64,000 nucleotides of DNA. Source: Microcoleus sp. FACHB-672. Its GTDB lineage: Bacteria > Cyanobacteriota > Cyanobacteriia > Cyanobacteriales > Oscillatoriaceae. Every line of letters begins with the position of its first letter. Position 1 is the stretch's first letter. The stretch covers positions 62,001-126,000 of the forward strand of contig NZ_JACJOU010000025.1 in assembly GCF_014695725.1 (NCBI RefSeq), given 5' to 3'. Shown one piece after another: positions 1 through 64,000 of the stretch. A model generated the notes under the pieces. The model worked only from the letters and a program-made list of their open reading frames with translations, was not told where the DNA came from and did no database searches. The position numbers were made by a program, and so were the translations under genes.

Positions 1-456
1 TTTAACTGTGAACAAGAAAGGGACTCGTTCGCCACCAGGCATCTGAACTGTCACAGCTTGAAAGTCTATCCCATCTTCTTCTACAAAGGTGAGGGAACCA
101 TCTTGTGCCGGCTTCAGTTTGCCTTGAATCTGGGTAAGGGTGGATGTGTACCGAGTCAGCATTTTGCCCGGAATAAATTTGGCCTCTTGCCGCTTATTGC
201 CAGATTCTTCCTTCACAAAAAAGGTTATTGGCTGTAAGCAAAGATCGGTCAAAACATAGGACTTGCTTGAATCAATAGGAATGGAACCGCGAGAAGTTTC
301 TTCTAATTTGGGACAGTTATTAGCCAGTCCAGTTCCTCTGATCTGGTCGTAGGTGAGTGGAACGCTACTTGCCGTTGCCGGCCCATCACTACAAGCAGTT
401 AATACACTCAGGCAAACCGCCAAAAGTGTCACGATGAACGCTCGATAATACCTCAT
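1..456 (-). CDS. psbO: Photosystem II manganese-stabilizing protein PsbO (partial, runs off left edge)
   Basis: Only the first 152 codons are in the window; the 3-prime part lies beyond base 1. The protein is the extrinsic 33-kDa lumenal subunit that stabilises the Mn4CaO5 cluster of photosystem II. The start ATG at 456 has GAGG about seven bases upstream. A signal peptide with a lipobox-like LTAC segment opens the protein. It is followed by the PsbO family hallmarks LTYDQIRGTGLANNCP, RGSIPID, SYVLTDLCLQP, FIPGKMLTRYTS, GSLTFVEEDGIDFQ and GGERVPFLF. Both Cys of the conserved N-terminal disulfide are present (NNCP and DLCL). The identification comes from my own translation of the minus strand. 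Confidence 0.96.
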   Translation of the reverse strand, partial: MRYYRAFIVTLLAVCLSVLTACSDGPATASSVPLTYDQIRGTGLANNCPKLEETSRGSIPIDSSKSYVLTDLCLQPITFFVKEESGNKRQEAKFIPGKMLTRYTSTLTQIQGKLKPAQDGSLTFVEEDGIDFQAVTVQMPGGERVPFLFTVK

Positions 457-995
457 GATCAACCTCAATCTCTAAGCTCAATCTCCAATGAAAAAAATCA
501 CTCCCGCAGCAATGTTATGTCAGGCTCTAGTGATTTAAGCGAAAGCACAGACTGCCTTTGACGCCCTGAGGAAGGGAGCATCAGCCGTCAAAAACACCCG
601 CGCTATGCTGTGGGATCGTCGGCCTCCCTAGTGATTTTGAGCCTTACATCTGACGCTAATTGCGTAGAGAATTGCTGCTTTTAAGGAGGCCAGATACAGC
701 ATCTAAAAGGATGGATTGCTTGACAGCAATTTTTCAAGCTTCAAAAGCAATGGCCGTAAAGCCTTTAGCCTGTAAGCTTTCTCAGAGCGCCAATCTGGAC
801 AATCTTACCAAAATTAGGATCGCTCTGAACCGATAGAGTGCGGGATGATCCCCGGATCTTTAATTAACAGGCTGTAGCGAGCGTTAAAAGGTTGAGTTTG
901 AGAGTCCTGCAAACGGTTTCTCAGCCTGTCTGCCAAAAGGGTGCCGGCAACGGAAAACGACTTGCACCGAACCCTAAAGGGCTGACAGCACTCAG
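457..995. other. Intergenic region upstream of psbO
   Basis: This 539-base spacer separates psbO from the MscS gene, both leftward, so it should hold the psbO promoter and leader and the MscS terminator. I see no convincing open frame and no perfect long hairpin with a T-run. A sigma-70-like promoter could not be assigned with confidence. Confidence 0.4.
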
Positions 996-1883
996 CTAAT
1001 TGCCATTTCCATGCTCGGCAACCGGATAGTGATCCTTGTATTTTTCTTGATCGAAGTGGTAAACCGTGCGAATCGGGTAAGGGATATTAATTTCAGCGAG
1101 ATCGCAGGCTTCTTTTAGGGCAATGATCACATTGGTTTGGGTGCGCCGTACTTGAGCTTTTTCTGGAAATGTCCAGTAGCGCACCATGAAGTTGATTGAG
1201 CTATCCCCAAAACCAACGATATCGATTTCTGCTGGGGGTTTCGATAAGACGCCTTCAACTTTTTTGACGGCTGACAAGAAGGTTTCAACCGCTTGCGGCA
1301 GAGAGGTATTATAATCTACTCCGATGGCTAAGTCAGTTCTGCGGTGAGGGAAGGCGGTGATTACCTGTACCGCATTTGTAAAGACAGATGCATTGGGCAC
1401 AACCACTCGTTCTCCCTGATAGGTGCGAATTTGGGTGGAACGAATGGAAATTTCTTCGACTGTGCCTTCAAAGCCTTCGACAATGATTTGATCGCCTATT
1501 CTAAAGGGTTCTTGCAACAGCAGGAGGATGCCGGCTAAAAAGTTTTTGAAGATATCTTGAAAGGCGAAACCAAAGGCAACGGAACTCAAACCCAATAAGC
1601 CAATGATGTCGCCCAGGCGCAAGGATGGAAATGCAACGACGCAGGCGACGAGGATACCAACAACCCAGGTAGCAACATAACTGACTTGGATCAGCAGCAA
1701 TCGCAGCGAAGGGTTTTTAATCGCCCGATGAACTGCTGCTGAGACAATGCTCCTAGTGATATTGGCGGCGTAGCGGGTGATGAAAAAGATCACAAGTGCC
1801 AGTCCTAATCCTGGCAATATCTTTATTGTTTGACCGAACAGCTCTAATAAGCTTTTATTAATTTGTTGAAGCAGATCCGTCAT
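996..1883 (-). CDS. Small-conductance mechanosensitive channel (MscS family)
   Basis: A 295-residue MscS-type channel that would open under membrane tension to release solutes on hypo-osmotic shock. Three hydrophobic segments lie near residues 18-40, 60-85 and 88-122. The third contains the pore-lining Gly/Ala-rich stretch GLSSVAFGFAFQDIFKNFLAG, followed by the family motif PFRIGDQI and the beta-domain segment RVVVPNASVF. The length is typical of the compact MscS class, with no extra ligand domain, unlike the second MscS gene in this window. It is transcribed towards psbO with a long gap, so it is probably its own unit. The ATG at 1883 is the first start in a frame that fits the family. Confidence 0.9.
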   Translation of the reverse strand: MTDLLQQINKSLLELFGQTIKILPGLGLALVIFFITRYAANITRSIVSAAVHRAIKNPSLRLLLIQVSYVATWVVGILVACVVAFPSLRLGDIIGLLGLSSVAFGFAFQDIFKNFLAGILLLLQEPFRIGDQIIVEGFEGTVEEISIRSTQIRTYQGERVVVPNASVFTNAVQVITAFPHRRTDLAIGVDYNTSLPQAVETFLSAVKKVEGVLSKPPAEIDIVGFGDSSINFMVRYWTFPEKAQVRRTQTNVIIALKEACDLAEINIPYPIRTVYHFDQEKYKDHYPVAEHGNGN

Positions 1884-2019
1884 GGTGAGAGCGTATTTAT
1901 TGGCGGCATCTGTACTATTCTAGCTGTCGGCTGCAATTTGGCTGGTGTGAAACTCCGGGTAGGGAACAGTGGGTTGGAAATTTCTTCACGTTTCCTATTT
2001 TCCCTTACTGAGAATTTCT

Positions 2020-2937
2020 CTATTGCGGAAAATTTAAAATATCTCTCTTCCAAAGCCTGTAGTAATGCAGGGTTGTTCTCAAAACATGTTCTACCCGTGA
2101 CATTTTTTTAACCGGCTGCTGGATGTTATTCTCATTCTCGTCTGGGACTTGTAGCAGTGGCTTATCCATCCAATAGCCCATCCCTGCCGGCACTAATTTA
2201 GAACCCAATACTGCACAATCTGATTTGGTAAAGTAATGGCTGACGATGCTTTTTCGAGTTAATTGGGGATTATTAATTGCAGTTCCCCCATGCAAAAGCT
2301 GGGAGTGCCAAATAAAAACATCTCCCTTTTTGGGCAGGAATATTTCTTCTTTTAAACCCCACTCACTGAGCTTTTGCTGCACGTATTCTTGCCAGGAAGG
2401 GAATTCTTCATTGACGACATGGGGGCTGCCGGTGGAAAACCGATAAATCGGGATTTTATGACTTCCTGGAACATAAGATAAGGGACCCGCATCGGGATGG
2501 CAATCTTCTAAAGCGATCCAAGTTGCTGCGAGATGGCAGTCACTCAGCGGTGTCATGTAAAGCGAATCGACATGAAGAAATTGCTGAGTGCCATAATCCA
2601 AGCTTAAGCTGTTACATAACACCGGCGCATCGGGTAAAAGTCCGTCTAAAATTTCTACTAATTGCTCATTTAAGCTGAGGCTGCGGACTTCCTCATAATT
2701 TAAATAAAGATCATTGACTTTGCAGCGGTGCTTCTTTTCTTCTTCAGAAAGAGCGCTCATATAGCACCGGCGATTAGTATCTATATCATCTACTACGACA
2801 TTATTGGGAGATTCTTTCCACAAGCGTTTGTGAAGTTGATTGACTTGATCTATCTCGGCATGGGAAAAAAATGCCGGTAAAACTAGATAGCCGTTTTCAT
2901 CCCAAAATTGTTGCTGTTCTCGCGTTAACATTGACAT
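2020..2937 (-). CDS. Phytanoyl-CoA dioxygenase (PhyH) family protein
   Basis: A 305-residue Fe(II)/2-oxoglutarate oxygenase fold. The metal triad is visible as HxD in FLHVDSLYM (H122, D124) and the distal His in SQLLHGG (H216). An Arg about 13 residues later (R229) suits 2-oxoglutarate binding. The N-terminus (FWDENGYLVLPAFF) is typical of PhyH proteins, and GPLSYVPGSH is the usual mid-domain motif. The substrate cannot be predicted: members hydroxylate lipids, secondary metabolites or small amines. There is no biosynthetic cluster around it. Either of two closely spaced Met codons could be the start; no strong ribosome-binding site separates them. Confidence 0.85.
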   Translation of the reverse strand: MSMLTREQQQFWDENGYLVLPAFFSHAEIDQVNQLHKRLWKESPNNVVVDDIDTNRRCYMSALSEEEKKHRCKVNDLYLNYEEVRSLSLNEQLVEILDGLLPDAPVLCNSLSLDYGTQQFLHVDSLYMTPLSDCHLAATWIALEDCHPDAGPLSYVPGSHKIPIYRFSTGSPHVVNEEFPSWQEYVQQKLSEWGLKEEIFLPKKGDVFIWHSQLLHGGTAINNPQLTRKSIVSHYFTKSDCAVLGSKLVPAGMGYWMDKPLLQVPDENENNIQQPVKKMSRVEHVLRTTLHYYRLWKRDILNFPQ

Positions 2938-3265
2938 TCTCTACACGATTGGTTATTTTGGATGACTGGTTGCCCCTATCAATTTATCCCCCTAATTCCA
3001 GAGTAAGGGGGTTTTAACGGGTTTGCTTCCATCGCAGTTTTGACTTTAGCCAGTTCCGGATATTTTCTAGCGACAGACTGAACTAACGAAAAGTTTTTTC
3101 TTACTCTGCTGTTATTGTAGGCAGAAACGAAACTTCAGCGATGAACACTTACGCTGAATTTGGGATAACTATCGGCAAGCTTATTAGCCTTGAAATCTTA
3201 TCATCAAAGTTTGGGACAATGAGGGATAAGATTTTATACTTTCTATAATTTCAAGGCTTTGCTTT
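2938..3265. other. Intergenic region with two hairpins
   Basis: This 328-base spacer lies between two leftward genes. It contains a short hairpin with arms CCCCCT (2988-2993) and AGGGGG (3006-3011) followed by TTTT. Next to the lipoprotein stop is a larger nested hairpin: the outer arms GCCTTGAAAT and ATTTCAAGGC and the inner arms AATCTTATC and GATAAGATT span 3187-3257. The nested hairpin probably ends the lipoprotein transcript or is a small repeat element. No coding frame is seen. Confidence 0.45.
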
Positions 3266-4024
3266 TTACTGAAGAGTAAAAGTTTTACTTCTGCTGACGC
3301 TGTCTCCACCGATTTTGTCACGCACTGTTATTTCTATCGTATATTCACCGGGGTCTAATTTTTCAGTTGTTGTTGCGTCAACAAAACCCACTGGAGACTT
3401 AGCGATATCATTGGGTAAAGCGATATGTCCTTGATCACCCAATACGCTTTCTTGTGCTCCGATCACTTCTCCTTGAGAATCTTTGACTTGAATATCTAAA
3501 TCGAAGCGGTTTTTCCCGTCGTCACCTTTTTCAAATTTACCAACATTCACTAAAACCAGATTGACTTGATCGCCTTTTTGAAAAACTCCGTTTTCAATCG
3601 GTTCTAGCTTGCCGGTGCTTTCATCTTGCTTGGCTAAAATTGCGGATTCTACTGCTAATTCTGCGCCGACAGCGGATTCGGCAGATGGAGAAGATTCAGC
3701 AGTTGGAGAAGATTCGGCACTTGGAGAAGATTCCGCAGATAGTGGATCTTCAGCAGATGGAGAAGATTCGGCACTTGGAGAAGAGCCGGCAGATGGAGAA
3801 GATTCGGCACTTGGAGAAGAGCCGGCAGATGGAGAAGATGTGACTGCCGGCAAAGGTTCAGAGGATGTGGCAGCTGGCAACGATTCAGACTTAGCAATTG
3901 ATGTAGATTCAGCTGTTGGTGAAGTTTCGGCTGCCGGTTGTGATTTGTCTGAACAACCATTTAAAAAAATTATTAAACTGCTTAAAACAATAGAAGCTGA
4001 GGCCAAAGTCAATTGTTTACGCAT
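3266..4024 (-). CDS. Lipoprotein with Ser/Pro/Ala tandem repeats, function unknown
   Basis: A 252-residue secreted lipoprotein. A short basic N-terminus and hydrophobic core end in the lipobox LNGC (Cys about 24), so it should be lipid-anchored. Residues of roughly 30-120 form a low-complexity linker built from SPSAESSPSAGS-type units. At DNA level it includes a perfect 36-base tandem repeat (3755-3790 and 3791-3826). The C-terminal 120 residues look like a beta-sandwich (EYTIEITVRDKIGGDSVSRSKTF), perhaps a ligand-binding or surface domain. I do not recognise a named family. It is flanked by unrelated genes. Confidence 0.75.
   Translation of the reverse strand: MRKQLTLASASIVLSSLIIFLNGCSDKSQPAAETSPTAESTSIAKSESLPAATSSEPLPAVTSSPSAGSSPSAESSPSAGSSPSAESSPSAEDPLSAESSPSAESSPTAESSPSAESAVGAELAVESAILAKQDESTGKLEPIENGVFQKGDQVNLVLVNVGKFEKGDDGKNRFDLDIQVKDSQGEVIGAQESVLGDQGHIALPNDIAKSPVGFVDATTTEKLDPGEYTIEITVRDKIGGDSVSRSKTFTLQ
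3755..3838. repeat. 36-base perfect tandem repeat inside the lipoprotein linker
   Basis: Two identical adjacent 36-base units (3755-3790, 3791-3826) are followed by a partial third (3827-3838). Related imperfect copies extend to about 3680. The unit is a multiple of three, so copy-number change keeps the frame and would only alter linker length. Confidence 0.9.
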
Positions 4025-4333
4025 TTTTAGCCTTTTATTCCTTTGCCTTAAATAAAGCCTTGTATTTTCAAGAAAGCTAGAGTAGCAGTTTTGTTAAGAA
4101 ATGTCAAGAGACGGGTAAATGGGAAACCGGCCAGTGAAAATACCAAAGACAATTACCCTTGCGGACAAAAACAGATATAAATGACACAATACGAGTCTTT
4201 CCCCAATACAAAGCGCATTCGAGCAGTAATAAAATCTATAATTTAGTTTGTGTGCTAGGAAACAGATTTCCCCCGTATAGCCGCGCTTACAGCCTTTTAG
4301 CGCCAAACTCCTTACAGATTATCCCCGCTTTCC

Positions 4334-5683
4334 ATGACTACCCTTCCCCGCCGGTATCACATCACAACCTTCGGCTGCCAAATGAACAAAGCCGACTCCG
4401 AGCGTATGGCTGGCATCCTTGAAGATATGGGCTTTGCGTGGTCAGAAGACCCCAACGATGCAGATTTGATTCTATACAATACCTGCACAATTCGGGATAA
4501 CGCCGAGCAAAAAGTTTATTCTTATTTAGGCAGACAAGCTCACCGTAAGCGCCTGCAGCCAAACCTCACCCTCGTCGTTGCCGGCTGCGTTGCTCAGCAA
4601 GAAGGGGAAGCGCTGTTGCGAAGAGTGCCAGAACTTGACTTGGTAATGGGACCCCAACACGCCAACCGGCTAAGAGACTTACTCGAACAAGTCTTCGCCG
4701 GCAGTCAGGTGGCAGCAGTTGAGCCGGTTCACATCATGGAAGACATCACTAAACCGCGCCGTGACAGTAATGTTACCGCCTGGGTGAATGTGATTTACGG
4801 CTGTAATGAGCGCTGCACCTACTGTGTTGTTCCAAATGTACGTGGCGTTGAGCAATCTCGCACACCGGAAGCAATTCGTGCGGAAATGGAAGAATTAGGC
4901 CGGCAGGGTTATAAAGAAGTGACACTGTTGGGTCAAAATATTGATGCTTACGGACGCGATTTACCAGGCGCTACCGCAGAAGGCCGGCATCAGCACACCC
5001 TCACAGATTTGCTGCACTACGTTCAGGATGTGCCAGGAATTGAGCGCCTCCGCTTTGCCACTAGCCATCCCCGCTATTTTACAGAACGTCTGATCCGCGC
5101 CTGTTCTGAGTTACCAAAAGTGTGCGAACATTTCCACATTCCTTTCCAGTCAGGCGATAATGACATCCTCAAGGCAATGTCGCGGGGTTATACTCACGAG
5201 AAATATCGCCGCATTATCGACACAATCCGTCAATATATGCCCGATGCTTCTATCACTGCAGATGCGATTGTGGGCTTCCCTGGAGAAACAGAAGCACAGT
5301 TTGAAAAAACACTCAAACTGGTGGAAGATATTGGGTTTGATTTGGTGAATACGGCTGCCTATTCGCCGCGTCCAGGTACACCGGCTGCCTTGTGGGAAAA
5401 TCAGCTCAGTGAAGAGGTAAAAGCCGACCGGCTGCAACGTCTGAATCACCTGGTTTCTATCAAAGCTGGTGAACGCTCAGAGCGCTATTTAGGGCGAATT
5501 GAGGAAGTGTTGGTGGAGGAGCAAAACACCAAAGATCCCAGCCAATTGATGGGACGTACAAGCGGCAACCGGCTCACATTTTTCCCCGGCAATATTGCTG
5601 AATTAAAAGGTCAGCTTGTGAAAGTCAAAATTACCGAATTTCGCGCGTTTAGTTTGACGGGTGAACTTGATTTAGGCAATTAA
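4334..5683 (+). CDS. miaB: tRNA-2-methylthio-N6-dimethylallyladenosine synthase MiaB
   Basis: A 449-residue radical-SAM methylthiotransferase that adds the methylthio group to i6A37 of tRNAs reading UNN codons. The N-terminal UPF0004 domain carries its three cluster Cys (C15 in TFGCQMN, C51 in YNTCTIR, C85 in VAGCVA). The radical-SAM motif CxxxCxxC is in [17 protein letters not shown] (C157, C161, C164). The C-terminal TRAM domain occupies about residues 380-446. The length is normal for MiaB, and the PNVRG sequence after the third Cys favours MiaB over MtaB or RimO. No clear Shine-Dalgarno precedes the ATG at 4334. It ends at a strong hairpin terminator. Confidence 0.95.
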
Positions 5684-5701
5684 AGCAGGGAACCCATTTT
5701 T

Positions 5702-5751
5702 GCAAATAGGGCTGTAGGCGTGTTACCAGCGTGCTTACAGCCCTATTTTGC
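5702..5751 (+). terminator. Hairpin terminator after miaB
   Basis: The arms around TAGGGCTGTA (from 5702) and TACAGCCCTATTTTGC (to 5751) pair almost perfectly over about 17 bases. The loop is near GTGTTACCAGC, and the descending arm supplies a short T-run. It lies 19 bases after the miaB stop. Confidence 0.75.
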
Positions 5752-5767
5752 TAATCAATCTGGAGTC

Positions 5768-5962
5768 ATGCTGGGCAAAATGGTGACTATCCGTAAGCCA
5801 GTTGAATTGATTCACGAACTCTTGTACAATCCTGAATCACCTTCTGGGGTGATTGGATTTGCCCCAGCTTATCTCCCTGAGGGGCAGTGGGAGTGAGTGC
5901 CAGCGAACAGAACCCGCGAGCTTGAAGATATCAAAGTTTATCTGCGAAATTTAGCCCTGTAA
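5768..5962 (+). pseudogene. Short reading frame interrupted by an in-frame TGA
   Basis: From ATG 5768 the frame reads 42 residues (opening MLGKMVTIRKPVELIHELL), hits TGA at 5894-5896, then stays open for 21 more codons (ending EDIKVYLRNLAL) to TAA at 5960-5962. The amino acid composition on both sides is protein-like. This suggests a small gene, or the remnant of a larger one, broken by a nonsense change. I do not recognise the family, and chance remains possible at this length. Confidence 0.3.
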
Positions 5963-6068
5963 TTGGTAATTAGCAATAGTAATAAGTCATTGGGATGAGC
6001 AATTAATCATCCATCATTGTTACCCATTACCCATAAGCAAAAGACAAAGGACAAAGGATAATTAACAA
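5963..6068. repeat. Short repeat-rich leader of ddl
   Basis: The stretch is made of degenerate short repeats typical of cyanobacterial spacers: GGTAATTAGCAAT-like units, TTACCCATTACCCATAAG, and AGACAAAGGACAAAGGATAA at about 6041-6060. The last copy sits just before the ddl ATG, and its AAAGGA is the only Shine-Dalgarno-like sequence there. The same repeat is found before opcA. Confidence 0.6.
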
Positions 6069-7178
6069 ATGACAAAATTGCGAGTCGGACTGTTATTTGG
6101 TGGACGATCTGGAGAACATGAAGTTTCGATTAGTTCCGCACGGGCAATTGCACGCGCCTTGAGCGATGAGCAAAACACCGGCAAGTATGAATTGCTGCCG
6201 ATTTATATCCAAAAAGATGGTATTTGGCACGCCGGCGATGTGGCACAACAAGTTTTAACGGCTGGAAAACCCCTGCAATTAGAATCCCAAACTCCTGCCG
6301 CCCAACTTCCCCCAGCCGATTCCCAGGACTTGATTCCTAGCACTTCCCAACAGCTCAACCGTTGGCAATCTCCCCCGCAAGTGGCGGATGTGGACGTTTG
6401 GTTCCCAATTTTGCACGGCCCAAATGGTGAAGATGGTACGGTGCAAGGATTGCTGAAATTAATGCAAGTCCCGTTTGTGGGATCTAGGGTTTTAGGTTCA
6501 GCGATGGGGATGGATAAAATTGCCATGAAAATGGCGTTTGGTCATGCCGGTTTGCCCCAAGTAAAATACATGGCAATTAACCGCTCGCAAATCTTCTCTA
6601 ATCCTTGTGTTTTTCCCAAACTTTGCGACGAAATTGAGCAAACCCTCGGTTATCCTTGTTTTGTCAAACCGGCAAATTTAGGCTCCTCTGTCGGTATTTC
6701 TAAAGTGCGTTCCCGCGAACAGTTAGAAGCGGCTTTAGATAGTGCCGCCAGCTATGATCGGCGGATTATTGTTGAAGCCGGTGTTGTCGCCAGAGAAGTG
6801 GAATGCGCGGTGTTAGGCAATGATCACCCCAAAGCATCGGTTGTGGGCGAGATTACTTATCAAAGTGATTTCTACGATTACGAAACCAAATATACCGAGG
6901 GAGTTGCCGGTTTAGCGATCCCAGCATCTCTGCCAGAGGCAGTCACCCAAAAAATTCAAGAAATGGCCATTCAAGCATTTTTGGCTGTCGATGCTGCCGG
7001 TTTGGCACGGGTAGATTTCTTTTATGTTGAATCCACCGGCGAAGTATTAATTAACGAAATCAATACGATGCCAGGGTTTACCGCTACCAGTATGTACCCC
7101 CAACTATGGGCAGCCACCGGCATCCCGTTTCCAGAATTAGTCGAACAACTGATCCAACTGGCACTTGAAACTAGATAG
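6069..7178 (+). CDS. ddl: D-alanine--D-alanine ligase
   Basis: A 369-residue ATP-grasp ligase that joins two D-Ala for the peptidoglycan stem peptide in the cytoplasm. The N-terminal signature [16 protein letters not shown] is intact. So are the ATP-grasp lysine/glycine loop [16 protein letters not shown] and the Mg-binding C-terminal motif [17 protein letters not shown]. The length fits cyanobacterial Ddl. The start ATG at 6069 is preceded by a short-repeat sequence containing AAAGGA, which may act as the ribosome-binding site. It converges on hetF across a repeat-filled gap. Confidence 0.96.
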
Positions 7179-7285
7179 GGGGATGGGGGATTGGGCATGG
7201 GGCATGGGGCATCGGGTATAGAGGGGATGTATTTCTTCCCCTCTCCCCCTCTCCTACTCAGGACTGAGGACTCAGCACTCTCCCT
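7179..7285. repeat. GGGCATG-type and ACTGAGGACT-type short repeats
   Basis: This spacer between the convergent ddl and hetF genes consists of GGGCATGGGGCATGGGGCAT (from about 7193), a pyrimidine run, and CAGGACTGAGGACTCAGCACT (about 7258-7278). These are classic cyanobacterial short tandemly repeated sequences. The first family recurs at about 13180 and inside cobB at about 57866. Confidence 0.8.
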
Positions 7286-9913
7286 TCACTCTTCGTCCTT
7301 CAATTGCAAAAGCGCCTGCCAGTCCTTGATCGCAGCTTCTGACCACATCCAATTTTTGGCAAGGGCGTCTTGTTGAAAGTTCACCGGATCTTGAGACATG
7401 ACATAGTTGCGGGTTTTGATCGCTTTGCTCAATACTGCCACCCGTTCCTGTGGGGGTAGGTTTTTGGCCGATTTCATCAGAATCAAGGCTGAACCGGCAT
7501 AAGCGGTGAGACTATCGCGACTCGCGGATGAATCCGGGGTAGCGGGTGATCCTTGTGGGTTGCCATCGGCTACCAGTTTAGTCGCAGTCCCTGAATTTGC
7601 TTGTTGCAATTTCAAAACCTGTCCCCAACTTTGGCCGGCTCGATTCAAATTGCCTTCCGCGTAGTAGGCAAAGCCTAGGGCAGTTTGAGAAAGTGACGAG
7701 TTGGGTTGCTGCCTAACAGATGCTTCCCAGCGCCGGCGCGCATCATCAACGCTGTAATCTTTGTTGCCGGCTTGGACAAACTGCCAGATCAACCTGCCGT
7801 AAAGAAAGTTAATCCTCGGTTCATCCTGTTGTTTATTCGGCAGTGCGGCGAGAGCAGCCTTTGCCTGTGGTAGTGCGCCCCGATCTAACAATGCTTCGAC
7901 AGCTTGCTGTCCTTCTACTAGGTTGCCCCTATTGAACTGTTCAACCGCATTCGCAACGACTTGCGGAGTGCTGGCTTTCTTCAGTTCGCTGGGATTTAAA
8001 TTCTCCGTGGGTGACGGTGAAAGGGTTGCCGGTGCTAAGTTTTCTACCGGCTGTTTCGACTGAAAGATTTGATCTCGAAAAGACCATAAACCCACAAGCG
8101 CCAGCAAGCTAATGCCCACAAAGCTGATCGCTAGCTTTGAGAGTGAATTCTGAAGCCTAAAGGGTGATTTGGGAGCGCTGACTTGAGCTTGAGGCAACTT
8201 TTCTGCCTCCGCCTGTCGCTGATTTTGCGGTTCCGCCTGACGCTGCCGGTCACTGCTAGGGGTTGCCGGCAATTGTCGCTGTTTCGACACGGGTGCCGGC
8301 TGGTAGCTTTCTCGGAAGTCTTCCTCGTCATCTGGAGGAATCTGCCGTTCTGCTGTGGCTGAGGCTGAATCTGAGATATCTAGCTTACGAAACAACTCAG
8401 CCACGAACGCTGAAGCGTCTTCTTCATCAGGCAAATCGTCATAGCCTAACTCGTCGGCTGAAACCTCTTCATCCCCATAATCCTCGTATCCCAGGTCATC
8501 AAAGGTATCTTCCACCTCTGCATCGTCATAGTCGCCATACAGGTCGAAATCATCTCCATCCTGTGAATTGAAGGGGATCGGCGATCTTGCCTGCCGAGTT
8601 GCCGGTAAACTCAGATCCTCTTCCGGCATTGACAAAGAGCTGTTTACATGATATTGAGAAGATAAATACCCATCAAATTCATGATGGAGATACAGAATCG
8701 GTAACGCCCAGTAAAGCTGATTAGACCCGTAAGCCGAAATCAGTCCCTGCCGCGCCCGACTCAGGCTCAGATCCACAGCAAAGCCAGAGGAAAGGTTCCG
8801 GTAAAACAGCCTCGCCAGCGTTAGGGCAACATCATCGGGAATGCGTTCCGCCATTGCCAGCACAGCCGGTATTCCGCGCTTGACGAGGGCTTCTGCTAGG
8901 TTGCGTTCTCCGGTGTCGTCTGTTGGGTGTGAGGTGGCAGCGTGGGCACCTCGGCAGGAGTTGAACACGGCCAACTGGATGCCATTGTTGGCCAGCAATC
9001 CGGCTAAATCATAACCGTTTAATGTTTCTGTCAAGCCGGTGGTTCGGCTGACGAGATAAAGTTCGCCCCCTGACGCACCTAAATTACTGTGGCCGGCATA
9101 GTGAAAAACCTGATATTTGCTTTGTTCTAGCGCTTGTGTCAGAGAAGCGCGATCAGGCTGATCCAAGATTGTCAGTTGCATTGCAGGGCCGGCAGCACTT
9201 GAGAACGAGCGACTTTGCAGTTCTTTTTTTAAATGATCCGCTTCACGCTTGAGTTCCAGACTTTGTTGGTCTGTAGGAGCGGCAAGCACCATTAAAATTT
9301 TTAAAGTCGTGGCATTGCGCTCTTTGTCGTGTCCCTCTAGGGGAGGCTGGCTTACCCCTTTAATCGGAGGTTGATAGCGGGAAAAAACCACATCCGTGCC
9401 GGTGGCAATTGGGCGGTTGCCGGCATGAAGCACTTCCCAAGGGAGACGAGGGAGGGTGCTGCCTTTAAGTCCCAAGCGCAAGCGCAGCACTTCTCGCCGG
9501 TGCTGAGCAATCCCTTGAGCCGTCATCCAGCTGTCGCGTAAGGTGCCTTGAAATAAGTAATTGTACAGGTGCCGGCCTAGGGCCACTAAGTTAACCGCTC
9601 GTGCAGCCTCACCCGGATCTGCGTCTAAATCTTCCTGTTGTGCAGAAAAGTAAGTTTGTTCGCGTTTTTTCGATGTTTTGGTTCCCTGAATGTTTGTTAA
9701 TGCCTCACCAGTTGCCAGGGTTGCATTTTCCTGCAACAAACCTAGCAATGGGTCATTCATCAAGTGACGAGCTTGGGCCAACCACTCGTCCACCGGCCAA
9801 GTCACCTGCTCTTCAGCTAAGGGCACGCCAGGGATTACCCGTTCTGTCCGCACCAGATATTCATTTCCCCCTACTGGGGTAACAGAAATATGAAATTCTA
9901 ATTCCTGAGTCAC
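7286..9913 (-). CDS. hetF: HetF-type CHAT protease, differentiation/cell division regulator
   Basis: An 875-residue CHAT (caspase-like) protein. The N-terminal 130 residues (LEFHISVTPVGGNEYLV; WLAQARHLMNDPLLGLL) match what I remember of cyanobacterial HetF. The CHAT domain spans about residues 150-415 with the dyad His275 (VFHYAGHSN) and Cys320 (LAVFNSCRGAH), so it looks catalytically competent. An acidic low-complexity stretch covers 450-500, one membrane helix lies at about 593-611 (LAISFVGISLLALVGLW), and a TPR-like helical tail follows. In Anabaena, HetF with PatA controls HetR turnover, heterocyst development and cell size. The upstream NsiR1-like array, the known hetF neighbour, supports the assignment. 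Confidence 0.82.
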   Translation of the reverse strand: MTQELEFHISVTPVGGNEYLVRTERVIPGVPLAEEQVTWPVDEWLAQARHLMNDPLLGLLQENATLATGEALTNIQGTKTSKKREQTYFSAQQEDLDADPGEAARAVNLVALGRHLYNYLFQGTLRDSWMTAQGIAQHRREVLRLRLGLKGSTLPRLPWEVLHAGNRPIATGTDVVFSRYQPPIKGVSQPPLEGHDKERNATTLKILMVLAAPTDQQSLELKREADHLKKELQSRSFSSAAGPAMQLTILDQPDRASLTQALEQSKYQVFHYAGHSNLGASGGELYLVSRTTGLTETLNGYDLAGLLANNGIQLAVFNSCRGAHAATSHPTDDTGERNLAEALVKRGIPAVLAMAERIPDDVALTLARLFYRNLSSGFAVDLSLSRARQGLISAYGSNQLYWALPILYLHHEFDGYLSSQYHVNSSLSMPEEDLSLPATRQARSPIPFNSQDGDDFDLYGDYDDAEVEDTFDDLGYEDYGDEEVSADELGYDDLPDEEDASAFVAELFRKLDISDSASATAERQIPPDDEEDFRESYQPAPVSKQRQLPATPSSDRQRQAEPQNQRQAEAEKLPQAQVSAPKSPFRLQNSLSKLAISFVGISLLALVGLWSFRDQIFQSKQPVENLAPATLSPSPTENLNPSELKKASTPQVVANAVEQFNRGNLVEGQQAVEALLDRGALPQAKAALAALPNKQQDEPRINFLYGRLIWQFVQAGNKDYSVDDARRRWEASVRQQPNSSLSQTALGFAYYAEGNLNRAGQSWGQVLKLQQANSGTATKLVADGNPQGSPATPDSSASRDSLTAYAGSALILMKSAKNLPPQERVAVLSKAIKTRNYVMSQDPVNFQQDALAKNWMWSEAAIKDWQALLQLKDEE

Positions 9914-10290
9914 AGCGTCAGTGTACTCCTGCTCCAGTCCTCAATCAAGGGCTGAAGGTTAACGTTGAAACATCGCATTTATTTCACACTCCTACGAGAG
10001 TTTGGCGAGTTTTAACTTTAACCTTCAACTGTTCTGTTGGCCTTTACGCTCAATATGCTCGTTCCTTCATAGAAGGTAACTTAGTATTCGTAGCTTCAGC
10101 CACAGTCGCCCCAAACGCTTAACAAATCCCAAAAATGTCAAGGCGCTCTTTCAGGCAATGGCCATGCCGGAACTCACTGATGAGACTATCTGCCAAGCAA
10201 AAAAGTTACCGCTTAGGCTCAACTTTTCAGCTATTACTAATACCCCTCAGTTTTATCCGGATCGCTATGGCTAACCTCAGAACAGTACAA
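9914..10290. promoter_or_regulatory. hetF 5-prime region
   Basis: This is the sequence between the hetF start and the first sRNA unit. It has no open frame. It should contain the hetF promoter or part of a long hetF leader; if the leader extends rightwards past 10340 it would be antisense to the first sRNA copy. I could not fix a promoter by eye. Confidence 0.35.
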
Positions 10291-10291
10291 T
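10256..10291 (+). promoter_or_regulatory. DIF-like promoter of sRNA copy 1
   Basis: TCCGGA (10256-10261) is followed after exactly 24 bases by TACAAT (10286-10291), a good -10 hexamer. TCCGGA is the upstream box I recall for the differentiation-related (DIF) promoters of Anabaena, including nsiR1. The same spacing recurs in copies 2 and 3. Confidence 0.6.
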
Positions 10292-10340
10292 AGATGCACC
10301 CTGATTGATAGCCTCGGCCATACAAAGCTGGGGCTTTTTT
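10291..10340 (+). ncRNA. nsiR1: NsiR1-like small RNA, copy 1
   Basis: The unit begins with TAGATGCACCCTGAT (10291-10305) and ends in a 9-bp stem with two G-U pairs (AGCCTCGGC / GCTGGGGCT, 10310-10335) and six Ts. The transcript would be roughly 45-50 nt and point away from hetF. Evidence is the conserved 5-prime word shared by three units, a terminator in each, and the position upstream of hetF, where NsiR1 is encoded in Anabaena. The true 5-prime end is unknown. Confidence 0.65.
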
Positions 10341-10473
10341 GTTTAAAGAAATTTCCCAACTCTGCCTTAACAATTTTACCTCCAAGCGATCAAAATTTTT
10401 TCAATCCTCAGATTCAAGTTGTTACCGGCAGCGCTGTTGTTTTCAGATTTTGCGTTTGTGCCGCTAAAGATTT

Positions 10474-10509
10474 TCCGGATGTCTCTATCAACCCCAAGAA
10501 CAATGAATT
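10474..10509 (+). promoter_or_regulatory. DIF-like promoter of sRNA copy 2
   Basis: TCCGGA (10474-10479) is followed after 24 bases by TGAATT (10504-10509). The -10 match is weaker than in copy 1, but the spacing is identical. Confidence 0.55.
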
Positions 10510-10511
10510 GG

Positions 10512-10565
10512 TAGATGCACCCTGATAAACTTTCCCAGCCTTACCAAGGTTGGGATTTTTTTTAT
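10512..10565 (+). ncRNA. nsiR1: NsiR1-like small RNA, copy 2
   Basis: TAGATGCACCCTGAT (10512-10526) is followed by a 10-bp hairpin (TCCCAGCCTT / AAGGTTGGGA, loop ACC, 10533-10555) and a run of Ts to about 10564. The stem sequence differs from copies 1 and 3 while the pairing is kept, a compensatory pattern that argues for a real terminator. Confidence 0.65.
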
Positions 10566-10830
10566 TAATCAACACATCCGGATCAATTTGCTCGGCAGAT
10601 GTACTTTCCCCAGATTTAGAAACTCAAAACAACGATCTTATTAATTGTTTTTTCCTTGAGCAAACTCGGTATATCTAGCAGCAAAACCGAGATTTAAAAC
10701 TTCGTTGACAAGTTGATTCCCATTGCTACACCCGACTTGTCTTCGCCAACGAAATAGAAGATTCCCTGTTAAAAAAAGTCAGCGGCTCTAAAGAATTTAG
10801 TAGATTTAGCAACCCGTTTTCTTCAATTTA

Positions 10831-10866
10831 TCCTGATGAGTGACACAAAGTGAAGAACATTAAATT
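10831..10866 (+). promoter_or_regulatory. Degenerate DIF-like promoter of sRNA copy 3
   Basis: TCCTGA (10831-10836), one base off TCCGGA, is followed after 24 bases by TAAATT (10861-10866). It is called because the geometry equals that of copies 1 and 2. Confidence 0.5.
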
Positions 10867-10868
10867 GG

Positions 10869-10920
10869 TAGATGCACCCTGATGAACGTCCCCGGCTAAT
10901 CGAGTCCGGGGATTTTTTTT
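10869..10920 (+). ncRNA. nsiR1: NsiR1-like small RNA, copy 3
   Basis: TAGATGCACCCTGAT (10869-10883) is followed by the hairpin TCCCCGG / CCGGGGA (10889-10912) and eight Ts. It shares ATTGGTAGATGCACCCTGAT with copy 2. Spacing between units is 221 and 357 bases, wider than the tight repeats I recall for Anabaena. Confidence 0.65.
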
Positions 10921-10953
10921 ACCGGCTTTCAGCTTAAACACGATTAGCGATTG

Positions 10954-10979
10954 TAGAGACGCAGGTTAATGCGCCTCTA
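10954..10979 (-). terminator. Hairpin at the end of the subtilase operon
   Basis: TAGAGACGC (10954-10962) pairs with GCGCCTCTA (10971-10979) with one mismatch, just past the stop of the small OB-like gene. TAGAGACGC-type palindromes are common in cyanobacterial spacers, so this may be a dispersed repeat serving as terminator. Confidence 0.5.
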
Positions 10980-10998
10980 TTGTCTATCGAGTCAGCCG

Positions 10999-11226
10999 CT
11001 AATTCATCACTTCAAAGCTGGTCACCTCTAACACCGGGCCAATCATCGCCAAGGTCATCACGTCTTCTCTCACCTTACCCTTGACTTTAACTTTTTGCCC
11101 AGCTTTTAGGAGATCATTGGGTGCGCCTTGGTGGATTTCGTAGGAATCGCCTTTTTCCGTCACCAGCGCCCACGCACCTGGACCCATGCCCTTGCGTTCA
11201 ACTGTACCTTCTACGGTTAGACTCAT
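10999..11226 (-). CDS. Small OB-like protein coupled to the subtilase
   Basis: A 75-residue protein (MSLTVEGTVERKGMGPGAWALV; KAGQKVKVKGKVREDVM) made almost entirely of predicted beta strands with Gly and Lys turns, reminiscent of a small OB fold. I do not recognise a named family. Its ATG (11226-11224) overlaps the stop codon of the protease (11225-11223) by the ATGA arrangement, so the two are very likely translationally coupled. It has no signal peptide, so it should be cytoplasmic; a role in protease regulation is only a guess from the coupling. Confidence 0.7.
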   Translation of the reverse strand: MSLTVEGTVERKGMGPGAWALVTEKGDSYEIHQGAPNDLLKAGQKVKVKGKVREDVMTLAMIGPVLEVTSFEVMN

Positions 11227-13073
11227 GTGGTTGCTCCTTCTGTTTTAACGGCTAAACGGGCGAGTCCGTAGCAAAGTAAGGCATTAACAATCAGGAAACT
11301 ACGGGCACCTACACCGGCACCCAATCCCCAAACTGCCGGTGAAACCACCGCACTCACGGCTAAACAACTCGCCACGCCAAGTGTCGTACCAATTGCCAGC
11401 CATTTCCACTGGGGATGACCCAGCAGCAACACCACGAGAATTCCTGGAATTAGCACACTGGCAAAAATGGGATTCAGCATACTGCTGCCTTGAACGGCAC
11501 TTCCCAGTTCAGGAAGAGAACTGCCCATGACTCGGAAAGGCCACTGCGGCAGGTCGAAGACGTACAAACCGCGCAGGAAGAATAGCCCAGAACTGCCGGC
11601 AACTAGCCCGCTTCCCAGACTCCAACTCCAGCTGAAGGGGAAGTAACTGCGTAAAAACCAAGCTAACAAGTAGGAACCCAATACCATCGCTACCTTGGGC
11701 AACAGCGCTACAGCACCGCCATCCAACCAGAAGCGAGGGTTGAGATAACCATTATCACGCAGCCAGCGGAAGAAGTCGCGGAAGGTGATTTGCCCGTGAG
11801 TCGCTAGCTGAACCGCACTGGCAGCGTCTAATTGACCGGCACCAAAATGGTTAAGAGGATCTTCTTGGACAACCCGCGCTGATTGCAACAGCACGTTTGT
11901 AATCTCACTGGGTTCTTGAACCCCAATGGCTTTGACTAATGCAGCAACACCGGCAACGTGGGGAGATGCCATGCTGGTGCCTTGATATGCCGCAAAAATC
12001 GGTGCGCCGGTTTGCGGATCGATGGTATTTTGTAGAATTCCCCCCAGTTCACCTTCTTTGGTATCTCCACCGGGAGCTGAGATGTCTACGCCGGCTCCAA
12101 AATTAGAGTAAAAAGCTTTGTTGCCGGTGGCATCAAGGGCGGCGACGCCAATCACGTTGGGATAACGGGCGGGATAGCCGGCTGAATTATCACCTGAGTT
12201 GCCGGCGGCTGCAACAATAACCACGCCTTTTTGGTGGGCGTAGTCGATGGCTTCTTGCAGCAGTTGGCTCTCACCAGGGCCACCCAAGCTCATGTTGATC
12301 ACGTCTGCGCCGTTGTCTGCGGCAAATTTAATCGCTTCGGCAATATCGCTGATGGTGCCGCCACCGCCGCCACTAAGAACTTTCAGCGGCATGAGGCTGG
12401 CTTCGTAGGCGATGCCGGCGACGCCATAGCTGTTATTGGTAGATTGAGCGATGGTGCCGGCAACGTGGGTTCCGTGGCCGTTATCATCATCTGCTGCGAC
12501 TTTATCGTTGACGAAGTCGTAGCCGGGAACGAATTTTGTATCGGCCAAATCCGGGACTGCGCTGATGCCGGTGTCGATCACGGCAACGGTAACGCCGCTG
12601 CCTTTAGTTTCCTCCCACGCCCGTTCCATGTTAATGCTGCGGAGATTCCACTGCTTGCTATAGAAGGGGTCATTCGGGCCTTTTAAGGTGGGGTATGCCT
12701 CGCCAGGACGGTTGTTTGCACCGGCTACCCATGAGGCAACGTTTGTCTGTTCTGGCAACCCGTAGACATAATTCGGCTCAATAAATTCTGTAGACTTAGC
12801 CAGTTCAGACTTTCTTAGGGTTTTCAGTAATCGCCGGTCGCCCTTAATAATGTAAACATTGTCTGCGGCTGAATATTCGCTATTCAGGCGGGGTGCAGCG
12901 TTATACTTTTGGGAAATTGTCTCCAGTTGGCTGTCTATCTGAGCGGCTGGGATATCTTCGCGGAAATCCAGCACAATGCTATCAAATGTACCTTGGGTGG
13001 CTAAACCCTTGAAGTTAAATAAGGCCCAGCCTATCCCGATTACAAATAGGCACAGAAGAAAAAATTTTCTCAT
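11223..13073 (-). CDS. Membrane-anchored subtilisin-like S8 serine protease
   Basis: A 616-residue protease. A signal or anchor helix covers residues 2-20, followed by a propeptide-like region (about 30-105). The peptidase S8 domain has the full triad: Asp167 (AVIDTGI), His200 (DNGHGTHVAG) and Ser367 (GTSMASPHVAG), with the oxyanion Asn at about 292 (AAAGNSG). After residue 440 come several hydrophobic segments (LLPKVAMVLGSYLLAW, IFASVLIPGILVVLLLG, LGVASCLAVSAVV). The catalytic domain is therefore tethered by a multi-span C-terminus, probably on the outer face of the plasma membrane or in the thylakoid lumen. The multi-span tail is unusual for subtilases. Confidence 0.92.
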   Translation of the reverse strand: MRKFFLLCLFVIGIGWALFNFKGLATQGTFDSIVLDFREDIPAAQIDSQLETISQKYNAAPRLNSEYSAADNVYIIKGDRRLLKTLRKSELAKSTEFIEPNYVYGLPEQTNVASWVAGANNRPGEAYPTLKGPNDPFYSKQWNLRSINMERAWEETKGSGVTVAVIDTGISAVPDLADTKFVPGYDFVNDKVAADDDNGHGTHVAGTIAQSTNNSYGVAGIAYEASLMPLKVLSGGGGGTISDIAEAIKFAADNGADVINMSLGGPGESQLLQEAIDYAHQKGVVIVAAAGNSGDNSAGYPARYPNVIGVAALDATGNKAFYSNFGAGVDISAPGGDTKEGELGGILQNTIDPQTGAPIFAAYQGTSMASPHVAGVAALVKAIGVQEPSEITNVLLQSARVVQEDPLNHFGAGQLDAASAVQLATHGQITFRDFFRWLRDNGYLNPRFWLDGGAVALLPKVAMVLGSYLLAWFLRSYFPFSWSWSLGSGLVAGSSGLFFLRGLYVFDLPQWPFRVMGSSLPELGSAVQGSSMLNPIFASVLIPGILVVLLLGHPQWKWLAIGTTLGVASCLAVSAVVSPAVWGLGAGVGARSFLIVNALLCYGLARLAVKTEGATT

Positions 13074-13454
13074 AGAAAACCCTCTAATTTAAGCGCCGGT
13101 CTGCTGACTAAGATAACTCAAGCTTATCTCTTTGGCAGGGGATATTGCGGGATGGTTACAGTTTGTGAATTATCAAAGATGGGAAATGGGGCATGGGGCA
13201 TAGGGCGTGGGGTATGGGATTAGTGGCTAAGGGTAAAGCTTGAAGTGTAAAGTGTGTGTTTAGGGGATAGCAGTGAGTGGCTAATACCTAGAAAAACACG
13301 CTTTCCGATCGTGTGTTTTCTAAATCTCTATTAGACCTGTCTGTTGCCAAGAAGATCCACCCAGCCTCCCTTTTTTAGGCAGACTGTGCAGTTTTGGGGA
13401 TCTCTCGGTTTGAAAACACACCCTAGTCCCTAGTCCCTAATTTTTTTCCCGCTT
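13074..13454. other. Repeat-containing divergent spacer
   Basis: This 381-base spacer separates the divergently read protease and hypothetical genes. It contains a GGGGCATGGGGCATAGGG-type repeat (about 13188-13219), a hairpin with arms GAAAAACACG and CGTGTGTTTTC (13291-13320), and CCCTAGTCCCTAGTCCCTAA (about 13421-13440). Promoters for both flanking genes must lie here but were not resolved. Confidence 0.5.
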
Positions 13455-13889
13455 ATGGAACGAGGTTTAATGTGGTTGCCCCTGTTGGGCGTTTTTCTCT
13501 GGTTGGGTTGGGCCGGCTGGAACGAATATCAAAAAGTTGAAGCTTATCGCATTTGGGCGAAGCCGTTTCAGCGGTCTAAATATGATATTTATGCAGCTCT
13601 GGGCCAAACCGGCACCGATTTGACTTGGGGTAAACCCACGCGCCAAGGGCCGGTGAATTTGCAAACGTTTTCTCTTAAGAATGTCCGCTCGCTCCAGCTG
13701 TTGGTGGACGGTCAACCCAGCGATTTGGACGCACCACCGGCTCAAGGAAAATCTGCCGCCCTGGAGTTTTTGTTGGCAGACTCAGCGCTGCCGGTGCGTG
13801 TCCCTTTTACAGAAGTTTCTCTGGCGGCTGAATGGGGAAAGCATTTACGGCAGGAATTGCTGCGCTGGCAACTAGAAGGTTCAGCCTGA
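13455..13889 (+). CDS. Conserved-looking membrane-anchored hypothetical protein
   Basis: A 144-residue protein with one N-terminal helix (WLPLLGVFLWLGWAGW, about residues 7-22) and an exported soluble domain (YDIYAALGQTGTDLTWG; SLQLLVDGQP). The inside-to-outside charge pattern suggests an N-in anchor. I do not recognise a family. It sits between the subtilase and ftsZ, convergent with ftsZ. The ATG at 13455 fits the membrane segment but has no obvious Shine-Dalgarno. Confidence 0.65.
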   Translation: MERGLMWLPLLGVFLWLGWAGWNEYQKVEAYRIWAKPFQRSKYDIYAALGQTGTDLTWGKPTRQGPVNLQTFSLKNVRSLQLLVDGQPSDLDAPPAQGKSAALEFLLADSALPVRVPFTEVSLAAEWGKHLRQELLRWQLEGSA

Positions 13890-14090
13890 GTGCGGTTGGC
13901 TGATGGCAAACATTTAAGTTGCCTAGCAATATGTAGATGTTTGTCGCTATCGGCACTTGCTGTTTTATACAATGGAATTTTAAACCTGGCAGAAGATGCA
14001 GGTTTAACGCAGAATAGCGACTGACTCAGGCTGTTTGTGAGCGATGAAAAGTTAAATAATAATGTGTTGAGAATAGCGAATTCTCAATTT

Positions 14091-15371
14091 TTATTTCGCG
14101 GGCCGCCGCTTTCGCAGAAATTCCGGCAGATCCAAGTCCCCGCCCACTTGTTTTTGCGGTTCTGGTGCAGCAGGAGCAGCAGCAGGCGGCGGTGGGGTTG
14201 CCGGCTTCGCAGGGGTTCTTGGCTGCACAGCCACCCTTGCCGGGGGAATGCTGGCTTGAGGTTCGCCGGTAAATCCAGTGGCGATGACGGTAATTCTAAT
14301 CTCGCCTTGCAGTCGCTCATCAATCACCGCACCAAAAATGATATTGGCATTGGGATCGACTGCTTCATAGATAATGTCGGCTGCGGAGCTAACTTCGTGC
14401 AAGGTGAGATCGGTGCCGCCGGTGATGTTGAAGACTACGCCCTTCGCCCCTTCTATGGAAGATTCCAGTAAGGGAGAGGAAATGGCTGCCATTGCGGCTT
14501 CACCGGCTCTCGATTTGCCAGAGCCAATGCCAATGCCCATCAAGGCTGAGCCGGCATCTGCCATGACGGCGCGAACATCGGCAAAGTCTACGTTGACTAA
14601 GCCGGGAATGGTGATGATATCAGAAATGCCCTGTACCCCTTGACGCAGAATATCATCGGCAGAGCGAAATGCTTGTTGCACCGGCGTATCGGGTGCAATC
14701 ACCTCTAGCAGCTTATTGTTAGGAATGATGATCAGGGTATCAACGCGACTTTGCAGGGCGGTAATGCCTTCTTCTGCTTGGCTGGTGCGACGACGTCCCT
14801 CGAAGGTAAATGGGCGAGTCACGACGCCAACGGTGAGGGCACCGACTTCTTTGGCCACTTCCGCAACGATGGGGGCCGCGCCAGTGCCGGTGCCGCCTCC
14901 CATGCCGGCTGTAATAAACACTAAATCGGAGTGCGCTAGCGCGTTGGCGAGTTCGTCACGAGATTCTTCTGCGGCTTTTTGGCCAATCGCCGGGTTACCA
15001 CCGGCACCGAGTCCACGCGTCAGCTTTTGTCCGATTTGTAAGCGTCTGGCTGCGTCCGAGTGAGTCAAAGCTTGGGCATCGGTGTTAACCGTCCAGAATT
15101 CCACCCCTGACACATCACTGGCAATCATGCGGTTAATGGCATTGCCACCGCCGCCGCCGACACCGATCACTTTAATTCTAGCTATGCTGCTGGGCACAAT
15201 ATCGCTACCCCTAGATTCTTCCCCAGCCATGCTTTTTGCATCCCTAGTTTGACTCGCGTATGATCCAGCGTTGCCGAAAGGATTCGAGTTGTCCACTGCC
15301 GGCGGAAAACCTGCTTGTCCTTGAGAATGCGGGCTTTCATGCTCTTGTCCCATTTTACTATTAAGTGTCAT
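14091..15371 (-). CDS. ftsZ: Cell division protein FtsZ
   Basis: A 426-residue tubulin-like GTPase that polymerises into the cytokinetic ring. The core starts at about residue 62 ([22 protein letters not shown]). The GTP-binding signature GGGTGTG lies at 158-164, and the T7-loop region is present. A Pro/Ala-rich linker precedes the C-terminal conserved peptide [12 protein letters not shown] that binds FtsA/ZipN-type partners. About 60 extra N-terminal residues are polar, as in other filamentous cyanobacteria. It follows ftsQ in the same direction, the usual ftsQ-ftsZ order, with 192 bases between them that can hold its own promoter. Confidence 0.98.
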
Positions 15372-15563
15372 TGGAATTTAGAACGGTAAATAAACAACTC
15401 TTCAACTTTAGGCAATTCTAGTCAACTATAGAATATGTTGCGCTTTCAACCAACAATAACAATGAGTTGCTGAGTGTTGGAAATTACTCAGTGCGACAAA
15501 GCCAGCCGGTAAGAGGATCTTGTGCTTGTTAATCGAGCCAGAATGTCCCACGGCTTTGCTCGC

Positions 15564-16481
15564 TCAGGGCGCTTTCGTTTGCGCCGGCACGTTAGCCTGT
15601 TGCAGTTTAATCGCAGGAGATTGGGGATTTTTCAGGTCAATATAGGCAATTTGGGTGTAACGCGGGTGTTTGGGTAATTGACGCATTTTATCGAGGGCGC
15701 TTAGTTGCGCGGCAAACTTGGAACTGTAGGGACCCAAATGAACGGTTCCCAACTCGGTTTTCAAGATTAAATTCGTGGGATCTTGCCAATCAATTTCAGA
15801 CACCTTGACGGGAGATCTCGAGAGTTCTTGATACAGGGGTGGCCAATCACTCCGGTACACGTCGGGGTTGCCGATCACTTTCAACGTGGGCAGAGGCAGT
15901 GTGCGATCAAAAGATGTGTAGCTTTTTAAAGGCGTCCACCAGCCATTTTTATCTAGTACGCCTAAATTCGAGGCGGTTTCTACCTTTGTTGGGACTGCCG
16001 GCGCTGGCTTTGGGGCAACTGCGGGGGCGTCTGTCGTTTCCTTCACAGCTTTGGGGTTGGCGACGACCTCAGCGGGAGCTGCCAGTTGAGAAAGCGCTAC
16101 AGGATAGCGTTCCTTGACTCGCACCGTCAAGCCGGCCGGCAGTAGATGCCGGGTAACCGTGGCTTGGGCGATAGGTGCGGCAGACTCTAGTTTTTCTGCG
16201 ATCGCTTCGGGTTGCAGCCGCATCAGCGATTGCGGATAATCGAGGGGCAGCAGCGACCGAACTGTTTGAGCAGAAAGGAATTGATTGCCTTCGATCTCCA
16301 CCTGTTCCGGTTCATAAATGACCCAACCTGGTCGGGTTGACACCCACATTAAGCCGCCGGCTAAACAGCTAACCGCCACAGTTTGCCAGCACCTTTGAAA
16401 AAATTTTACACGTCTTGAGCGCCGCAACTCTTGGCGACGCCGGCCTAATTCTGACTGAGAGACTGATGCGAAGCTAGCCAT
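15564..16481 (-). CDS. ftsQ: Cell division protein FtsQ/DivIB
   Basis: A 305-residue bitopic division protein. A basic cytoplasmic tail (residues 1-30, ELGRRRQELRRSRR) is followed by one membrane helix (about 32-50). A POTRA domain comes next (VEIEGNQFLSAQTVRSLLPLDYPQSLMRLQPEAIAEKLE), then the FtsQ beta domain (IDWQDPTNLILKTELGTVHLGPY). A Pro/Ala-rich insertion at about 145-165 interrupts the region between the two. It would link the cytoplasmic ring to the periplasmic septal synthesis machinery. It lies directly upstream of ftsZ. Confidence 0.93.
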   Translation of the reverse strand: MASFASVSQSELGRRRQELRRSRRVKFFQRCWQTVAVSCLAGGLMWVSTRPGWVIYEPEQVEIEGNQFLSAQTVRSLLPLDYPQSLMRLQPEAIAEKLESAAPIAQATVTRHLLPAGLTVRVKERYPVALSQLAAPAEVVANPKAVKETTDAPAVAPKPAPAVPTKVETASNLGVLDKNGWWTPLKSYTSFDRTLPLPTLKVIGNPDVYRSDWPPLYQELSRSPVKVSEIDWQDPTNLILKTELGTVHLGPYSSKFAAQLSALDKMRQLPKHPRYTQIAYIDLKNPQSPAIKLQQANVPAQTKAP

Positions 16482-17190
16482 CTTCTACCTCTCAGTTGTT
16501 TAGATCGCAGCGCTTGCTTGCGCGTAATTTACTATTCATAGCGATTTAGTTTTTTATTGACTATCTTTTTATGTGCTGCGTGGGTAATTTTCTGGTTTTT
16601 TCTCATATCTTTTCAAGAAATTGTAAAATCATCACCTTTTTTTAAAAGATTTTGATCGGCTAACTAAAAAGACTACCGACAGATAAAATCTTCGTCAAGC
16701 TTTTACCTGTGAAGATATTTGCGCTGTCAATGCCGGCCCGCCTCTAGGGTTCACTTCATCACCAGATATCCGCTGTCTGATCGGGTTCTAGAGACAGTTG
16801 AAAATCGGTTAAATATTGATATCTAGCAATTTGCTATAACAATTGGCATAGTAGCACGACAATGTCAAGAGTGGTTACACTAATTTTCGCAAGTACGGAG
16901 GCAACGAAGCCCCCAAAAGGTGAGTAACTTCAAAGCAGATCCACCTCTAAAAGCGGGGATCAGCCCCAATCAATCGATGCAGCGGTAACGAACCCAGCAG
17001 GCTCATCCGGCTTTGGTGTGTAAAATTTTTAACAATCTCAAAACCCGCAAACCCGCTTCTGTACCCTCACACTCATCATTGTGGCGCTATCAAATAGAGG
17101 AAAGAGGGGGTAGAGACATCCTGGGCGAGGGGGAAGATGCAGCCTATACTTTGATTTACCAAAACAGCGCACGGATGAGAGTAAGTTTTG
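16482..17190. other. Long divergent spacer between ftsQ and the ATPase gene
   Basis: About 0.7 kb holding the promoters of ftsQ (leftward) and the ATPase gene (rightward). The part near ftsQ is AT-rich with T-tracts. AAATCTTC and GAAGATATTT with flanking GACAG/CTGTC (16678-16728) can form a hairpin. I saw no conserved riboswitch class and no protein-like frame. Confidence 0.4.
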
Positions 17191-18585
17191 ATGAGCCAGG
17201 ATTTTCTGGATTTGCGAAGATTTTATGCAGCCTGTAACCCCTCTAAAACCCTCGATCTGAAAAATCAGGAAGATCGTAAATACTACATTGATTTTTCCTC
17301 GGTGCGAGGGGGCAACATCATTCGGGAACTCAGCAGAACCATCACTCTGCTAGCCGGTGATGACCCGACCTGCCAGCTGTTTACCGGGCACATCGGTTGT
17401 GGCAAGTCTACCGAACTGTTGCGGCTCAAAGACGAGCTAGAACAGAAAAACTTCCATGTCGTTTATTTCGAGTCTTCTCAAGACTTAGACATGGCGGACG
17501 TGGATATCAGCGATATCTTGCTGGCCATTGCCCGTCAAGTCAGTGAAAGCTTGGAAAAGGTTAGGGTCGATGTGCAGCCTCAAGGCTTCAAAGCGCTGCT
17601 CAAAGGAGCGGCAGACTTTTTGCAAACGCCCATCGAGCTGAGCGGTGAAGCGGCAATTCCCGGAGTCGGCAGCATCAGTGCCGGCGAGGGTGAATTGGGA
17701 TTTTCTCTACCAGGAGGCATTGGCAAAATTACAGCCAAAGCCAAAGATAGCCCCAAACTTCGCTCGGAGTTGAGGCAATATTTAGAACCCCGCACCAATA
17801 GCATCCTCAACGCCATTAACAATGAGCTGCTCGGGCCGGCCACCGAGCAACTCAAACGCCAAGGCAAACAAGGACTGGTGGTAATTGTCGATAACCTCGA
17901 CCGCGTGGACAGTTTTCTCAAACCTACAGGTCGCACCCAGCCAGAACATCTGTTTGTGGATCGGGGCGAACCGCTACGAAAACTCAATTGCCATTTGGTT
18001 TACACTATTCCCCTGGCTTTAATTTTCTCCAATGACTTGGGAAGGCTAACCAGTCGATTTGGAGTAAAACCGAAGGTACTGCCTCTCGTGCCGATGCGGT
18101 GCCGCGATAGCAGTGATTTTGACATAGGAATGTCTCTGCTGCGACAGATGGTTCTGAGCCGAGCGTTTCCCGATGTGCCGGCAGAGCAACGGATTGAGTT
18201 AATCTCGCAGGTGTTTGACAGCCCCGAAACCTTAGATCGGGTCTGCCGGGTTAGTGGAGGCCATGTGCGTAACTTGCTGGCTCTGCTGTTTAGTTGCTTG
18301 CAGCAAGAAGATCCCCCTTTCTCCCGCGCCTGTGTCGAAAATGTGATTAAAGAATACCGTGATGATTTAATTGCAGCGATTACAGATGAGGAGTGGGAGT
18401 TGCTTTTTCAAGCAGTGCAACAGCAAAGCGTCATTGGAGAGGAACACTACCAAATGATGTTACGCAGTATGTTTTTGTTTGAATACCGCGATGATATGGG
18501 GCGCTGGTACTGGATCAATCCGGCGCTGGCAGAGGCGGAAAAGTTCAAGTCTTGGCAAAGACAGATGCAGGAGACTTCTGGGTAA
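17191..18585 (+). CDS. P-loop ATPase (AAA/STAND-like), function unknown
   Basis: A 464-residue P-loop NTPase. Walker A is GHIGCGKST near residues 66-74. Walker B is VVIVDNLDR near residue 230, with the Asp followed by Asn-Leu-Asp-Arg as in KAP/STAND-like ATPases. The region between carries an amphipathic Gly-rich stretch (FSLPGGIGKITAKAK). The C-terminal third is helical and resembles a winged-helix lid (GGHVRNLLALLFSCLQQ). No membrane segment is seen. The start is placed at the ATG one codon inside a TTG. It is followed by a truncated gene of a family that I recall pairing with such ATPases. Confidence 0.75.
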   Translation: MSQDFLDLRRFYAACNPSKTLDLKNQEDRKYYIDFSSVRGGNIIRELSRTITLLAGDDPTCQLFTGHIGCGKSTELLRLKDELEQKNFHVVYFESSQDLDMADVDISDILLAIARQVSESLEKVRVDVQPQGFKALLKGAADFLQTPIELSGEAAIPGVGSISAGEGELGFSLPGGIGKITAKAKDSPKLRSELRQYLEPRTNSILNAINNELLGPATEQLKRQGKQGLVVIVDNLDRVDSFLKPTGRTQPEHLFVDRGEPLRKLNCHLVYTIPLALIFSNDLGRLTSRFGVKPKVLPLVPMRCRDSSDFDIGMSLLRQMVLSRAFPDVPAEQRIELISQVFDSPETLDRVCRVSGGHVRNLLALLFSCLQQEDPPFSRACVENVIKEYRDDLIAAITDEEWELLFQAVQQQSVIGEEHYQMMLRSMFLFEYRDDMGRWYWINPALAEAEKFKSWQRQMQETSG

Positions 18586-18925
18586 AGTCTTTTTTTAAGC
18601 ACAGAAGTTGGCGGTAGCCTGCCGGCAGCCCTACACAGCTCAGTCAACGGCTGAGGTTCGATTGCCAGAGGTTTGCTAATTAAGTGCCGGCCAGAGTTAA
18701 CAGTTGGGCGAATACGTGCACGCGTGCGATCTTGTGAAAATATATGCCAAGCATTTGTGATGGGTATGTTCGCAGGTCGCACGAAGTGTATTCTTTTACC
18801 ATTACGCAAAATTGCTTAGTGCTGAGTCGTCTCTAAATTAAGACTTTGAACTAAGTGATATTTTGTGTTCGCCTTTACACACTTATCGTTCTGTCTTTCC
18901 GACTGAACCCAAGACGCGCAACAAT
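18586..18925. other. Spacer between the ATPase and orphan-domain genes
   Basis: A 340-base same-strand spacer. I see no T-run hairpin and no credible frame, so it is open whether the two genes are cotranscribed. Confidence 0.3.
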
Positions 18926-19426
18926 ATGGCTGACCCGCACCCACCTGATAGCGAAGCGTGGCCCGAAAGTGTCACAGATATAGCCGGTTACAACGAGCAA
19001 TCGTTGAGAACACTGGTGCGGGCGATCCACCTTTCTCCAAAAGGGGAATTTTCGCTGATTTTGGTGCGCTGCAACGAGGCGAGTTTGCGAGAGCGAATGA
19101 GGCACCGGCTGCGAGAACTGTCTCATCTGCCCATTCGAGAGTTAGTGCTGCCGGCATCTGTAAAAACTCTTTTCACAAGTATCAAAACAGAATTGGGGGA
19201 TGAACAGCCACAAGCATTAATGATATTTGGCTTGGAGTCGGTGAGCGCTTTGGATGAAGTTCTGACCTCTGCCAATCTAGTTCGTCCAGAGTTTCGTAAA
19301 AGCTTTCCATTTCCGCTGGTCTTGTGGCTTAACGATGAAATTTGGCCAAAGTTAATGCGGTTGGTGCCCGATCTCGCGAATTGGTCGGCCCCATCGATTA
19401 AGTTTAGTAGCTCTCCCGATTCATGA
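18926..19426 (+). CDS. Orphan N-terminal domain of a larger TPR/STAND-type family (truncated)
   Basis: 166 residues (SLRTLVRAIHLSPKGEFSLILVRCN; LREL SHLPIRELVLPAS; LMIFGLESVSALDEVLTSANLV; FPFPLVLWLNDEIWPKLMRLVPDL). From memory this is the conserved head of long cyanobacterial proteins that continue into TPR or similar repeats after the LVPDLANWS segment. Here the frame stops 13 residues later and nothing homologous follows, so the gene looks truncated or reduced to a stand-alone domain. The start is set at ATG 18926; a TTG lies further upstream. It could still work in trans with the preceding ATPase. Confidence 0.6.
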   Translation: MADPHPPDSEAWPESVTDIAGYNEQSLRTLVRAIHLSPKGEFSLILVRCNEASLRERMRHRLRELSHLPIRELVLPASVKTLFTSIKTELGDEQPQALMIFGLESVSALDEVLTSANLVRPEFRKSFPFPLVLWLNDEIWPKLMRLVPDLANWSAPSIKFSSSPDS

Positions 19427-19440
19427 ACTTGACATGAATC
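19418..19440. terminator. Palindrome at a convergent gene end
   Basis: GATTCATG (19418-19425) and CATGAATC (19433-19440) form a perfect 8-bp stem. It overlaps the stop of the orphan-domain gene and faces the end of the kinase gene. It can act on transcripts from both sides, though neither side has a long T-run. Confidence 0.5.
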
Positions 19441-19467
19441 AGTTGATTAATCGAGACGATCTTTCAC

Positions 19468-20610
19468 TCAAGTAGCCGACGCTGCGGGCAAGCGGACAAT
19501 AAACACACTACCTTTACCCACCTCAGAAATCACATCAATGGTGCCTTGATGAGCTTCTACAATCTGGCGAGATAGGTGCAGCCCCAAGCCGCTACCTCCA
19601 CGTTTGTGGGTGGCTTGGCGGAAGCGTTCAAATAATTTCACTTGGTCATCCATCGCGATCCCAACGCCGGTGTCTTGTACCTCAACCGTCACCAACCGAG
19701 GCTCAGATTTGGCTATAGGTTTAGCAACCAGGCGGACATCAATTGACCCAGTATCAGTGTATTGAATCGCATTGGCGATTAAATTCGTAAAAAGCCGGTG
19801 TAGTTCCAGGCGATCACCCATGACAGCACCCCCTCCGCCAGGGGTCTTTTCTCCATCTCCATCTAGGTGTAAATTCAAACTCAGACTTTTAGAATCGGCT
19901 AAGGGAGTTAATTCTTGGGAGACTTCCCCGATCAGTTGTTTTAGATCAACTGGAAAAAAGTTGAGATTTTTACGACCGGCTTCATAACGATAAACCTCCA
20001 ACAATATATTCACCATACTCAGCAAGTTTTGGTTGCTGCGAGCCATTGTAGAAAACACTTCCGCACATTGGGGCGTGATTTCTCCCAAGGCTCCTTGCTG
20101 CAGTAAATTGAGCATTTGATTGGCTGCCACCAGGGGGGTTCGCAAGTCGTGGGTGAGCCTAGAGACAAAATCTTCCCGCTGGCGGGCGATCTGATCGCGT
20201 TCGTCAACGCTATGCTTGAGCCGCAGTAATGATCGGACTCGCGCTAGCAGTTCATCGAGTTCCACCGGCTTGCGAATAAAATCGTCCGCCCCCATATCTA
20301 AGCCCTGCACAAGACTAGATTGGTCGTAGGCTGTGATCAGCAAGATCGGTATAAATGGTAACTTCGCATTCTGACGAACGCGCCTAGTGACTTCGTAGCC
20401 ATCCATCCCCGGCATCATCACATCTAGCAGCACTAAATCTGGGGGAGACTGTTCAATAATGGCTAAGGCAGAACTGCCATTCTCGGCTGTAACAATGTCG
20501 TATCCCTCTTCTTCCAGAATTGTCTGAACTAGCAAGACATTATCGGGAGAGTCATCTACAACGAGAATACAGTCGGTTTTATTCTGAGAGGAACTAGACA
20601 AATAATTCAT
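19468..20610 (-). CDS. Hybrid response regulator-histidine kinase
   Basis: A 380-residue cytoplasmic two-component protein with the receiver placed first. REC spans about residues 13-130 (DDSPDN acidic pocket, phosphoacceptor Asp in LVLLDVMMPGMDGYE, conserved Lys in FIRKPVELDELL). HisKA follows with the phosphoacceptor His in FVSRLTHDLRTPL. The HATPase_c domain has N box NLIANAIQYT, G1 DTGVGIA and G2 GGSGLGLHLS. No sensor or membrane domain is present, so it probably takes phosphate or a signal from a partner kinase. The start is moved to ATG 20610 from an upstream TTG. Confidence 0.92.
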   Translation of the reverse strand: MNYLSSSSQNKTDCILVVDDSPDNVLLVQTILEEEGYDIVTAENGSSALAIIEQSPPDLVLLDVMMPGMDGYEVTRRVRQNAKLPFIPILLITAYDQSSLVQGLDMGADDFIRKPVELDELLARVRSLLRLKHSVDERDQIARQREDFVSRLTHDLRTPLVAANQMLNLLQQGALGEITPQCAEVFSTMARSNQNLLSMVNILLEVYRYEAGRKNLNFFPVDLKQLIGEVSQELTPLADSKSLSLNLHLDGDGEKTPGGGGAVMGDRLELHRLFTNLIANAIQYTDTGSIDVRLVAKPIAKSEPRLVTVEVQDTGVGIAMDDQVKLFERFRQATHKRGGSGLGLHLSRQIVEAHQGTIDVISEVGKGSVFIVRLPAASAT

Positions 20611-20766
20611 GCAATGAAGGGTGGGCAATAGAAGTTATCATATCGGCGTCGTTGTAATATATTGCCATTTAATTGTTCGGCTGCCCTCATTCTTGAGAAT
20701 GATTTGTACCGACAACGCTTCAACAAAGCGGTGAGCGGCTTGTCTAAAGATGGCTTTACAAGAAAA

Positions 20767-20794
20767 GATTGGAAGAAGAAGCCTTCTCCCAATC
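20767..20794 (-). terminator. Terminator of the PfpI-family gene
   Basis: On the minus strand GATTGGGAGAAG pairs with CTTCTTCCAATC with one mismatch, followed by TTTTCTT. It lies downstream of the PfpI gene and upstream of the hybrid kinase gene. Confidence 0.7.
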
Positions 20795-20859
20795 TGGAGC
20801 CACAAGTTTGAGGACGGTAATGTGCTGCTTTTTACACACTTGCCGCCGGCTTAAATGTC

Positions 20860-21954
20860 TTAGCCAAGGATTGCACCCGTTGTCGGTTTGGCCGGCTTGA
20901 GGGTTTCTGATCCATAGCGCTGGTGGTAAAATGCTGCAACTCGTTGTTCATATTGAGCGAGATCCACTTCAATTTTTCGGAACAGCGCCACGGTTATCGG
21001 ATCAGTCAGCATCATATAAAGTTTGTACAAATCGACCACGCCGGTTTGGACATCGCCGAGGGTGCGGCGCAGCAGATCCATTTCGTCGCTTCCTTTTAAA
21101 GCGGCGTTTAACTTAGCCAAAGGTTCAGCTGCTTTTGCCTGCAAGGAGGGTTTTTCGCCAAACGCATCGAGTCGCGCTTCTAGCAGTTGGATGTGATAGC
21201 GCTTATTCTGAATCATCTCCCGCAGCAGGGCAGAAAAGCCGGTGTCGGAAGTTTTGCTAAGGTATTGCTCGAATGCTTCGTGGGAGTAACGTTCACCTGC
21301 CAGTGCGGTGTTGATCGCGCTGACAATTTCGCCCTTGGTTGAGCCGCCCCAAGAATCCGCCAGTTTCCACCATTCGGCAGTGGCATCAGTTTCTGCCGGC
21401 AGCGCTGCTTCTTTGCCGCCATAACCAAGCCGGCTGAGAATTGCGGTGGTAAAAATGGCTAAATCTCCAGGCAGCCGGGAGGTGATCAAGTTACCATCCA
21501 CCACTAACGGCTCATCAATGTAGTTCGCGCCGGCATTTTCCATATCCTTGCGAATGGAGATAAAGCCGGTGGCGTTTCTACCCTTGAGCAAGTCGCCTTC
21601 AATTAAAACTTGGGGACCGTGGCAAACCGAAGCCACAACTTTCCCTTGCGCCATTAGCTGCTGCACAAACCGGACAGTATTGGGATTTTTCCGCATAAAA
21701 TCAGGTGCCATCCCGCCGGGAATAATCACTGCATCGAAATCTTCAGCGCGAGCTTCCGTTGTGGTTCCATCGGGTTTCATCGAAACTTTTCCCTGCTTGC
21801 CTTTGTAGGCTTCATTCATGCGAGAACCCAGCACAACTGTCTCGAACCCCGCCATCTGCATCGCTTTATAAGGAATCTGAAATTCTGCATCCTCAACCGC
21901 GTTTTCAATGAGGATAGCAACGCGTTTTGTGTTCGCTTTATTGTTGGGTGTCAT
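20860..21954 (-). CDS. DJ-1/PfpI-family protein fused to a ferritin-like helical domain
   Basis: 364 residues. Residues about 8-185 are a class I glutamine-amidotransferase-like PfpI domain with the nucleophile-elbow Cys in VASVCHGPQVLIEGDLLKG and the conserved glutamate region of DAVIIPGGMAPDF. Such proteins act as stress chaperones, proteases or glyoxalases. Residues about 195-350 form a four-helix, ferritin/DUF2383-like region (AINTALAGERYSHEAFEQYLS; MIQNKRYHIQLLEARLDAF; KIEVDLAQYEQRVAAFYHQRY). The fusion is uncommon in textbook PfpI proteins and suggests an oxidative or metal stress role. GAGGA six bases before the ATG supports the start. Confidence 0.85.
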   Translation of the reverse strand: MTPNNKANTKRVAILIENAVEDAEFQIPYKAMQMAGFETVVLGSRMNEAYKGKQGKVSMKPDGTTTEARAEDFDAVIIPGGMAPDFMRKNPNTVRFVQQLMAQGKVVASVCHGPQVLIEGDLLKGRNATGFISIRKDMENAGANYIDEPLVVDGNLITSRLPGDLAIFTTAILSRLGYGGKEAALPAETDATAEWWKLADSWGGSTKGEIVSAINTALAGERYSHEAFEQYLSKTSDTGFSALLREMIQNKRYHIQLLEARLDAFGEKPSLQAKAAEPLAKLNAALKGSDEMDLLRRTLGDVQTGVVDLYKLYMMLTDPITVALFRKIEVDLAQYEQRVAAFYHQRYGSETLKPAKPTTGAILG

Positions 21955-22289
21955 GAGTTTTCCTCTTACTGTTGTTTTTGCCTTTACACTGAGCTGATAT
22001 TAGCTATCTCAGCAGTTAGCACTGGAGCAATTCCTGTAGCTGTTAGGTTACAGATGGGAAACTCTCCCGCTCTTTCTGACCTGATAATCTCCAGGCTAAC
22101 TTCCTTATAAATCTGTGTTTTCTACCCGATTGAATTTCGGAAACTTTTTCAAATCTTTGTTTCTTTTAGCCTAAGTCTGTTTGCCATTGGTTCCCTTCAC
22201 TCAAAAGAAATAGATCGGTTTCATTCTAAAGGGATAGATCGGCTTTGGTGATTTGAACTTAAGCTGAAAGAGGATAAGGAGTGAGAAGT
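21955..22289. other. Divergent spacer
   Basis: This spacer separates the PfpI gene from the DUF6335 gene. AAAGAAATAGATCGGTTT and AAAGGGATAGATCGGCTT (about 22205-22246) form a direct repeat near the rightward gene that could be an operator. The AAGGAG at 22276 is the ribosome-binding site of the next gene. Confidence 0.4.
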
Positions 22290-22703
22290 ATGGCAAATAA
22301 AGCTGATCAAGAAGCAACAGATACCGCCAGCGATTCTGATTTCGAGGCCGTGCCGCATCAAAATACGCCGGCAGACAGCGGCATTCCTAAAGTGCCCGGA
22401 CTCGAACAAGGGCGGCGCATGATGCGCGAGGAATTGAGCAATTACACATCCACTTCCCCAAAACTTTCTGGGGGAGATGTTGATGCTGCTTGGGAACAGG
22501 CTGATGCGGTGGGTGAGGAAGCTGTGGGTGGAACAGTTGCTACGCCGGATCAAAATGTTGTGGATGAGTTGGGTGCGGCTGTTGGTCTAGAAATGGATGA
22601 TCGCGCATTTCTGAGAACCACAGAAATTCTTGAGGAGCGTGATGACAGCCGATGGGAGTTAGATCCAACGTCGTCTGAAGATTATTCAGAACGCCGGGAG
22701 TAA
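22290..22703 (+). CDS. DUF6335-like small acidic protein
   Basis: A 137-residue, strongly acidic, hydrophilic protein. The segments PADSGIPKVPGLEQGRRM, SPKLSGGDVDAAWEQADAVG and GGTVATPDQNVVDELG, then DDRAFLRTTEILEERDDSRW, match my memory of the cyanobacterial DUF6335 family. Function is unknown. The start at ATG 22290 is supported by AAGGAG with eight bases of spacing, over the GTG three codons upstream. A clear terminator follows. Confidence 0.75.
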   Translation: MANKADQEATDTASDSDFEAVPHQNTPADSGIPKVPGLEQGRRMMREELSNYTSTSPKLSGGDVDAAWEQADAVGEEAVGGTVATPDQNVVDELGAAVGLEMDDRAFLRTTEILEERDDSRWELDPTSSEDYSERRE

Positions 22704-22753
22704 GCGTTTGGGTACATAAAAAGCAACCAGCCGATGCAGATTAAATTTCGTTA

Positions 22754-22804
22754 AAAACCCCTTCTCTACTCCCGTTTAATGGGGGGATTTGAGTGAGGGG
22801 TTTT
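22754..22804 (+). terminator. Terminator between two small acidic genes
   Basis: AAAACCCCTTCTC (22754-22766) pairs with GAGTGAGGGGTTTT (22791-22804) with one or two mismatches, ending in TTTT. It separates the DUF6335-like gene from the next small gene. Confidence 0.75.
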
Positions 22805-22841
22805 GTTTAATTATTTTGAAATTGTTGCCAGGAGTCGTGAA

Positions 22842-23045
22842 ATGTCAAACGAACCGTCTGAGCGCAAAAGTGAGCCAGAAGAAAAAAAAGTTTCTGCGGA
22901 AGATATGGTAAATCCAGCAGAAGATCTGATCTATGCCGGTGGCTACACACCAGACCCTAGAGAAACTATCAACAATCCTGCTGTTGCACCTCAGATGCTT
23001 AATAATTCGGGGGATTTGAGGGGAGATTTAATTGAGGATGAGTGA
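22842..23045 (+). CDS. Small acidic hypothetical protein
   Basis: 67 residues, highly charged (SERKSEPEEKKVSAEDMV; EDLIYAGGYTPDPRETINNP), with no hydrophobic segment. AGGAG is centred about nine bases before ATG 22842 and sets the start; the longer frame begins at a TTG without support. It resembles the small disordered proteins often found near DUF6335 genes, but I do not recognise a named family. Confidence 0.6.
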   Translation: MSNEPSERKSEPEEKKVSAEDMVNPAEDLIYAGGYTPDPRETINNPAVAPQMLNNSGDLRGDLIEDE

Positions 23046-23137
23046 CGGTTAAATCGGCTTGCTATAAGCTGCCGGTCATTAAAATTTGCTGGCAAGTTTT
23101 AAGAATTGACCCTCATATATAGCCGACCTAAAAACTT

Positions 23138-23167
23138 AAGGGGTAAGCGCTTGGCACTTACCCCTTT
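23138..23167. terminator. Bidirectional-type hairpin before psaK
   Basis: AAGGGGTAAG (23138-23147) and CTTACCCCTT (23157-23166) form a perfect 10-bp stem in the gap between the rightward small acidic gene and the leftward psaK gene. Confidence 0.75.
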
Positions 23168-23207
23168 ATCAACTATTTGTTTTGCTAAAATAATGGCGTG
23201 AGGATGT

Positions 23208-23477
23208 CTAAAGAGCACCGGAGCTACTTAGCGCCAAAATCGCCGCCGTTCCCAGCAAATGACCCGCGCTTGTTGAAGCCAAAAACGCTCCAACACTGGG
23301 GTTATTGAAAGCTGAGGGAAACGGCAAAACCATTTTAGGGCCAACTTTCGGATACTTAATCACGCGGGGAAGAACCAGCAATGCCAAAATATTGCAAATC
23401 CCCATAACGATGAGCTTAGAGGTTCCCGGTGCTGCTGTGTCGGTAATGGTTGATTGTACGACTGCGAGTAAGTCCAT
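23208..23477 (-). CDS. psaK: Photosystem I subunit PsaK
   Basis: An 89-residue two-helix membrane protein. The first helix (LIVMGICNILALLVLPRVI) and the loop with YPKVGPKMVLP lead to the C-terminal motif ASTSAGHLLGTAAILALSSSG, matching the PsaK pattern FGHILGAGVILGLSN. PsaK sits at the edge of the photosystem I core, binds a few chlorophylls and influences antenna coupling. GGAGG lies 13 bases before the ATG and 10 before an upstream in-frame TTG; I prefer the ATG. A possible small RNA lies directly upstream. Confidence 0.82.
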   Translation of the reverse strand: MDLLAVVQSTITDTAAPGTSKLIVMGICNILALLVLPRVIKYPKVGPKMVLPFPSAFNNPSVGAFLASTSAGHLLGTAAILALSSSGAL

Positions 23478-23995
23478 CAAAATTTCTTGTCCTCCATTGA
23501 ATGATTATTGCAGAGATTTCAACAATCCCTTTGAACATTTAGCATATACATAAAAAGGGCAGTCAAAATGCCCTTCTTAAGTAAAATAATAGCGACTTAT
23601 TCCAATCTGTCTATCTACCCACAGACTCAAACCGCTCACAAGTCTAAAGGAAGATCCCCACGATCAAAAATTGTGCGGTTTCTTTTATATTTTGGATGCA
23701 TGGATATTAAGGTTAAAAATTCTTTCAATAATAGGAGTTAATATCATCCATCTATTGCAACCCTATTTCAACTTTATATAAATTCACACAAACATCGCCC
23801 TTGATTGCACAGGCTTGTTTAGGCTTTTAAATAAAATCACCTTGTCGGGGGATGGCTGCAAGGGTCATTCTTGTGTGGTTGCTTTTAAGTTTCCTCACGC
23901 CTCAAACAACTCAATGGCTCAGGGAATGCTATTGTAAACTTTTCCCCAACCGAGACGCGAGAATTATTTACATTTACCCGTACCCAATAAATTTT
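23478..23995. other. Divergent spacer between psaK and a CHAT gene
   Basis: Holds the psaK promoter region, a candidate leftward small RNA (separate entry) and the leader of the CHAT gene. A longer in-frame start for the CHAT protein at 23852 lies inside it. No other frame looks coding. Confidence 0.4.
23551..23684 (-). ncRNA. Candidate small RNA upstream of psaK
   Basis: Read leftward there is a TATAAA at 23689-23684. A stem AAACCGCACAA / TTGTGAGCGGTTT (23681-23671 with 23641-23629) follows, whose loop contains TCTTCCTTTAG, an anti-Shine-Dalgarno-like stretch. Further on is a terminator AAGAAGGGC / GCCCTTTTT (23579-23551). No gene precedes this terminator, so it probably ends a transcript of about 120-130 nt. 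The class is unknown; a photosynthesis-related sRNA is an inference from position and loop. Confidence 0.45.
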
Positions 23996-26557
23996 ATGAA
24001 ACTTTTACTATGCTTGGTAAGTTTTGTGCTGTTATCCGCAAGTTCTGAATTAGTACAAGTGCCGGTAAATGCTCAAGAAGTCTTGCTTCAAGCCAAAACT
24101 GAGGCCGCGCAGCCGGTCAATGAATTAGATAGATTAGAACAGCAAACCCAACAACTTTATGAAACAGGCCGGTTTGCCGAAGCAAGCGTATTATTGCAGC
24201 AATTGCAAGGTAATTACGCAGTCATTGAGGATAAATTAGGCGAGGCGAGGACGTTAAGAAATTTAGCATTAGTTTATCACGCAACGGGCGAGCGGTCAAA
24301 AGCTACTGAAGCGATTAAACAAAGCTTTCAACACCTCCAAGAATTGCAAGAAACACGAGGAAAGACAAAACTTTTTGCTCAAATTTTAGAGGTTCAAGGA
24401 CAGTTGCAACTCTCTGCCGGCAAATTGGAAGAAGCGCTAGAGACTTGGAAAAAAGCTGCAAACACTTATAAAGAAATTGGCGATATAAGCGGAGTTACTA
24501 AAACTCGAATTAACCAAGCTCAAACACTGCAAACGCTGGGACTATACCGGCAGGCGATTAAAACCTTGACTGAAGTTAGAGAAATTCTTCAAGTGCAACC
24601 AGATTCGCCGGTTAAAGCAAAAGGATTGCAAAGCTTGGGTGATGCGTTGCGGGTTGTGGGAGATTTGAATCAATCTCAAGAAGTTTTGCAGAAAAGTTTG
24701 GGAATTAGTGAAAGATTGCAGTTGGGGGAAGCGGCTGCCGGCACACTTCTCAGCTTAGGAAATACAGCGAGAGTGCAGGAAAAATCTGACGAGTCTTTAG
24801 AGTTTTATCAACGTGCTGTTACAGCATCTTCCTCAGTGGAGATTCAAGTTGAGGCGCAACTGAATCAACTGAGTTTATTAATAGAAGAAGATCGAAGCGC
24901 AGACGCTCAAAATTTAATTTCAGAAATTCAATCAAAAATTATTAATTTGCCTCCTAGCAGGCCAACAATTTACGCTCAAATTAATCTGGCGCGAAGTTTG
25001 ATGAAAATGGGAAACGCCACAACCGAAGGAACACGAAACGCGGCTGAAATATTAGCGACTGCTGTGCAGCAAGCTCAAAGCCTGGAAGACAAAAGAGCAG
25101 AGGCTTACGCCTTGGGGAATTTGGGGAGGGTGTACGAACAGAATAGGCAGTGGAAAGAAGGAAAAAGTCTAACAGAAAAAGCGTTACTTTTAGCGCAATC
25201 AATTAATGCTTCTGATATTACTTATCAGTGGCATTGGCAGATGGGAAGAATTTTAAAAGAGCAAGGAAATCGAGAAGGCGCAATTGCAGCTTATAGCCAA
25301 TCTGTCAGTACGCTTCAGTCTTTACGCAATGATTTAGTTGCGATTAATTCAGATGTTCAGTTTTCTTTTAGAGAAAGTGTTGAACCTGTCTACCGCGAGT
25401 TAGTGGGACTGCTGTTGCAACCGGCAGCTAATGTAGAGCAATCTGCCTTAATTCAAGCCAGACAGGTAATTGAATCGCTACAACTCGCTGAGTTAGATAA
25501 TTTCTTCCGGGATGCTTGTTTAGATGTCAAGCCGATTCAGATCGACCAAGTTGATTCTAATGCGGCAGTTTTTTATACGATTATTCTGAAGGAGCGATTA
25601 GAAGTTATTCTGGCTTTACCGGGTCAACCGCTAAAACATTATACTACCCAATTACCCCAGGAAACTGTTGAAGCAACTCTTAAGGAATTGCGCGATACGA
25701 TTACAAATCCTCGAATGCAACTTTCGATAAAACGGTTTTTAACACCTTCACAGAAAGTCTATGATTGGTTAATTCGTCCGATTGAAGCTGAGTTAGCCGG
25801 CAGTGGGGTAAATACCCTGGTATTTGTTTTAGATGGAGGATTTAGAAATATTCCCATCGCTGCTCTTTATGATGGTGAGCAATATTTGGTTCAAAAGTAT
25901 AGTGTGGCGTTAACTCCGGGCTTGCAATTGCTAGAAGCGAATCCTTTGGCGAGGGAAAACTTGAATATATTAGCTGCCGGTTTGACGGAAGCACGTCAAG
26001 GCTTTTCTTCACTTCCTCATGTTGAATCGGAATTAGATCAAATTCAAGTAGAAGCGTCTACTAAAATTCTTTTAAATGAATCTTTTAGCAAGTTTAATTT
26101 TGAAAAAAATGTTCAATCTATTCCGTTTTCTGTAGTTCACTTAGCAACTCATGGCGAATTCAGTTCTCAAGCAAAAGATACATTTATTCTCACTTGGGAT
26201 GGACAGATTAATGCCAAGGAATTAGATAGCCTTCTTCGTAGCGAAACTGGGCAAAATAAGCCCATTGAATTACTTGTTTTAAGTGCTTGTAAAACTGCGG
26301 CGGGAGATAATCGAGCGGCTTTAGGGTTGGCGGGTGTGGCTGTGAGAGCCGGCGCACGGAGTACAGTGGCGTCTTTGTGGTATGTCAGTGATGAGGCAAC
26401 TGCTGTTTTGATGACTGAATTTTACCAAGAGTTAGCGAATAGCAAAGTAACGAAAGCTGAAGCTTTGCGTCGCGCTCAAGAAGCGGTTTTGTTAAACGAG
26501 AAATTGTCTCACCCTTATTTTTGGGCAGCTTTTGTTATGGTAGGAAATTGGTTGTAG
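23996..26557 (+). CDS. TPR-CHAT protease-like protein
   Basis: An 853-residue exported protein when started at ATG 23996, where an ideal signal peptide begins (MKLLLCLVSFVLLSASS, ending near VNAQE). A longer frame from 23852 adds 48 residues. About ten TPR-like helical repeats (LGEARTLRNLALVYHATGE; LGNLGRVYEQNRQWKEG) lead to a C-terminal CHAT domain with catalytic His in VVHLATHGEFSS and Cys in LVLSACKTAAGDNRAALGLAG. CHAT proteins are caspase-like peptidases with few known substrates. It converges on the exoprotein gene with a 41-base gap. Confidence 0.9.
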   Translation: MKLLLCLVSFVLLSASSELVQVPVNAQEVLLQAKTEAAQPVNELDRLEQQTQQLYETGRFAEASVLLQQLQGNYAVIEDKLGEARTLRNLALVYHATGERSKATEAIKQSFQHLQELQETRGKTKLFAQILEVQGQLQLSAGKLEEALETWKKAANTYKEIGDISGVTKTRINQAQTLQTLGLYRQAIKTLTEVREILQVQPDSPVKAKGLQSLGDALRVVGDLNQSQEVLQKSLGISERLQLGEAAAGTLLSLGNTARVQEKSDESLEFYQRAVTASSSVEIQVEAQLNQLSLLIEEDRSADAQNLISEIQSKIINLPPSRPTIYAQINLARSLMKMGNATTEGTRNAAEILATAVQQAQSLEDKRAEAYALGNLGRVYEQNRQWKEGKSLTEKALLLAQSINASDITYQWHWQMGRILKEQGNREGAIAAYSQSVSTLQSLRNDLVAINSDVQFSFRESVEPVYRELVGLLLQPAANVEQSALIQARQVIESLQLAELDNFFRDACLDVKPIQIDQVDSNAAVFYTIILKERLEVILALPGQPLKHYTTQLPQETVEATLKELRDTITNPRMQLSIKRFLTPSQKVYDWLIRPIEAELAGSGVNTLVFVLDGGFRNIPIAALYDGEQYLVQKYSVALTPGLQLLEANPLARENLNILAAGLTEARQGFSSLPHVESELDQIQVEASTKILLNESFSKFNFEKNVQSIPFSVVHLATHGEFSSQAKDTFILTWDGQINAKELDSLLRSETGQNKPIELLVLSACKTAAGDNRAALGLAGVAVRAGARSTVASLWYVSDEATAVLMTEFYQELANSKVTKAEALRRAQEAVLLNEKLSHPYFWAAFVMVGNWL

Positions 26558-26598
26558 TTGTGAATTTGGATAGGCTGAATCTATTACAAAAATTACGA

Positions 26599-29500
26599 CT
26601 AATTCTGACAGGACGGATGGGTAAATCCGAGACTGTGAGGCGTGGTGGTTGGGGCTTCGGCTGTTAAGGTGATTGTGCCATCGGCTGCAACGATCCAACC
26701 TTGCGCTTCGACAAGGGGAGTTTGGGTGGTAGGGGCAGATGGGGTTGTAGAGGGTTGTTTGCTCAACTCATCCGCACCGGCATCTCGCGTTGCCCACTCC
26801 ACAAGGGCAGTATTGCTGCTAAGAGGGGCGCTGGGGTTGGGCGGTAAACCACCGCGTCCGGTTACAATAAATTCGCTACCGGCAACGTCTTCACAGCCGG
26901 CAGAAATTAGCCCTTCAATATTGGTAACTTCGACTTCAGGAACGTCTGCCGGCTGCACACTGACATTGCCCTGAATATTTAAATCTCCAACGGCGTTGAT
27001 AATGCTATCTGGGGATTTAAAGACGGCTAGATCTGAGCCGGCGAAAGGATTAATCGTAATATTACTACCGCCCCCAGGATCGCCGGCATTGGTGATGATG
27101 CGGCTTCCTTCCAGCAGCACCAGCGTCACCGGCTCAATAGTAATATTGCCTTCTGTGGTGAGATTGCCGGTTTGGCTGCCGGTGGCTGAGATTTCGCTGT
27201 TATGGCGTAGTTGAATGTTGCCGGCGCGTAAGGTAATATTTCCGCCTTTGCCGGTTTCAGAGGTAGCGGTGAGTTTTCCCTGGTTAAAAAGACGCATATC
27301 GCCACTTGTAATATCAATGCTGCCAGGATTTCCAGAACCCAAACCGTTTACAGTTATTTGTGCGCCATCCCCAATTACTAAACGTTGGGTGTTAACGATT
27401 ACATCACCGGCATCTCCAGCAGTGTTAGTGGCAGCGCTTAAACCACTGGGAGACTGCCCATCGGGTGAGGTGCCGATTAATTCTACAGAGTCGGTGGCGC
27501 GGACTGTTAAATTCCCCCCCTGGGCATTACTAGAGGGGCCAAAACTCAAAGTGCCAACGCTTACCTGTGCACCATTGCGAACAACTAACCGTCGCGTTTC
27601 AATGGTGACATCGCCGGCATCTCCGAAACCAAATGTATAAGCAACTAAGCCGGTGTTACCCAATTTATCGGCTGAAGCGCCATTTAATTCTATCGAGTCG
27701 GTGGCGCGAACCGTTAAATTTCCCCCTTGCCCTTCACTTGTGGGAAGTGTGCCCACAAAGACTAACCCCCCATCGCTAACCGTTAATTGGCGAGTTTCAA
27801 TTGTCGCGCTACCTGCATTGCCGGCACCTAATGTTCCAGCAAAGATGCTGCCGCCGCTGCTAATGTCTACGTTGCCGGGGGCGCGAAGTGTCAAATTTCC
27901 GCCATTTCCCGCGCCGAAAGTTCCCATTGCGATTTGTGCGCCATTTTGAACCGTTAATTGGCCGGTTTCAAGGGTTACGTCCCCGGCATTGCCTGCACCA
28001 AACGTTCCTGCGACTAAACCGCTGAGTTTTTCCCCATCCGGTGAGGTGCCGGTCATTTGTATACTCTCCGTGGCGCGGATTGTCAAATTTCCCGCATTTC
28101 CCGTAGTGGCGAACTCAGCGCCTAGTTGAATTTGTGCCCCATCTTGAAGGGTTAAGCGCCCGGTTTCGATGCTGATGTTGCCGGCATTGCCGCTAGCGAA
28201 AGTTTGAGTGGTTAAGCGGCTGGGTGCCAACCCATTTGTTGAGATGCCGGTGATTTCTACGCTTTCGGTGGCGCGGATGATTACATTTCCCCCTTCACCA
28301 GAACTAAACGTTGCAGCGTTTGCGGCACCCCCAGCGAGGATCGTTAATTGGCCGGTTTCAATGGTCAGGTTGCCGGCATTGCCGATGCCAGAAGTTGATG
28401 CCACTAAGCCGCTGCTTGTTTCCCCATCAGGTGAAATGCCGATGATTTCTACACTGTCGGTAGCACGTACCGTTACATTTCCTGCATTTCCCTCGCTTCC
28501 AGTCGCGGCTCCGATGATCGCCCCATTGCGAACCGTTAATTGCTTGGTTTCAATGGTTACGTCGCCGGCATCGCCGATGCCAGTCGTTGTTGCCGCTAAA
28601 CTGCTGTTTATCTCCCCATCTGCTGCGCTGCCGATGATTTCTACGCTTTCGGTGGCGCGTACTGTCACATTGCCGGCGTTTCCATTGCTTTCAGTACCAG
28701 CCGTGATGACTGCCCCATCACGAACTGTTAATTGCCTGGTTTCAATGGTCACGTCGCCGGCATTGCCGCTGCCATTTGTTAGTGCCACTAAAGCGCTGGG
28801 TATCTCCCCATCTGTTGGGTTGCCGGTGATTTCTACACTTTCGGTGGCGCGTACTGTCACATTGCCGGCATCTCCCTCACTGAGAGAAGCAACGCCTATT
28901 ACCCCCCCATCACGGAGAACTAATTGGCCGGTTTCGATTCTCACATTGCCAGCGTTGCCGGTGCTAAACGTTCCCGCTACGAAACTGCTGGGTGTTTCCC
29001 CATCTGCGGATGTGCCACTCACAAATACTGACTCAGCCGCGCGAACTCTCACATTTCCCCCTGGTTGCGCCCCCAAGGTTGAAGCTTGAATTTGCGATCC
29101 CTCGGACAGTTGGATACGTCTACCGGCTAGTTGGATATCACCGCCGCCTTCTCCACTGGCAAAAACAGCAGATTGTCCGCTGGCTTGGATATCTTTAAAG
29201 GTTGCAACGTTTTCATATCCCAATGCAAAACCTGTGCCGGTTGGCGTCAGGCTGACACTACTGTTATCCCTCACACTCCCCAGTTCAATTCGTCCTGCCG
29301 GCGCTTTTAATAAGCCGCCAGAAAATGTTATATCGCCCCCAACAAGTGCCAGAGTTCTTGCCGGTTGCACCCCCAGCCCAATGGGACTTTCTAAAACGCT
29401 TTGTTGAAAGGCGATCTCAGCTTGGATGTCGTCCCCTGTATCCGGTTGATTAAGTCCCTGCCCTTGCACGGCAATACTGCCCGGGTTTGAGCCGAATTGC

Positions 29501-30003
29501 AAGCCAATAGGCACATTAACGGTTAATAAAGGTGGGGCTTGAGGATTTTTGGCGCTGAAAAGACTGCTATCGTTAAAAACAATACTATTGGCCGTACTTG
29601 CCAGAAATGAGCCGCCAATATTTAGCCTTGCATTCGGGCCAAAAATTATCCCGTTGGGGTTAATTAAAAATAAGTTAGCGCTGCCATTTGCTTGGATTAA
29701 TCCATCGATATTGGAAATTGAGCTGCCAGTTACCCGCGAAAAGATGTTTTGAATGTCTAGGGCGCTATCAAAATGGGCAGTGGTGCCGGTGGGGAGGGAA
29801 AATGAGCTGAAGCTGTGGAACAAATTGCTGCCGGCAGATGTGCCGCCGGTGATGCGATTGATTTGCCCTTCGACACTGACAGCGGAATTATTCGGTAAGG
29901 TTGCATCTGGCACAATTTGAGCGGACGCAGAAAAACTGCCGATTAATGCCAACATTGTGCTGAGGTGAAGCGTGATTTTAAAAGGGTTGCTCAATACGTT
30001 CAT
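26599..30003 (-). CDS. Two-partner-secretion exoprotein (filamentous hemagglutinin N-terminal domain)
   Basis: A 1134-residue secreted beta-helix protein. A signal peptide ends near FSASAQ, followed by the TPS secretion domain (IVPDATLPNNSAVSVEGQ; NLFHSFSSFSLPTG; FLINPNGIIFGPNARLNIGG). Long tandem repeats of about 55 residues (GNAGNVTVRATESVEITG and relatives) follow from about residue 330 to 850. The cyanobacterial C-terminal tail contains a paired-Cys-poor ISAGCEDVAGSEFIVTGRGG. It is probably exported by a TpsB (ShlB/FhaC) outer-membrane pore, but none is encoded in the window. It could act in adhesion or surface structure. It is last in a leftward gene run, 42 bases after the MscS-cNMP gene. 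Confidence 0.93.
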   Translation of the reverse strand: MNVLSNPFKITLHLSTMLALIGSFSASAQIVPDATLPNNSAVSVEGQINRITGGTSAGSNLFHSFSSFSLPTGTTAHFDSALDIQNIFSRVTGSSISNIDGLIQANGSANLFLINPNGIIFGPNARLNIGGSFLASTANSIVFNDSSLFSAKNPQAPPLLTVNVPIGLQFGSNPGSIAVQGQGLNQPDTGDDIQAEIAFQQSVLESPIGLGVQPARTLALVGGDITFSGGLLKAPAGRIELGSVRDNSSVSLTPTGTGFALGYENVATFKDIQASGQSAVFASGEGGGDIQLAGRRIQLSEGSQIQASTLGAQPGGNVRVRAAESVFVSGTSADGETPSSFVAGTFSTGNAGNVRIETGQLVLRDGGVIGVASLSEGDAGNVTVRATESVEITGNPTDGEIPSALVALTNGSGNAGDVTIETRQLTVRDGAVITAGTESNGNAGNVTVRATESVEIIGSAADGEINSSLAATTTGIGDAGDVTIETKQLTVRNGAIIGAATGSEGNAGNVTVRATDSVEIIGISPDGETSSGLVASTSGIGNAGNLTIETGQLTILAGGAANAATFSSGEGGNVIIRATESVEITGISTNGLAPSRLTTQTFASGNAGNISIETGRLTLQDGAQIQLGAEFATTGNAGNLTIRATESIQMTGTSPDGEKLSGLVAGTFGAGNAGDVTLETGQLTVQNGAQIAMGTFGAGNGGNLTLRAPGNVDISSGGSIFAGTLGAGNAGSATIETRQLTVSDGGLVFVGTLPTSEGQGGNLTVRATDSIELNGASADKLGNTGLVAYTFGFGDAGDVTIETRRLVVRNGAQVSVGTLSFGPSSNAQGGNLTVRATDSVELIGTSPDGQSPSGLSAATNTAGDAGDVIVNTQRLVIGDGAQITVNGLGSGNPGSIDITSGDMRLFNQGKLTATSETGKGGNITLRAGNIQLRHNSEISATGSQTGNLTTEGNITIEPVTLVLLEGSRIITNAGDPGGGSNITINPFAGSDLAVFKSPDSIINAVGDLNIQGNVSVQPADVPEVEVTNIEGLISAGCEDVAGSEFIVTGRGGLPPNPSAPLSSNTALVEWATRDAGADELSKQPSTTPSAPTTQTPLVEAQGWIVAADGTITLTAEAPTTTPHSLGFTHPSCQN

Positions 30004-30045
30004 GATTTCTAACTTCTGCGAGTGGCTGATTGCTTATTCCCAGTG

Positions 30046-31575
30046 TTAAAGACTAAACAGGTTTTTCAGTCGGTTGCGAACCCAAGTCACAGGATTTTTG
30101 TCATCTTCCGCTGCATCCACCAATCCCATTTCTCGCAATTGCTGCTGTCGTTGAGATAATTCTTCTTTGTGTTTTCCTAACTCTTGGACAATTACCTCGG
30201 CTAATTCTGGATTGGCGCGTAATAGCGTTTCAAAACTCTGATTGTTAATCACAAATAAAATGCTATCTTCTACTCCCCGAACTGAGGCGGTGCGGGGAAT
30301 TCCTAACATTAAAGAAAGTTCTCCAAAAAATTTACCTGGCCCCAAATTTGCCAGACGTTTGTTTATTTTCTCTACAAAAACTTCTACCGATCCAGAAAGG
30401 ACGATATAGAAAGCATCCCCCGGGTCACCTTCATGAAATAAAAATTCTGAGGGTCGCAAGCGTTTTCGATACCCACTTTCAATGAGCTGCCGTAGTTCTA
30501 AGTCAGTAAAGTTTTCAAAATAGGTTACTTCTCGCAATAAGTCCCGGAGTGCTAAGGGTTTGATTGGGGCAACGACAGAGGCCGGTTTTACCGTTTCCTT
30601 GAGGATTTGTGGGGGTGATACTTGTGAGGGTTCTTGACCATTTTCTCCGAATATTGGCGGAGGCGATACCTGTGGAGGTTCTTGCCCATTTGCTTGATAA
30701 CGTGATAACGGGGTCAAGACTTCTGGATTTCGTAACCACAAATCTCTTTGCGGGAAAGGAATTGTAATACCTTGCTGGCGCAGATTATATTCAATGATAA
30801 AGTTTAAAGAACTTCGCACTGCAAGTCTATTATCAATGCGGTTCACCCACACGCATAAGTCAAAGTTCAAAGAATTATCACCGAATCCTTGAAAAAAAAC
30901 TTTAGGTGCCGGCTCGTGTAAGATGTTTGATTCCATGTAAGCCGATTTTAAAAGAATTTCTGTGACTAAAACCGGATCGCTTTCATAGGCAACCCCTATG
31001 GGAATATGAATGCGTCCTGAAAAGCTTTCATAAGTCCAATTTGTTAAGCGATTTTCAACTAATTTACTGTTGGGAACAACGACATCGCAACCATCTAAGG
31101 TTCGGATAATGGTAGAGCGAATTGAAATTTCTTTGATATAGCCAGAAATACTGTCAAATTCAACAAAATCTCCAACTTTTACGGTTCGTTCTATCAGTAA
31201 AGTCAGACCACTCACAAAGTTTTTTGTGATATCCTGCAACCCAAAACCAATACCAACGCCTAAGCCGCCGGCTACAACTGCTAAAGAAGCCAGGTTAAAA
31301 CCACTTGTTTGCAGAACAATGATAAAGCCTAATGTTCCAACCGCATAACTGATGATTGTGGAGATCGCTTCGCGGTTTCCCTCATCAATTCCCATTTTAA
31401 CCAGCAGCCGGCGCTTGAGGAAATTTTTAAGCGTACGGCAAATAAAGATAAGGATTAATAACGACACACATAGCTGAATTACAGCCGAAATTGAGATCGA
31501 ATAATCTCCAATTTTAAAGGGTTCTGTAATTCGTTGATAAAGCTCTGTAAATAGTTGCTGCAACAGGTTATTCAT
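30046..31575 (-). CDS. MscS channel with C-terminal cyclic-nucleotide-binding domain
   Basis: About 509 residues. An N-terminal helix region (VIQLCVSLLILIFICRTL) is followed by the MscS core with pore helix AVVAGGLGVGIGFGLQDITKNFVSGL, motif RTVKVGDFVEF and beta domain DVVVPNSKLVENRLTNW. A Pro/Gln linker at about 300-345 leads to a cNMP-binding domain (about 355-470) with the phosphate-binding cassette FFGELSLMLGIPRTASVRG, including the Glu and the Arg-Thr-Ala that hold the nucleotide. It is probably a nucleotide-gated, weakly mechanosensitive channel of the bCNG type. The start is moved to ATG 31575, which fits the family better than the longer frame to 31638. Confidence 0.9.
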   Translation of the reverse strand: MNNLLQQLFTELYQRITEPFKIGDYSISISAVIQLCVSLLILIFICRTLKNFLKRRLLVKMGIDEGNREAISTIISYAVGTLGFIIVLQTSGFNLASLAVVAGGLGVGIGFGLQDITKNFVSGLTLLIERTVKVGDFVEFDSISGYIKEISIRSTIIRTLDGCDVVVPNSKLVENRLTNWTYESFSGRIHIPIGVAYESDPVLVTEILLKSAYMESNILHEPAPKVFFQGFGDNSLNFDLCVWVNRIDNRLAVRSSLNFIIEYNLRQQGITIPFPQRDLWLRNPEVLTPLSRYQANGQEPPQVSPPPIFGENGQEPSQVSPPQILKETVKPASVVAPIKPLALRDLLREVTYFENFTDLELRQLIESGYRKRLRPSEFLFHEGDPGDAFYIVLSGSVEVFVEKINKRLANLGPGKFFGELSLMLGIPRTASVRGVEDSILFVINNQSFETLLRANPELAEVIVQELGKHKEELSQRQQQLREMGLVDAAEDDKNPVTWVRNRLKNLFSL

Positions 31576-31675
31576 TGAATTAATACTTTTCCAAGAAGTG
31601 CCGGCAGAATATACATTTCGACTTGGCAGGAAACCCAAGAACTTGAAATTAGGGGATATACAGACAAAGCCCGCC

Positions 31676-31715
31676 CAGACAAACTTGAAAATCGATTATA
31701 CTCGATTTTTGTCTG
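31676..31715. terminator. Hairpin between the MBL hydrolase and MscS-cNMP genes
   Basis: CAGACAAA...AAAATCGA pairs with TCGATTTTTGTCTG (31702-31715), with an extra four bases in the left arm. It could be a partial terminator or a processing site inside the leftward gene run. Confidence 0.45.
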
Positions 31716-31821
31716 TGCGAACTTTATTTGTATGGCTGCGCTTGTGCCTTTCCTGGATGCGAAGCAAATTGTCTCACTCTATTTTTACGAGTACCGGCAC
31801 ACCCTCGCAACTTGAGTATAT

Positions 31822-32634
31822 TTACAATTTTGTCGGCTTTAAACTCGCTGACGTGATTAGTAAGTCTGAAAACTCAAAGATCTCTCCTCGCTTCACAAAC
31901 CCGCAAAATCCATCTTTTTTTGCATCCGGAAGCGCACCCGGTTGATAACCGTATAACCACATTTTACGTTTAATGGCTTCTGGTAACTTCAATAATTGAT
32001 TATAGTGGGCGTGAACTTTAGTGGGAAACGCTGAGGTTTCACAATCTTGAAAAATAATCTCCGCTTGCTCATAAAATTCTTCAAGCTGCTCTAGACAAAG
32101 TTGCGTATCTGTGGTTATAAAGACTTTAATTTTATCAATTTCAAAAAATAAGCCGAAGCTTGGCATGATATAATAGCCATTATTAATGTGAACGACTTTA
32201 ATCGGCTTAAATTCTATTTCTTGCCAATAAAAGCTATTATTCGGTTCAACTTTGTTAACTTTAAAAAAACTGTTGATATCAACAATTTCACCTTCAATGT
32301 GCCTCATGCCACCCGACAGTGTTCTCTCCCAAAGTTCATTCGATAAGGCACTGCTCAGATAAAGATTGGGTTGCTCACATCTGGGGTCAAACTTTGTAGC
32401 AAAGCCAATATATTCCAACCCGCCGACATGATCTGTATGTAAATGGCTGATATAGATATCAGTAATATCCAGATGTGAGAAACCGGCAGCGTGCAGAGAA
32501 AACCGAATATCGGAACCGCAATCAATTAAAAGTTTATGCCTTTCTTCGCTAATTAAAAGCATATTTGATTGAAAATTATCGGCTCCAACCGTGAAAGCAG
32601 ACCCTGAGCCTAAGAAAATTAACTTCATTTTCAC
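31822..32634 (-). CDS. Metallo-beta-lactamase-fold hydrolase
   Basis: A 270-residue cytoplasmic MBL-fold enzyme. The first strand, LIFLGSGSAF, is RNase Z-like. The metal motif HxHxDH is in ISHLHTDHVGGLEYI, the bridging Asp in VFITTDTQLC, and later His candidates are in KVHAHYNQL. The fold family includes RNase Z, phosphodiesterases and lactonases. Sitting directly after a nucleotide cyclase gene (64 bases) and before a cyclic-nucleotide-gated channel, a cyclic-nucleotide phosphodiesterase role is attractive but unproven. No export signal. Confidence 0.82.
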   Translation of the reverse strand: MKMKLIFLGSGSAFTVGADNFQSNMLLISEERHKLLIDCGSDIRFSLHAAGFSHLDITDIYISHLHTDHVGGLEYIGFATKFDPRCEQPNLYLSSALSNELWERTLSGGMRHIEGEIVDINSFFKVNKVEPNNSFYWQEIEFKPIKVVHINNGYYIMPSFGLFFEIDKIKVFITTDTQLCLEQLEEFYEQAEIIFQDCETSAFPTKVHAHYNQLLKLPEAIKRKMWLYGYQPGALPDAKKDGFCGFVKRGEIFEFSDLLITSASLKPTKL

Positions 32635-32698
32635 TGCCTATCGAATAAAGGAATATCTTTCGCAATCGCTCACAATGGAACACTCAGCTCATTCACAA

Positions 32699-34939
32699 TT
32701 ACTTGCCCTTTCCCAACGCTTCCAGTGATTTGTAGAGAGCATCAAGTTTTGCGGCCACAGTCGGCGGTTTGGCTGTAAACTGGATATAAAATCTTCCCGC
32801 ATCTGCCGGCTTTTCTATAACTTTTGCATAAATATCTTCACCGGCTTCTTTTAATAAATTAAGCTTGATATTACTTAAAGGTGCCGGCACTAACTCCTGT
32901 GAGAGTACCTCAGCGCCTTTTGCAGAAAGCTTTACCAAACTTCCCTGAAACAGTTTATCGCTAACATCCTTTCCTTCCAGAAGCGTGTACTGAATCGGGA
33001 GTTCTTCCATAAGGGGAAAAAATTCCTCTTCATCTTTCTTCAGAAAAAGATTGTAGGGTTCGCCAATGCCGGCTACTTCATAAATTGTAATCGGCTCTTT
33101 CACCCCTTTCGGCGTTACCTGGCGCTGTCCTTCGATTTTAACACTTGCACCGGCTTCTTTTAAGGTTGGTTCTGAAATCAAAATTTGACCGCCGATGGTA
33201 TAAGATTCGATACGGTAAGTCAGGTTAACTTGACTGCCAACAATGCCATATTTCGTGCGTTTCTCAGAACCGATATTTCCTACCACCACTTCACCCGTAT
33301 TAATACCAATCCCCATTTCCAATGCCGGCAACCCCCACTCTTGCATCTTTTCATTAACCCGCGTCATTGCCAACTGCATCGCCACCGCACAGGCAACTGC
33401 CCTTGTCGCATCATCTTCTCTGCCGGTGGGGGCACCAAATAATACTAAAATCCCATCACCCATAAACTCATCAATCGTTCCTTGGTAATGGGTAATTTCA
33501 TCTGCCATACAGCCCAGATAAAAGTTAAGAATTTTCACCACTTCTTCAGGCTGTAAGCGTTCGGAAAGGGCAGTAAATCCTCTTAAATCTGAAGTGAAGA
33601 TTGTAATTTTTCGCCTTTCTCCGCCCATTTTCAAACCTTCGGGGTTTTCTAATAAATTAGCAACCACCTCATCTGTTAAGTAACGCCCAAAGGTTTTACG
33701 AATATCGCCGGCAGTGCGGGCAATGTAAGCGGTGATTGCAATAACTGAACCGCCTAGCGCCAGTAAAGGTGGCACCACAGGTATCCACCAGCCCGACAAC
33801 AAAGCCGTATAACTGATTCCCATTAAAATGCCGGCTCCAATAATGGGGCTTGCGGTGCGTCGTACAGAAAAAGATTTCACCCCACCGATATATCGCAAAT
33901 GCCAAGTCAGCGTTGCACCGGCAGCCGCCCAAAATAAAATCCACACCCCCTCTAAAGGTTCCGACCAACTTTTAATTAATGGACGATTATCAAGGGCAGC
34001 ACTGAGTATTTGGCTGGTTAAATTTGCGTGAATTTCTACCCCATTCATCGGCACCGGCAGGCTGAGCAAACCACTACTATAGGGCGTTAAAAATGAATCA
34101 TTAAAACTCTGCCCGAATTTTCCAATTAAGATAACCCGATCTCGCCCCCAATCTGGTGGCAGCTTGTCTTCCAAAACATCGCTCATCGAAACCGTATTGA
34201 AGTGCCGGCTCGATCCACGATAATTTAATAAAATTTGATACCCGCCGGCATCTGCTCGCACATAGCCGCCATCATTTGCTTCAAAAGGAACAACAACGGC
34301 TTTTCCTAACTTCCAATTATCTGTCCCTTCAACCGGCTCTGGGCTAATGCCTTGCTTCTCTAAATAGTACCCTGCCAGAAGTAGCCCTAAACTGTAGACG
34401 GTTTCCCCCTTTTCATCAGGCACGAAAAAAAAGCTGCGTCGCACTTTCCCATCGGCATCAATCAGCAAATCATTTGCACCCACCTGTGCCTGTTTATTTT
34501 CTAGCAGCGCCTCTGGCGGGGCAACTGTCTCACTTTTGCTATCTCCAATAACTTTCTGGATACCAACTAAAGTTGGCGTAGATTTAAAAACTTTAACTAA
34601 TTCTTTATGCCCCGGTTCAACAGGTATATTGCGGTAAATATCTAATCCAATTGCTCTCGGCTGTCTCGCTTTTAGTTTGTTAATCAGCTTGGCATAAATT
34701 CCATCAGAAAAGTTGGCTTCTCCAATGTTTTTCACATCAGCTTCATCAATACCAACAATTACAACGCGGTTGTCAGACGTTTCTGGGGAACGTAGGCGCA
34801 GAAATTGGTCAAAAACCCCCCATTCCCACGGCTGCAAGAAGCCGGCAACGCGGAGGACGATGATTAACGCCGCAATACTGGGGGCAGTAATCCATACGCC
34901 GCGCCATTGCCACAGAAGACGTTTAAAAGGTGTCCACAT
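32699..34939 (-). CDS. CHASE2-domain class III adenylate/guanylate cyclase
   Basis: 746 residues. A first membrane helix (residues 13-32) is followed by an extracytoplasmic CHASE2 sensor (about 35-310; VVIVGIDEADVKNIGE, RPRAIGLDIYRN-type motif, RVILIGKFGQSFNDSFLTP) and two to three membrane helices (about 325-405). The cyclase catalytic domain (about 435-620) has both metal-binding Asp, in IFTSDLRGFTAL and FMGDGILVLFG, and the TKYGIVGSQVNLTYRIES segment. About 110 C-terminal residues are of unknown type. It should convert an envelope signal into cAMP or cGMP. It starts 15 bases after the DUF928 stop. Confidence 0.93.
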   Translation of the reverse strand: MWTPFKRLLWQWRGVWITAPSIAALIIVLRVAGFLQPWEWGVFDQFLRLRSPETSDNRVVIVGIDEADVKNIGEANFSDGIYAKLINKLKARQPRAIGLDIYRNIPVEPGHKELVKVFKSTPTLVGIQKVIGDSKSETVAPPEALLENKQAQVGANDLLIDADGKVRRSFFFVPDEKGETVYSLGLLLAGYYLEKQGISPEPVEGTDNWKLGKAVVVPFEANDGGYVRADAGGYQILLNYRGSSRHFNTVSMSDVLEDKLPPDWGRDRVILIGKFGQSFNDSFLTPYSSGLLSLPVPMNGVEIHANLTSQILSAALDNRPLIKSWSEPLEGVWILFWAAAGATLTWHLRYIGGVKSFSVRRTASPIIGAGILMGISYTALLSGWWIPVVPPLLALGGSVIAITAYIARTAGDIRKTFGRYLTDEVVANLLENPEGLKMGGERRKITIFTSDLRGFTALSERLQPEEVVKILNFYLGCMADEITHYQGTIDEFMGDGILVLFGAPTGREDDATRAVACAVAMQLAMTRVNEKMQEWGLPALEMGIGINTGEVVVGNIGSEKRTKYGIVGSQVNLTYRIESYTIGGQILISEPTLKEAGASVKIEGQRQVTPKGVKEPITIYEVAGIGEPYNLFLKKDEEEFFPLMEELPIQYTLLEGKDVSDKLFQGSLVKLSAKGAEVLSQELVPAPLSNIKLNLLKEAGEDIYAKVIEKPADAGRFYIQFTAKPPTVAAKLDALYKSLEALGKGK

Positions 34940-34954
34940 ACAACCGCATTGTGA

Positions 34955-35701
34955 TTAATTTTTCGCTGTGCAGCATGGGGCAAACGGTTCAGAAGCGAAC
35001 TTTTGCAGCCCAACTGACTTTAATAATTGTTCCCATTGTGCCGGCTGACTATCACGCAACTGAGCAAGAATTGTGACAGTTTCATTCCAAACTCTCGCGT
35101 TTGCATAGATTTTTGCTTGTTCTAGGGGTGTTGCCTTCTCTAGCTTGCGTTTCATATCCGCACTCAATTCGCTGCGCCGGATAAATCCTTGGACAAATTC
35201 ATCGTTTTTACGATCTTGCTCGTTGCAGATTAAAGCAAACTGCCATGTATGGTATTTTCCTACTTCTAAAGCTGTGGTTTCGGGAAGGCTGACTTTTACG
35301 ACACCGGCAGCATCTGCAATCGCAAAAGTATTAACATAAACATCTTCCCCTTTCTCATTTACTAAAACAAATTCTGCTTGTTTCGCCGTTGTTTTAGGAA
35401 CAAAGAAAAAGAAAGAAGGATTACCGGCAGCCGTTGTTCCCACATTATTACGAGTCGGCATCAACGCCGTTAAAGGCATTTTGCTATCTGTACAAGAAGA
35501 ATCATCTCCCCGCGATCCTCCGCCGGCTGTGCGTCTTGGGGCACCCCGATCTGATGTCTTGGGAAATTTGAGACTGATCAGCATTTCTTGAGAAGATTTT
35601 GCCCCAACTTGTGCCGGCACAGCCGCAAATGTGACAAGTGCCGGTGAAACCATGCCGGCAACCATTCCCAACACACCAGAAAACTTTAGTAAATTCATCA
35701 T
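34955..35701 (-). CDS. DUF928 exported protein (copy 1)
   Basis: About 248 residues with a signal peptide (LLKFSGVLGMVAGMVSPALVTFAA). The DUF928 core follows, seen in FPKTSDRGAPRRTAGGGSRG, LTALMPTRNNVGTTAAGNPS and LPETTALEVGKYHTWQFALIC. Function is unknown; the family is a cyanobacterial speciality usually encoded beside CHASE2 and CHAT genes, as here. GAGGAG eight bases upstream sets the start at ATG 35701. It is cotranscribed with the cyclase (15-base gap). It is a paralogue of the protein at 40.4-41.1 kb. Confidence 0.88.
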   Translation of the reverse strand: MMNLLKFSGVLGMVAGMVSPALVTFAAVPAQVGAKSSQEMLISLKFPKTSDRGAPRRTAGGGSRGDDSSCTDSKMPLTALMPTRNNVGTTAAGNPSFFFFVPKTTAKQAEFVLVNEKGEDVYVNTFAIADAAGVVKVSLPETTALEVGKYHTWQFALICNEQDRKNDEFVQGFIRRSELSADMKRKLEKATPLEQAKIYANARVWNETVTILAQLRDSQPAQWEQLLKSVGLQKFASEPFAPCCTAKN

Positions 35702-35873
35702 AAAAATCACTCCTCTTCAATAAAATGGCTAACAGCTTTATTGAATAATTGACAACAAAGATAATCCCTAATCGGCTTATCTACTATTAATGAATTTATC
35801 AACCAAGCTCATGTTCCTAATCAAGCGGAAGAATGGAAAATTGCTAATTTTTTAACGCTTCCACTCTCGCCGT

Positions 35874-38780
35874 CTACCTCCATTCCCCTTGCACCGTGAA
35901 GCCGGCCCAATAAAAGGGCGCTTCCCATTCCTGTTTCTGCCACATTTCTATCTGTGCCGCCCGTAAAGCAGCAGCCGGCGCTAAGCCTTTTTTCAGCATT
36001 CCTTGATAGAAATTGACCATCAGATCCGATGTCGCTGCATCATCCACACTCCACAAACTCACCACCACACGAGCTGCACCGGCATACATAAATCCCCTTG
36101 TTAAGCCTACCAATCCTTCCCCTCGAATTTGTTGACCAAGTCCGGTTTCACAGGCACTCAAAACGACCAACTCAGCCGGCAGATTCAGGTTAAAAATTTC
36201 TGACAGGCGCAGAAAACCATCTTGCGGCTTGCCTTGTTTGTCTACCATTGATAGCACTAATCCTGATAACTCTGGCTTCATGCTGTTGAGGATGCCGTGC
36301 GTCGCAAAATGAACCATGCGATATTCACTGAGTTCCGGACTGGTGGCGATATCTCGACTCGCCGCAAACCCAAACGCTCTGGTTTTTTGGGAAGCCGGCA
36401 CTAGCTTTAAAATCTCCTCAGCTTCTTCTTTCGTAAAGGGTAATCGCTTCAAGTTAAACTCGAATTCTTGAGCCGCCTTTTCACCTTTAACCGGCTCAGT
36501 TAAGGACACATTTTTAACGCGCTCATCATTTTTGGCAAATACCGGATCAGCTAGCACTGCCAAAGTTTTAGAAGCTGCGTTACGCCCCGCTATTTCTCGC
36601 CGTAAAATGCCAATCGTTGAGGCAGAAGGCAAGTTCACGAGTTCGTGCTTCACGACTAATGGCACCAATTCTGATGCTTGAGAAGTGCCGGCTTTTGCAA
36701 CATTCTTATTCACCGGCAGCGCAGCAAAAGGAATGTATTGCAAAGCCCCATCACTGACAATCAGCAAGCGTTTGTCAGCCAACTGATCGGCAACCGGCGC
36801 TAAAATAATCTGACTCAGTGCAGCCGCCGATTCTACCGTCTTTTGCCGGCGAATTCTCATACTCGGAACCGTCACCGCATCTCGGAAATTCCGGGCAGCA
36901 TCCTCAATTTCCTCCCGCCCAGGCAGTTCATAGCTACTGATCGAAGTCGGTGTCACCGCCCATAAATAACTGCGATCCGTGCCTAGCGAGTATTCCAGCA
37001 GCACCGTATTCTCATCAAGCACCTGTGTTTGAATTTCTGATAACGTCAGGGGTTGTGGCTGGGTGAGGGCGGCGTAGCGGGGACTTTTGGCTCTGATTTC
37101 TGACTGAACTTGCCGGTATTCCGCCAAAAGGGTAGAAATTTGGGTGTTAATCGCTCCAGTCTGTTCTTTTTTATGTTGACCGGCAAGCATTTGCACTCGG
37201 CGTTCTTCCAGTGTCGCAAGTTGTTGCTGCAAGCTGCTTTCGCGCTCTAATAGCTGCGGATCAACCCCTTGACGAATTTCTGCACCGGCTTGCGTCAGGA
37301 TCTCCAAAAGCGAACGCGCCCGCGCCCGCTCACTGACTTGCAGCGCCGCCGCATCATATCCTTGATTTGGGTTGGTTTTATGCAACTGCATTAACAGATC
37401 GATGTAGAACTCGTAATAATCCTGCTTGGAAGCAAAGAAAGAAGTCCGTAAATCCTGGCTGTCTACCTTGGTTCGCAAGTCTTCAATAATTTCAATCGCC
37501 GCTTCAATCTCAGTTTTTGCTTGATTCAGATTACCCAACTGACGTTGAGACTGGGCAAGTCGGTAAAGGGTTAAAGCTTCCTTCGGGCGATCGCTTAGCG
37601 CCCGACGCAGGGGCAAGGCTTGGTTATAGTAATTTAGTGCTTGCGTGTGATCGCTGGAACTGGCATAGACAAAGCCGATATTATTCAGCGTGCTCGCTTC
37701 CCCCCGACGATCAGCGGCTTCCCGCCATAGGGGCAAGGCTTGGTTGTAAGATTCAAGCGCTTTCGGTAACTGCTCGGTGTTGGCGTAGACAAAGCCGATA
37801 TTATTTAGCGTGGTAGCTTGTCTGCGTCGGTTGCCCACTTCTTGCCATAGGGGCAGCGCTTGCTTGTAGTAGTCCAGGGCGAGATCATACTTACCAGAGT
37901 TGGCATAAACTAAACCGATGTTGTTGAGGGTGAGGGGAATCCCAGATTTGTCGTTCACCTCCCGATAAATCGCCAACGCTTGGGTGTAAGCGTCGAGGGC
38001 CGGCTGAGATTGGCCCAAGGCATCATAAATTACGCCAATATTATTGAGCGTGGTGGCTTGCACGCCTTTTTCACCGGCTTCCCGCCACAGGGGCAAAGCT
38101 CGGTTATAAGCGTCGAGGGCTTGCTGATACTCGCTCAAGGCATCGTAGACTACTCCCAGGTTATTGAGAGTATAAGCTTCTCCACCGGCATCCTTTGCTT
38201 CACCATAAAGGGTGAGTGCTTGATTGTAAGATTCCAGTGCCGGTTTGAATTTTCCTAAATCGGCGTTGGTTAAACCGATGCTATTAAGGGTGTCAGCAAC
38301 GGCAACTTTATCGTTTACTGCTTGATAAAGGGAAAGCGCTTGATTGTAAGCCTCTAAACTATTCTGTTTATCTCCTAAAATGCCGTAAACAGAACCAATC
38401 CCGGAAAGCGTGTCGGCTTGTTTGGCTCGATCTCCGATTGCTTGATAAAGTTGTAATGCCTCTTTCCACTTTTGAATTGCTTGTGACAGCGATTGCGGCG
38501 TTTTTTCTTGAAACAGCTTCAATCCTTCCTCAAAGGCGCGATCCGCTGCGGCGCTACGGCTATCAGAAGGGGTATTTTGTGAGAGTTGAGCAGTTTTCAC
38601 CGGCACTTTGCCGGCAGTTGCCACGACGGGCGAAGGCAAAAACAGAATCCCCAGCAACAAAGTGATCTGAATAGCACGGCTGGGGCGCTGGTTCCCCAAC
38701 TTCAGTGGGGATTTTAAGAATAAGCGCAAAGACTTTTTAAATTCTCTATCAATTAAGTTTTGTTTGCGTCTTTGAGCCAT
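35874..38780 (-). CDS. TPR-CHAT protease-like protein, large
   Basis: 968 residues. A long basic N-terminus and a hydrophobic segment (AIQITLLLGILFLPSPVVATAG, about residues 36-57) suggest export or anchoring. Roughly ten 40-residue TPRs (about 80-440; repeating GEASTLNNIGFVYAxxx and ALxxYNQALPLWREA) are near-identical at DNA level as 120-base units. The CHAT domain (about 660-968) has catalytic His in MVHFATHGILNS and Cys in VVLSACETGLGQQIRGEGLVG. It is first gene of the leftward CHAT-DUF928-cyclase run and is divergent from the FecR gene. Confidence 0.92.
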   Translation of the reverse strand: MAQRRKQNLIDREFKKSLRLFLKSPLKLGNQRPSRAIQITLLLGILFLPSPVVATAGKVPVKTAQLSQNTPSDSRSAAADRAFEEGLKLFQEKTPQSLSQAIQKWKEALQLYQAIGDRAKQADTLSGIGSVYGILGDKQNSLEAYNQALSLYQAVNDKVAVADTLNSIGLTNADLGKFKPALESYNQALTLYGEAKDAGGEAYTLNNLGVVYDALSEYQQALDAYNRALPLWREAGEKGVQATTLNNIGVIYDALGQSQPALDAYTQALAIYREVNDKSGIPLTLNNIGLVYANSGKYDLALDYYKQALPLWQEVGNRRRQATTLNNIGFVYANTEQLPKALESYNQALPLWREAADRRGEASTLNNIGFVYASSSDHTQALNYYNQALPLRRALSDRPKEALTLYRLAQSQRQLGNLNQAKTEIEAAIEIIEDLRTKVDSQDLRTSFFASKQDYYEFYIDLLMQLHKTNPNQGYDAAALQVSERARARSLLEILTQAGAEIRQGVDPQLLERESSLQQQLATLEERRVQMLAGQHKKEQTGAINTQISTLLAEYRQVQSEIRAKSPRYAALTQPQPLTLSEIQTQVLDENTVLLEYSLGTDRSYLWAVTPTSISSYELPGREEIEDAARNFRDAVTVPSMRIRRQKTVESAAALSQIILAPVADQLADKRLLIVSDGALQYIPFAALPVNKNVAKAGTSQASELVPLVVKHELVNLPSASTIGILRREIAGRNAASKTLAVLADPVFAKNDERVKNVSLTEPVKGEKAAQEFEFNLKRLPFTKEEAEEILKLVPASQKTRAFGFAASRDIATSPELSEYRMVHFATHGILNSMKPELSGLVLSMVDKQGKPQDGFLRLSEIFNLNLPAELVVLSACETGLGQQIRGEGLVGLTRGFMYAGAARVVVSLWSVDDAATSDLMVNFYQGMLKKGLAPAAALRAAQIEMWQKQEWEAPFYWAGFTVQGEWR
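37560..38440. repeat. 120-base tandem repeats encoding TPRs
   Basis: About eight imperfect 120-base units within the CHAT gene each encode one 40-residue TPR. Neighbouring units share long identical blocks around GGGGCAAGGCTTGGTTGTA-like words, so they probably arise or change by unequal crossing-over. Confidence 0.75.
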
Positions 38781-39012
38781 AACTGTACTCTTTCCGGAAG
38801 GATGAAGGATAAACAGAGAAGGGAGTAAGGAAAAGGCAGAACAGAAGTAGACTTTCTAAAAGACTGATTCCCTGTTTGCTGCGTTCCTCGTTGTTTGTTC
38901 ACAGTAACGGCTCTTTAAGGGAAAAGGCGACGAAATCCGTCAACTTTCCGATCTGGCACGTCTTGATGGGAAGATTAAGAGTGTTTTGTCCTCCAAATCA
39001 CAAAATATAAAC

Positions 39013-40101
39013 ATGAATCAAATTTTGCGGTGTTTAGGCTTTTGGAGATTCGCCTCAACCGGCTTCTTTCTGGCTGTTCTTGCCGGCACATTACTGACAG
39101 AACGAGCCAATGCCAATGCCAATTCTCCATCTTCCACACAGCGATCACAGGCAACTGACACGGTTGCCGCGCCGATCAAGTCACATTTTCTCGATGTTGA
39201 GCCGGCAATCGTTGCTGATTCAACTTCGGGCAATACAATCATCGCGCAGGGAACCGCAGCAGGGCGGGGGTTGCGCGTGGAGGAACTTAAAGGCACTGTC
39301 ACAATTAACGGGCGACCGGCACAAGTAGGTGATCGTCTAACTGCGGAAGGGGATGAATTAGTCACGGGCAAAAACTCCACTGCGCGTTTGCGGATCGACA
39401 GCTATATTGGCGTTGTAGAAGTTGCGGAAAGAACAACCGTCCAAATTCAAACCCTGGCGGGAGATGTGGGGATTGATCCCAACCAAGTGACCGCAATTGC
39501 TGTGCCGGCAGGACGGGTGAGACTATCAATCGCCCGATCAGTTGCCAGACCGACTTCTGTGAGGGGAGAAGCCGAAGGCGCAGAAGTTGCCGCCCTAAAT
39601 ACGGTTACGGGACTGGGTAAACTCGATGACATCGCGCAAGAAAGTTCATCCGCCAGCGCGTCGCCGGTGAGAGTTCGCACCCCCGCCGGTGTTGCGGGAG
39701 TCAGTGGCACATCCTTTGGGGTGGATGTTGGCCCCATTGGCAAAACCGGCGTTGATACAATTGATGGCATCGTTGCCGCTGAAGCCCAAGGCACACAAGT
39801 TCTCGTAAATGCCGGCTTCTTTACCGTCATTGAACCAGGAAAAGCGCCAAGTACCCCCCAAAAGACACCCCCCCTCTCCGATCTCAGACGCTTTCATGTG
39901 TTCAAACTAGGGCCGCGCACCGTCCGAGTTACAGGTCAAGTCGATCCGATGGATTTAATCTATATCAATGATCGAGCGATTGAGGCCGACGGAGACGGTA
40001 AATTTAAAGCAGTCGTCCCCATGCCGGCGAGTCGTCGCGTGCGGATCGTAGTGCGTGGCCCTTCCGTTCGGGAGCGGCATTACAACATAGCAGTGCCTTA
40101 A
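39013..40101 (+). CDS. FecR-domain exported protein
   Basis: About 362 residues with a signal peptide (STGFFLAVLAGTLLTERANA). The FecR core runs from about 90 (GTVTINGRPAQVGDRL; KNSTARLRIDSYIGVVEVAERT) to about 250, where TPAGVAGVSGTSFGVDV closes the domain. A C-terminal beta domain (PRTVRVTGQVDPMDLIYINDRAIEADGDGKF) resembles a bacterial Ig-like fold. FecR-like domains in cyanobacteria often accompany CHASE2 and CHAT genes, so a role in envelope sensing is inferred. The start is set at ATG 39013, not at the upstream TTG. Confidence 0.87.
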   Translation: MNQILRCLGFWRFASTGFFLAVLAGTLLTERANANANSPSSTQRSQATDTVAAPIKSHFLDVEPAIVADSTSGNTIIAQGTAAGRGLRVEELKGTVTINGRPAQVGDRLTAEGDELVTGKNSTARLRIDSYIGVVEVAERTTVQIQTLAGDVGIDPNQVTAIAVPAGRVRLSIARSVARPTSVRGEAEGAEVAALNTVTGLGKLDDIAQESSSASASPVRVRTPAGVAGVSGTSFGVDVGPIGKTGVDTIDGIVAAEAQGTQVLVNAGFFTVIEPGKAPSTPQKTPPLSDLRRFHVFKLGPRTVRVTGQVDPMDLIYINDRAIEADGDGKFKAVVPMPASRRVRIVVRGPSVRERHYNIAVP

Positions 40102-40147
40102 TCATGCGATGCGCCTCCAGGCAGCACGTTTCATTCGCCTGAAACCT

Positions 40148-40169
40148 GCCAGGGACTCAACTCCCTGGC
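40148..40169. terminator. Hairpin after the FecR gene
   Basis: GCCAGGGA (40148-40155) and TCCCTGGC (40162-40169) make a perfect 8-bp stem, without a T-run, in the gap between convergent genes. Confidence 0.55.
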
Positions 40170-40237
40170 TAATCGCCCAAGCCGGTTAAAACCCGCACAT
40201 ATCCCAAACATCTTAAAACCCACAAACCCTCACCTCC

Positions 40238-40330
40238 CACAAATAACCCATCTGCGTTTATCTGCGTCCGCAGGTGGAACTTGAATGACGAGCGCAGCAC
40301 ATTCCAGTTTCACCTGCGGAATCTGCGGTT
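40238..40330. repeat. ATCTGCGG-family palindromic repeat
   Basis: ATCTGCGTTTATCTGCG is followed by the arms CCGCAGGTG (40268-40276) and CACCTGCGG (40311-40319). It is the same word family as the repeats at 44.9, 45.1, 53.05 and 57.4 kb. Confidence 0.7.
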
Positions 40331-40355
40331 AAAAAAAATAACATTTGCAATAACG

Positions 40356-41096
40356 CTAAGGATTAGGCAACTTTTCCACCACCGGCACCTCCAAAAAAGG
40401 CGAAGTTGCGATATCTAACAATCCAATAGAATTTAAAAGTTCTTCCCACTCTGCCGGCTCAGAACTGCGTAACTCAGCAACTATTGCCAGAGAATCATGC
40501 CACATTTCTGCATTTGCGTAAATTTGAGCTTGCTCTAAACCTGTAGCCAACTTTAACTGATTTTCTAAATTTCCACTCAATTCTCTACGTTGCAATAATC
40601 CCCGAACAAACACATCCGACTCCCGATCTTGCGAATCACACACTATCGCAAACTGCCATAAATAATTTTGACCAATTTCTAAAGCAACCGTTTCCGGTAA
40701 AGTAAGTTTAAGAATACCAGGCGTGCCGGCAAGTGTAACAGTTGCCAGATAAACTTCATCCCCTTGGCTGTTAATTAAAACAAATTCTGCCAATTGGGCG
40801 CGGGTTTGAGGAATATACCAAAATAAAGTAGGATGGGCGGCAACGGTTGTGCCAACATTATTCCGTGTAGGCATCAGTGCGACAAGCGGGGTTTGTCCTT
40901 CGGCGACACAAGAAGAACCCCGCGATCCTCCCCCAGTCGTTCTTGCCGGCGCACCCCGATCCGATGTTTGTGGGAATTGCAAGCTAATTTGTTCCTGCAC
41001 CGGCTGCTGCACCACCCCAGAAGCAACCGTTACCCAGGCGGGAGAAAGAATGCCAGTAAAAATTCCTAATAGACAAAGAGACTTGCGTAAAATCAC
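40356..41096 (-). CDS. DUF928 exported protein (copy 2)
   Basis: 246 residues starting at GTG 41096, with a signal peptide (LRKSLCLLGIFTGILSPAWVTVASG). The same DUF928 landmarks are present as in copy 1: FPQTSDRGAPARTTGGGSRG, LVALMPTRNNVGTTVAAHPT and LPETVALEIGQNYLWQFAIV. It is clearly a duplicate of the 34.9-kb gene but is separated from the cyclase cluster by the CHAT and FecR genes, and converges on the FecR gene. The C-terminal LEVPVVEKLPNP tail is unique. Function unknown. Confidence 0.87.
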   Translation of the reverse strand: MILRKSLCLLGIFTGILSPAWVTVASGVVQQPVQEQISLQFPQTSDRGAPARTTGGGSRGSSCVAEGQTPLVALMPTRNNVGTTVAAHPTLFWYIPQTRAQLAEFVLINSQGDEVYLATVTLAGTPGILKLTLPETVALEIGQNYLWQFAIVCDSQDRESDVFVRGLLQRRELSGNLENQLKLATGLEQAQIYANAEMWHDSLAIVAELRSSEPAEWEELLNSIGLLDIATSPFLEVPVVEKLPNP

Positions 41097-41307
41097 ACTC
41101 TAAATCTCTGTTTAGCTTAATATAGATTTCGTAGCGTTCTTTGAAAACTGACTTAGTCAGTCTCTTTGTCAAGCTTGGCTTTGTTTGCTTGCGTTGTCAA
41201 TAAATTTTAAGCAGCGAATCCCATTTTGTGCTAATAGTTTAGAAGACAGAGGATAGGGCATAGAACATCTAAACTCGACCATTGTGTTTATTTATTGGCA
41301 ATGACTT

Positions 41308-41664
41308 ATGTATTTGAGGGGCATTTCATTGAAAAAGCTATTAACAGCCATAATGCTGGTGGTGTTCGTGCTAAATATTACTTTGAGCCAACCGGCTTTA
41401 GCGGCAGATATTGCAAACGGCGAACAAATTTTTAGCCTCCAGTGTGCCGGCTGTCATATTAATGGCGGTAATATTATCAGGCGCGGTAAGAATTTGAAAC
41501 AAAAAGCTTTAAAGCAAAATGGGATGGATTCAATCGAAGCGATCTCGTCTATCGTGGCAACCGGCAAAAATAATATGTCTGCCTACAAAGATCGCTTAAG
41601 TGAACAGGAGATAGCGGATGTCTCCGCTTATGTATTAGAGCAAGCCGAGAAAGACTGGCGTTAA
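41308..41664 (+). CDS. petJ: Cytochrome c6-like protein
   Basis: A 118-residue exported monohaem cytochrome. The signal peptide (LLTAIMLVVFVLNITLSQPALA) is cleaved near AADIANG. The haem motif CAGCH and axial Met in GKNNMSAYKDRLSEQEI are present, with the c6 ending DVSAYVLEQAEKDW. Cytochrome c6 carries electrons from cytochrome b6f to photosystem I or terminal oxidases in the lumen. Divergent paralogues exist, so petJ is a family-level call. A TTG at 41329 with GAGGG eight bases upstream may be the true start. The next gene follows after 33 bases. Confidence 0.85.
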   Translation: MYLRGISLKKLLTAIMLVVFVLNITLSQPALAADIANGEQIFSLQCAGCHINGGNIIRRGKNLKQKALKQNGMDSIEAISSIVATGKNNMSAYKDRLSEQEIADVSAYVLEQAEKDWR

Positions 41665-41697
41665 ACTGATTAGATAAAACAAAAATAAGGATTAAAA

Positions 41698-42717
41698 ATG
41701 AATTTACCCGAATCCAGCCGGCTGCAATTTACTCCAGATTTAAATATCTGCCGTGTGTTAAATGGAATGTGGCAAGTATCTGGAGGTCACGGAAAAATTG
41801 ACCGGCAGGCTGCTATTGAGAATATGTTTAAATATCTGGATGCCGGTTTCACAACTTGGGATTTAGCAGACCATTATGGCCCCGCAGAGGATTTTATTGG
41901 TGAGTTTCGCCGGCAATTAATTTCAACTCGGGGGAAAGATGCCCTTTCTAATTTACAAGCTTTTACAAAATGGGTGCCCAGACCGGGGAAAATGACCCGA
42001 AAGCTGGTTGAAGAAAATATTGATATTTCCCTGCGGAGAATGAACGTTGAATCCCTCGATTTAATGCAATTTCACTGGTGGGAATACAAAGACGAAAATT
42101 ATCTGGCCGCCCTCAAATATATGACAGAACTTCAACAAGAGGGCAAAATTAAGCATCTGGCACTGACAAATTTTGATACAGAGCATTTAAAAATAATTCT
42201 TGACCATAACATCAAAATAGTATCCAACCAAGTGCAATTTTCTTTAGTAGATCTCCGGCCTTTAGTGAATATGGTTCAATTGTGCCGGCAACACGACATC
42301 AAGTTATTTACCTACGGCACACTTTGCGGCGGATTGCTATCAGAAAAATATCTCGGGAAGCCTGAACCCCGGGGCGGAGAACTCGCCACCGCTAGCTTGC
42401 GAAAATACAAAAACATGATAGATAGTTGGGGCGGCTGGAATTTATTTCAAGAATTACTGAACGCCCTCAAGCAAATCGCAGATAAACATCAAGTCAGCAT
42501 CGCAAATATCGCCGTTCGTACTATTTTAGATCTGCCGGCAGTTGGGGGCGTCATTGTCGGTGCGCGGCTGGGTGTGTCAGAACATTTAGAAGATAATGCC
42601 AGAGTTTTTAATTTCAGCTTAGATGCAGAAGATGAGGGACAAATCGATGCAGTTATTCGTAACTCGCGGGATTTGTATAAACTTATCGGAGACTGCGGCG
42701 ACGAATACCGGCGATGA
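41698..42717 (+). CDS. Aldo/keto reductase
   Basis: A 339-residue AKR-fold oxidoreductase. The opening NICRVLNGMWQVSGGHG and the catalytic Asp/Tyr segment TTWDLADHYGPAED match the family. LDLMQFHWWEYKDENYL and KIKHLALTNFDTEHL are AKR landmarks, and the C-terminal INTVIVGARLG-like VIVGARLGVSEHLEDN binds NADP(H). AAGGA before the ATG supports the start. Substrate unknown. Its stop overlaps the next gene by four bases. Confidence 0.9.
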   Translation: MNLPESSRLQFTPDLNICRVLNGMWQVSGGHGKIDRQAAIENMFKYLDAGFTTWDLADHYGPAEDFIGEFRRQLISTRGKDALSNLQAFTKWVPRPGKMTRKLVEENIDISLRRMNVESLDLMQFHWWEYKDENYLAALKYMTELQQEGKIKHLALTNFDTEHLKIILDHNIKIVSNQVQFSLVDLRPLVNMVQLCRQHDIKLFTYGTLCGGLLSEKYLGKPEPRGGELATASLRKYKNMIDSWGGWNLFQELLNALKQIADKHQVSIANIAVRTILDLPAVGGVIVGARLGVSEHLEDNARVFNFSLDAEDEGQIDAVIRNSRDLYKLIGDCGDEYRR

Positions 42718-43133
42718 TTGTTCATTTAAACGATAAAATCGAAATGACAGACGAACGAAATGAAGTATTAGCCGCTAACGAAGCATTTTATCGAGCCTTT
42801 GAAAAAAAAGACATGGAAGCAATGAGTGCGATTTGGTCGCAAGGAATCGGCACTCTTTGCATTCACCCTGGACGCAATGCGCTGCGGGGGTGGAAAGAAA
42901 TTCGCACTTCTTGGGAATTTATCTTTAAAAATACCAACTACATCGAAATCGAAACCGAGATTATTACAGCAGATGTTCGCAATGACATTGGTTACATTGT
43001 TTTAGTCGAAAAAGTCTTGCAAGTGAGTGCCGGCAGACGAATTCAAGCAGAATCAATGGCAACCAATATTTTTGAATTCTTGGGTGGAAAATGGTATTTA
43101 ATTCACCATCACGGCAGTCCCATGATGCGCTAA
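42714..43133 (+). CDS. SnoaL-like (NTF2-fold) protein
   Basis: A 139-residue cone-fold protein (VLAANEAFYRAFEKKDMEAMSAIWS; GTLCIHPGRNALRGWKEIRTSW; FEFLGGKWYLIHHHGSPM) of the SnoaL_3/NTF2-like superfamily, often small hydrolases, isomerases or ligand binders. The ATGA overlap with the aldo/keto reductase implies translational coupling and a shared pathway. A second Met (MTDERNEV) could also be the start. Confidence 0.82.
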   Translation: MIVHLNDKIEMTDERNEVLAANEAFYRAFEKKDMEAMSAIWSQGIGTLCIHPGRNALRGWKEIRTSWEFIFKNTNYIEIETEIITADVRNDIGYIVLVEKVLQVSAGRRIQAESMATNIFEFLGGKWYLIHHHGSPMMR

Positions 43134-43438
43134 AAGTGACAGCGTTCAACCAGTCGCAGCAGTCGCGGGAAACTGTAGTAGCCGGCAGAATTTGGCGCAT
43201 AGCACAAAAACTGAAGTTCGGGGATCGCTATAACCCCCACTTTCATTGCGCCTATCCACAATCGACACAACAGCCAAGAAAAGAGAATACTAGAAATTAC
43301 TTGCTAAATAAAATTCCTAGGTCATAAAGGCTGTAGCAGCCACCGCAAAAAAACCATTGTCCAGCCGGAGTTTCAGGAATTTGTTAGACTGGACAAACCA
43401 AAGAAAAGTCAGCCTACTCTCTGAAGGACGTTCTTCTG
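43134..43438. other. Spacer upstream of tldD
   Basis: About 305 bases without a credible gene. GAAGGA lies 14 bases before the tldD ATG. No long hairpin with a T-run was seen. Confidence 0.35.
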
Positions 43439-44923
43439 ATGACGCTATCCATGCATCCCAGTACATTACTGCTTTCCAAAGAACTACCTACCCTTCAATA
43501 CACCTCAACCCCTGATCGCTTCGATGAAACCTGGGAAGCGCCTCTATCAACGCTTTTAGGACTCGGACGCGCTGCCGGTGCGGACTTTATCGAATTCTTC
43601 TTAGAACGTGCAAACTATATTAGCTGTTTGGCAGAAGAAGATACTATCACCAGCATTTCGCCGCGTCTTTCCACCGGCGCTGGCGTTAGAGTGTTTCGTG
43701 GCAAAGCCGATTGCTACGTTAGCACGAACGATCTTTCATTTTCTGGGCTAAAATCTGCTCTAGAAAAAGGTCTTTCTATCCTGGGACTGCAACTGCCGGC
43801 ACCCAATGCTTTCATCCCTGAAATTAATTTAGAACTCCTCAGAGACTACGCTACAAAAAAAGGGAAAGATGCTTGGTTACCTCAGTGTAGCCCCATCCGA
43901 GAAATGGGAGAAGTGCTACTGGATGCCAGCGCCTTGCTGAAACACAAAGCGAAGCATATTCAATCCCGACGAACCAGCTATTTCAGAGATTGGCAAGAAG
44001 TTTTAGTGGCTGCCAGTGATGGCACTTTTGCCCGTGATATCCGCCTGACTCAATCTGTAGGATACAACCTGTTGTGCGCTGACGGTGCCAACCGTTCATC
44101 CATCGCCAAGCGGGACGGCAGCACGAGCGAAGCAGACTTTTTGAGAAAGTGGAATCCTGAAGCTGCCGCTGAAGAAGTTGCAGAATCTGCCGGCATCATG
44201 CTTTATGCAGATTATGTGGAATCGGGAAATTACCCGATTATCATGGCAAATCAATTTGGTGGGGTGATTTTCCACGAAGCTTGTGGACACCTGCTAGAAA
44301 CCACTCAAATTGAACGCAAAACCACTCCTTTTGCTGAGAAAAAAGGTGAAAAAATCGCCCACGAAAGTTTAACAGCTTGGGATGAAGGGCTTTCTAAAAA
44401 CGCTTTCGGCACCATTGATATGGACGATGAAGGGATGCCGGCGCAACGCACCCTGTTAATTGAAAAAGGCGTGCTGAAAAACTTCTTAGCGGATCGCTCA
44501 GGGTCTTTGCTCACTGGACATCCCAGAACCGGCAGTGGACGCCGGCAGAATTATACGTTTGCCGCAGCTAGCCGGATGCGAAATACTTATATCGCCCCCG
44601 GAGAATACACCAACGAAGATTTATTCTCTTCCATCGATAAAGGCATTTATTGCAAAAAGATGGGCGGCGGTAGTGTTGGCGCAACTGGAGAATTTAACTT
44701 CTCTGTTGAAGAAGCTTATCTGATTGAAAATGGCAAAATTACTAAGCCATTAAAAGGCGCGATTTTAATCGGGGAAGCTAAGGAAATCATGAACAAAATT
44801 TCCATGTGTTCTCAAGATATCGGTCTCGCTGCCGGTTTCTGCGGTTCTGTTAGTGGCAGCATTTACACCACTGTTGGACAGCCCCATATTAAGGTTGATT
44901 CCATTACTGTTGGTGGCCGGTAA
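43439..44923 (+). CDS. tldD: Metalloprotease TldD
   Basis: A 494-residue zinc peptidase subunit. The HExxxH motif is intact in [15 protein letters not shown], and the family blocks [34 protein letters not shown] and [20 protein letters not shown] are present. TldD with TldE forms a heterodimer that degrades unfolded or modified peptides (microcin B17 maturation and CcdA degradation in enterobacteria). It is cytoplasmic. The length is normal. tldE follows after a repeat-rich 280-base gap. Confidence 0.95.
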
Positions 44924-44929
44924 AGAGTG

Positions 44930-44989
44930 TTTTCAACCACAAATATCGCAGATAAATATCAATAAAACATCTTTATCTGTGGTTGAAAA
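44930..44989. repeat. ATCTGYGG-family palindrome after tldD
   Basis: Perfect 12-base arms TTTTCAACCACA (44930-44941) and TGTGGTTGAAAA (44978-44989) enclose ATCGCAGATAAATATC. It starts six bases after the tldD stop, so it can act as a terminator or processing hairpin. Confidence 0.8.
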
Positions 44990-45032
44990 ATTATCCGATT
45001 CTTTTTATCTGCGGTTGAAACTTCTTTTTCTG

Positions 45033-45069
45033 AAATTCAACAAGTGACTGTGCCGAATATTACGGAAGA
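45033..45069 (+). repeat. Partial duplicate of the tldE start region
   Basis: 37 bases (AAATTCAACAAGTGACTGTG and on) match 45188-45224 with about five differences, including the CTGACTATGCCGAATAT that encodes the tldE start. In this copy the ATG has become GTG, and the frame leads into VPNITEEDFFNH and then the repeat element. Confidence 0.8.
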
Positions 45070-45076
45070 AGATTTT

Positions 45077-45175
45077 TTTAACCACAGAGGCACACAAATG
45101 AAGATTTGAGTGATTGGTTGGGCTGAGATAAATGCGGATGAGTTCTAAAATCATCTGCGGTTATCTCTGGTTAAA
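45077..45175. repeat. Palindrome-ended element between the tldE start copies
   Basis: TTTAACCACAGAG (45077-45089) and CTCTGGTTAAA (45165-45175) are inverted ends, with ATCTGCGGTT inside. It lies between the two copies of the tldE start, as expected for a small mobile palindromic repeat that was inserted with duplicated flanks or that drove a local duplication. Confidence 0.6.
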
Positions 45176-45204
45176 TTTCACTGTTTTAAATTCAACAACT
45201 GACT

Positions 45205-46548
45205 ATGCCGAATATCACCGAAATTGCTAATCACGCCAAGGAAAGTGCTGAGAAACTCGGCATCAAAAAGTTCGATATCTATGGATCGAGTGTTGATGAA
45301 ACCAGCGTTCAAGTCGATAGAGGAGCGCCGAAACAAGTTAAGGCTTCTAATCGCTCTGGTGTGACGGTTCGTGTCTGGAATGATGACAATACAGTGGGTG
45401 TCACCAGCACCACAGATGTTGATCCAAATGGCCTGAAATTAGCCCTGGAAACGGCTTATGAGGCAAGTTTTTTTGGGGTCAAGGATAATGCTCCTGATTT
45501 TAGCCCAGAAGCGACTGTCCCCCTCGAAAAGTCCTCGGATGAGAAGGCAGCTCAAGCGCCAGTTTCTCAGTTGATAGAAAGCCTGATAGAGGCGGAAAAG
45601 GAACTGTTGGCGGCGCATCCGGCTATTGAAGGTGTGCCTTACAATGGTTTGGCTCAACGAGAGATTGACAGGTTTTATCTCAACAGTGCCGGCGCGACAA
45701 GGAATGAATCTCATTCCGTTGCCTCTATCTATCTTTACAGCAAAACTGAACAAGAAGGGAAAAAACCCCGGAGTGCCGGCGCGTTTAAACTTAGCCGCAG
45801 TTTGGAACAGCTCGATATTGAAGGTTGCTTGAAAGAAGCGGCTGAGAAAACGATCAGTCACTTGAACTATGAAAAAGTCAAGACTGGTAAATATACCGTG
45901 GTTTTCTCTCCGGAAGCATTCTTGAGCTTGTTAGGGGCATTTTCTAACTTGTACAATGCTCAAAGTATTCTGGATAAGCAAAGTTTATCGACGCCTGAAT
46001 CTTTGGGAACAAATATTGCTTCTCCTTTGCTTTCGGTTTACGATGACGCACTGCATCCAGCGAATATCGGAGCGGAAACGTTTGATGGTGAAGGCACGCC
46101 GACTCGTCGGATTTCGCTGATTGAAAAGGGCATTCTAAGCAATTTTCTTCACAGTGCCGGCACGGCAAAACGGCTCAATGCTCAGCCTACGGGTCATGCA
46201 AATATCGGCTCTAAAGTTATGGTGAGTTCGCACTTTTATCATGTCCTTCAAGGTGCGAAAGCTGAGCAGGAATATAGCCTTGCGAATGCAGACAATGTGA
46301 TTTTTATCGATGATCTTCAGGCACTTCATGCCGGCGTTAAATCGTTACAGGGTTCCTTTTCTCTGCCGTTTGACGGTTGGATGGTGAATAACGGCAAATT
46401 GACGAGCATTGAATCTGCAACGGTTGCCGGTGACTTTCGCGAAGTCCTCCAGTCGATTATTTTTGTCGAACCAGATGCAGAACTGACACCTGGGGGCGTG
46501 TGCCCCAGAATATGGGTGGATGGGCTGTCTATCACTGGAGAAGCCTAG
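45205..46548 (+). CDS. pmbA: TldE/PmbA, partner of TldD
   Basis: A 447-residue TldE homologue. It lacks the HExxxH of TldD but keeps the fold (VDETSVQVDRGAPKQVKASNRSGVTVRV; FDGEGTPTRRISLIEKGILSNFLHS; GHANIGSKVMVSS; LTPGGVCPRIWVDGLSITG). It is needed to build the active TldD/E heterodimer. No close Shine-Dalgarno is seen before ATG 45205, and an altered copy of its start lies 155 bases upstream. A strong terminator follows. Confidence 0.93.
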   Translation: MPNITEIANHAKESAEKLGIKKFDIYGSSVDETSVQVDRGAPKQVKASNRSGVTVRVWNDDNTVGVTSTTDVDPNGLKLALETAYEASFFGVKDNAPDFSPEATVPLEKSSDEKAAQAPVSQLIESLIEAEKELLAAHPAIEGVPYNGLAQREIDRFYLNSAGATRNESHSVASIYLYSKTEQEGKKPRSAGAFKLSRSLEQLDIEGCLKEAAEKTISHLNYEKVKTGKYTVVFSPEAFLSLLGAFSNLYNAQSILDKQSLSTPESLGTNIASPLLSVYDDALHPANIGAETFDGEGTPTRRISLIEKGILSNFLHSAGTAKRLNAQPTGHANIGSKVMVSSHFYHVLQGAKAEQEYSLANADNVIFIDDLQALHAGVKSLQGSFSLPFDGWMVNNGKLTSIESATVAGDFREVLQSIIFVEPDAELTPGGVCPRIWVDGLSITGEA

Positions 46549-46585
46549 GTTTACAACATCTAGTTTGCATCGTTGAAGGGTAATA

Positions 46586-46625
46586 AAGAAGCCGGCACTT
46601 CTGAAAAGGAGTTGCCGGCTTCTTT
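46586..46625 (+). terminator. Terminator of tldD-tldE
   Basis: AAGAAGCCGGCA and TGCCGGCTTCTTT form a 12-bp stem with a loop around CTTCTGAAAAGGAGT and end in TTT. Confidence 0.85.
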
Positions 46626-46772
46626 GTGACAAGCACCGAGGCGTTTTTGCCTCGCCATGTTAATCTAGGGGGGAAGTGGGGATATTTAACCGGCAATGGA
46701 GCGTTGAGAGCGATCAAAGCGCAGGACTATCCCTTCTTGCTCGATAATGTCTGTAGAGTTCAAAGCAGTTTT

Positions 46773-47651
46773 GTGTCCCAAAAACGCAGTCGCTTGATTG
46801 TTCGAGTGGTGATGGTGTTGGCACTCATCGCCTTTGTGGGGTTTTCCATCCTTCCCCTTTTAAGTGATGTTCTTAAGGCAAATCAAGTGCCTCCTGAAGC
46901 GACGCCGGCAACCACCCCGCAGGCGGCGCAGCAGCCTTCTAAGCAGGCAGACTTGGAAGGGCAAGCACGGGGTTATGAACTTGTTTTGCAGCGCGAGCCG
47001 GCAAATAAGGCAGCGCTGGAAGGGCTATTACGGACTCGGCTAGAGTTGGGTGATATTAAAGGGGCGATCGTCCCTCTCGAACAACTAGCAAAGTCAAATC
47101 CTGAAGATCCACTTTATGGCGTGCTTCTCGCTCAAGCAAAGCAACAAATTGGAGATCGCGAAGGCGCTGCCCAATCTTACCGCTCAATTCTGACCAGTAA
47201 ACCCGGAAATGTTGAGGCGCTGCAAGGATTGGTGAGTCTGCTGCTGCAACAAAACCGCCCAGAAGCGGCAATTGGGTTGCTGCAAGATACGCTCAAAGGC
47301 GCTCCTCAAGCGAATCAGGTTGCTCCCGGCAGTATTGATGTGCTTTCGGTGCAGCTGATTTTAGGGCAGGTGTACGCCGAGGAAAAACGTTATGCGGAAG
47401 CCCTGGCGATTTACGATGAACTGACTAAAAATAAGCCTGACGATTTTCGCCCTGTGCTAGGCAAGGCAATTGTACTCAAACGACAAGGCAAATCTGGCGA
47501 GGCGACGTCTCTATTCTCGAGGGCGACGACTTTAGCGCCGGCAAAGTATAAAGATCAAATTCAGCAACTAGCAGCCGCAGCGCCGGCACCGACTCCCACG
47601 CCGGCTGCAACCCCGACTGAGAGTTTGCCCAGTAACGCGCCTCAAGAGTAG
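46773..47651 (+). CDS. Membrane-anchored TPR protein
   Basis: About 292 residues from GTG 46773. A single N-terminal helix (VVMVLALIAFVGFSILPLL) follows a basic SQKRSRLIVR. A Pro/Thr/Gln linker leads to four to five TPRs (LEGLLRTRLELGDIKGAIVPL; LYGVLLAQAKQQIGDREGAAQSY; LILGQVYAEEKRYAEALAIYDEL) and a Pro/Ala/Thr-rich tail. The longer frame to 46626 would start inside the tldE terminator, so I reject it. It probably scaffolds an unknown complex at the membrane. Confidence 0.75.
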   Translation: MSQKRSRLIVRVVMVLALIAFVGFSILPLLSDVLKANQVPPEATPATTPQAAQQPSKQADLEGQARGYELVLQREPANKAALEGLLRTRLELGDIKGAIVPLEQLAKSNPEDPLYGVLLAQAKQQIGDREGAAQSYRSILTSKPGNVEALQGLVSLLLQQNRPEAAIGLLQDTLKGAPQANQVAPGSIDVLSVQLILGQVYAEEKRYAEALAIYDELTKNKPDDFRPVLGKAIVLKRQGKSGEATSLFSRATTLAPAKYKDQIQQLAAAAPAPTPTPAATPTESLPSNAPQE

Positions 47652-47657
47652 TCTTCT

Positions 47658-47694
47658 GCAACGGAACACCATTTGTTTAGAGGTGTTCCGCTGC
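47658..47694. terminator. Hairpin between convergent genes
   Basis: GCAACGGAACACC (47658-47670) and GGTGTTCCGCTGC (47682-47694) pair with one mismatch between the TPR gene and the Gdt1-family gene. Confidence 0.65.
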
Positions 47695-47771
47695 GGTTCA
47701 AATTTTCCCATCTGGAATTTTAGCCACAACTTCTGTCAAGCGTTTTCGTTTTTCCGCTTCAATTTTCACGA

Positions 47772-48428
47772 TTACAAAACGCTTTCTAAGGCGAGTGCAC
47801 CAAAAATTAGAAACAGTGCGCCTCCAATCGCTGTCATAATCCGCTCAGAGATGCGACAAGCGATCATGCGTCCCCCCAAAACTGCGATTGCGGCGCAAAT
47901 AGTATGTCCGAGAATGGCACCGAGGGTAACACCGGCTGCGTTATTGGAGGCGGCTAAAGTAATCGTGGCAAATTGGGTGCGATCTCCCCACTCGGCTAAA
48001 AACGTCATGAGAAACGACTGAAAGACAATTGCCATCTGGGGCGAGTTCAAAGAAAGGACGGGATTGGCGCTATTTTTTAAGGGAGTGCGCGGTAAGTTCA
48101 ACTCAGCTTGCTCGACAACAGCGGCGGCTTCTTCGGCTTCAGCGCACTCTGTTTTTGGCGGCATTTGACTCGCTTCGTACAGCAGCTTAATTCCAAACCC
48201 GAGAAATAATAAAATTTCTGCCCAAGTGATATAAATTTGGGGAAGTAAGGATGCCGCTTGTCCAAGGAGTACAGATAGCACCGTCATCGCTGCCAAGGCT
48301 GCTGTGACGCCGGTAAATACGAGCCGGCGCGAGTGGCGCATGGATAAAATGACGGCAATAAAAAATGTTTTATCGCCTAATTCTGAAACCGTAATTAATA
48401 ATAAGCCGGCAGTAAACGCTGCTAACAC
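47772..48428 (-). CDS. Gdt1/TMEM165 (UPF0016) family cation transporter
   Basis: 218 residues, about six to seven membrane helices. Both signature motifs ExGD(K/R)(S/T) are present: ELGDKTFFIAVIL in helix 1 and EWGDRTQFATITL after the acidic cytosolic loop (about residues 85-115, rich in Glu). Cyanobacterial members such as Mnx of Synechocystis move Mn2+ (and possibly Ca2+) to protect the cytoplasm and feed the thylakoid lumen. The start is GTG 48428 with GAGGAG upstream. It is divergent from the Crp-family gene. Confidence 0.9.
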   Translation of the reverse strand: MLAAFTAGLLLITVSELGDKTFFIAVILSMRHSRRLVFTGVTAALAAMTVLSVLLGQAASLLPQIYITWAEILLFLGFGIKLLYEASQMPPKTECAEAEEAAAVVEQAELNLPRTPLKNSANPVLSLNSPQMAIVFQSFLMTFLAEWGDRTQFATITLAASNNAAGVTLGAILGHTICAAIAVLGGRMIACRISERIMTAIGGALFLIFGALALESVL

Positions 48429-48806
48429 GCTCTCAAGCTCCTCTCAATTTCTCTATTGAATGAGTGAGCTTGATGGAAGCAATTAAGACTTCACCAAGCT
48501 CACTAACGATGTGAACTCAGTGAAGGTCTCGCTCCCAAGTATTTGACGTTTAATTTCAAAAACTTGTCATCTAAACCAGGCGATTTGCCAGTATGTTGAT
48601 TTAGATGGGCCGACTTTTTTCTCTGCCGGCAGCTACTCCCCTTCGGATATGAATAATATTACCTCTATCTTTGGATATATACAATACCCTAAGCGGAAGA
48701 TTTTGAGTTTTAAACAGATATCAAAGGGTAGATGAGCTGTTGGAATGTACTCCCCGCTTCAACGGAGATGGGGAGAATTTAATTCAGCAGAAACTATGAA
48801 AAAAAT
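48429..48806. other. Divergent spacer between the Gdt1 and Crp-family genes
   Basis: 378 bases with promoters for both genes. I looked for a Crp-type TGTGA-N6-TCACA palindrome and saw none that was convincing. GTTTTAAACAGATATC near 48707 is AT-rich and could be part of the crp promoter. Confidence 0.35.
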
Positions 48807-49508
48807 ATGAAAGCTACCATTGAACAACTCGCACAAATTTTAATTTTTTCAGATTTAGAATCCCCAGAATTAGAACGGTTGCAACCTTATAGCCAAGTGA
48901 AGCAATATCAGCTGGGGGAAATTGTCATGCAAGAAGGGGATCGGTTGCCGGCGAAGCTTTATGCACTCTTCAAGGGTTCCCTTCGCGTTACCAAAACCTC
49001 GGCTGCCGGTAAAGAAACAATTCTCCGCACCTTATTACCAGGAGAAATTTTTGCCGCACCGGCACTGTTAGGCAATGGCATTGCGCCGGCAACCGTTACC
49101 GCTGAATCTGATAGCGAAATTCTCACCCTAGATCGAGATGCCTTACTAGAAGCCATTCAGCAAAAACCTGAGATTGCCTTGCGAATGTTAATGGTATTTA
49201 ATCAGCGAATCCAGCAGCTTCACGACACCGTACATGGATTAGTTTCAGAACGCGCCATTGTGCGCTTATCGCGGTTAATTTTATATTCTGCCTCACAAGA
49301 TGGCACAGAGAAAACGCCTGCCGGCTTTGTTTTAAAATCCAAGCTTTCTTACTATCAAATTGCCCGCAGTATCGGAATTACCTATGAAGAATGCCTACGA
49401 CTGATTAAAAGTATTAAATCAATTGTTGCTTACAGTCGCGGCGGTAAAATTACAATTTTGGACGAAAAAGAATTGGAAGCGATCGCCAGTGGTAAGCAAA
49501 GTCCTTAA
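48807..49508 (+). CDS. Crp/Fnr-family transcription regulator
   Basis: A 233-residue regulator. An N-terminal cNMP-type sensor domain (LIFSDLESPELERLQPYSQVKQY; MQEGDRLPAKLYALFKGSLRV; LPGEIFAAPALLGNG) lacks the FGE and RTA that bind cAMP in canonical Crp, so it may sense another cue. A dimer helix (about 125-150) leads to a C-terminal winged helix (LSYYQIARSIGITYEECLRLIKSIKSIV). No Cys cluster, so it is not FNR-like. Target genes are unknown. Confidence 0.88.
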   Translation: MKATIEQLAQILIFSDLESPELERLQPYSQVKQYQLGEIVMQEGDRLPAKLYALFKGSLRVTKTSAAGKETILRTLLPGEIFAAPALLGNGIAPATVTAESDSEILTLDRDALLEAIQQKPEIALRMLMVFNQRIQQLHDTVHGLVSERAIVRLSRLILYSASQDGTEKTPAGFVLKSKLSYYQIARSIGITYEECLRLIKSIKSIVAYSRGGKITILDEKELEAIASGKQSP

Positions 49509-49657
49509 CGCACCTCTGGGACTGCCACCGAAACCGGACAGATCAGAAGTCCGTTTTGTTGCTGAAAGCTATTTTAGTCAGTGATGGCCAACCACCGCCG
49601 GCCTTAAGTGCTAAACTTTGCAGATAGGCCAAACAATCTGGCGTTGAGAGCGATTCT

Positions 49658-52600
49658 TCATAAACGATGCTTCATATCTTCTGCGTAGGCTTCTGAAGAC
49701 CTCTCCGTATACGTTGCGCTAAGCTCTTGGTTTTCCTTGGCCATTTCTTCAAGCTTTGTTTTTACAGCTATCCAAAAGTTCAGCGTTGGCATCGCCGTCA
49801 TAAAGCTGGAGCTAACTTTACTGTATTTTTCCCACAGATCGGAAATAGTCTGTAGGTCTTGAGGCGGTATGCTGCATTCTATGCTATCTATAACCCCACA
49901 AGATTGAACATAGACTGGGTTTAGTATGCTTTTAATGTCAGCGTCTCTCGAACAGCCCGAAATTTGAAGCATGATAGTTTGTGTTTCCTGTTCGGCCTCT
50001 TGCCACTGCTGTGTTACCAGTAAATGCCGCAGTCGCGTATAGTCAATTCCGACTGCAGAACTCAGTGCATCGCTGTATTCTTGTAACGCCTGTTTGACGA
50101 TAGGTTCTTGTCTTCCTTGCAGCAGGGAATAAGCAGCCTCGTAAGCCTCCCATGATTTGTCCTTGAGAGCTGTAATCACCCGCTCTAAACCGGCTTGATC
50201 GGACTGAAGAGCCTCTTTTAGGGCAAGGTAATGGTGGATAAATACGACGGGATCGAATCGGGTTCTGCTTAAATTCTCAATTCCCCAGACCTTGATGGTT
50301 CTGTCCTGACTCCCGCTGGCAATTGTTTGCCCATCGGGACTAATGGCAATTGACATGATCGAGTCTGAATGTCCGGTAAGAATAGTTCTCACTTCGCCGC
50401 TGTCCAAGTCCCACACGTTGATAGTCTTGTAAGCCTCACCCGCGATAGTGCGCCCATCCGGGCTGATAGAGAGGTTTTTAATACCAGATGAAGCGCCGAT
50501 GAGGGTGGTTTTCACTTCGCCACTTTCTAAGTCCCACAATTGACCAGAGGGCTTACTATTTTTAATGGCGAAGATACGTTGATCGGGGCTAATGACAAAA
50601 TTTGAATCCCACCAGCGAGCAGCAATAGTAGTTTTCAGATGCCCTGTGTCCAAATTCCAGAATTTGACAGTATTGTCGCTACTATCCCTATTCTGACTAA
50701 CAACGGTTTGTCCGTCTGGGGTGATAGCAACGCAATCAACCCTGCCTGAATGGCCGATGAAGGTTGTTTTCAGTTCGCCACTTTCTAAGTCCCGCACCTT
50801 GATGGTTTTGTCACGGCTGCCACTGACGAGGGTGCGCCCATCAGGACTGATGGCAACGCTATAATCCGAGTTTGAATCATCAGTGAGGGTTGTTTTGAGT
50901 TGCCCATTTTCTAAGTCCCACACGTTGATAGTGTTGTAAGAATCGCCACTAACGAGGGTGCGTCCATCATGGCTGATGGCAAGGCAAGTCACCCAGGATG
51001 GGCCGGTAAGGGTGGTTTTCAGTTCGCCACTTTCTAAGTCCCACACCTTGATGGTTTTGTCCGCACTGCCACTGACGAGGGTGCGCCCATCGGAACTGAT
51101 GGCAACGCAAGTAACCCAGTATGAATGGCCGGTGAGGGTACGGAGGCATTTAAGCCGGGAATAAGGATTGCAGATTCGCAGCGCCGGCTTCAACCTTGGT
51201 TCAGCATATCTTTGTAGTTGTGCGTAAGCACTACACTGAACCTGCCAGGATTCATAGTTTAAGCCATGCATAACCAGTTCTAAACCATTTTTACCTGACT
51301 CCAAAGCCAGAGCGTAAGCAAGTTCCTGTACCTGCCAGCACTCTTCCTTAAGATGTTTGAACGCCTCAATCAACGACTCCAAATTGCTTTGACTCAACTT
51401 GAGCGTTTCTTTTAGGGCAAGGTAACGATGAAACAATTCAGTAGGAGCCAGAAGATGGCTCGGACTCCTGCCCACTCCAGAATGGTATGGCTGTAACGCC
51501 TGCTTGAGTATTGGCTCAACATTTTCCTGTAGTAAGGCATAAGTAATTTCCCGTACCTGCCAGGATTCATCCACAAGAGCTTGAATGGCCGACTCTAAGC
51601 TGGCTTGATCAAAGCTGAGCGTCTGTTTTAGAGCCAGGTAAGTATAGAGCAATTCAACTGCATCTACTCTGGGCACACCTACCGTCCAGAGTTTGATAGT
51701 TTTGTCATCACTCCCACTAGCGATTGTTTGGCCATCGGGGCTGATGGCAACGCAAGTAACCTCCTTTAAATGGCCGGCGAGGGTGCTTCTCAGTTCACCT
51801 GTGTGCAAGTCCCACACTATGAGGGTGCAGTCATCACTGCCGCTAACGAGAGTCTGCCCATCAGGGCTAATGGCAACGCAAGTAACCTCCCCTAAATGGC
51901 CGGTGAGGGTTGTTATTAGTTTACCTGTGTGCAAGTCCCACACTTTGAGGGTCTGGTCTTCACTGCCGCTAATGAGAGTCTGCCCATCAGGGCTAATGGC
52001 AACGCAAGTAACCTTCCTTGAATGGCCCGTGAAGGTGGTCTTTGGGTATCCATGCTCCACGAGTTCGATTGTCTTGTAGCTAATCTGTATCTTGAAGTTT
52101 TCAACCCAGTTTAAATGCTCGCCTAGGCTCGCTTGCAGTGGTTCGTCATTTAACTGCCAGAGCTTGAAGGTATTGTCAGCACGATCACTAGCAAGCACAT
52201 ATAGGCCGCTACGATAGGCTGGAAAGGTTCTCTCTTCCCCAGTGTGCAGGTTCAAAAGCTTATTTTGGTAAGCTAGAGTCTGACCATCAGGGATGAAAGC
52301 AACGTAAGAATTAGTACCTTGACTGGTAAAGGTAGTTTTTAGTTCATCGGTTTGCAAATCCCATAGATTGATGTTGTCACGGCTGCCAGAAGCGAGGGTG
52401 TGGCCATCGGGGCTAATTGCAAGGGAATAATCAACCGACTCGGAATGCTTAGTGAGAGTGCGTAAGTATTCCAGCCGTAAATAAGGGTCACACGTTCGTA
52501 GCACTCGTTTTAAGGCTGGCTCTACATTTTGTTGAAGCAGTGAATAAACCACCACCTGCATTGTCCACGCCCCATCATTTAAAATAGGCACCAGCAGGTC

Positions 52601-52882
52601 TAAATGTTGCTCGATTGGTTTTAAATTTTCTTCAAGCAGCGTAGAGGCGAACTTCCGCACCCGCAAAGACTTATCTTCTAGGGCAGACAGCACCAGTTTT
52701 ATGCCCTCTTCACCATAATTCCAAGCCTGATGAAGTACAGCGATTTTTTGATTTTCATCCCCGCCCATCAACAGGCTTTTAACTTCTTCAATTCTTCCCA
52801 AAACGTCAGAATTTACCGGCTCAGGGATGTTCCCGCCCAGCACTGCTTCACCATTGTTGGGTTGATTCCAATTCTCTGCCAT
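49658..52882 (-). CDS. WD40 repeat protein interleaved with HEAT-like blocks
   Basis: About 1074 residues. HEAT-like segments (LVLSALEDKSLRVRKFASTLLEENLKP; IQALVDESWQVREITYALLQENVEPILKQAL; ITALKDKSWEAYEAAYSLLQGRQEP) alternate with two WD40 blocks. Repeats are of the type VTCVAISPDGQTLVSGSDD and TIKVWDLESGELKTTL, about 13-14 in total, enough for two propellers. No catalytic domain is seen, so it is presumably a large protein-protein scaffold. GGAAGG seven bases before ATG 52882 sets the start. Very similar 126-base units suggest ongoing repeat exchange. Confidence 0.85.
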   Translation of the reverse strand: MAENWNQPNNGEAVLGGNIPEPVNSDVLGRIEEVKSLLMGGDENQKIAVLHQAWNYGEEGIKLVLSALEDKSLRVRKFASTLLEENLKPIEQHLDLLVPILNDGAWTMQVVVYSLLQQNVEPALKRVLRTCDPYLRLEYLRTLTKHSESVDYSLAISPDGHTLASGSRDNINLWDLQTDELKTTFTSQGTNSYVAFIPDGQTLAYQNKLLNLHTGEERTFPAYRSGLYVLASDRADNTFKLWQLNDEPLQASLGEHLNWVENFKIQISYKTIELVEHGYPKTTFTGHSRKVTCVAISPDGQTLISGSEDQTLKVWDLHTGKLITTLTGHLGEVTCVAISPDGQTLVSGSDDCTLIVWDLHTGELRSTLAGHLKEVTCVAISPDGQTIASGSDDKTIKLWTVGVPRVDAVELLYTYLALKQTLSFDQASLESAIQALVDESWQVREITYALLQENVEPILKQALQPYHSGVGRSPSHLLAPTELFHRYLALKETLKLSQSNLESLIEAFKHLKEECWQVQELAYALALESGKNGLELVMHGLNYESWQVQCSAYAQLQRYAEPRLKPALRICNPYSRLKCLRTLTGHSYWVTCVAISSDGRTLVSGSADKTIKVWDLESGELKTTLTGPSWVTCLAISHDGRTLVSGDSYNTINVWDLENGQLKTTLTDDSNSDYSVAISPDGRTLVSGSRDKTIKVRDLESGELKTTFIGHSGRVDCVAITPDGQTVVSQNRDSSDNTVKFWNLDTGHLKTTIAARWWDSNFVISPDQRIFAIKNSKPSGQLWDLESGEVKTTLIGASSGIKNLSISPDGRTIAGEAYKTINVWDLDSGEVRTILTGHSDSIMSIAISPDGQTIASGSQDRTIKVWGIENLSRTRFDPVVFIHHYLALKEALQSDQAGLERVITALKDKSWEAYEAAYSLLQGRQEPIVKQALQEYSDALSSAVGIDYTRLRHLLVTQQWQEAEQETQTIMLQISGCSRDADIKSILNPVYVQSCGVIDSIECSIPPQDLQTISDLWEKYSKVSSSFMTAMPTLNFWIAVKTKLEEMAKENQELSATYTERSSEAYAEDMKHRL

Positions 52883-53049
52883 TGTTGCACCTTCCTTGCT
52901 ACGCATCTTTGCAACCTGATGCTAAAGGCTTTCATCCCTCACCGGCAGCGTGCCACCCTTGAGGATTTTGTGTGAAATTAAGCTCCTCAATTCTATTTAG
53001 TGATTTTAGAAACGCCCTAACTTGTAAAACTTCTTTACATTAAAACTAA

Positions 53050-53087
53050 TAAACGCAGATTTTTACATCTGCGTTTATCTGCGGTTT
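53050..53087. repeat. ATCTGCG-family palindrome
   Basis: Perfect 11-base arms TAAACGCAGAT (53050-53060) and ATCTGCGTTTA (53067-53077) are followed by TCTGCGGTTT. It is the same family as the element inside cobB. It lies directly after the stop of the norB-like fragment as read leftward. Confidence 0.8.
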
Positions 53088-53102
53088 AAAATCAAAAAAT
53101 GT

Positions 53103-53243
53103 TTATCGTTCAACCGACTTTAATTCTGCCGGCTGATTTGCAGTCTGAACTGGAAAGTGAGAAATCGCATAAACAGCCTGAACTGTAAACACAAACATCG
53201 TCATTGCACCGATGGCAAAAAGAATATCGCCTGGAATTCGCTC
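53103..53243 (-). pseudogene. 3-prime fragment of a probable nitric oxide reductase (NorB-like) gene
   Basis: An open 46-codon stretch (ERIPGDILFAIGAMTMFVFT...) ends in TAA at 53103-53105 and is preceded in frame by TGA at 53244-53246. The order R-(I/V)-P-G-D-x-(L/V)-F-A-(I/V)-G-A followed by a hydrophobic helix and a short polar tail is the C-terminus I remember for quinol-type NorB and relatives of haem-copper oxidases. The upstream part is absent, so only a remnant survives. Identification rests on one motif. Confidence 0.5.
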
Positions 53244-53545
53244 TCACACAGTTCATGATTTCTTAAGTTTTTCCTAGCACTGTTATAGAAAAGTTTAAAA
53301 AAGCACTCAATAAATGCTGACTTTAGGAATACCGAACTCGGCATTAGTGAGAAAAAGGAAACCAGCAACATCACATTAACCCCATGTTCATTAGACAGCG
53401 TCGGCTAATACTAACCTTGAGAATTGAATGTAGCAACGCTGTACATTAATAGAAGTATTATTAATGGAGCGGTTGCCGGCTGATTTATGACGAATCAATT
53501 TTCAATCTTAGATGCGTAAATTTAGAGCGCTTGGGGAAAAAAGCA

Positions 53546-54289
53546 CTACTGCATTTCTACCGGCTCTTTCTCAACCGCTTCTTCCTCTAAACTCTCTTCA
53601 TTCCTTTCAATGTCGGCTTTGCTCGCTTCAGGTAATGCCACTTTATCAGGGCTGTGAGGACTCTTGAAAGTCGCTCTGGCATTATCGTTTTGACACGCAA
53701 CCATTGTTTTAACGTGTTCCATTTCATCATCTCGAATGGCAACAAACACGTCATAAAGCGTTTCAATATTCGGACGGCGTTCCTCTGGCGGACGAGTTGT
53801 TTGGAATTCATCAAACATATAGAGGTCGCCATTTCTGTAGTAACTGATGGCAATTTGGGGTGGAGCCTGAGTTTTCAGTTCGTCCCCATGCTCTTTGAGA
53901 AGCTCATCATAAGTATGGTAAGCGTGTTCTTCCACCAGCTGCATAAAGTGATAAGCAGAACGAGGTGAAAGGATGTACACAGAAACAACAATCCAGTAGT
54001 AAACCAAAGCGCCGGCATGAGCAACAAAGCGGTCGATCCAGTATTTGTTCCCACCCAATTCTTCACTAATTAGCAAGTGGTGGAGTTCGTTCCAAGACTC
54101 GGCAAAGTGAATTTTAAGCCAATCTGCCTTACGCCACCACCCCATTGTTTCGTAGAGGTGAAGAACTGAAGTGTAGGCAAAGTAGGGAACCCGCGCCACT
54201 GTTTCTAAAACAAAAAAGCGGGGATAGCGGCGATGGCGATAAAAGGTGTTCAGAATCAATTCTAAAACATTGACAAGAAGACGAATCAT
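53546..54289 (-). CDS. Plastoquinol terminal oxidase (PTOX / alternative oxidase family)
   Basis: A 247-residue non-haem di-iron quinol oxidase that passes electrons from plastoquinol to oxygen. All six iron ligands can be placed: E29 (LETVARVPYF), E68 and H71 (ESWNELHHL), E120 (LVEEHAYHTYDEL), and E189 and H192 (RDDEMEHVKTM). A Glu/Val-rich tail after residue 210 is unusual but harmless. AAGGAG eight bases before the ATG fixes the start. It lies beside a norB-like remnant and an unknown gene, so it may belong to a quinol-oxidising, stress-related group. Confidence 0.95.
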   Translation of the reverse strand: MIRLLVNVLELILNTFYRHRRYPRFFVLETVARVPYFAYTSVLHLYETMGWWRKADWLKIHFAESWNELHHLLISEELGGNKYWIDRFVAHAGALVYYWIVVSVYILSPRSAYHFMQLVEEHAYHTYDELLKEHGDELKTQAPPQIAISYYRNGDLYMFDEFQTTRPPEERRPNIETLYDVFVAIRDDEMEHVKTMVACQNDNARATFKSPHSPDKVALPEASKADIERNEESLEEEAVEKEPVEMQ

Positions 54290-54492
54290 TTCTCAATTCT
54301 CCTTAACCAAATTTTTGTCAAGCTTATTCTCGAAAATAACCCAACCCTTGATACGAAAAGAATACTATTCGGATTGAAATGTGACTTCTATCTAAAGAAG
54401 GGGTACTGACTGAACAGTACCCGCTCATCAGTCGTATAATTTCGCAGCTTTAAGGGCTATGGGTCGGCATAAGCCCTAATGTTTTTACAGTG

Positions 54493-54978
54493 TTATTGGT
54501 GAGTTCGTTCATCTTCACGAGCGGCAACAACCAGAGGTAAGCAAAGCGTTGCAACTGCTTTTTGCCATTTTTGTCGGATTTGCTCGTCTTCTACGCCATC
54601 AAATGCCGCCACTAAAGGAGCAACCGAACGCTCTAATGCCGGCCTTGGAACGGGACGATGCAATTCAACTAAACGAGTCAAGCTTTCTTGCTTATTAACA
54701 AACCCAATTACCCATTTAGTTGTGTGAGCTGGACTGTCAGGAACCCGCTGAACTCCTAACTCATTTTTTAACCAACTATAAAAAGGAGGAAGTCTTTCAG
54801 CTAATACACTCGCTGCGGTTGGCAACGTTTCTCTGAGTGTTTGAACATCTAAGCTGTCTAGCTGTTGCTGTAGTTCTGGGGATTTAAGGCAGTCTGTGAG
54901 CGGTTTCGAGAGTAACGCTTCTAACTGAGTCTTGGATAAATCTAAGTGTTGCGCGAATGTTTCTAAGGTTGATTGCAT
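54493..54978 (-). CDS. Hypothetical helical protein upstream of PTOX
   Basis: 161 residues, all-helical in appearance (FAQHLDLSKTQLEALLSKPL; QLDSLDVQTLRETLPTAASVLAERLPPFYSWL; IRQKWQKAVATLCLPLVVAA). No signal peptide or membrane helix. I do not recognise the family. It is transcribed in the same direction as PTOX, 203 bases upstream of it, and downstream of the cupin gene. The shared direction and clustering hint at a common stress role. Confidence 0.6.
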   Translation of the reverse strand: MQSTLETFAQHLDLSKTQLEALLSKPLTDCLKSPELQQQLDSLDVQTLRETLPTAASVLAERLPPFYSWLKNELGVQRVPDSPAHTTKWVIGFVNKQESLTRLVELHRPVPRPALERSVAPLVAAFDGVEDEQIRQKWQKAVATLCLPLVVAAREDERTHQ

Positions 54979-55202
54979 GGTTGAGATTGAATGAAATGAC
55001 TAACTTTAGGAATAGTATGCTCTGAAGGCGGCTGTTACTTCTATGAGGTAGCTCATAAAACAACAATTTCTGAGCAGTTTTTTTGTCGAGACGGGTTGAT
55101 AAATTACCGGCGCGCTGAAGCCGGCAGGTAAAGTCCCAAAAACTGCCGTTTCCTTTGGTCTGGGCTGAGAGGATGGGTTCTAATCACCCAGTCATTTGCT
55201 GG

Positions 55203-55544
55203 TTATACAGCTTCAGAAAGCGTCAGCAGAAAAGCTAAATTTTCTTCAGCTTTTAAGGCATGAAGCGCATGAGCCGGCATAAAGATAAAAACGCCTGGTT
55301 CCAGCTTAATATCTTTTCCCTCTAAATTCAGAATTCCTCGCCCTTCTATGACATTAACGGTTGCATTCCGAGCTGAAGAATGTTCGGAAATATCGGTGCC
55401 GGCAGCTAGGCAAAATAGGGTGTAGTGACAATTTTTATCTTTCACCAGCACTTTGCTGAGGACGCCGGCATGAGGGTATTCGATTTGCTCTTGCAGTCGA
55501 ATGATTGAAGATGAGCCGGTTACAGTTGGAGTTGTCATGGTCAT
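55203..55544 (-). CDS. Cupin-fold small protein
   Basis: A 113-residue single-domain cupin. The cupin motifs appear as HSSARNATVNVIEGRG and PGVFIFMPAHALHALKAEEN, with several His that can bind a metal. Such proteins range from dioxygenases to sensors, and the substrate is unknown. Its ATG is 61 bases after the methyltransferase stop, so the two probably form one unit. Confidence 0.78.
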   Translation of the reverse strand: MTMTTPTVTGSSSIIRLQEQIEYPHAGVLSKVLVKDKNCHYTLFCLAAGTDISEHSSARNATVNVIEGRGILNLEGKDIKLEPGVFIFMPAHALHALKAEENLAFLLTLSEAV

Positions 55545-55605
55545 TTAACCTCTTTAATTGTAGCGAATGCAAAGGTACTGATTTTTAGTTCTAAAATGGG
55601 CAAGC

Positions 55606-56382
55606 TTACTCAGCAATTGCACAGTGAACGATGTATCCCAAATCTTGCTGGTATTTCTTAAACACACCACGCATTGCCAGCACCCGCTGCCGGATCTGCG
55701 GGTGAGTTAACACATTCCACAGAATTTTAGCCGTACTCAACAAGCCTTCATCTTGAATCACTTGCCGCAAATCTAACAATGCCAGCGTGCCGATTTTTTG
55801 CTGCTGAACTTGAAAGCCGGCTGCTATAAAAGCTGCTTTCCAGTTCGCTTCAGATAGCGGTGTCGTATTGTTTCGCACAATTTGTGCTAAATCTTGATGA
55901 ATTTCTGCTTCACGACTTTTGGCAACCATTTCGTGAGAGAGAAACTTGCCACCTGGTTTAAGCCGACTCTGAATTTCCTTCAAGATTTTAGCTTTTCCCA
56001 GTGCAGATTGCATGGATAAAATTGCTTCTGCAAAAACCCAATCAAACTGCTCGGAAATGGCATCTAAATGAAAAATATCTCCCTCAATAATTTCGACTTG
56101 TCCTTCTAAGCCGGCAGCCTGAACATTAGCACGGGCACGCTCCACACTTTCTGGATTTTTCTCAACACCAACAACCCGCACGCTAAAACGCTGAGCTAGG
56201 GCGATCGCACTGTAACCAAAACTAGAAGCTAACTCTAGCACTGTTTCCCCAGGCTGAAAATTAGCCCATTGGAATAATTGTTCTGTGGCAGTGCGCCCAC
56301 CGGGCCGTAAAATAGTTTTGCCGGCGGCTGCCAGTATTTGATGACCCGATGCTGTTTGGAAATTCAAAGTCGCGTTGCTCAT
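55606..56382 (-). CDS. SAM-dependent methyltransferase
   Basis: 258 residues with a class I Rossmann methyltransferase core: motif I VLELASSFGYSAIAL, the acidic end of strand 2 in VVGVEKNPESVERA, and post-I IIEGDIFHLD. A C-terminal helical region (LLDLRQVIQDEGLLSTAKILW; RVLAMRGVFKKYQQDLGYI) is specific to a subfamily I cannot name. AAGGTG six bases before ATG 56382 favours this start over the longer frame. It leads the methyltransferase-cupin pair; a possible structured leader lies upstream. Confidence 0.85.
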   Translation of the reverse strand: MSNATLNFQTASGHQILAAAGKTILRPGGRTATEQLFQWANFQPGETVLELASSFGYSAIALAQRFSVRVVGVEKNPESVERARANVQAAGLEGQVEIIEGDIFHLDAISEQFDWVFAEAILSMQSALGKAKILKEIQSRLKPGGKFLSHEMVAKSREAEIHQDLAQIVRNNTTPLSEANWKAAFIAAGFQVQQQKIGTLALLDLRQVIQDEGLLSTAKILWNVLTHPQIRQRVLAMRGVFKKYQQDLGYIVHCAIAE

Positions 56383-56483
56383 AGCGTTCACCTTGTTGGA
56401 GCCGGTGCTATTCACTACAATGGCAAAAATTTCTGATTCTGACTTTGAGCTAGCTCATAGTTGCCGACATCGGTTTCTTAGAT

Positions 56484-56599
56484 TCATTGGGAAACCCTCC
56501 CACCTGACTGATAGAAGCCGATGAAACGAGCGCGGAGAGTAATATCTGTAGGGAGACAAAGGGCCGGTCTTCATCAGAGGCTGAAGAGCCTCCCAACGA
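56484..56599. ncRNA. Candidate structured RNA element (unassigned)
   Basis: A closed structure can be drawn on either strand. Outer arms are TCATTGGGA (56484-56492) and TCCCAACGA (56591-56599) with one G-U. Inside is a stem GATGAAAC / GTCTTCATC (56520-56527, 56567-56575) and a small hairpin GGCTGAAGAGCC (56579-56590). It lies about 100 bases upstream of the methyltransferase gene and could be a cis-regulatory leader (minus strand) or a free RNA. I could not match it to a known riboswitch class. Confidence 0.4.
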
Positions 56600-56697
56600 T
56601 CTAACCTCATGCAGAAAATTAGCCGACTTTATCCTCAAAAAGTTTAGAATTTTATGAATTGTTCTAAAAATTCAGATTTTATAGTTACAAGGAAAAC

Positions 56698-58197
56698 TTA
56701 ACTTTTATCGACCGAATTTGAAAAATGATTGAACTTTGAGCAATTCTGTAAAAATCGAGCCGGCATCTCTGGACAAGCGCCCCAATGCAGATGAATATAA
56801 GAAGCGTGTAACTGATGGGATGTCCACCCTTCCATTACTCCTGCGCTAGCCGAAAGCTGAGGAGAGATGCCAACAGCCTTATAGAGCGGTGTTAGTACAT
56901 TAATAATACTCGCCTCTCCCTCTCTTTCTAAAAGGGTGAGTTCTGAGCGGTGAAATTCATGCCCATAAACAGTCTCACCGGCAGCTAGTAGCGCTGTATT
57001 TTGCAAGGCAGTTGCTTGTCGATATCCTAATGTTAAACGCTTGCCCATCACCGCCGTTGCCGGCAGCGCTCCCACCATCTGCCAAGTATGCCCCTCAAAA
57101 TCAACAATTTCTTCGCATAAATACATCAGTCCGCCGCACTCGGCATAAACCGGCATTCCTGCTGCAATTGCTTGTTTAACTGCCGGCAATACTTGGGAAT
57201 TTTTGCTTAATTTTTCGGCAAAGACTTCGGGGAATCCGCCCCCAAAATATAATCCCTGTAAGTCTGCCGGCAAGCGATCTTTTAACGGACTCCAAAATAC
57301 TAATTCGGCACCGAAAGATTCGAGAATATCTAAATTATCTTGATAGTAGAAATTGAAGGCGCGATCATGTGCGACACCTAATCGGATTTTTGATTTTGAA
57401 CCGCAGATAAACGCAGATAAACGCAGATGTTTTTCTGGCATCTGTGTATATCTGTGTTTATCTGTGGTTTGTTCTTCAATTTTTAATAAAGGCAACAAGC
57501 GATCCCAGTTAAAGCAGTTCTTACCAATATGTGCAAGTTTGTCAAGTACCGCATCTAAATCTGTTAATTCATTTGCCGGCACTAAGCCCAGATGCCGGTC
57601 GGGAAGGGTAATATTATCTTGCCGGCGCAACACGCCCAGAATCGGTAATTGTAGCGGTTCGAGAGCCTCTTCTAATAGTTGCAAGTGGCGATCGCTACCG
57701 ACGCGGTTGAGGACGATGCCGGCGAAATGGAGGCGGGGATCGAGTGAACGATAACCATGAGTGATCGCAGCCACTGAACCGGATAGCCGGCTGCAATCAA
57801 TCACTAGCAACACCGGCAGTTGTAGTAGCCTTGCAATGTGGGCGGTACTGGCAAAGTCATTTTTGGGCAATGGGAATTGGGCATGGGGCATAGGTTCGGA
57901 TTTACCAAGCGCTTTCACCCCATCAAACAAGCCCATTACCCCTTCTACTAGGGCGAATTCTACCGATGCTGTGTGCTGGGCAAAACACTGCCCCACATAG
58001 GCTTCAGAAGTCAGCACCGGATCTAAATTGCGACAAGGCCGGCCCGTGACATATTGGTGAAACATCGGATCGATATAATCCGGGCCAACTTTAAACGATT
58101 GAACATTAAAACCCCGACGCCTTAAAGACGCCAGTAGGGCAAGCGTCACGGTTGTTTTGCCTACCCCACTGCGTTCGCCGGCAATGACTAAAGCCAT
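56698..58197 (-). CDS. cobB: Cobyrinate a,c-diamide synthase, with two repeat-derived insertions
   Basis: About 499 residues. It amidates the a and c side chains of cobyrinate with glutamine and ATP in B12 or pseudo-B12 synthesis. The P-loop GERSGVGKTTV and the CbiA core (SFKVGPDYIDPMFHQ; LVEGVMGLFDG; LVIDCSRLSGS) are followed by the glutaminase domain with nucleophile Cys in VYAECGGLMYL and the GYRQA segment. Two stretches look foreign: KSEPMPHAQFPLPKN after LFDGVKALG, and TTDKHRYTQMPEKHLRLSA before RLGVAHDRAFNFYY. They coincide with DNA repeats and keep the frame. The start is ATG 58197. Confidence 0.93.
   Translation of the reverse strand: MALVIAGERSGVGKTTVTLALLASLRRRGFNVQSFKVGPDYIDPMFHQYVTGRPCRNLDPVLTSEAYVGQCFAQHTASVEFALVEGVMGLFDGVKALGKSEPMPHAQFPLPKNDFASTAHIARLLQLPVLLVIDCSRLSGSVAAITHGYRSLDPRLHFAGIVLNRVGSDRHLQLLEEALEPLQLPILGVLRRQDNITLPDRHLGLVPANELTDLDAVLDKLAHIGKNCFNWDRLLPLLKIEEQTTDKHRYTQMPEKHLRLSAFICGSKSKIRLGVAHDRAFNFYYQDNLDILESFGAELVFWSPLKDRLPADLQGLYFGGGFPEVFAEKLSKNSQVLPAVKQAIAAGMPVYAECGGLMYLCEEIVDFEGHTWQMVGALPATAVMGKRLTLGYRQATALQNTALLAAGETVYGHEFHRSELTLLEREGEASIINVLTPLYKAVGISPQLSASAGVMEGWTSHQLHASYIHLHWGACPEMPARFLQNCSKFNHFSNSVDKS
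57399..57470. repeat. ATCTGCG-family palindrome inside cobB
   Basis: Two arms of about 31 bases (AACCGCAGATAAACGCAGAT... and the complementary TCTGTGTTTATCTGTGGTT end) face each other across TTTTTCTGG. Mismatches are mostly of the G-U type. Together with its edges it encodes the extra peptide before the RLGVAHDRAF motif. Confidence 0.85.
57866..57892. repeat. GGGCATGGGGCAT-family repeat inside cobB
   Basis: The sequence TGGGAATTGGGCATGGGGCA is the same short-repeat family as at about 7.19 and 13.19 kb. Read leftward in frame it gives PMPHAQFPLPKN, absent from the CbiA family pattern as I know it. Confidence 0.85.
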
Positions 58198-58263
58198 AGT
58201 TGTTTCTGCTTCACGGTTCACTGTTCAAAAGTTTGAGGCTAATGAACAATGAACGATGAACAA

Positions 58264-59643
58264 TTAGTCCTCAACGCCCTCAATTAACCTGATAATCTCC
58301 GCCGTGACTGCCAGACTTTCTTCATAAAGCATCTCGCGTCCCCAACGTTGCAACTGCTGACTGAGCAAATACTCAGCCTTTTGATCGCTCATCGGCGCGA
58401 CTTGCTGAATGCGGCAAGATTGGGCACCGCCACCGGCTTCCATCCGCATACAACCCGTTGTTTCAGAGCACAGCACCGTGCAGCAGTCAGCATCTGCATT
58501 GGTAGAAGTCAAGCGCAAACCGATTAAATCACCAGGGATATCTCCCCAGTCTGCCGTGGGAATTCCCGCCAATTCAGCTTCCACTTCTCGCTGATCTTGG
58601 GTTAGGAATTTAATGCGCTTGATATCATAATCTCCGCCTTCTTTTTCATAAGAAATCGGTTGCCAATGGAGCCGGCTACCTAGCCAACCCAAGAACATCA
58701 GCGCTTGATCGGGGTTGCCTTTTTCGTAATCAATTGTTACCCGATTAACTTCCTGAAGAGCAGCACGACGTTCGGGTGGATCGAACGCCTCAGCCGTCAA
58801 CTCTTGCCAAGCCGCCAGCCGCCGCCAGTTCAAATCAGCAACTGGAATGCCTGACTCTACAAGGTGTTGCACCTGTAGTAAATCGGATTCTGGAACGTTA
58901 AACTGGCAAGAATCAACAATCACACAGTTAGACAGTTCTGCCAGCCGCTTAAACAAACCGTGATTATTGAGATCCGGGGCGGCTTTCCACCAGAGGAACT
59001 TGGGCAGTTCTCCAATTAAAAGCGCTGAAATCATCCCACCAACCCGTTCTAGAGCTTCTACGGTGCCTTTGAGGGTGATGTATTCGCAGCAAACCAGCGT
59101 GCTTTGACTGTGTTTTTGGATAGGGCAATAGGCGGAAACTTGAGCGCTGACCCCTTCATCTTCCCCCGATACCGGGCACAGAGCAATAATCCGACAGGGG
59201 TTGCGAGAGGCGATCTCATCGGCTACAGCGCTTCTCGCATCCAAGGCGGTGGCTCTTCTGCTACTGCCATCTCCGTTTGAGTCTGCCCCACGTTGTTTGA
59301 GCCAAGCTTCGCGCAGTTTAGCCAGCGTTTCTTCGTTTGGCTTGCCCGTCACCGACAGCCCGTAAGTTTTCTGAGCTTGCTTGAGCGCTGCTTCCATGCG
59401 AGGGCCACCGATGCCATCAACAGGGCCGGTGTAAAAGCCTAAGACGGCTAGTAATTGTTGGGTTTCTTCAGGTTCGTAAACCAGCAAGCTAAATGTGGTT
59501 GCCCGCGTCGCCGCCGGCACATTTCCATCATCGCCAACGGCATTAAAAGCTTGCCAAATTTGACTGAGTTCCGCCTCAATTTCACTAATGGAAACATCTT
59601 TAGGCGGCTGTAGGGAAAGAATTGGAGCCGTTTGTGTTGTCAT
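58264..59643 (-). CDS. opcA: Glucose-6-phosphate dehydrogenase assembly protein OpcA
   Basis: 459 residues. The N-terminal helical part (ISEIEAELSQIWQAF) is followed by a peptidoglycan-binding-like module (about 60-115; LAVLGFYTGPVDGIGGPRMEAALKQAQKTYGL) and the OpcA core (VSAYCPIQKHSQSTLVCCEYITL; LIGELPKFLWWKAAPDL). It has a Cys-rich C-terminus (DADCCTVLCSETTGCMRM). OpcA activates cyanobacterial G6PDH and relays redox control. It is downstream of zwf. The start is preceded by a short-repeat sequence whose AAAGGA lies near the ATG. Confidence 0.95.
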   Translation of the reverse strand: MTTQTAPILSLQPPKDVSISEIEAELSQIWQAFNAVGDDGNVPAATRATTFSLLVYEPEETQQLLAVLGFYTGPVDGIGGPRMEAALKQAQKTYGLSVTGKPNEETLAKLREAWLKQRGADSNGDGSSRRATALDARSAVADEIASRNPCRIIALCPVSGEDEGVSAQVSAYCPIQKHSQSTLVCCEYITLKGTVEALERVGGMISALLIGELPKFLWWKAAPDLNNHGLFKRLAELSNCVIVDSCQFNVPESDLLQVQHLVESGIPVADLNWRRLAAWQELTAEAFDPPERRAALQEVNRVTIDYEKGNPDQALMFLGWLGSRLHWQPISYEKEGGDYDIKRIKFLTQDQREVEAELAGIPTADWGDIPGDLIGLRLTSTNADADCCTVLCSETTGCMRMEAGGGAQSCRIQQVAPMSDQKAEYLLSQQLQRWGREMLYEESLAVTAEIIRLIEGVED

Positions 59644-59720
59644 TTGTCACTTGTCCTTTGTCAAAAGTGGTCTGTTATTTGCGATTGACTGATTACCAAT
59701 TACCTGTTCTTCATTGTTGA
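59640..59720. repeat. Short repeats upstream of opcA
   Basis: Read leftward the opcA leader contains TTGACAAAGGACAAGTGACA, directly followed by the start ATG at 59643, and before it TGAAGAACAGGTAATTGGTA. The same words precede ddl. AAAGGA is the only ribosome-binding-site candidate. Confidence 0.65.
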
Positions 59721-59812
59721 GTGGCGGTTGGACAATTGTTTGTAGCTCTCGATACGATTAATCACCAACCGCCAACCCCGCAGAAAACGCCATTAGCGAT
59801 TAGCCATTCACA

Positions 59813-61342
59813 CTACAGTCTGCGCCACCTGCGGCCATCGCGTTCCATCATCTGTTCGGCCTCTGTTGGCTCCCAGGTGCCCGCCTCGTACTGTGGAATC
59901 GAGGCGGGATCAGTGGGTGATTCCCAGGCGGTGAGTGCGGGACTGACAACTCGCCAAGCTTCTTCCACTTCATCGCCACGGGTGAACAGTGTTTGATCGC
60001 CCAACATACAATCGATCAGTAGCCGGTCATAAGCATCACCTGAAGTCTTGCCAAACGTTGAACCGTAGCTAAAATCCATATCTACCGATCGCGTCCGCAG
60101 ATCTGTTCCTGGCGTTTTCACTTCAAAGCGCAAGGAAATGCCCTCATTCGGCTGAATTCGCATCGTCAGCACATTTGGGCTTGCCTGTTGGGCGGCTGAC
60201 TGAAAGATTAAAAATGGCACTTCGCGGAACTGAATCGCAATTTCCGTAACTTTTTTAGGTAAGCGTTTGCCGGTTCGCAGATAGAAAGGCACACCTTGCC
60301 AGCGCCAGTTATCCACCTGCAACTTCATCGCCACATAAGTGGGGGTGATGGAGTTGGGGTTGACGCCGGGTTCTTCCCGATATCCGGGTACGGGTTCGCC
60401 TTTCATCCAGCCGGCTGAGTATTGCCCTCGAACCGCAGAGGCTTCCAGGTTACGGAGATCCGCCAAGTGAGTTGCCTGGAGAACTTTCATTTTTTCTGTG
60501 CGGATACTGTCGGCGCTTAGGGAGTTGGGCGCTTCCATCGCCGTCAGGCAGAACAACTGCATCAGGTGGTTTTGCACCATGTCCCGCAACGCCCCAGAGG
60601 TTTCGTAGTAGCCGGCTCGATCTTCTACCCCTACGGTTTCTGCCACGGTGATCTGAACGTGATCGACAAATTGCCGGTTCCACAACGGTTCAAAGATGGC
60701 ATTGGCAAAGCGAAACACCAAAAGGTTTTGGACGGTTTCTTTACCCAAGTAGTGGTCAATGCGATAAATCTGATTTTCTTTGCAGACTTGTTGCACGACC
60801 CGGTTGAGAGACTGGGCTGAACCCAAGTCCCGCCCAAAGGGTTTTTCAATCACCAAGCGGGTTTTCATCGCATCTGCCAGCATTTGTGCTGTACCCAGCT
60901 GGCGAATGGCTTCTGGGAAAAATTTGGGGGAAACCGAGAGGTAGAACACTCGGTTGCCGCGCGTCCCGCGTTTGCCGTCCAGTTCGCTTAAGAAAGCTTT
61001 CAGTTTTTGGTAGCTTTCTGGGTTGTCGATGTCACCGGAACAGTAGTACAAACCTTCGGAGAAATCTTGCCACAGCTCCTCAGAACCAATGCCATCGGAG
61101 AACTGCTCGACGCCTTCACGCATTTGCTCACGGAAGTAGTCGTGGCTCCAGTCGCGCCGTGCAACGCCCACAATGGTCATTTCCGCCGGCAGTCGTCTCT
61201 CGCGTCTTAAGTGATAAATTGCCGGCACGAGTTTACGTTGAGTCAAGTCTCCCGACGCCCCGAAAATCACCAAAATTAAAGGTTCCGGGGTTCGTTCTTG
61301 AGTCAGTCCTACGCGCAGGGGATTTTCTAATACTGCTACCAT
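59813..61342 (-). CDS. zwf: Glucose-6-phosphate 1-dehydrogenase
   Basis: A 509-residue NADP-dependent enzyme for the first step of the oxidative pentose phosphate pathway. The nucleotide-binding turn [18 protein letters not shown], the catalytic block [21 protein letters not shown], and the structural NADP region are intact. It provides NADPH at night or in heterocysts. GAGGAAGG just upstream of ATG 61342 is a strong ribosome-binding site and overlaps the end of a small upstream frame. Confidence 0.98.
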
Positions 61343-61570
61343 CTACCTTCCTCGTTCTATGACTTCCAGTCTTGCTAATACAGCTTCATATTTTGCCGTC
61401 ATCTCTTCAAACTGATAGTTAACGGTGTCATATTTTGCCGTCATCCATTCAAGTTGCTGAGTCAAAGAATTAATTTTTCCCTGAGACTCAGCCTTGATTT
61501 CAGCCCGAACTTCTTCTGTTATTGTTGCCCGTCCCAGCCAGCCGGCAGGATACTTCCTAGGACTTTGCAA
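61343..61570 (-). CDS. Small coiled-coil frame abutting zwf (doubtful)
   Basis: About 75 codons from a TTG, encoding EEVRAEIKAESQGKINSLTQ and the internal repeat EWMTAKYD / EEMTAKYEAVLARLEV, a plausible coiled coil. The TAG stop touches the zwf ATG, and its last codons contain the zwf ribosome-binding site. The frame stays open upstream into a short repeat, so it may be the tail of a decayed gene, a real coupled leader protein, or chance. Confidence 0.3.
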   Translation of the reverse strand: MQSPRKYPAGWLGRATITEEVRAEIKAESQGKINSLTQQLEWMTAKYDTVNYQFEEMTAKYEAVLARLEVIERGR

Positions 61571-61679
61571 ACTAAGGGCGAGAATTGGGGTTGGGAATTG
61601 GAAATCGAGGATGGATGAAGGGTAGCAGACTCGCCACTGCCCAAACGCCTCCTGCCCAATTCCCGACAGTTCTTCTCAC

Positions 61680-62819
61680 TTACACAGGCGCTAACTTGTC
61701 AACTTTGTCTTGCAGGGATTTTGTCAGGGACTGGAAGGGCGTAACGAATTTATCGATCCCTTCTACTAGAAGTTCTGTCATAACTTCATCAAGATTGATC
61801 CCCAACTTCGGCAGTTCTTCTGCCAGCTTATAAGCCCCTTCCACATCGGTTTCGATGCGGCTGGCTGCGTCGCAGTGATCCGCACAGGCTTCAATGGTTG
61901 CCGGCGGCATGGTGTTAACGGTGTCAGGGCCGACAAGTTCATCGACGTAGAGGACATCGCTGTAACTGGGGTCTTTGGTGCCGGTGGAAGCCCACAACAA
62001 GCGCTGCACTTTTGCGCCTTTGGCTGCCAAGGCTTTCCAGCGATCAGTCTTGATGATCTCTTTGTATTTTTGGTAAGCGAGCTTGGCATTGGCGATGGCA
62101 AATTTGCCTTTCATTTGGCGCAACCGCTCTTTCTCGGCTTCGTCGCTTGCGGCTGCGATCAGCTTGTCCAGACGGGCATCGACGTTGATATCAATGCGGC
62201 TGATGAAGAAACTGGCAACGGATGCGATGTTAGAAATGTCTTGGCCGGCAGCAAGGCGATCTTCTAACCCGCGAATATAGGCCCAGGCACTCTCTACATA
62301 ACTGTCAACCGAGAACAACAAGGTCACGTTAACGTTGATGCCGGCTGCGATGACTTTTTCCACGGCTTTTAAGCCTTCGGGTGTGCCAGGGATTTTAATC
62401 ATCACGTTTTCCCGGCCTATGGCTTCGTAATAGCTGTTGGCTGCTTCCAGTGTCTGTTCGCTATTGTGGGCCATGTTGGGCGGCACTTCAATACTCACGT
62501 ATCCATCTAAACCGTTGGACTCGTGATAGACGCCGCGCAAGATATCGCAGGCGTTGCGAATATCTTCAAACACCAGGGATTCATAAATCTCTTGAATCGA
62601 TTTACCGGCTTTGATCCCGGCTTCGATATCCGCGTCGTAGGCGGCATTACCGACGATCGCTTTTTCAAAAATCGCTGGGTTGGAGGTGATCCCCATGATG
62701 CCGCGCGATTCAATCATCTCTTTGAGTTCGCCAGACTCGATAATACTGCGGCTCAAATTATCCATCCAGATACTTTGACCGTATTCTTGTCCGATCTGCA
62801 ATAAAGGATTGTTTGTCAT
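61680..62819 (-). CDS. tal: Transaldolase
   Basis: A 379-residue transaldolase of the longer cyanobacterial/actinobacterial type. The Schiff-base Lys sits in NVMIKIPGTPEGLKAV, and the family signature GITSNPAIFEKAI is near residue 45. It shuttles dihydroxyacetone units between sugar phosphates, linking the pentose phosphate pathway and the Calvin cycle. It lies between fbp and zwf in the classic cyanobacterial order. Confidence 0.97.
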   Translation of the reverse strand: MTNNPLLQIGQEYGQSIWMDNLSRSIIESGELKEMIESRGIMGITSNPAIFEKAIVGNAAYDADIEAGIKAGKSIQEIYESLVFEDIRNACDILRGVYHESNGLDGYVSIEVPPNMAHNSEQTLEAANSYYEAIGRENVMIKIPGTPEGLKAVEKVIAAGINVNVTLLFSVDSYVESAWAYIRGLEDRLAAGQDISNIASVASFFISRIDINVDARLDKLIAAASDEAEKERLRQMKGKFAIANAKLAYQKYKEIIKTDRWKALAAKGAKVQRLLWASTGTKDPSYSDVLYVDELVGPDTVNTMPPATIEACADHCDAASRIETDVEGAYKLAEELPKLGINLDEVMTELLVEGIDKFVTPFQSLTKSLQDKVDKLAPV

Positions 62820-62911
62820 GGTTGTTCTCGGTTAAATTTTGACGATTTGTACTGGTTGTATTGTGGAAGCTTTGATGAGTGAATTTGGGATTGTAGATTA
62901 CCAATCTCAAA

Positions 62912-63982
62912 TTAACTGACGGCTGAATGCTGATTTTTACGTGTTTTTTCTTCAGCTCGCTCTTTAATGAACGACTCTACCTGTTCCACATCATCCTGAC
63001 TGCCGATGATCAGAGGGGTACGAGCATGAATTTTTTCCGCCACCACATCTAAGATATCTTGGGTGCCGGTGCTTGCCCGCCCGCCGGCTTGCTCGATTAA
63101 AAACGCTAAAGGAGCGGTTTCGTAGAGCAAGCGCAGTTTACCTTCCGGTTTTTTGACTGTACCGGGATACAAAAACACGCCGCCTTGAAACAAGATGCGG
63201 TGGAAGTCTCCCACCAGTGCGCCGCCATAGCGGGCAGAATAGCCTTCATGACGGTGGACATAGCGGATGTAGTCCCGGATCGATTCCTCCCACTGCCAGA
63301 AGTTGCCTTCGTTAACGCTGTAAATGGAACCGTGCTTGGGAACGCGGATGTTTTCATGGGAGAGGATGAATTCACCTAAGCTGGGATCGAGGGTGAAGGC
63401 ATGAACGCCGGTGCCGATCGAATAAACCAGCATGGTGCTTGGGCCATAGAGAATGTAGCCGGCGGCGATTTGCTTCCGTCCGTTTTGCAGCAAGTCGAGG
63501 GCTTCTCCATTCTCATCGTTTCCTTCTTGCTGGCGAATGGCGAAGATGGAACCCAAATTCAGATTGATATCTAGATTGGAAGAACCATCTATGGGGTCGT
63601 AGAGGAGGGTATAGCGTCCAATGGGGCAGTTTTCTGGAATGTAGTAGGGTTTTTCCATCTCCTCGGATGCCAAGCGACACACAAGGCCGCTTTGCTTGAA
63701 TACTGAGATAAAAACCTCATTGGCATAGACATCCATTTTTTTGACGGTTTCTCCCTGCACATTCACCTCGCCGGTGAATCCTAGGGCACCTTCAAGTAAC
63801 CCAGCTCGACTGAGCCGGCGAGAAATCAGCTTAGCTGCGAGGGCTATGCGATTCATGATGGCGCTGAGATCCTGAGCGTCTGAAGAGAAGCTATGGAGTT
63901 GCTCCAAGACGTGACGCGATAGTGTCGTACAATCGCGATCCAAAGCGTATTCCTGCGCTACAGGCTGATTGGGTTCTGCCAT
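62912..63982 (-). CDS. fbp: Fructose-1,6-bisphosphatase class I
   Basis: A 356-residue Mg-dependent phosphatase. The active-site block [19 protein letters not shown] is followed by the substrate residues in [21 protein letters not shown] and the C-terminal [22 protein letters not shown]. It removes the 1-phosphate of fructose bisphosphate in gluconeogenesis and sucrose or glycogen formation; cyanobacteria also have a GlpX-type enzyme for the Calvin cycle. GGAGG eight bases before the ATG sets the start. It heads the fbp-tal-zwf-opcA run at the right edge. Confidence 0.97.
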
Positions 63983-64000
63983 TGTTTTTATCCTCCCTAT

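Follow-up and report, generated by a model that had tools for sequence, protein, structure and literature searches.

The locus considered here raises the question of what three short repeated units, each resembling a gene for the small RNA NsiR1, are doing upstream of hetF in a cyanobacterium that seems to make no heterocysts. To our knowledge, the role of HetR in filamentous cyanobacteria without heterocysts is an open question. The window, by which we mean the whole stretch of 64,000 nucleotides of Microcoleus sp. FACHB-672 DNA that was analysed, carries hetF on the minus strand (7286..9913, GTG start). Its product, a CHAT-domain protein, was identified with NF045509 (CellDiv_HetF, E=1.4e-283), with PF12770 (CHAT) and by alignment with 21 relatives; its best match to NF045509, 943 bits, lies under the model cut-off of 1200. 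The units occupy 10288-10920 on the plus strand, upstream of hetF and divergent from it, and the Rfam match to unit 1 starts 375 bases upstream of the hetF start codon.

A preliminary description of this DNA had pointed to a 15-base word present three times, each copy followed by a well-paired hairpin with a T-run, and had taken the units for an NsiR1 system with DIF-type promoters upstream of hetF. The word, TAGATGCACCCTGAT, is found exactly at 10291-10305, 10512-10526 and 10869-10883, always on the plus strand; composition alone would yield about 0.0005 exact copies of its 14-base head per window and about 0.05 per genome. With the Rfam NsiR1 model (RF02399, gathering score 39 bits), unit 2 (10509..10563, head 10513-10526) and unit 3 (10866..10920, head 10870-10883) score 61.5 and 54.6 bits and pass, while unit 1 (10288..10342, head 10292-10305) falls just under the cut-off at 36.5 bits. 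Folding gives a hairpin and then a T-run in all three, with energies of -15.1, -16.1 and -17.4 kcal/mol for units 1 to 3 and modest shuffle z-scores of -1.45, -2.32 and -1.29. The terminator stems lie at 10310-10335 in unit 1 and 10533-10555 in unit 2, and in unit 3 the T-run reaches 10920. Unit 3 is missing from the output of a stricter terminator scan, which does report units 1 and 2; a permissive detector finds a stem in each. Thus the word, the hairpins and the assignment to NsiR1 are all borne out, with unit 1 lowest in Rfam score.

Each unit is preceded on the plus strand by a DIF-type motif: TCCGGA at 10256..10261 (-36 from the head) for unit 1, TCCGGA at 10474..10479 (-39) for unit 2 and TCCTGA at 10831..10836 (-39) for unit 3, so that the unit 1 promoter is 3 nt nearer the head than the other two. 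The preliminary description had placed a -10-like hexamer 24 bases beyond each motif. Such hexamers do exist (TACAAT, TGAATT and TAAATT), but the best conserved block among the 327 units with this kind of promoter, described below, is AGAAnA at -16 to -11, about 17 nt past the motif, and this block is the likelier -10 element. In the window it would be AGAACA at 10279..10284, 10497..10502 and 10854..10859 (plus strand). Because the TTAATT-like block adjoining the head is partly conserved too, the choice between the two is not certain. A further TCCGGA, at 10577-10582 in the spacer between units 2 and 3, has no head in register and is possibly the remnant of a decayed copy; it is altered in the nearest relative, locus L058. 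Identity to L058 is 97.7-98.9% over the units, 100% over the heads and 97.7, 96.9 and 94.0% over the spacers, so close that the comparison makes no strong case for conservation.

The host genome (6.37 Mb, 99.84% complete) holds more such units. A search with AGATGCACCCTGAT found 10 exact places and five with one mismatch, and the reversed pattern none. Three of the ten exact siblings are in the window, four on contig C12, one on C7 and two on C33. They share a 14-nt 5' head, AGAUGCACCCUGAU, that is mostly unpaired, whereas the terminator stem is variable. A stem and T-run follow the head in all ten, a DIF motif stands at -36 to -39 in seven, and the other kind of element, GGGN5CCC, in three. 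The C12 units form a tandem array of four with TCCGGA or TCCTGA; they share with unit 1 the sequence TTGAT after the head (the repeated T being the last head base), and in three of them this extends to TTGAT[AG]GC. The C7 unit lies between gatB and argJ and the two C33 units are near purD, with the GGGN5CCC core at -42 for C7 and at -36 and -34 for C33. The palindrome before the C7 unit, GAGGGGTTTGACCCCTC, agrees at 15 of 17 bases with the HetR-binding site of hetP, GAGGGGTCTAACCCCTC, as given in the accessible part of PMC4192349; the C33 sites are less like it (13/17 and 8/17 as aligned). Five host units exceed the Rfam NsiR1 cut-off, among them three of the four C12 copies (41.9-43.6 bits), and the C7 copy (34 bits) and one C33 copy (32 bits) fall under it. 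The C33-type pair (L342) corresponds to four tandem copies, three nearly identical, in the near relative G145 (L343). The preliminary description had held that dispersal of the word elsewhere in the genome would count against an sRNA reading. The word is indeed dispersed, but this recurrence is not a refutation, because a terminator-like hairpin follows all ten exact copies and each is an sRNA-like unit. The second array, the HetR-core units and the class-wide tie to HetR reported below were not part of that description.

Inspection of a larger sample suggests that the siblings are probably wired to HetR through one of two promoter types. This sample comprises 483 distinct exact-head units in the loci fetched by then, which are related to one another and in which hetF loci of Nostoc relatives are over-represented. 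TCC[GT]GA is carried by 327 of them (class A) and GGGN5CCC by 83 (class B); none carries both and 73 carry neither. Among the 73 are variants of the DIF motif, palindromes that have degenerated and at least six chance matches. When scored with a wider search window, the L241 unit in G006 shows both motifs. In class A the motif is exactly at -39 in 245 of the 327 units, and the consensus has AGAAnA about 17 bases after TCCGGA, followed by TTGGT and the head. The class B consensus is GGGGTGACACCCC, centred near -37, followed by TATAnT at about -15 to -10; a HetR-site core sits in the -35 region, and the -10 is usually of the TATA type. A terminator was found by the permissive detector in 476 of the 483 units, compared with 254 of 1715 random positions. 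In the host, class A is made up of the hetF cluster and the C12 array, and class B of the C7 unit and the two C33 units. DIF1 promoters are HetR-dependent in Nostoc, according to the portion of PMC10287535 at our disposal. Two loci in otherwise positive genomes, L217 and L238, look like chance matches. Arrays away from hetF were also seen in Symploca and Moorena (L199 and L200 in G153, L205 in G161, L207 and L208 in G160), where 3 to 10 copies follow one another at intervals of about 170 to 240 bases, with some larger gaps; each array is of one class, and one L200 copy has a variant motif.

Class B behaves as a conserved RNA in its own right. An alignment of 32 class B sequences shows a constant head and a 9-pair stem with changes on both sides in four pairs, the constancy of the head being partly built in because the units were collected by exact head; head variants do occur in loci found through hetF and in family f26. 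A covariance model built on class B finds a match at E 0.01 in all 31 genomes of the named set, that is, the host and 30 genomes reached through named loci, and in 29 of them at 1e-12 or better. Across the class, in a run with stricter filters, the model at 1e-8 matches 189 of 388 genomes, namely 181 of the 196 that have HetR and 8 of the 192 that lack it; 15 of the 196 HetR genomes have no match at that threshold. The weakest matches may be class A units, because the model includes the shared head. The flanking sequence retrieved includes gatB or argJ at 23 of 29 named-set model loci and 24 of 30 class loci, and the names of the records cover both heterocystous and non-heterocystous genera; in a broader class B set that includes arrays elsewhere, the linkage holds for 34 of 67 units. 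Reading 33 units in the 30 class loci, some of them seen before, we found the full core in 29. It is only partial in G087, G129 and G282, where HetR is present, and is absent from G037, which is listed as 100% complete, has no detected HetR and has kept the gatB-argJ sRNA while its palindrome is gone. The units of G296 and G301, which lack HetR, are likewise without a palindrome. Broken palindromes also occur in Nostoc parmelioides, Anabaena azotica, Nostoc FACHB-110 and MAG M7585. The Rfam NsiR1 model was run on 14 loci; 13 of these contain units that are class B or class-B-like, and of the 13 only L150 (39.7) and L182 (43.5) passed. We call class B a sibling of NsiR1 rather than NsiR1 itself because the Rfam cut-off is mostly missed and the host copies reach 34 and 32 bits.

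How closely do these RNAs follow HetR? The exact head occurs in 30 of the 31 named-set genomes, with up to 23 copies in one genome. Among 388 genomes of the class, 209 have the exact head, 196 have HetR and 195 have both; the head is therefore present in 195 of 196 genomes with HetR and in 14 of 192 without it, although these counts are not phylogenetically independent, and a Fisher P value, which disregards phylogeny, was left out of account. The reversed-head control gave 0 in every genome among those listed. The sole HetR genome without the exact head, G070, is 68% complete. With the host HetR protein as query, no HetR was found in any of the 14 head-only genomes. The single heads of four of these (G038, G063, G130 and G236) were set aside as chance matches, having neither promoter motif nor terminator, and three (G037, G296 and G301) have the units without palindrome mentioned above. 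Units with promoters were found in G006, G273, G339, G398 and G416, and a TCCTGA unit in G021. Class B cores are kept where neither the Pfam nor the host-protein search finds HetR in G006, G093, G339, G398 and G416, of which G006 is 99% complete and the others are drafts of 62-95% (G093, 62%), and class A units are kept without detected HetR in G021 (99% complete) and G273 (98%).

The preliminary description had argued that, if the host makes no heterocysts, the RNA has a role beyond them, and had suggested looking for hetR in the genome. The host has one hetR match, encoding a protein with both HetR Pfam domains, and no nifH over the family cut-off (best model match E 5.6e-65), so the condition seems to apply. 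The hetF locus nearest to that of the host among named ones belongs to a MAG labelled Microcoleus vaginatus, is 94% identical and has three units spaced as in the window; Microcoleus, the genus of this relative, we take to be non-heterocystous. For the wider count, an E value of 0.001 is too loose for nifH, because 387 of 388 genomes match the model at that level. We therefore counted matches over the cut-off (110 genomes) together with ten long partial matches among the matches listed, a tally that may miss a few split or partial genes. The host falls in neither set. By this measure 114 of the 196 HetR genomes lack nifH, and the exact head is found in 113 of these and in all 82 with nifH. On the preferred reading the sibling family is bound neither to heterocysts nor to nitrogen fixation, and it is probably older than either. 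In eight genomes (G208, G387, G366, G087, G275, G242, G255 and G097) the nifH matches end near residue 140-148, and in family f6 several such copies have an in-frame stop, as if interrupted by an insertion element.

An alternative account is that the sRNAs are real but answer nitrogen or other stress through regulators other than HetR, and that their co-occurrence with HetR reflects the shared ancestry of filamentous clades. HetR and the heads do have a common phylogenetic range, recognition of the DIF motif by HetR is putative, several palindromes are degenerate, and seven genomes retain class A or B promoters with no HetR detected. Within the host's own order, however, the head is present in 37 of 37 genomes with HetR and in 3 of 25 without, and the units of those three have no palindrome. 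We consider control through other regulators unlikely, and infer that HetR controls the siblings.

A second alternative confines the hetF-linked units to regulation of hetF in cis, as antisense RNAs, with the head elsewhere simply inherited by duplication and without function in trans. To examine the hetF loci we took the best 80 of 391 relatives, all 80 of which were inspected, and searched the 2.5 kb upstream of each hetF for antisense heads, allowing one mismatch. Twenty-two loci come from organisms taken as non-heterocystous by name. Eighteen of these carry at least one antisense head: a single copy in 16, three in the near relative and five in an Oscillatoriaceae MAG. In two of the four loci without one, the upstream sequence extends for no more than 256 bases. 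In the other 58 loci the head is present in 56, with three or more copies in 51 and a maximum of 13. Such persistence beside hetF speaks for the cis account, and in Nostoc nsiR1.1 is reported, in the material available, to overlap the hetF leader. Against it, the head also recurs at a distance from hetF, in class B units with different stems and promoters. Moreover, hetF as the sole target of the head is disfavoured because the head is retained in G037, where no HetR was detected and the best HetF match (2.2e-36) is not convincing. The part of PMC9045159 that we could consult describes repression of alr3234 in trans by NsiR1.4, at its translation start, in Nostoc. Finally, the signal of a hetF promoter-gfp fusion in Anabaena changed little when the -10 box of nsiR1.1 was replaced or deleted (PMC8406250, in its accessible portion), although a translational effect may escape such a readout. 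On balance a role in cis only appears quite improbable. The remaining alternative, that the heads belong to a dispersed repeat or mobile terminator element with no regulatory function, would account for the many copies, the tandem arrays and the 23 exact copies in one genome, but it is rejected as scarcely credible, given the terminators in 476 of 483 units, the promoter elements held at near-fixed distances, the usual position of class B model matches beside gatB or argJ (23/29 and 24/30 loci) and the fact that the head follows HetR.

We next ask what the siblings might do. In Nostoc, NsiR1 is HetR-dependent and inhibits translation of hetF as an antisense RNA, as stated in the available part of PMC9045159. 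By analogy, in the host the siblings would be transcribed together when HetR is active, the stem would end transcription of each sibling, and the head would pair with target leaders and block their translation. A wobble-tolerant search for the head complement in 10 genomes gave counts above the reversed control in all 10. This excess is partly due to the sRNA genes themselves and, in G022, includes many copies of TTAGGGTGCGTT; no target was called among the matches listed. Of ten additional places inspected in G019, G050, G037 and G201, five look like head variants and five like chance, and the head-variant loci with terminators are L331, L332, L334, L335 and the three-copy L336.

The units next to hetF would have a further effect: should hetF be transcribed from a start beyond them, they would run antisense to its leader. 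In Anabaena, hetF starts at -256, inside nsiR1.2, and HetF is a component of the divisome (both from PMC8406250, as far as its accessible text goes). A promoter scan for the hetF start in the window found none, the one plus-strand match comparing with 1.9 expected. Antisense pairing there would lower the amount of HetF, a divisome protein affecting the HetR level, with consequences for division and for HetR itself. The genes around hetF, between 6069 and 16481 in the window, fit HetF as a division protein: a D-Ala-D-Ala ligase (6069-7178), ftsZ (14091-15371) and an FtsQ-type POTRA protein (15564-16481). Just past the sRNA cluster, at 11223-13073, is a subtilase with a C-terminal DUF5942 domain.

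As a whole, these results make it likely that the three units are genuine nsiR1 genes and belong to a family of ten sibling sRNAs in this genome, wired to HetR and sharing a near-constant pairing head, the hetF-proximal ones maybe acting also as antisense RNAs to hetF. With confidence only a little better than even, we would go further and propose an old family of sibling sRNAs, with NsiR1 as its hetF-linked branch, that forms a main output of HetR with or without heterocysts. The most conserved member would be the gatB-adjacent RNA, driven directly by a HetR palindrome that decays where HetR is lost, and the head would make the siblings converge on shared targets. If a near-constant head does bring about this convergence, HetR's original role would therefore have been that of a post-transcriptional switch of cell state or division, later recruited for heterocysts. 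An sRNA family that follows HetR this closely (195 of 196 genomes), and that has in one class a HetR-site core at an almost constant position, offers a directly testable ancestral regulon; NsiR1 then moves from a heterocyst marker to a member of a general HetR circuit, through which cell state may be connected with the division protein HetF.

It remains to compare these units with systems already described. Finding an NsiR1 in cyanobacteria without heterocysts is not entirely without precedent, because an NsiR1-like RNA of Limnospira is in print: the accessible text of PMC8400943 describes RNA162 of Limnospira indica PCC 8005, 57 nt long, as resembling NsiR1. Like the host units, it is an NsiR1-like RNA from a cyanobacterium described as without heterocysts, and it comes with expression data; it differs in concerning one strain under gamma radiation. 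A literature search, whose reach did not extend to the founding NsiR1 papers, returned no paper on the head sequence, no name for the gatB-adjacent RNA, and no account of a HetR-core class, of gatB/argJ synteny or of a family-wide tie to HetR. The HetR palindrome of the hetP promoter (PMC4192349, from the part available) is matched at 15 of 17 bases at the C7 unit, and its core recurs in 83 of 483 units; unlike the hetP site, the candidate palindrome here precedes a small RNA, lies in the -35 region and is found also in genomes without nifH. A close counterpart is NsiR1 of Nostoc sp. PCC 7120, a transcript induced by nitrogen stress, which has the same head sequence, a size near 60 nt, the terminator hairpin, individual DIF-type promoters and the same position upstream of and divergent from hetF. 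There, 12 copies are in tandem, whereas in the host there are three widely spaced ones whose stems have diverged, and the host further differs in having a second array away from hetF, three siblings behind HetR-core sites and no detected nifH.
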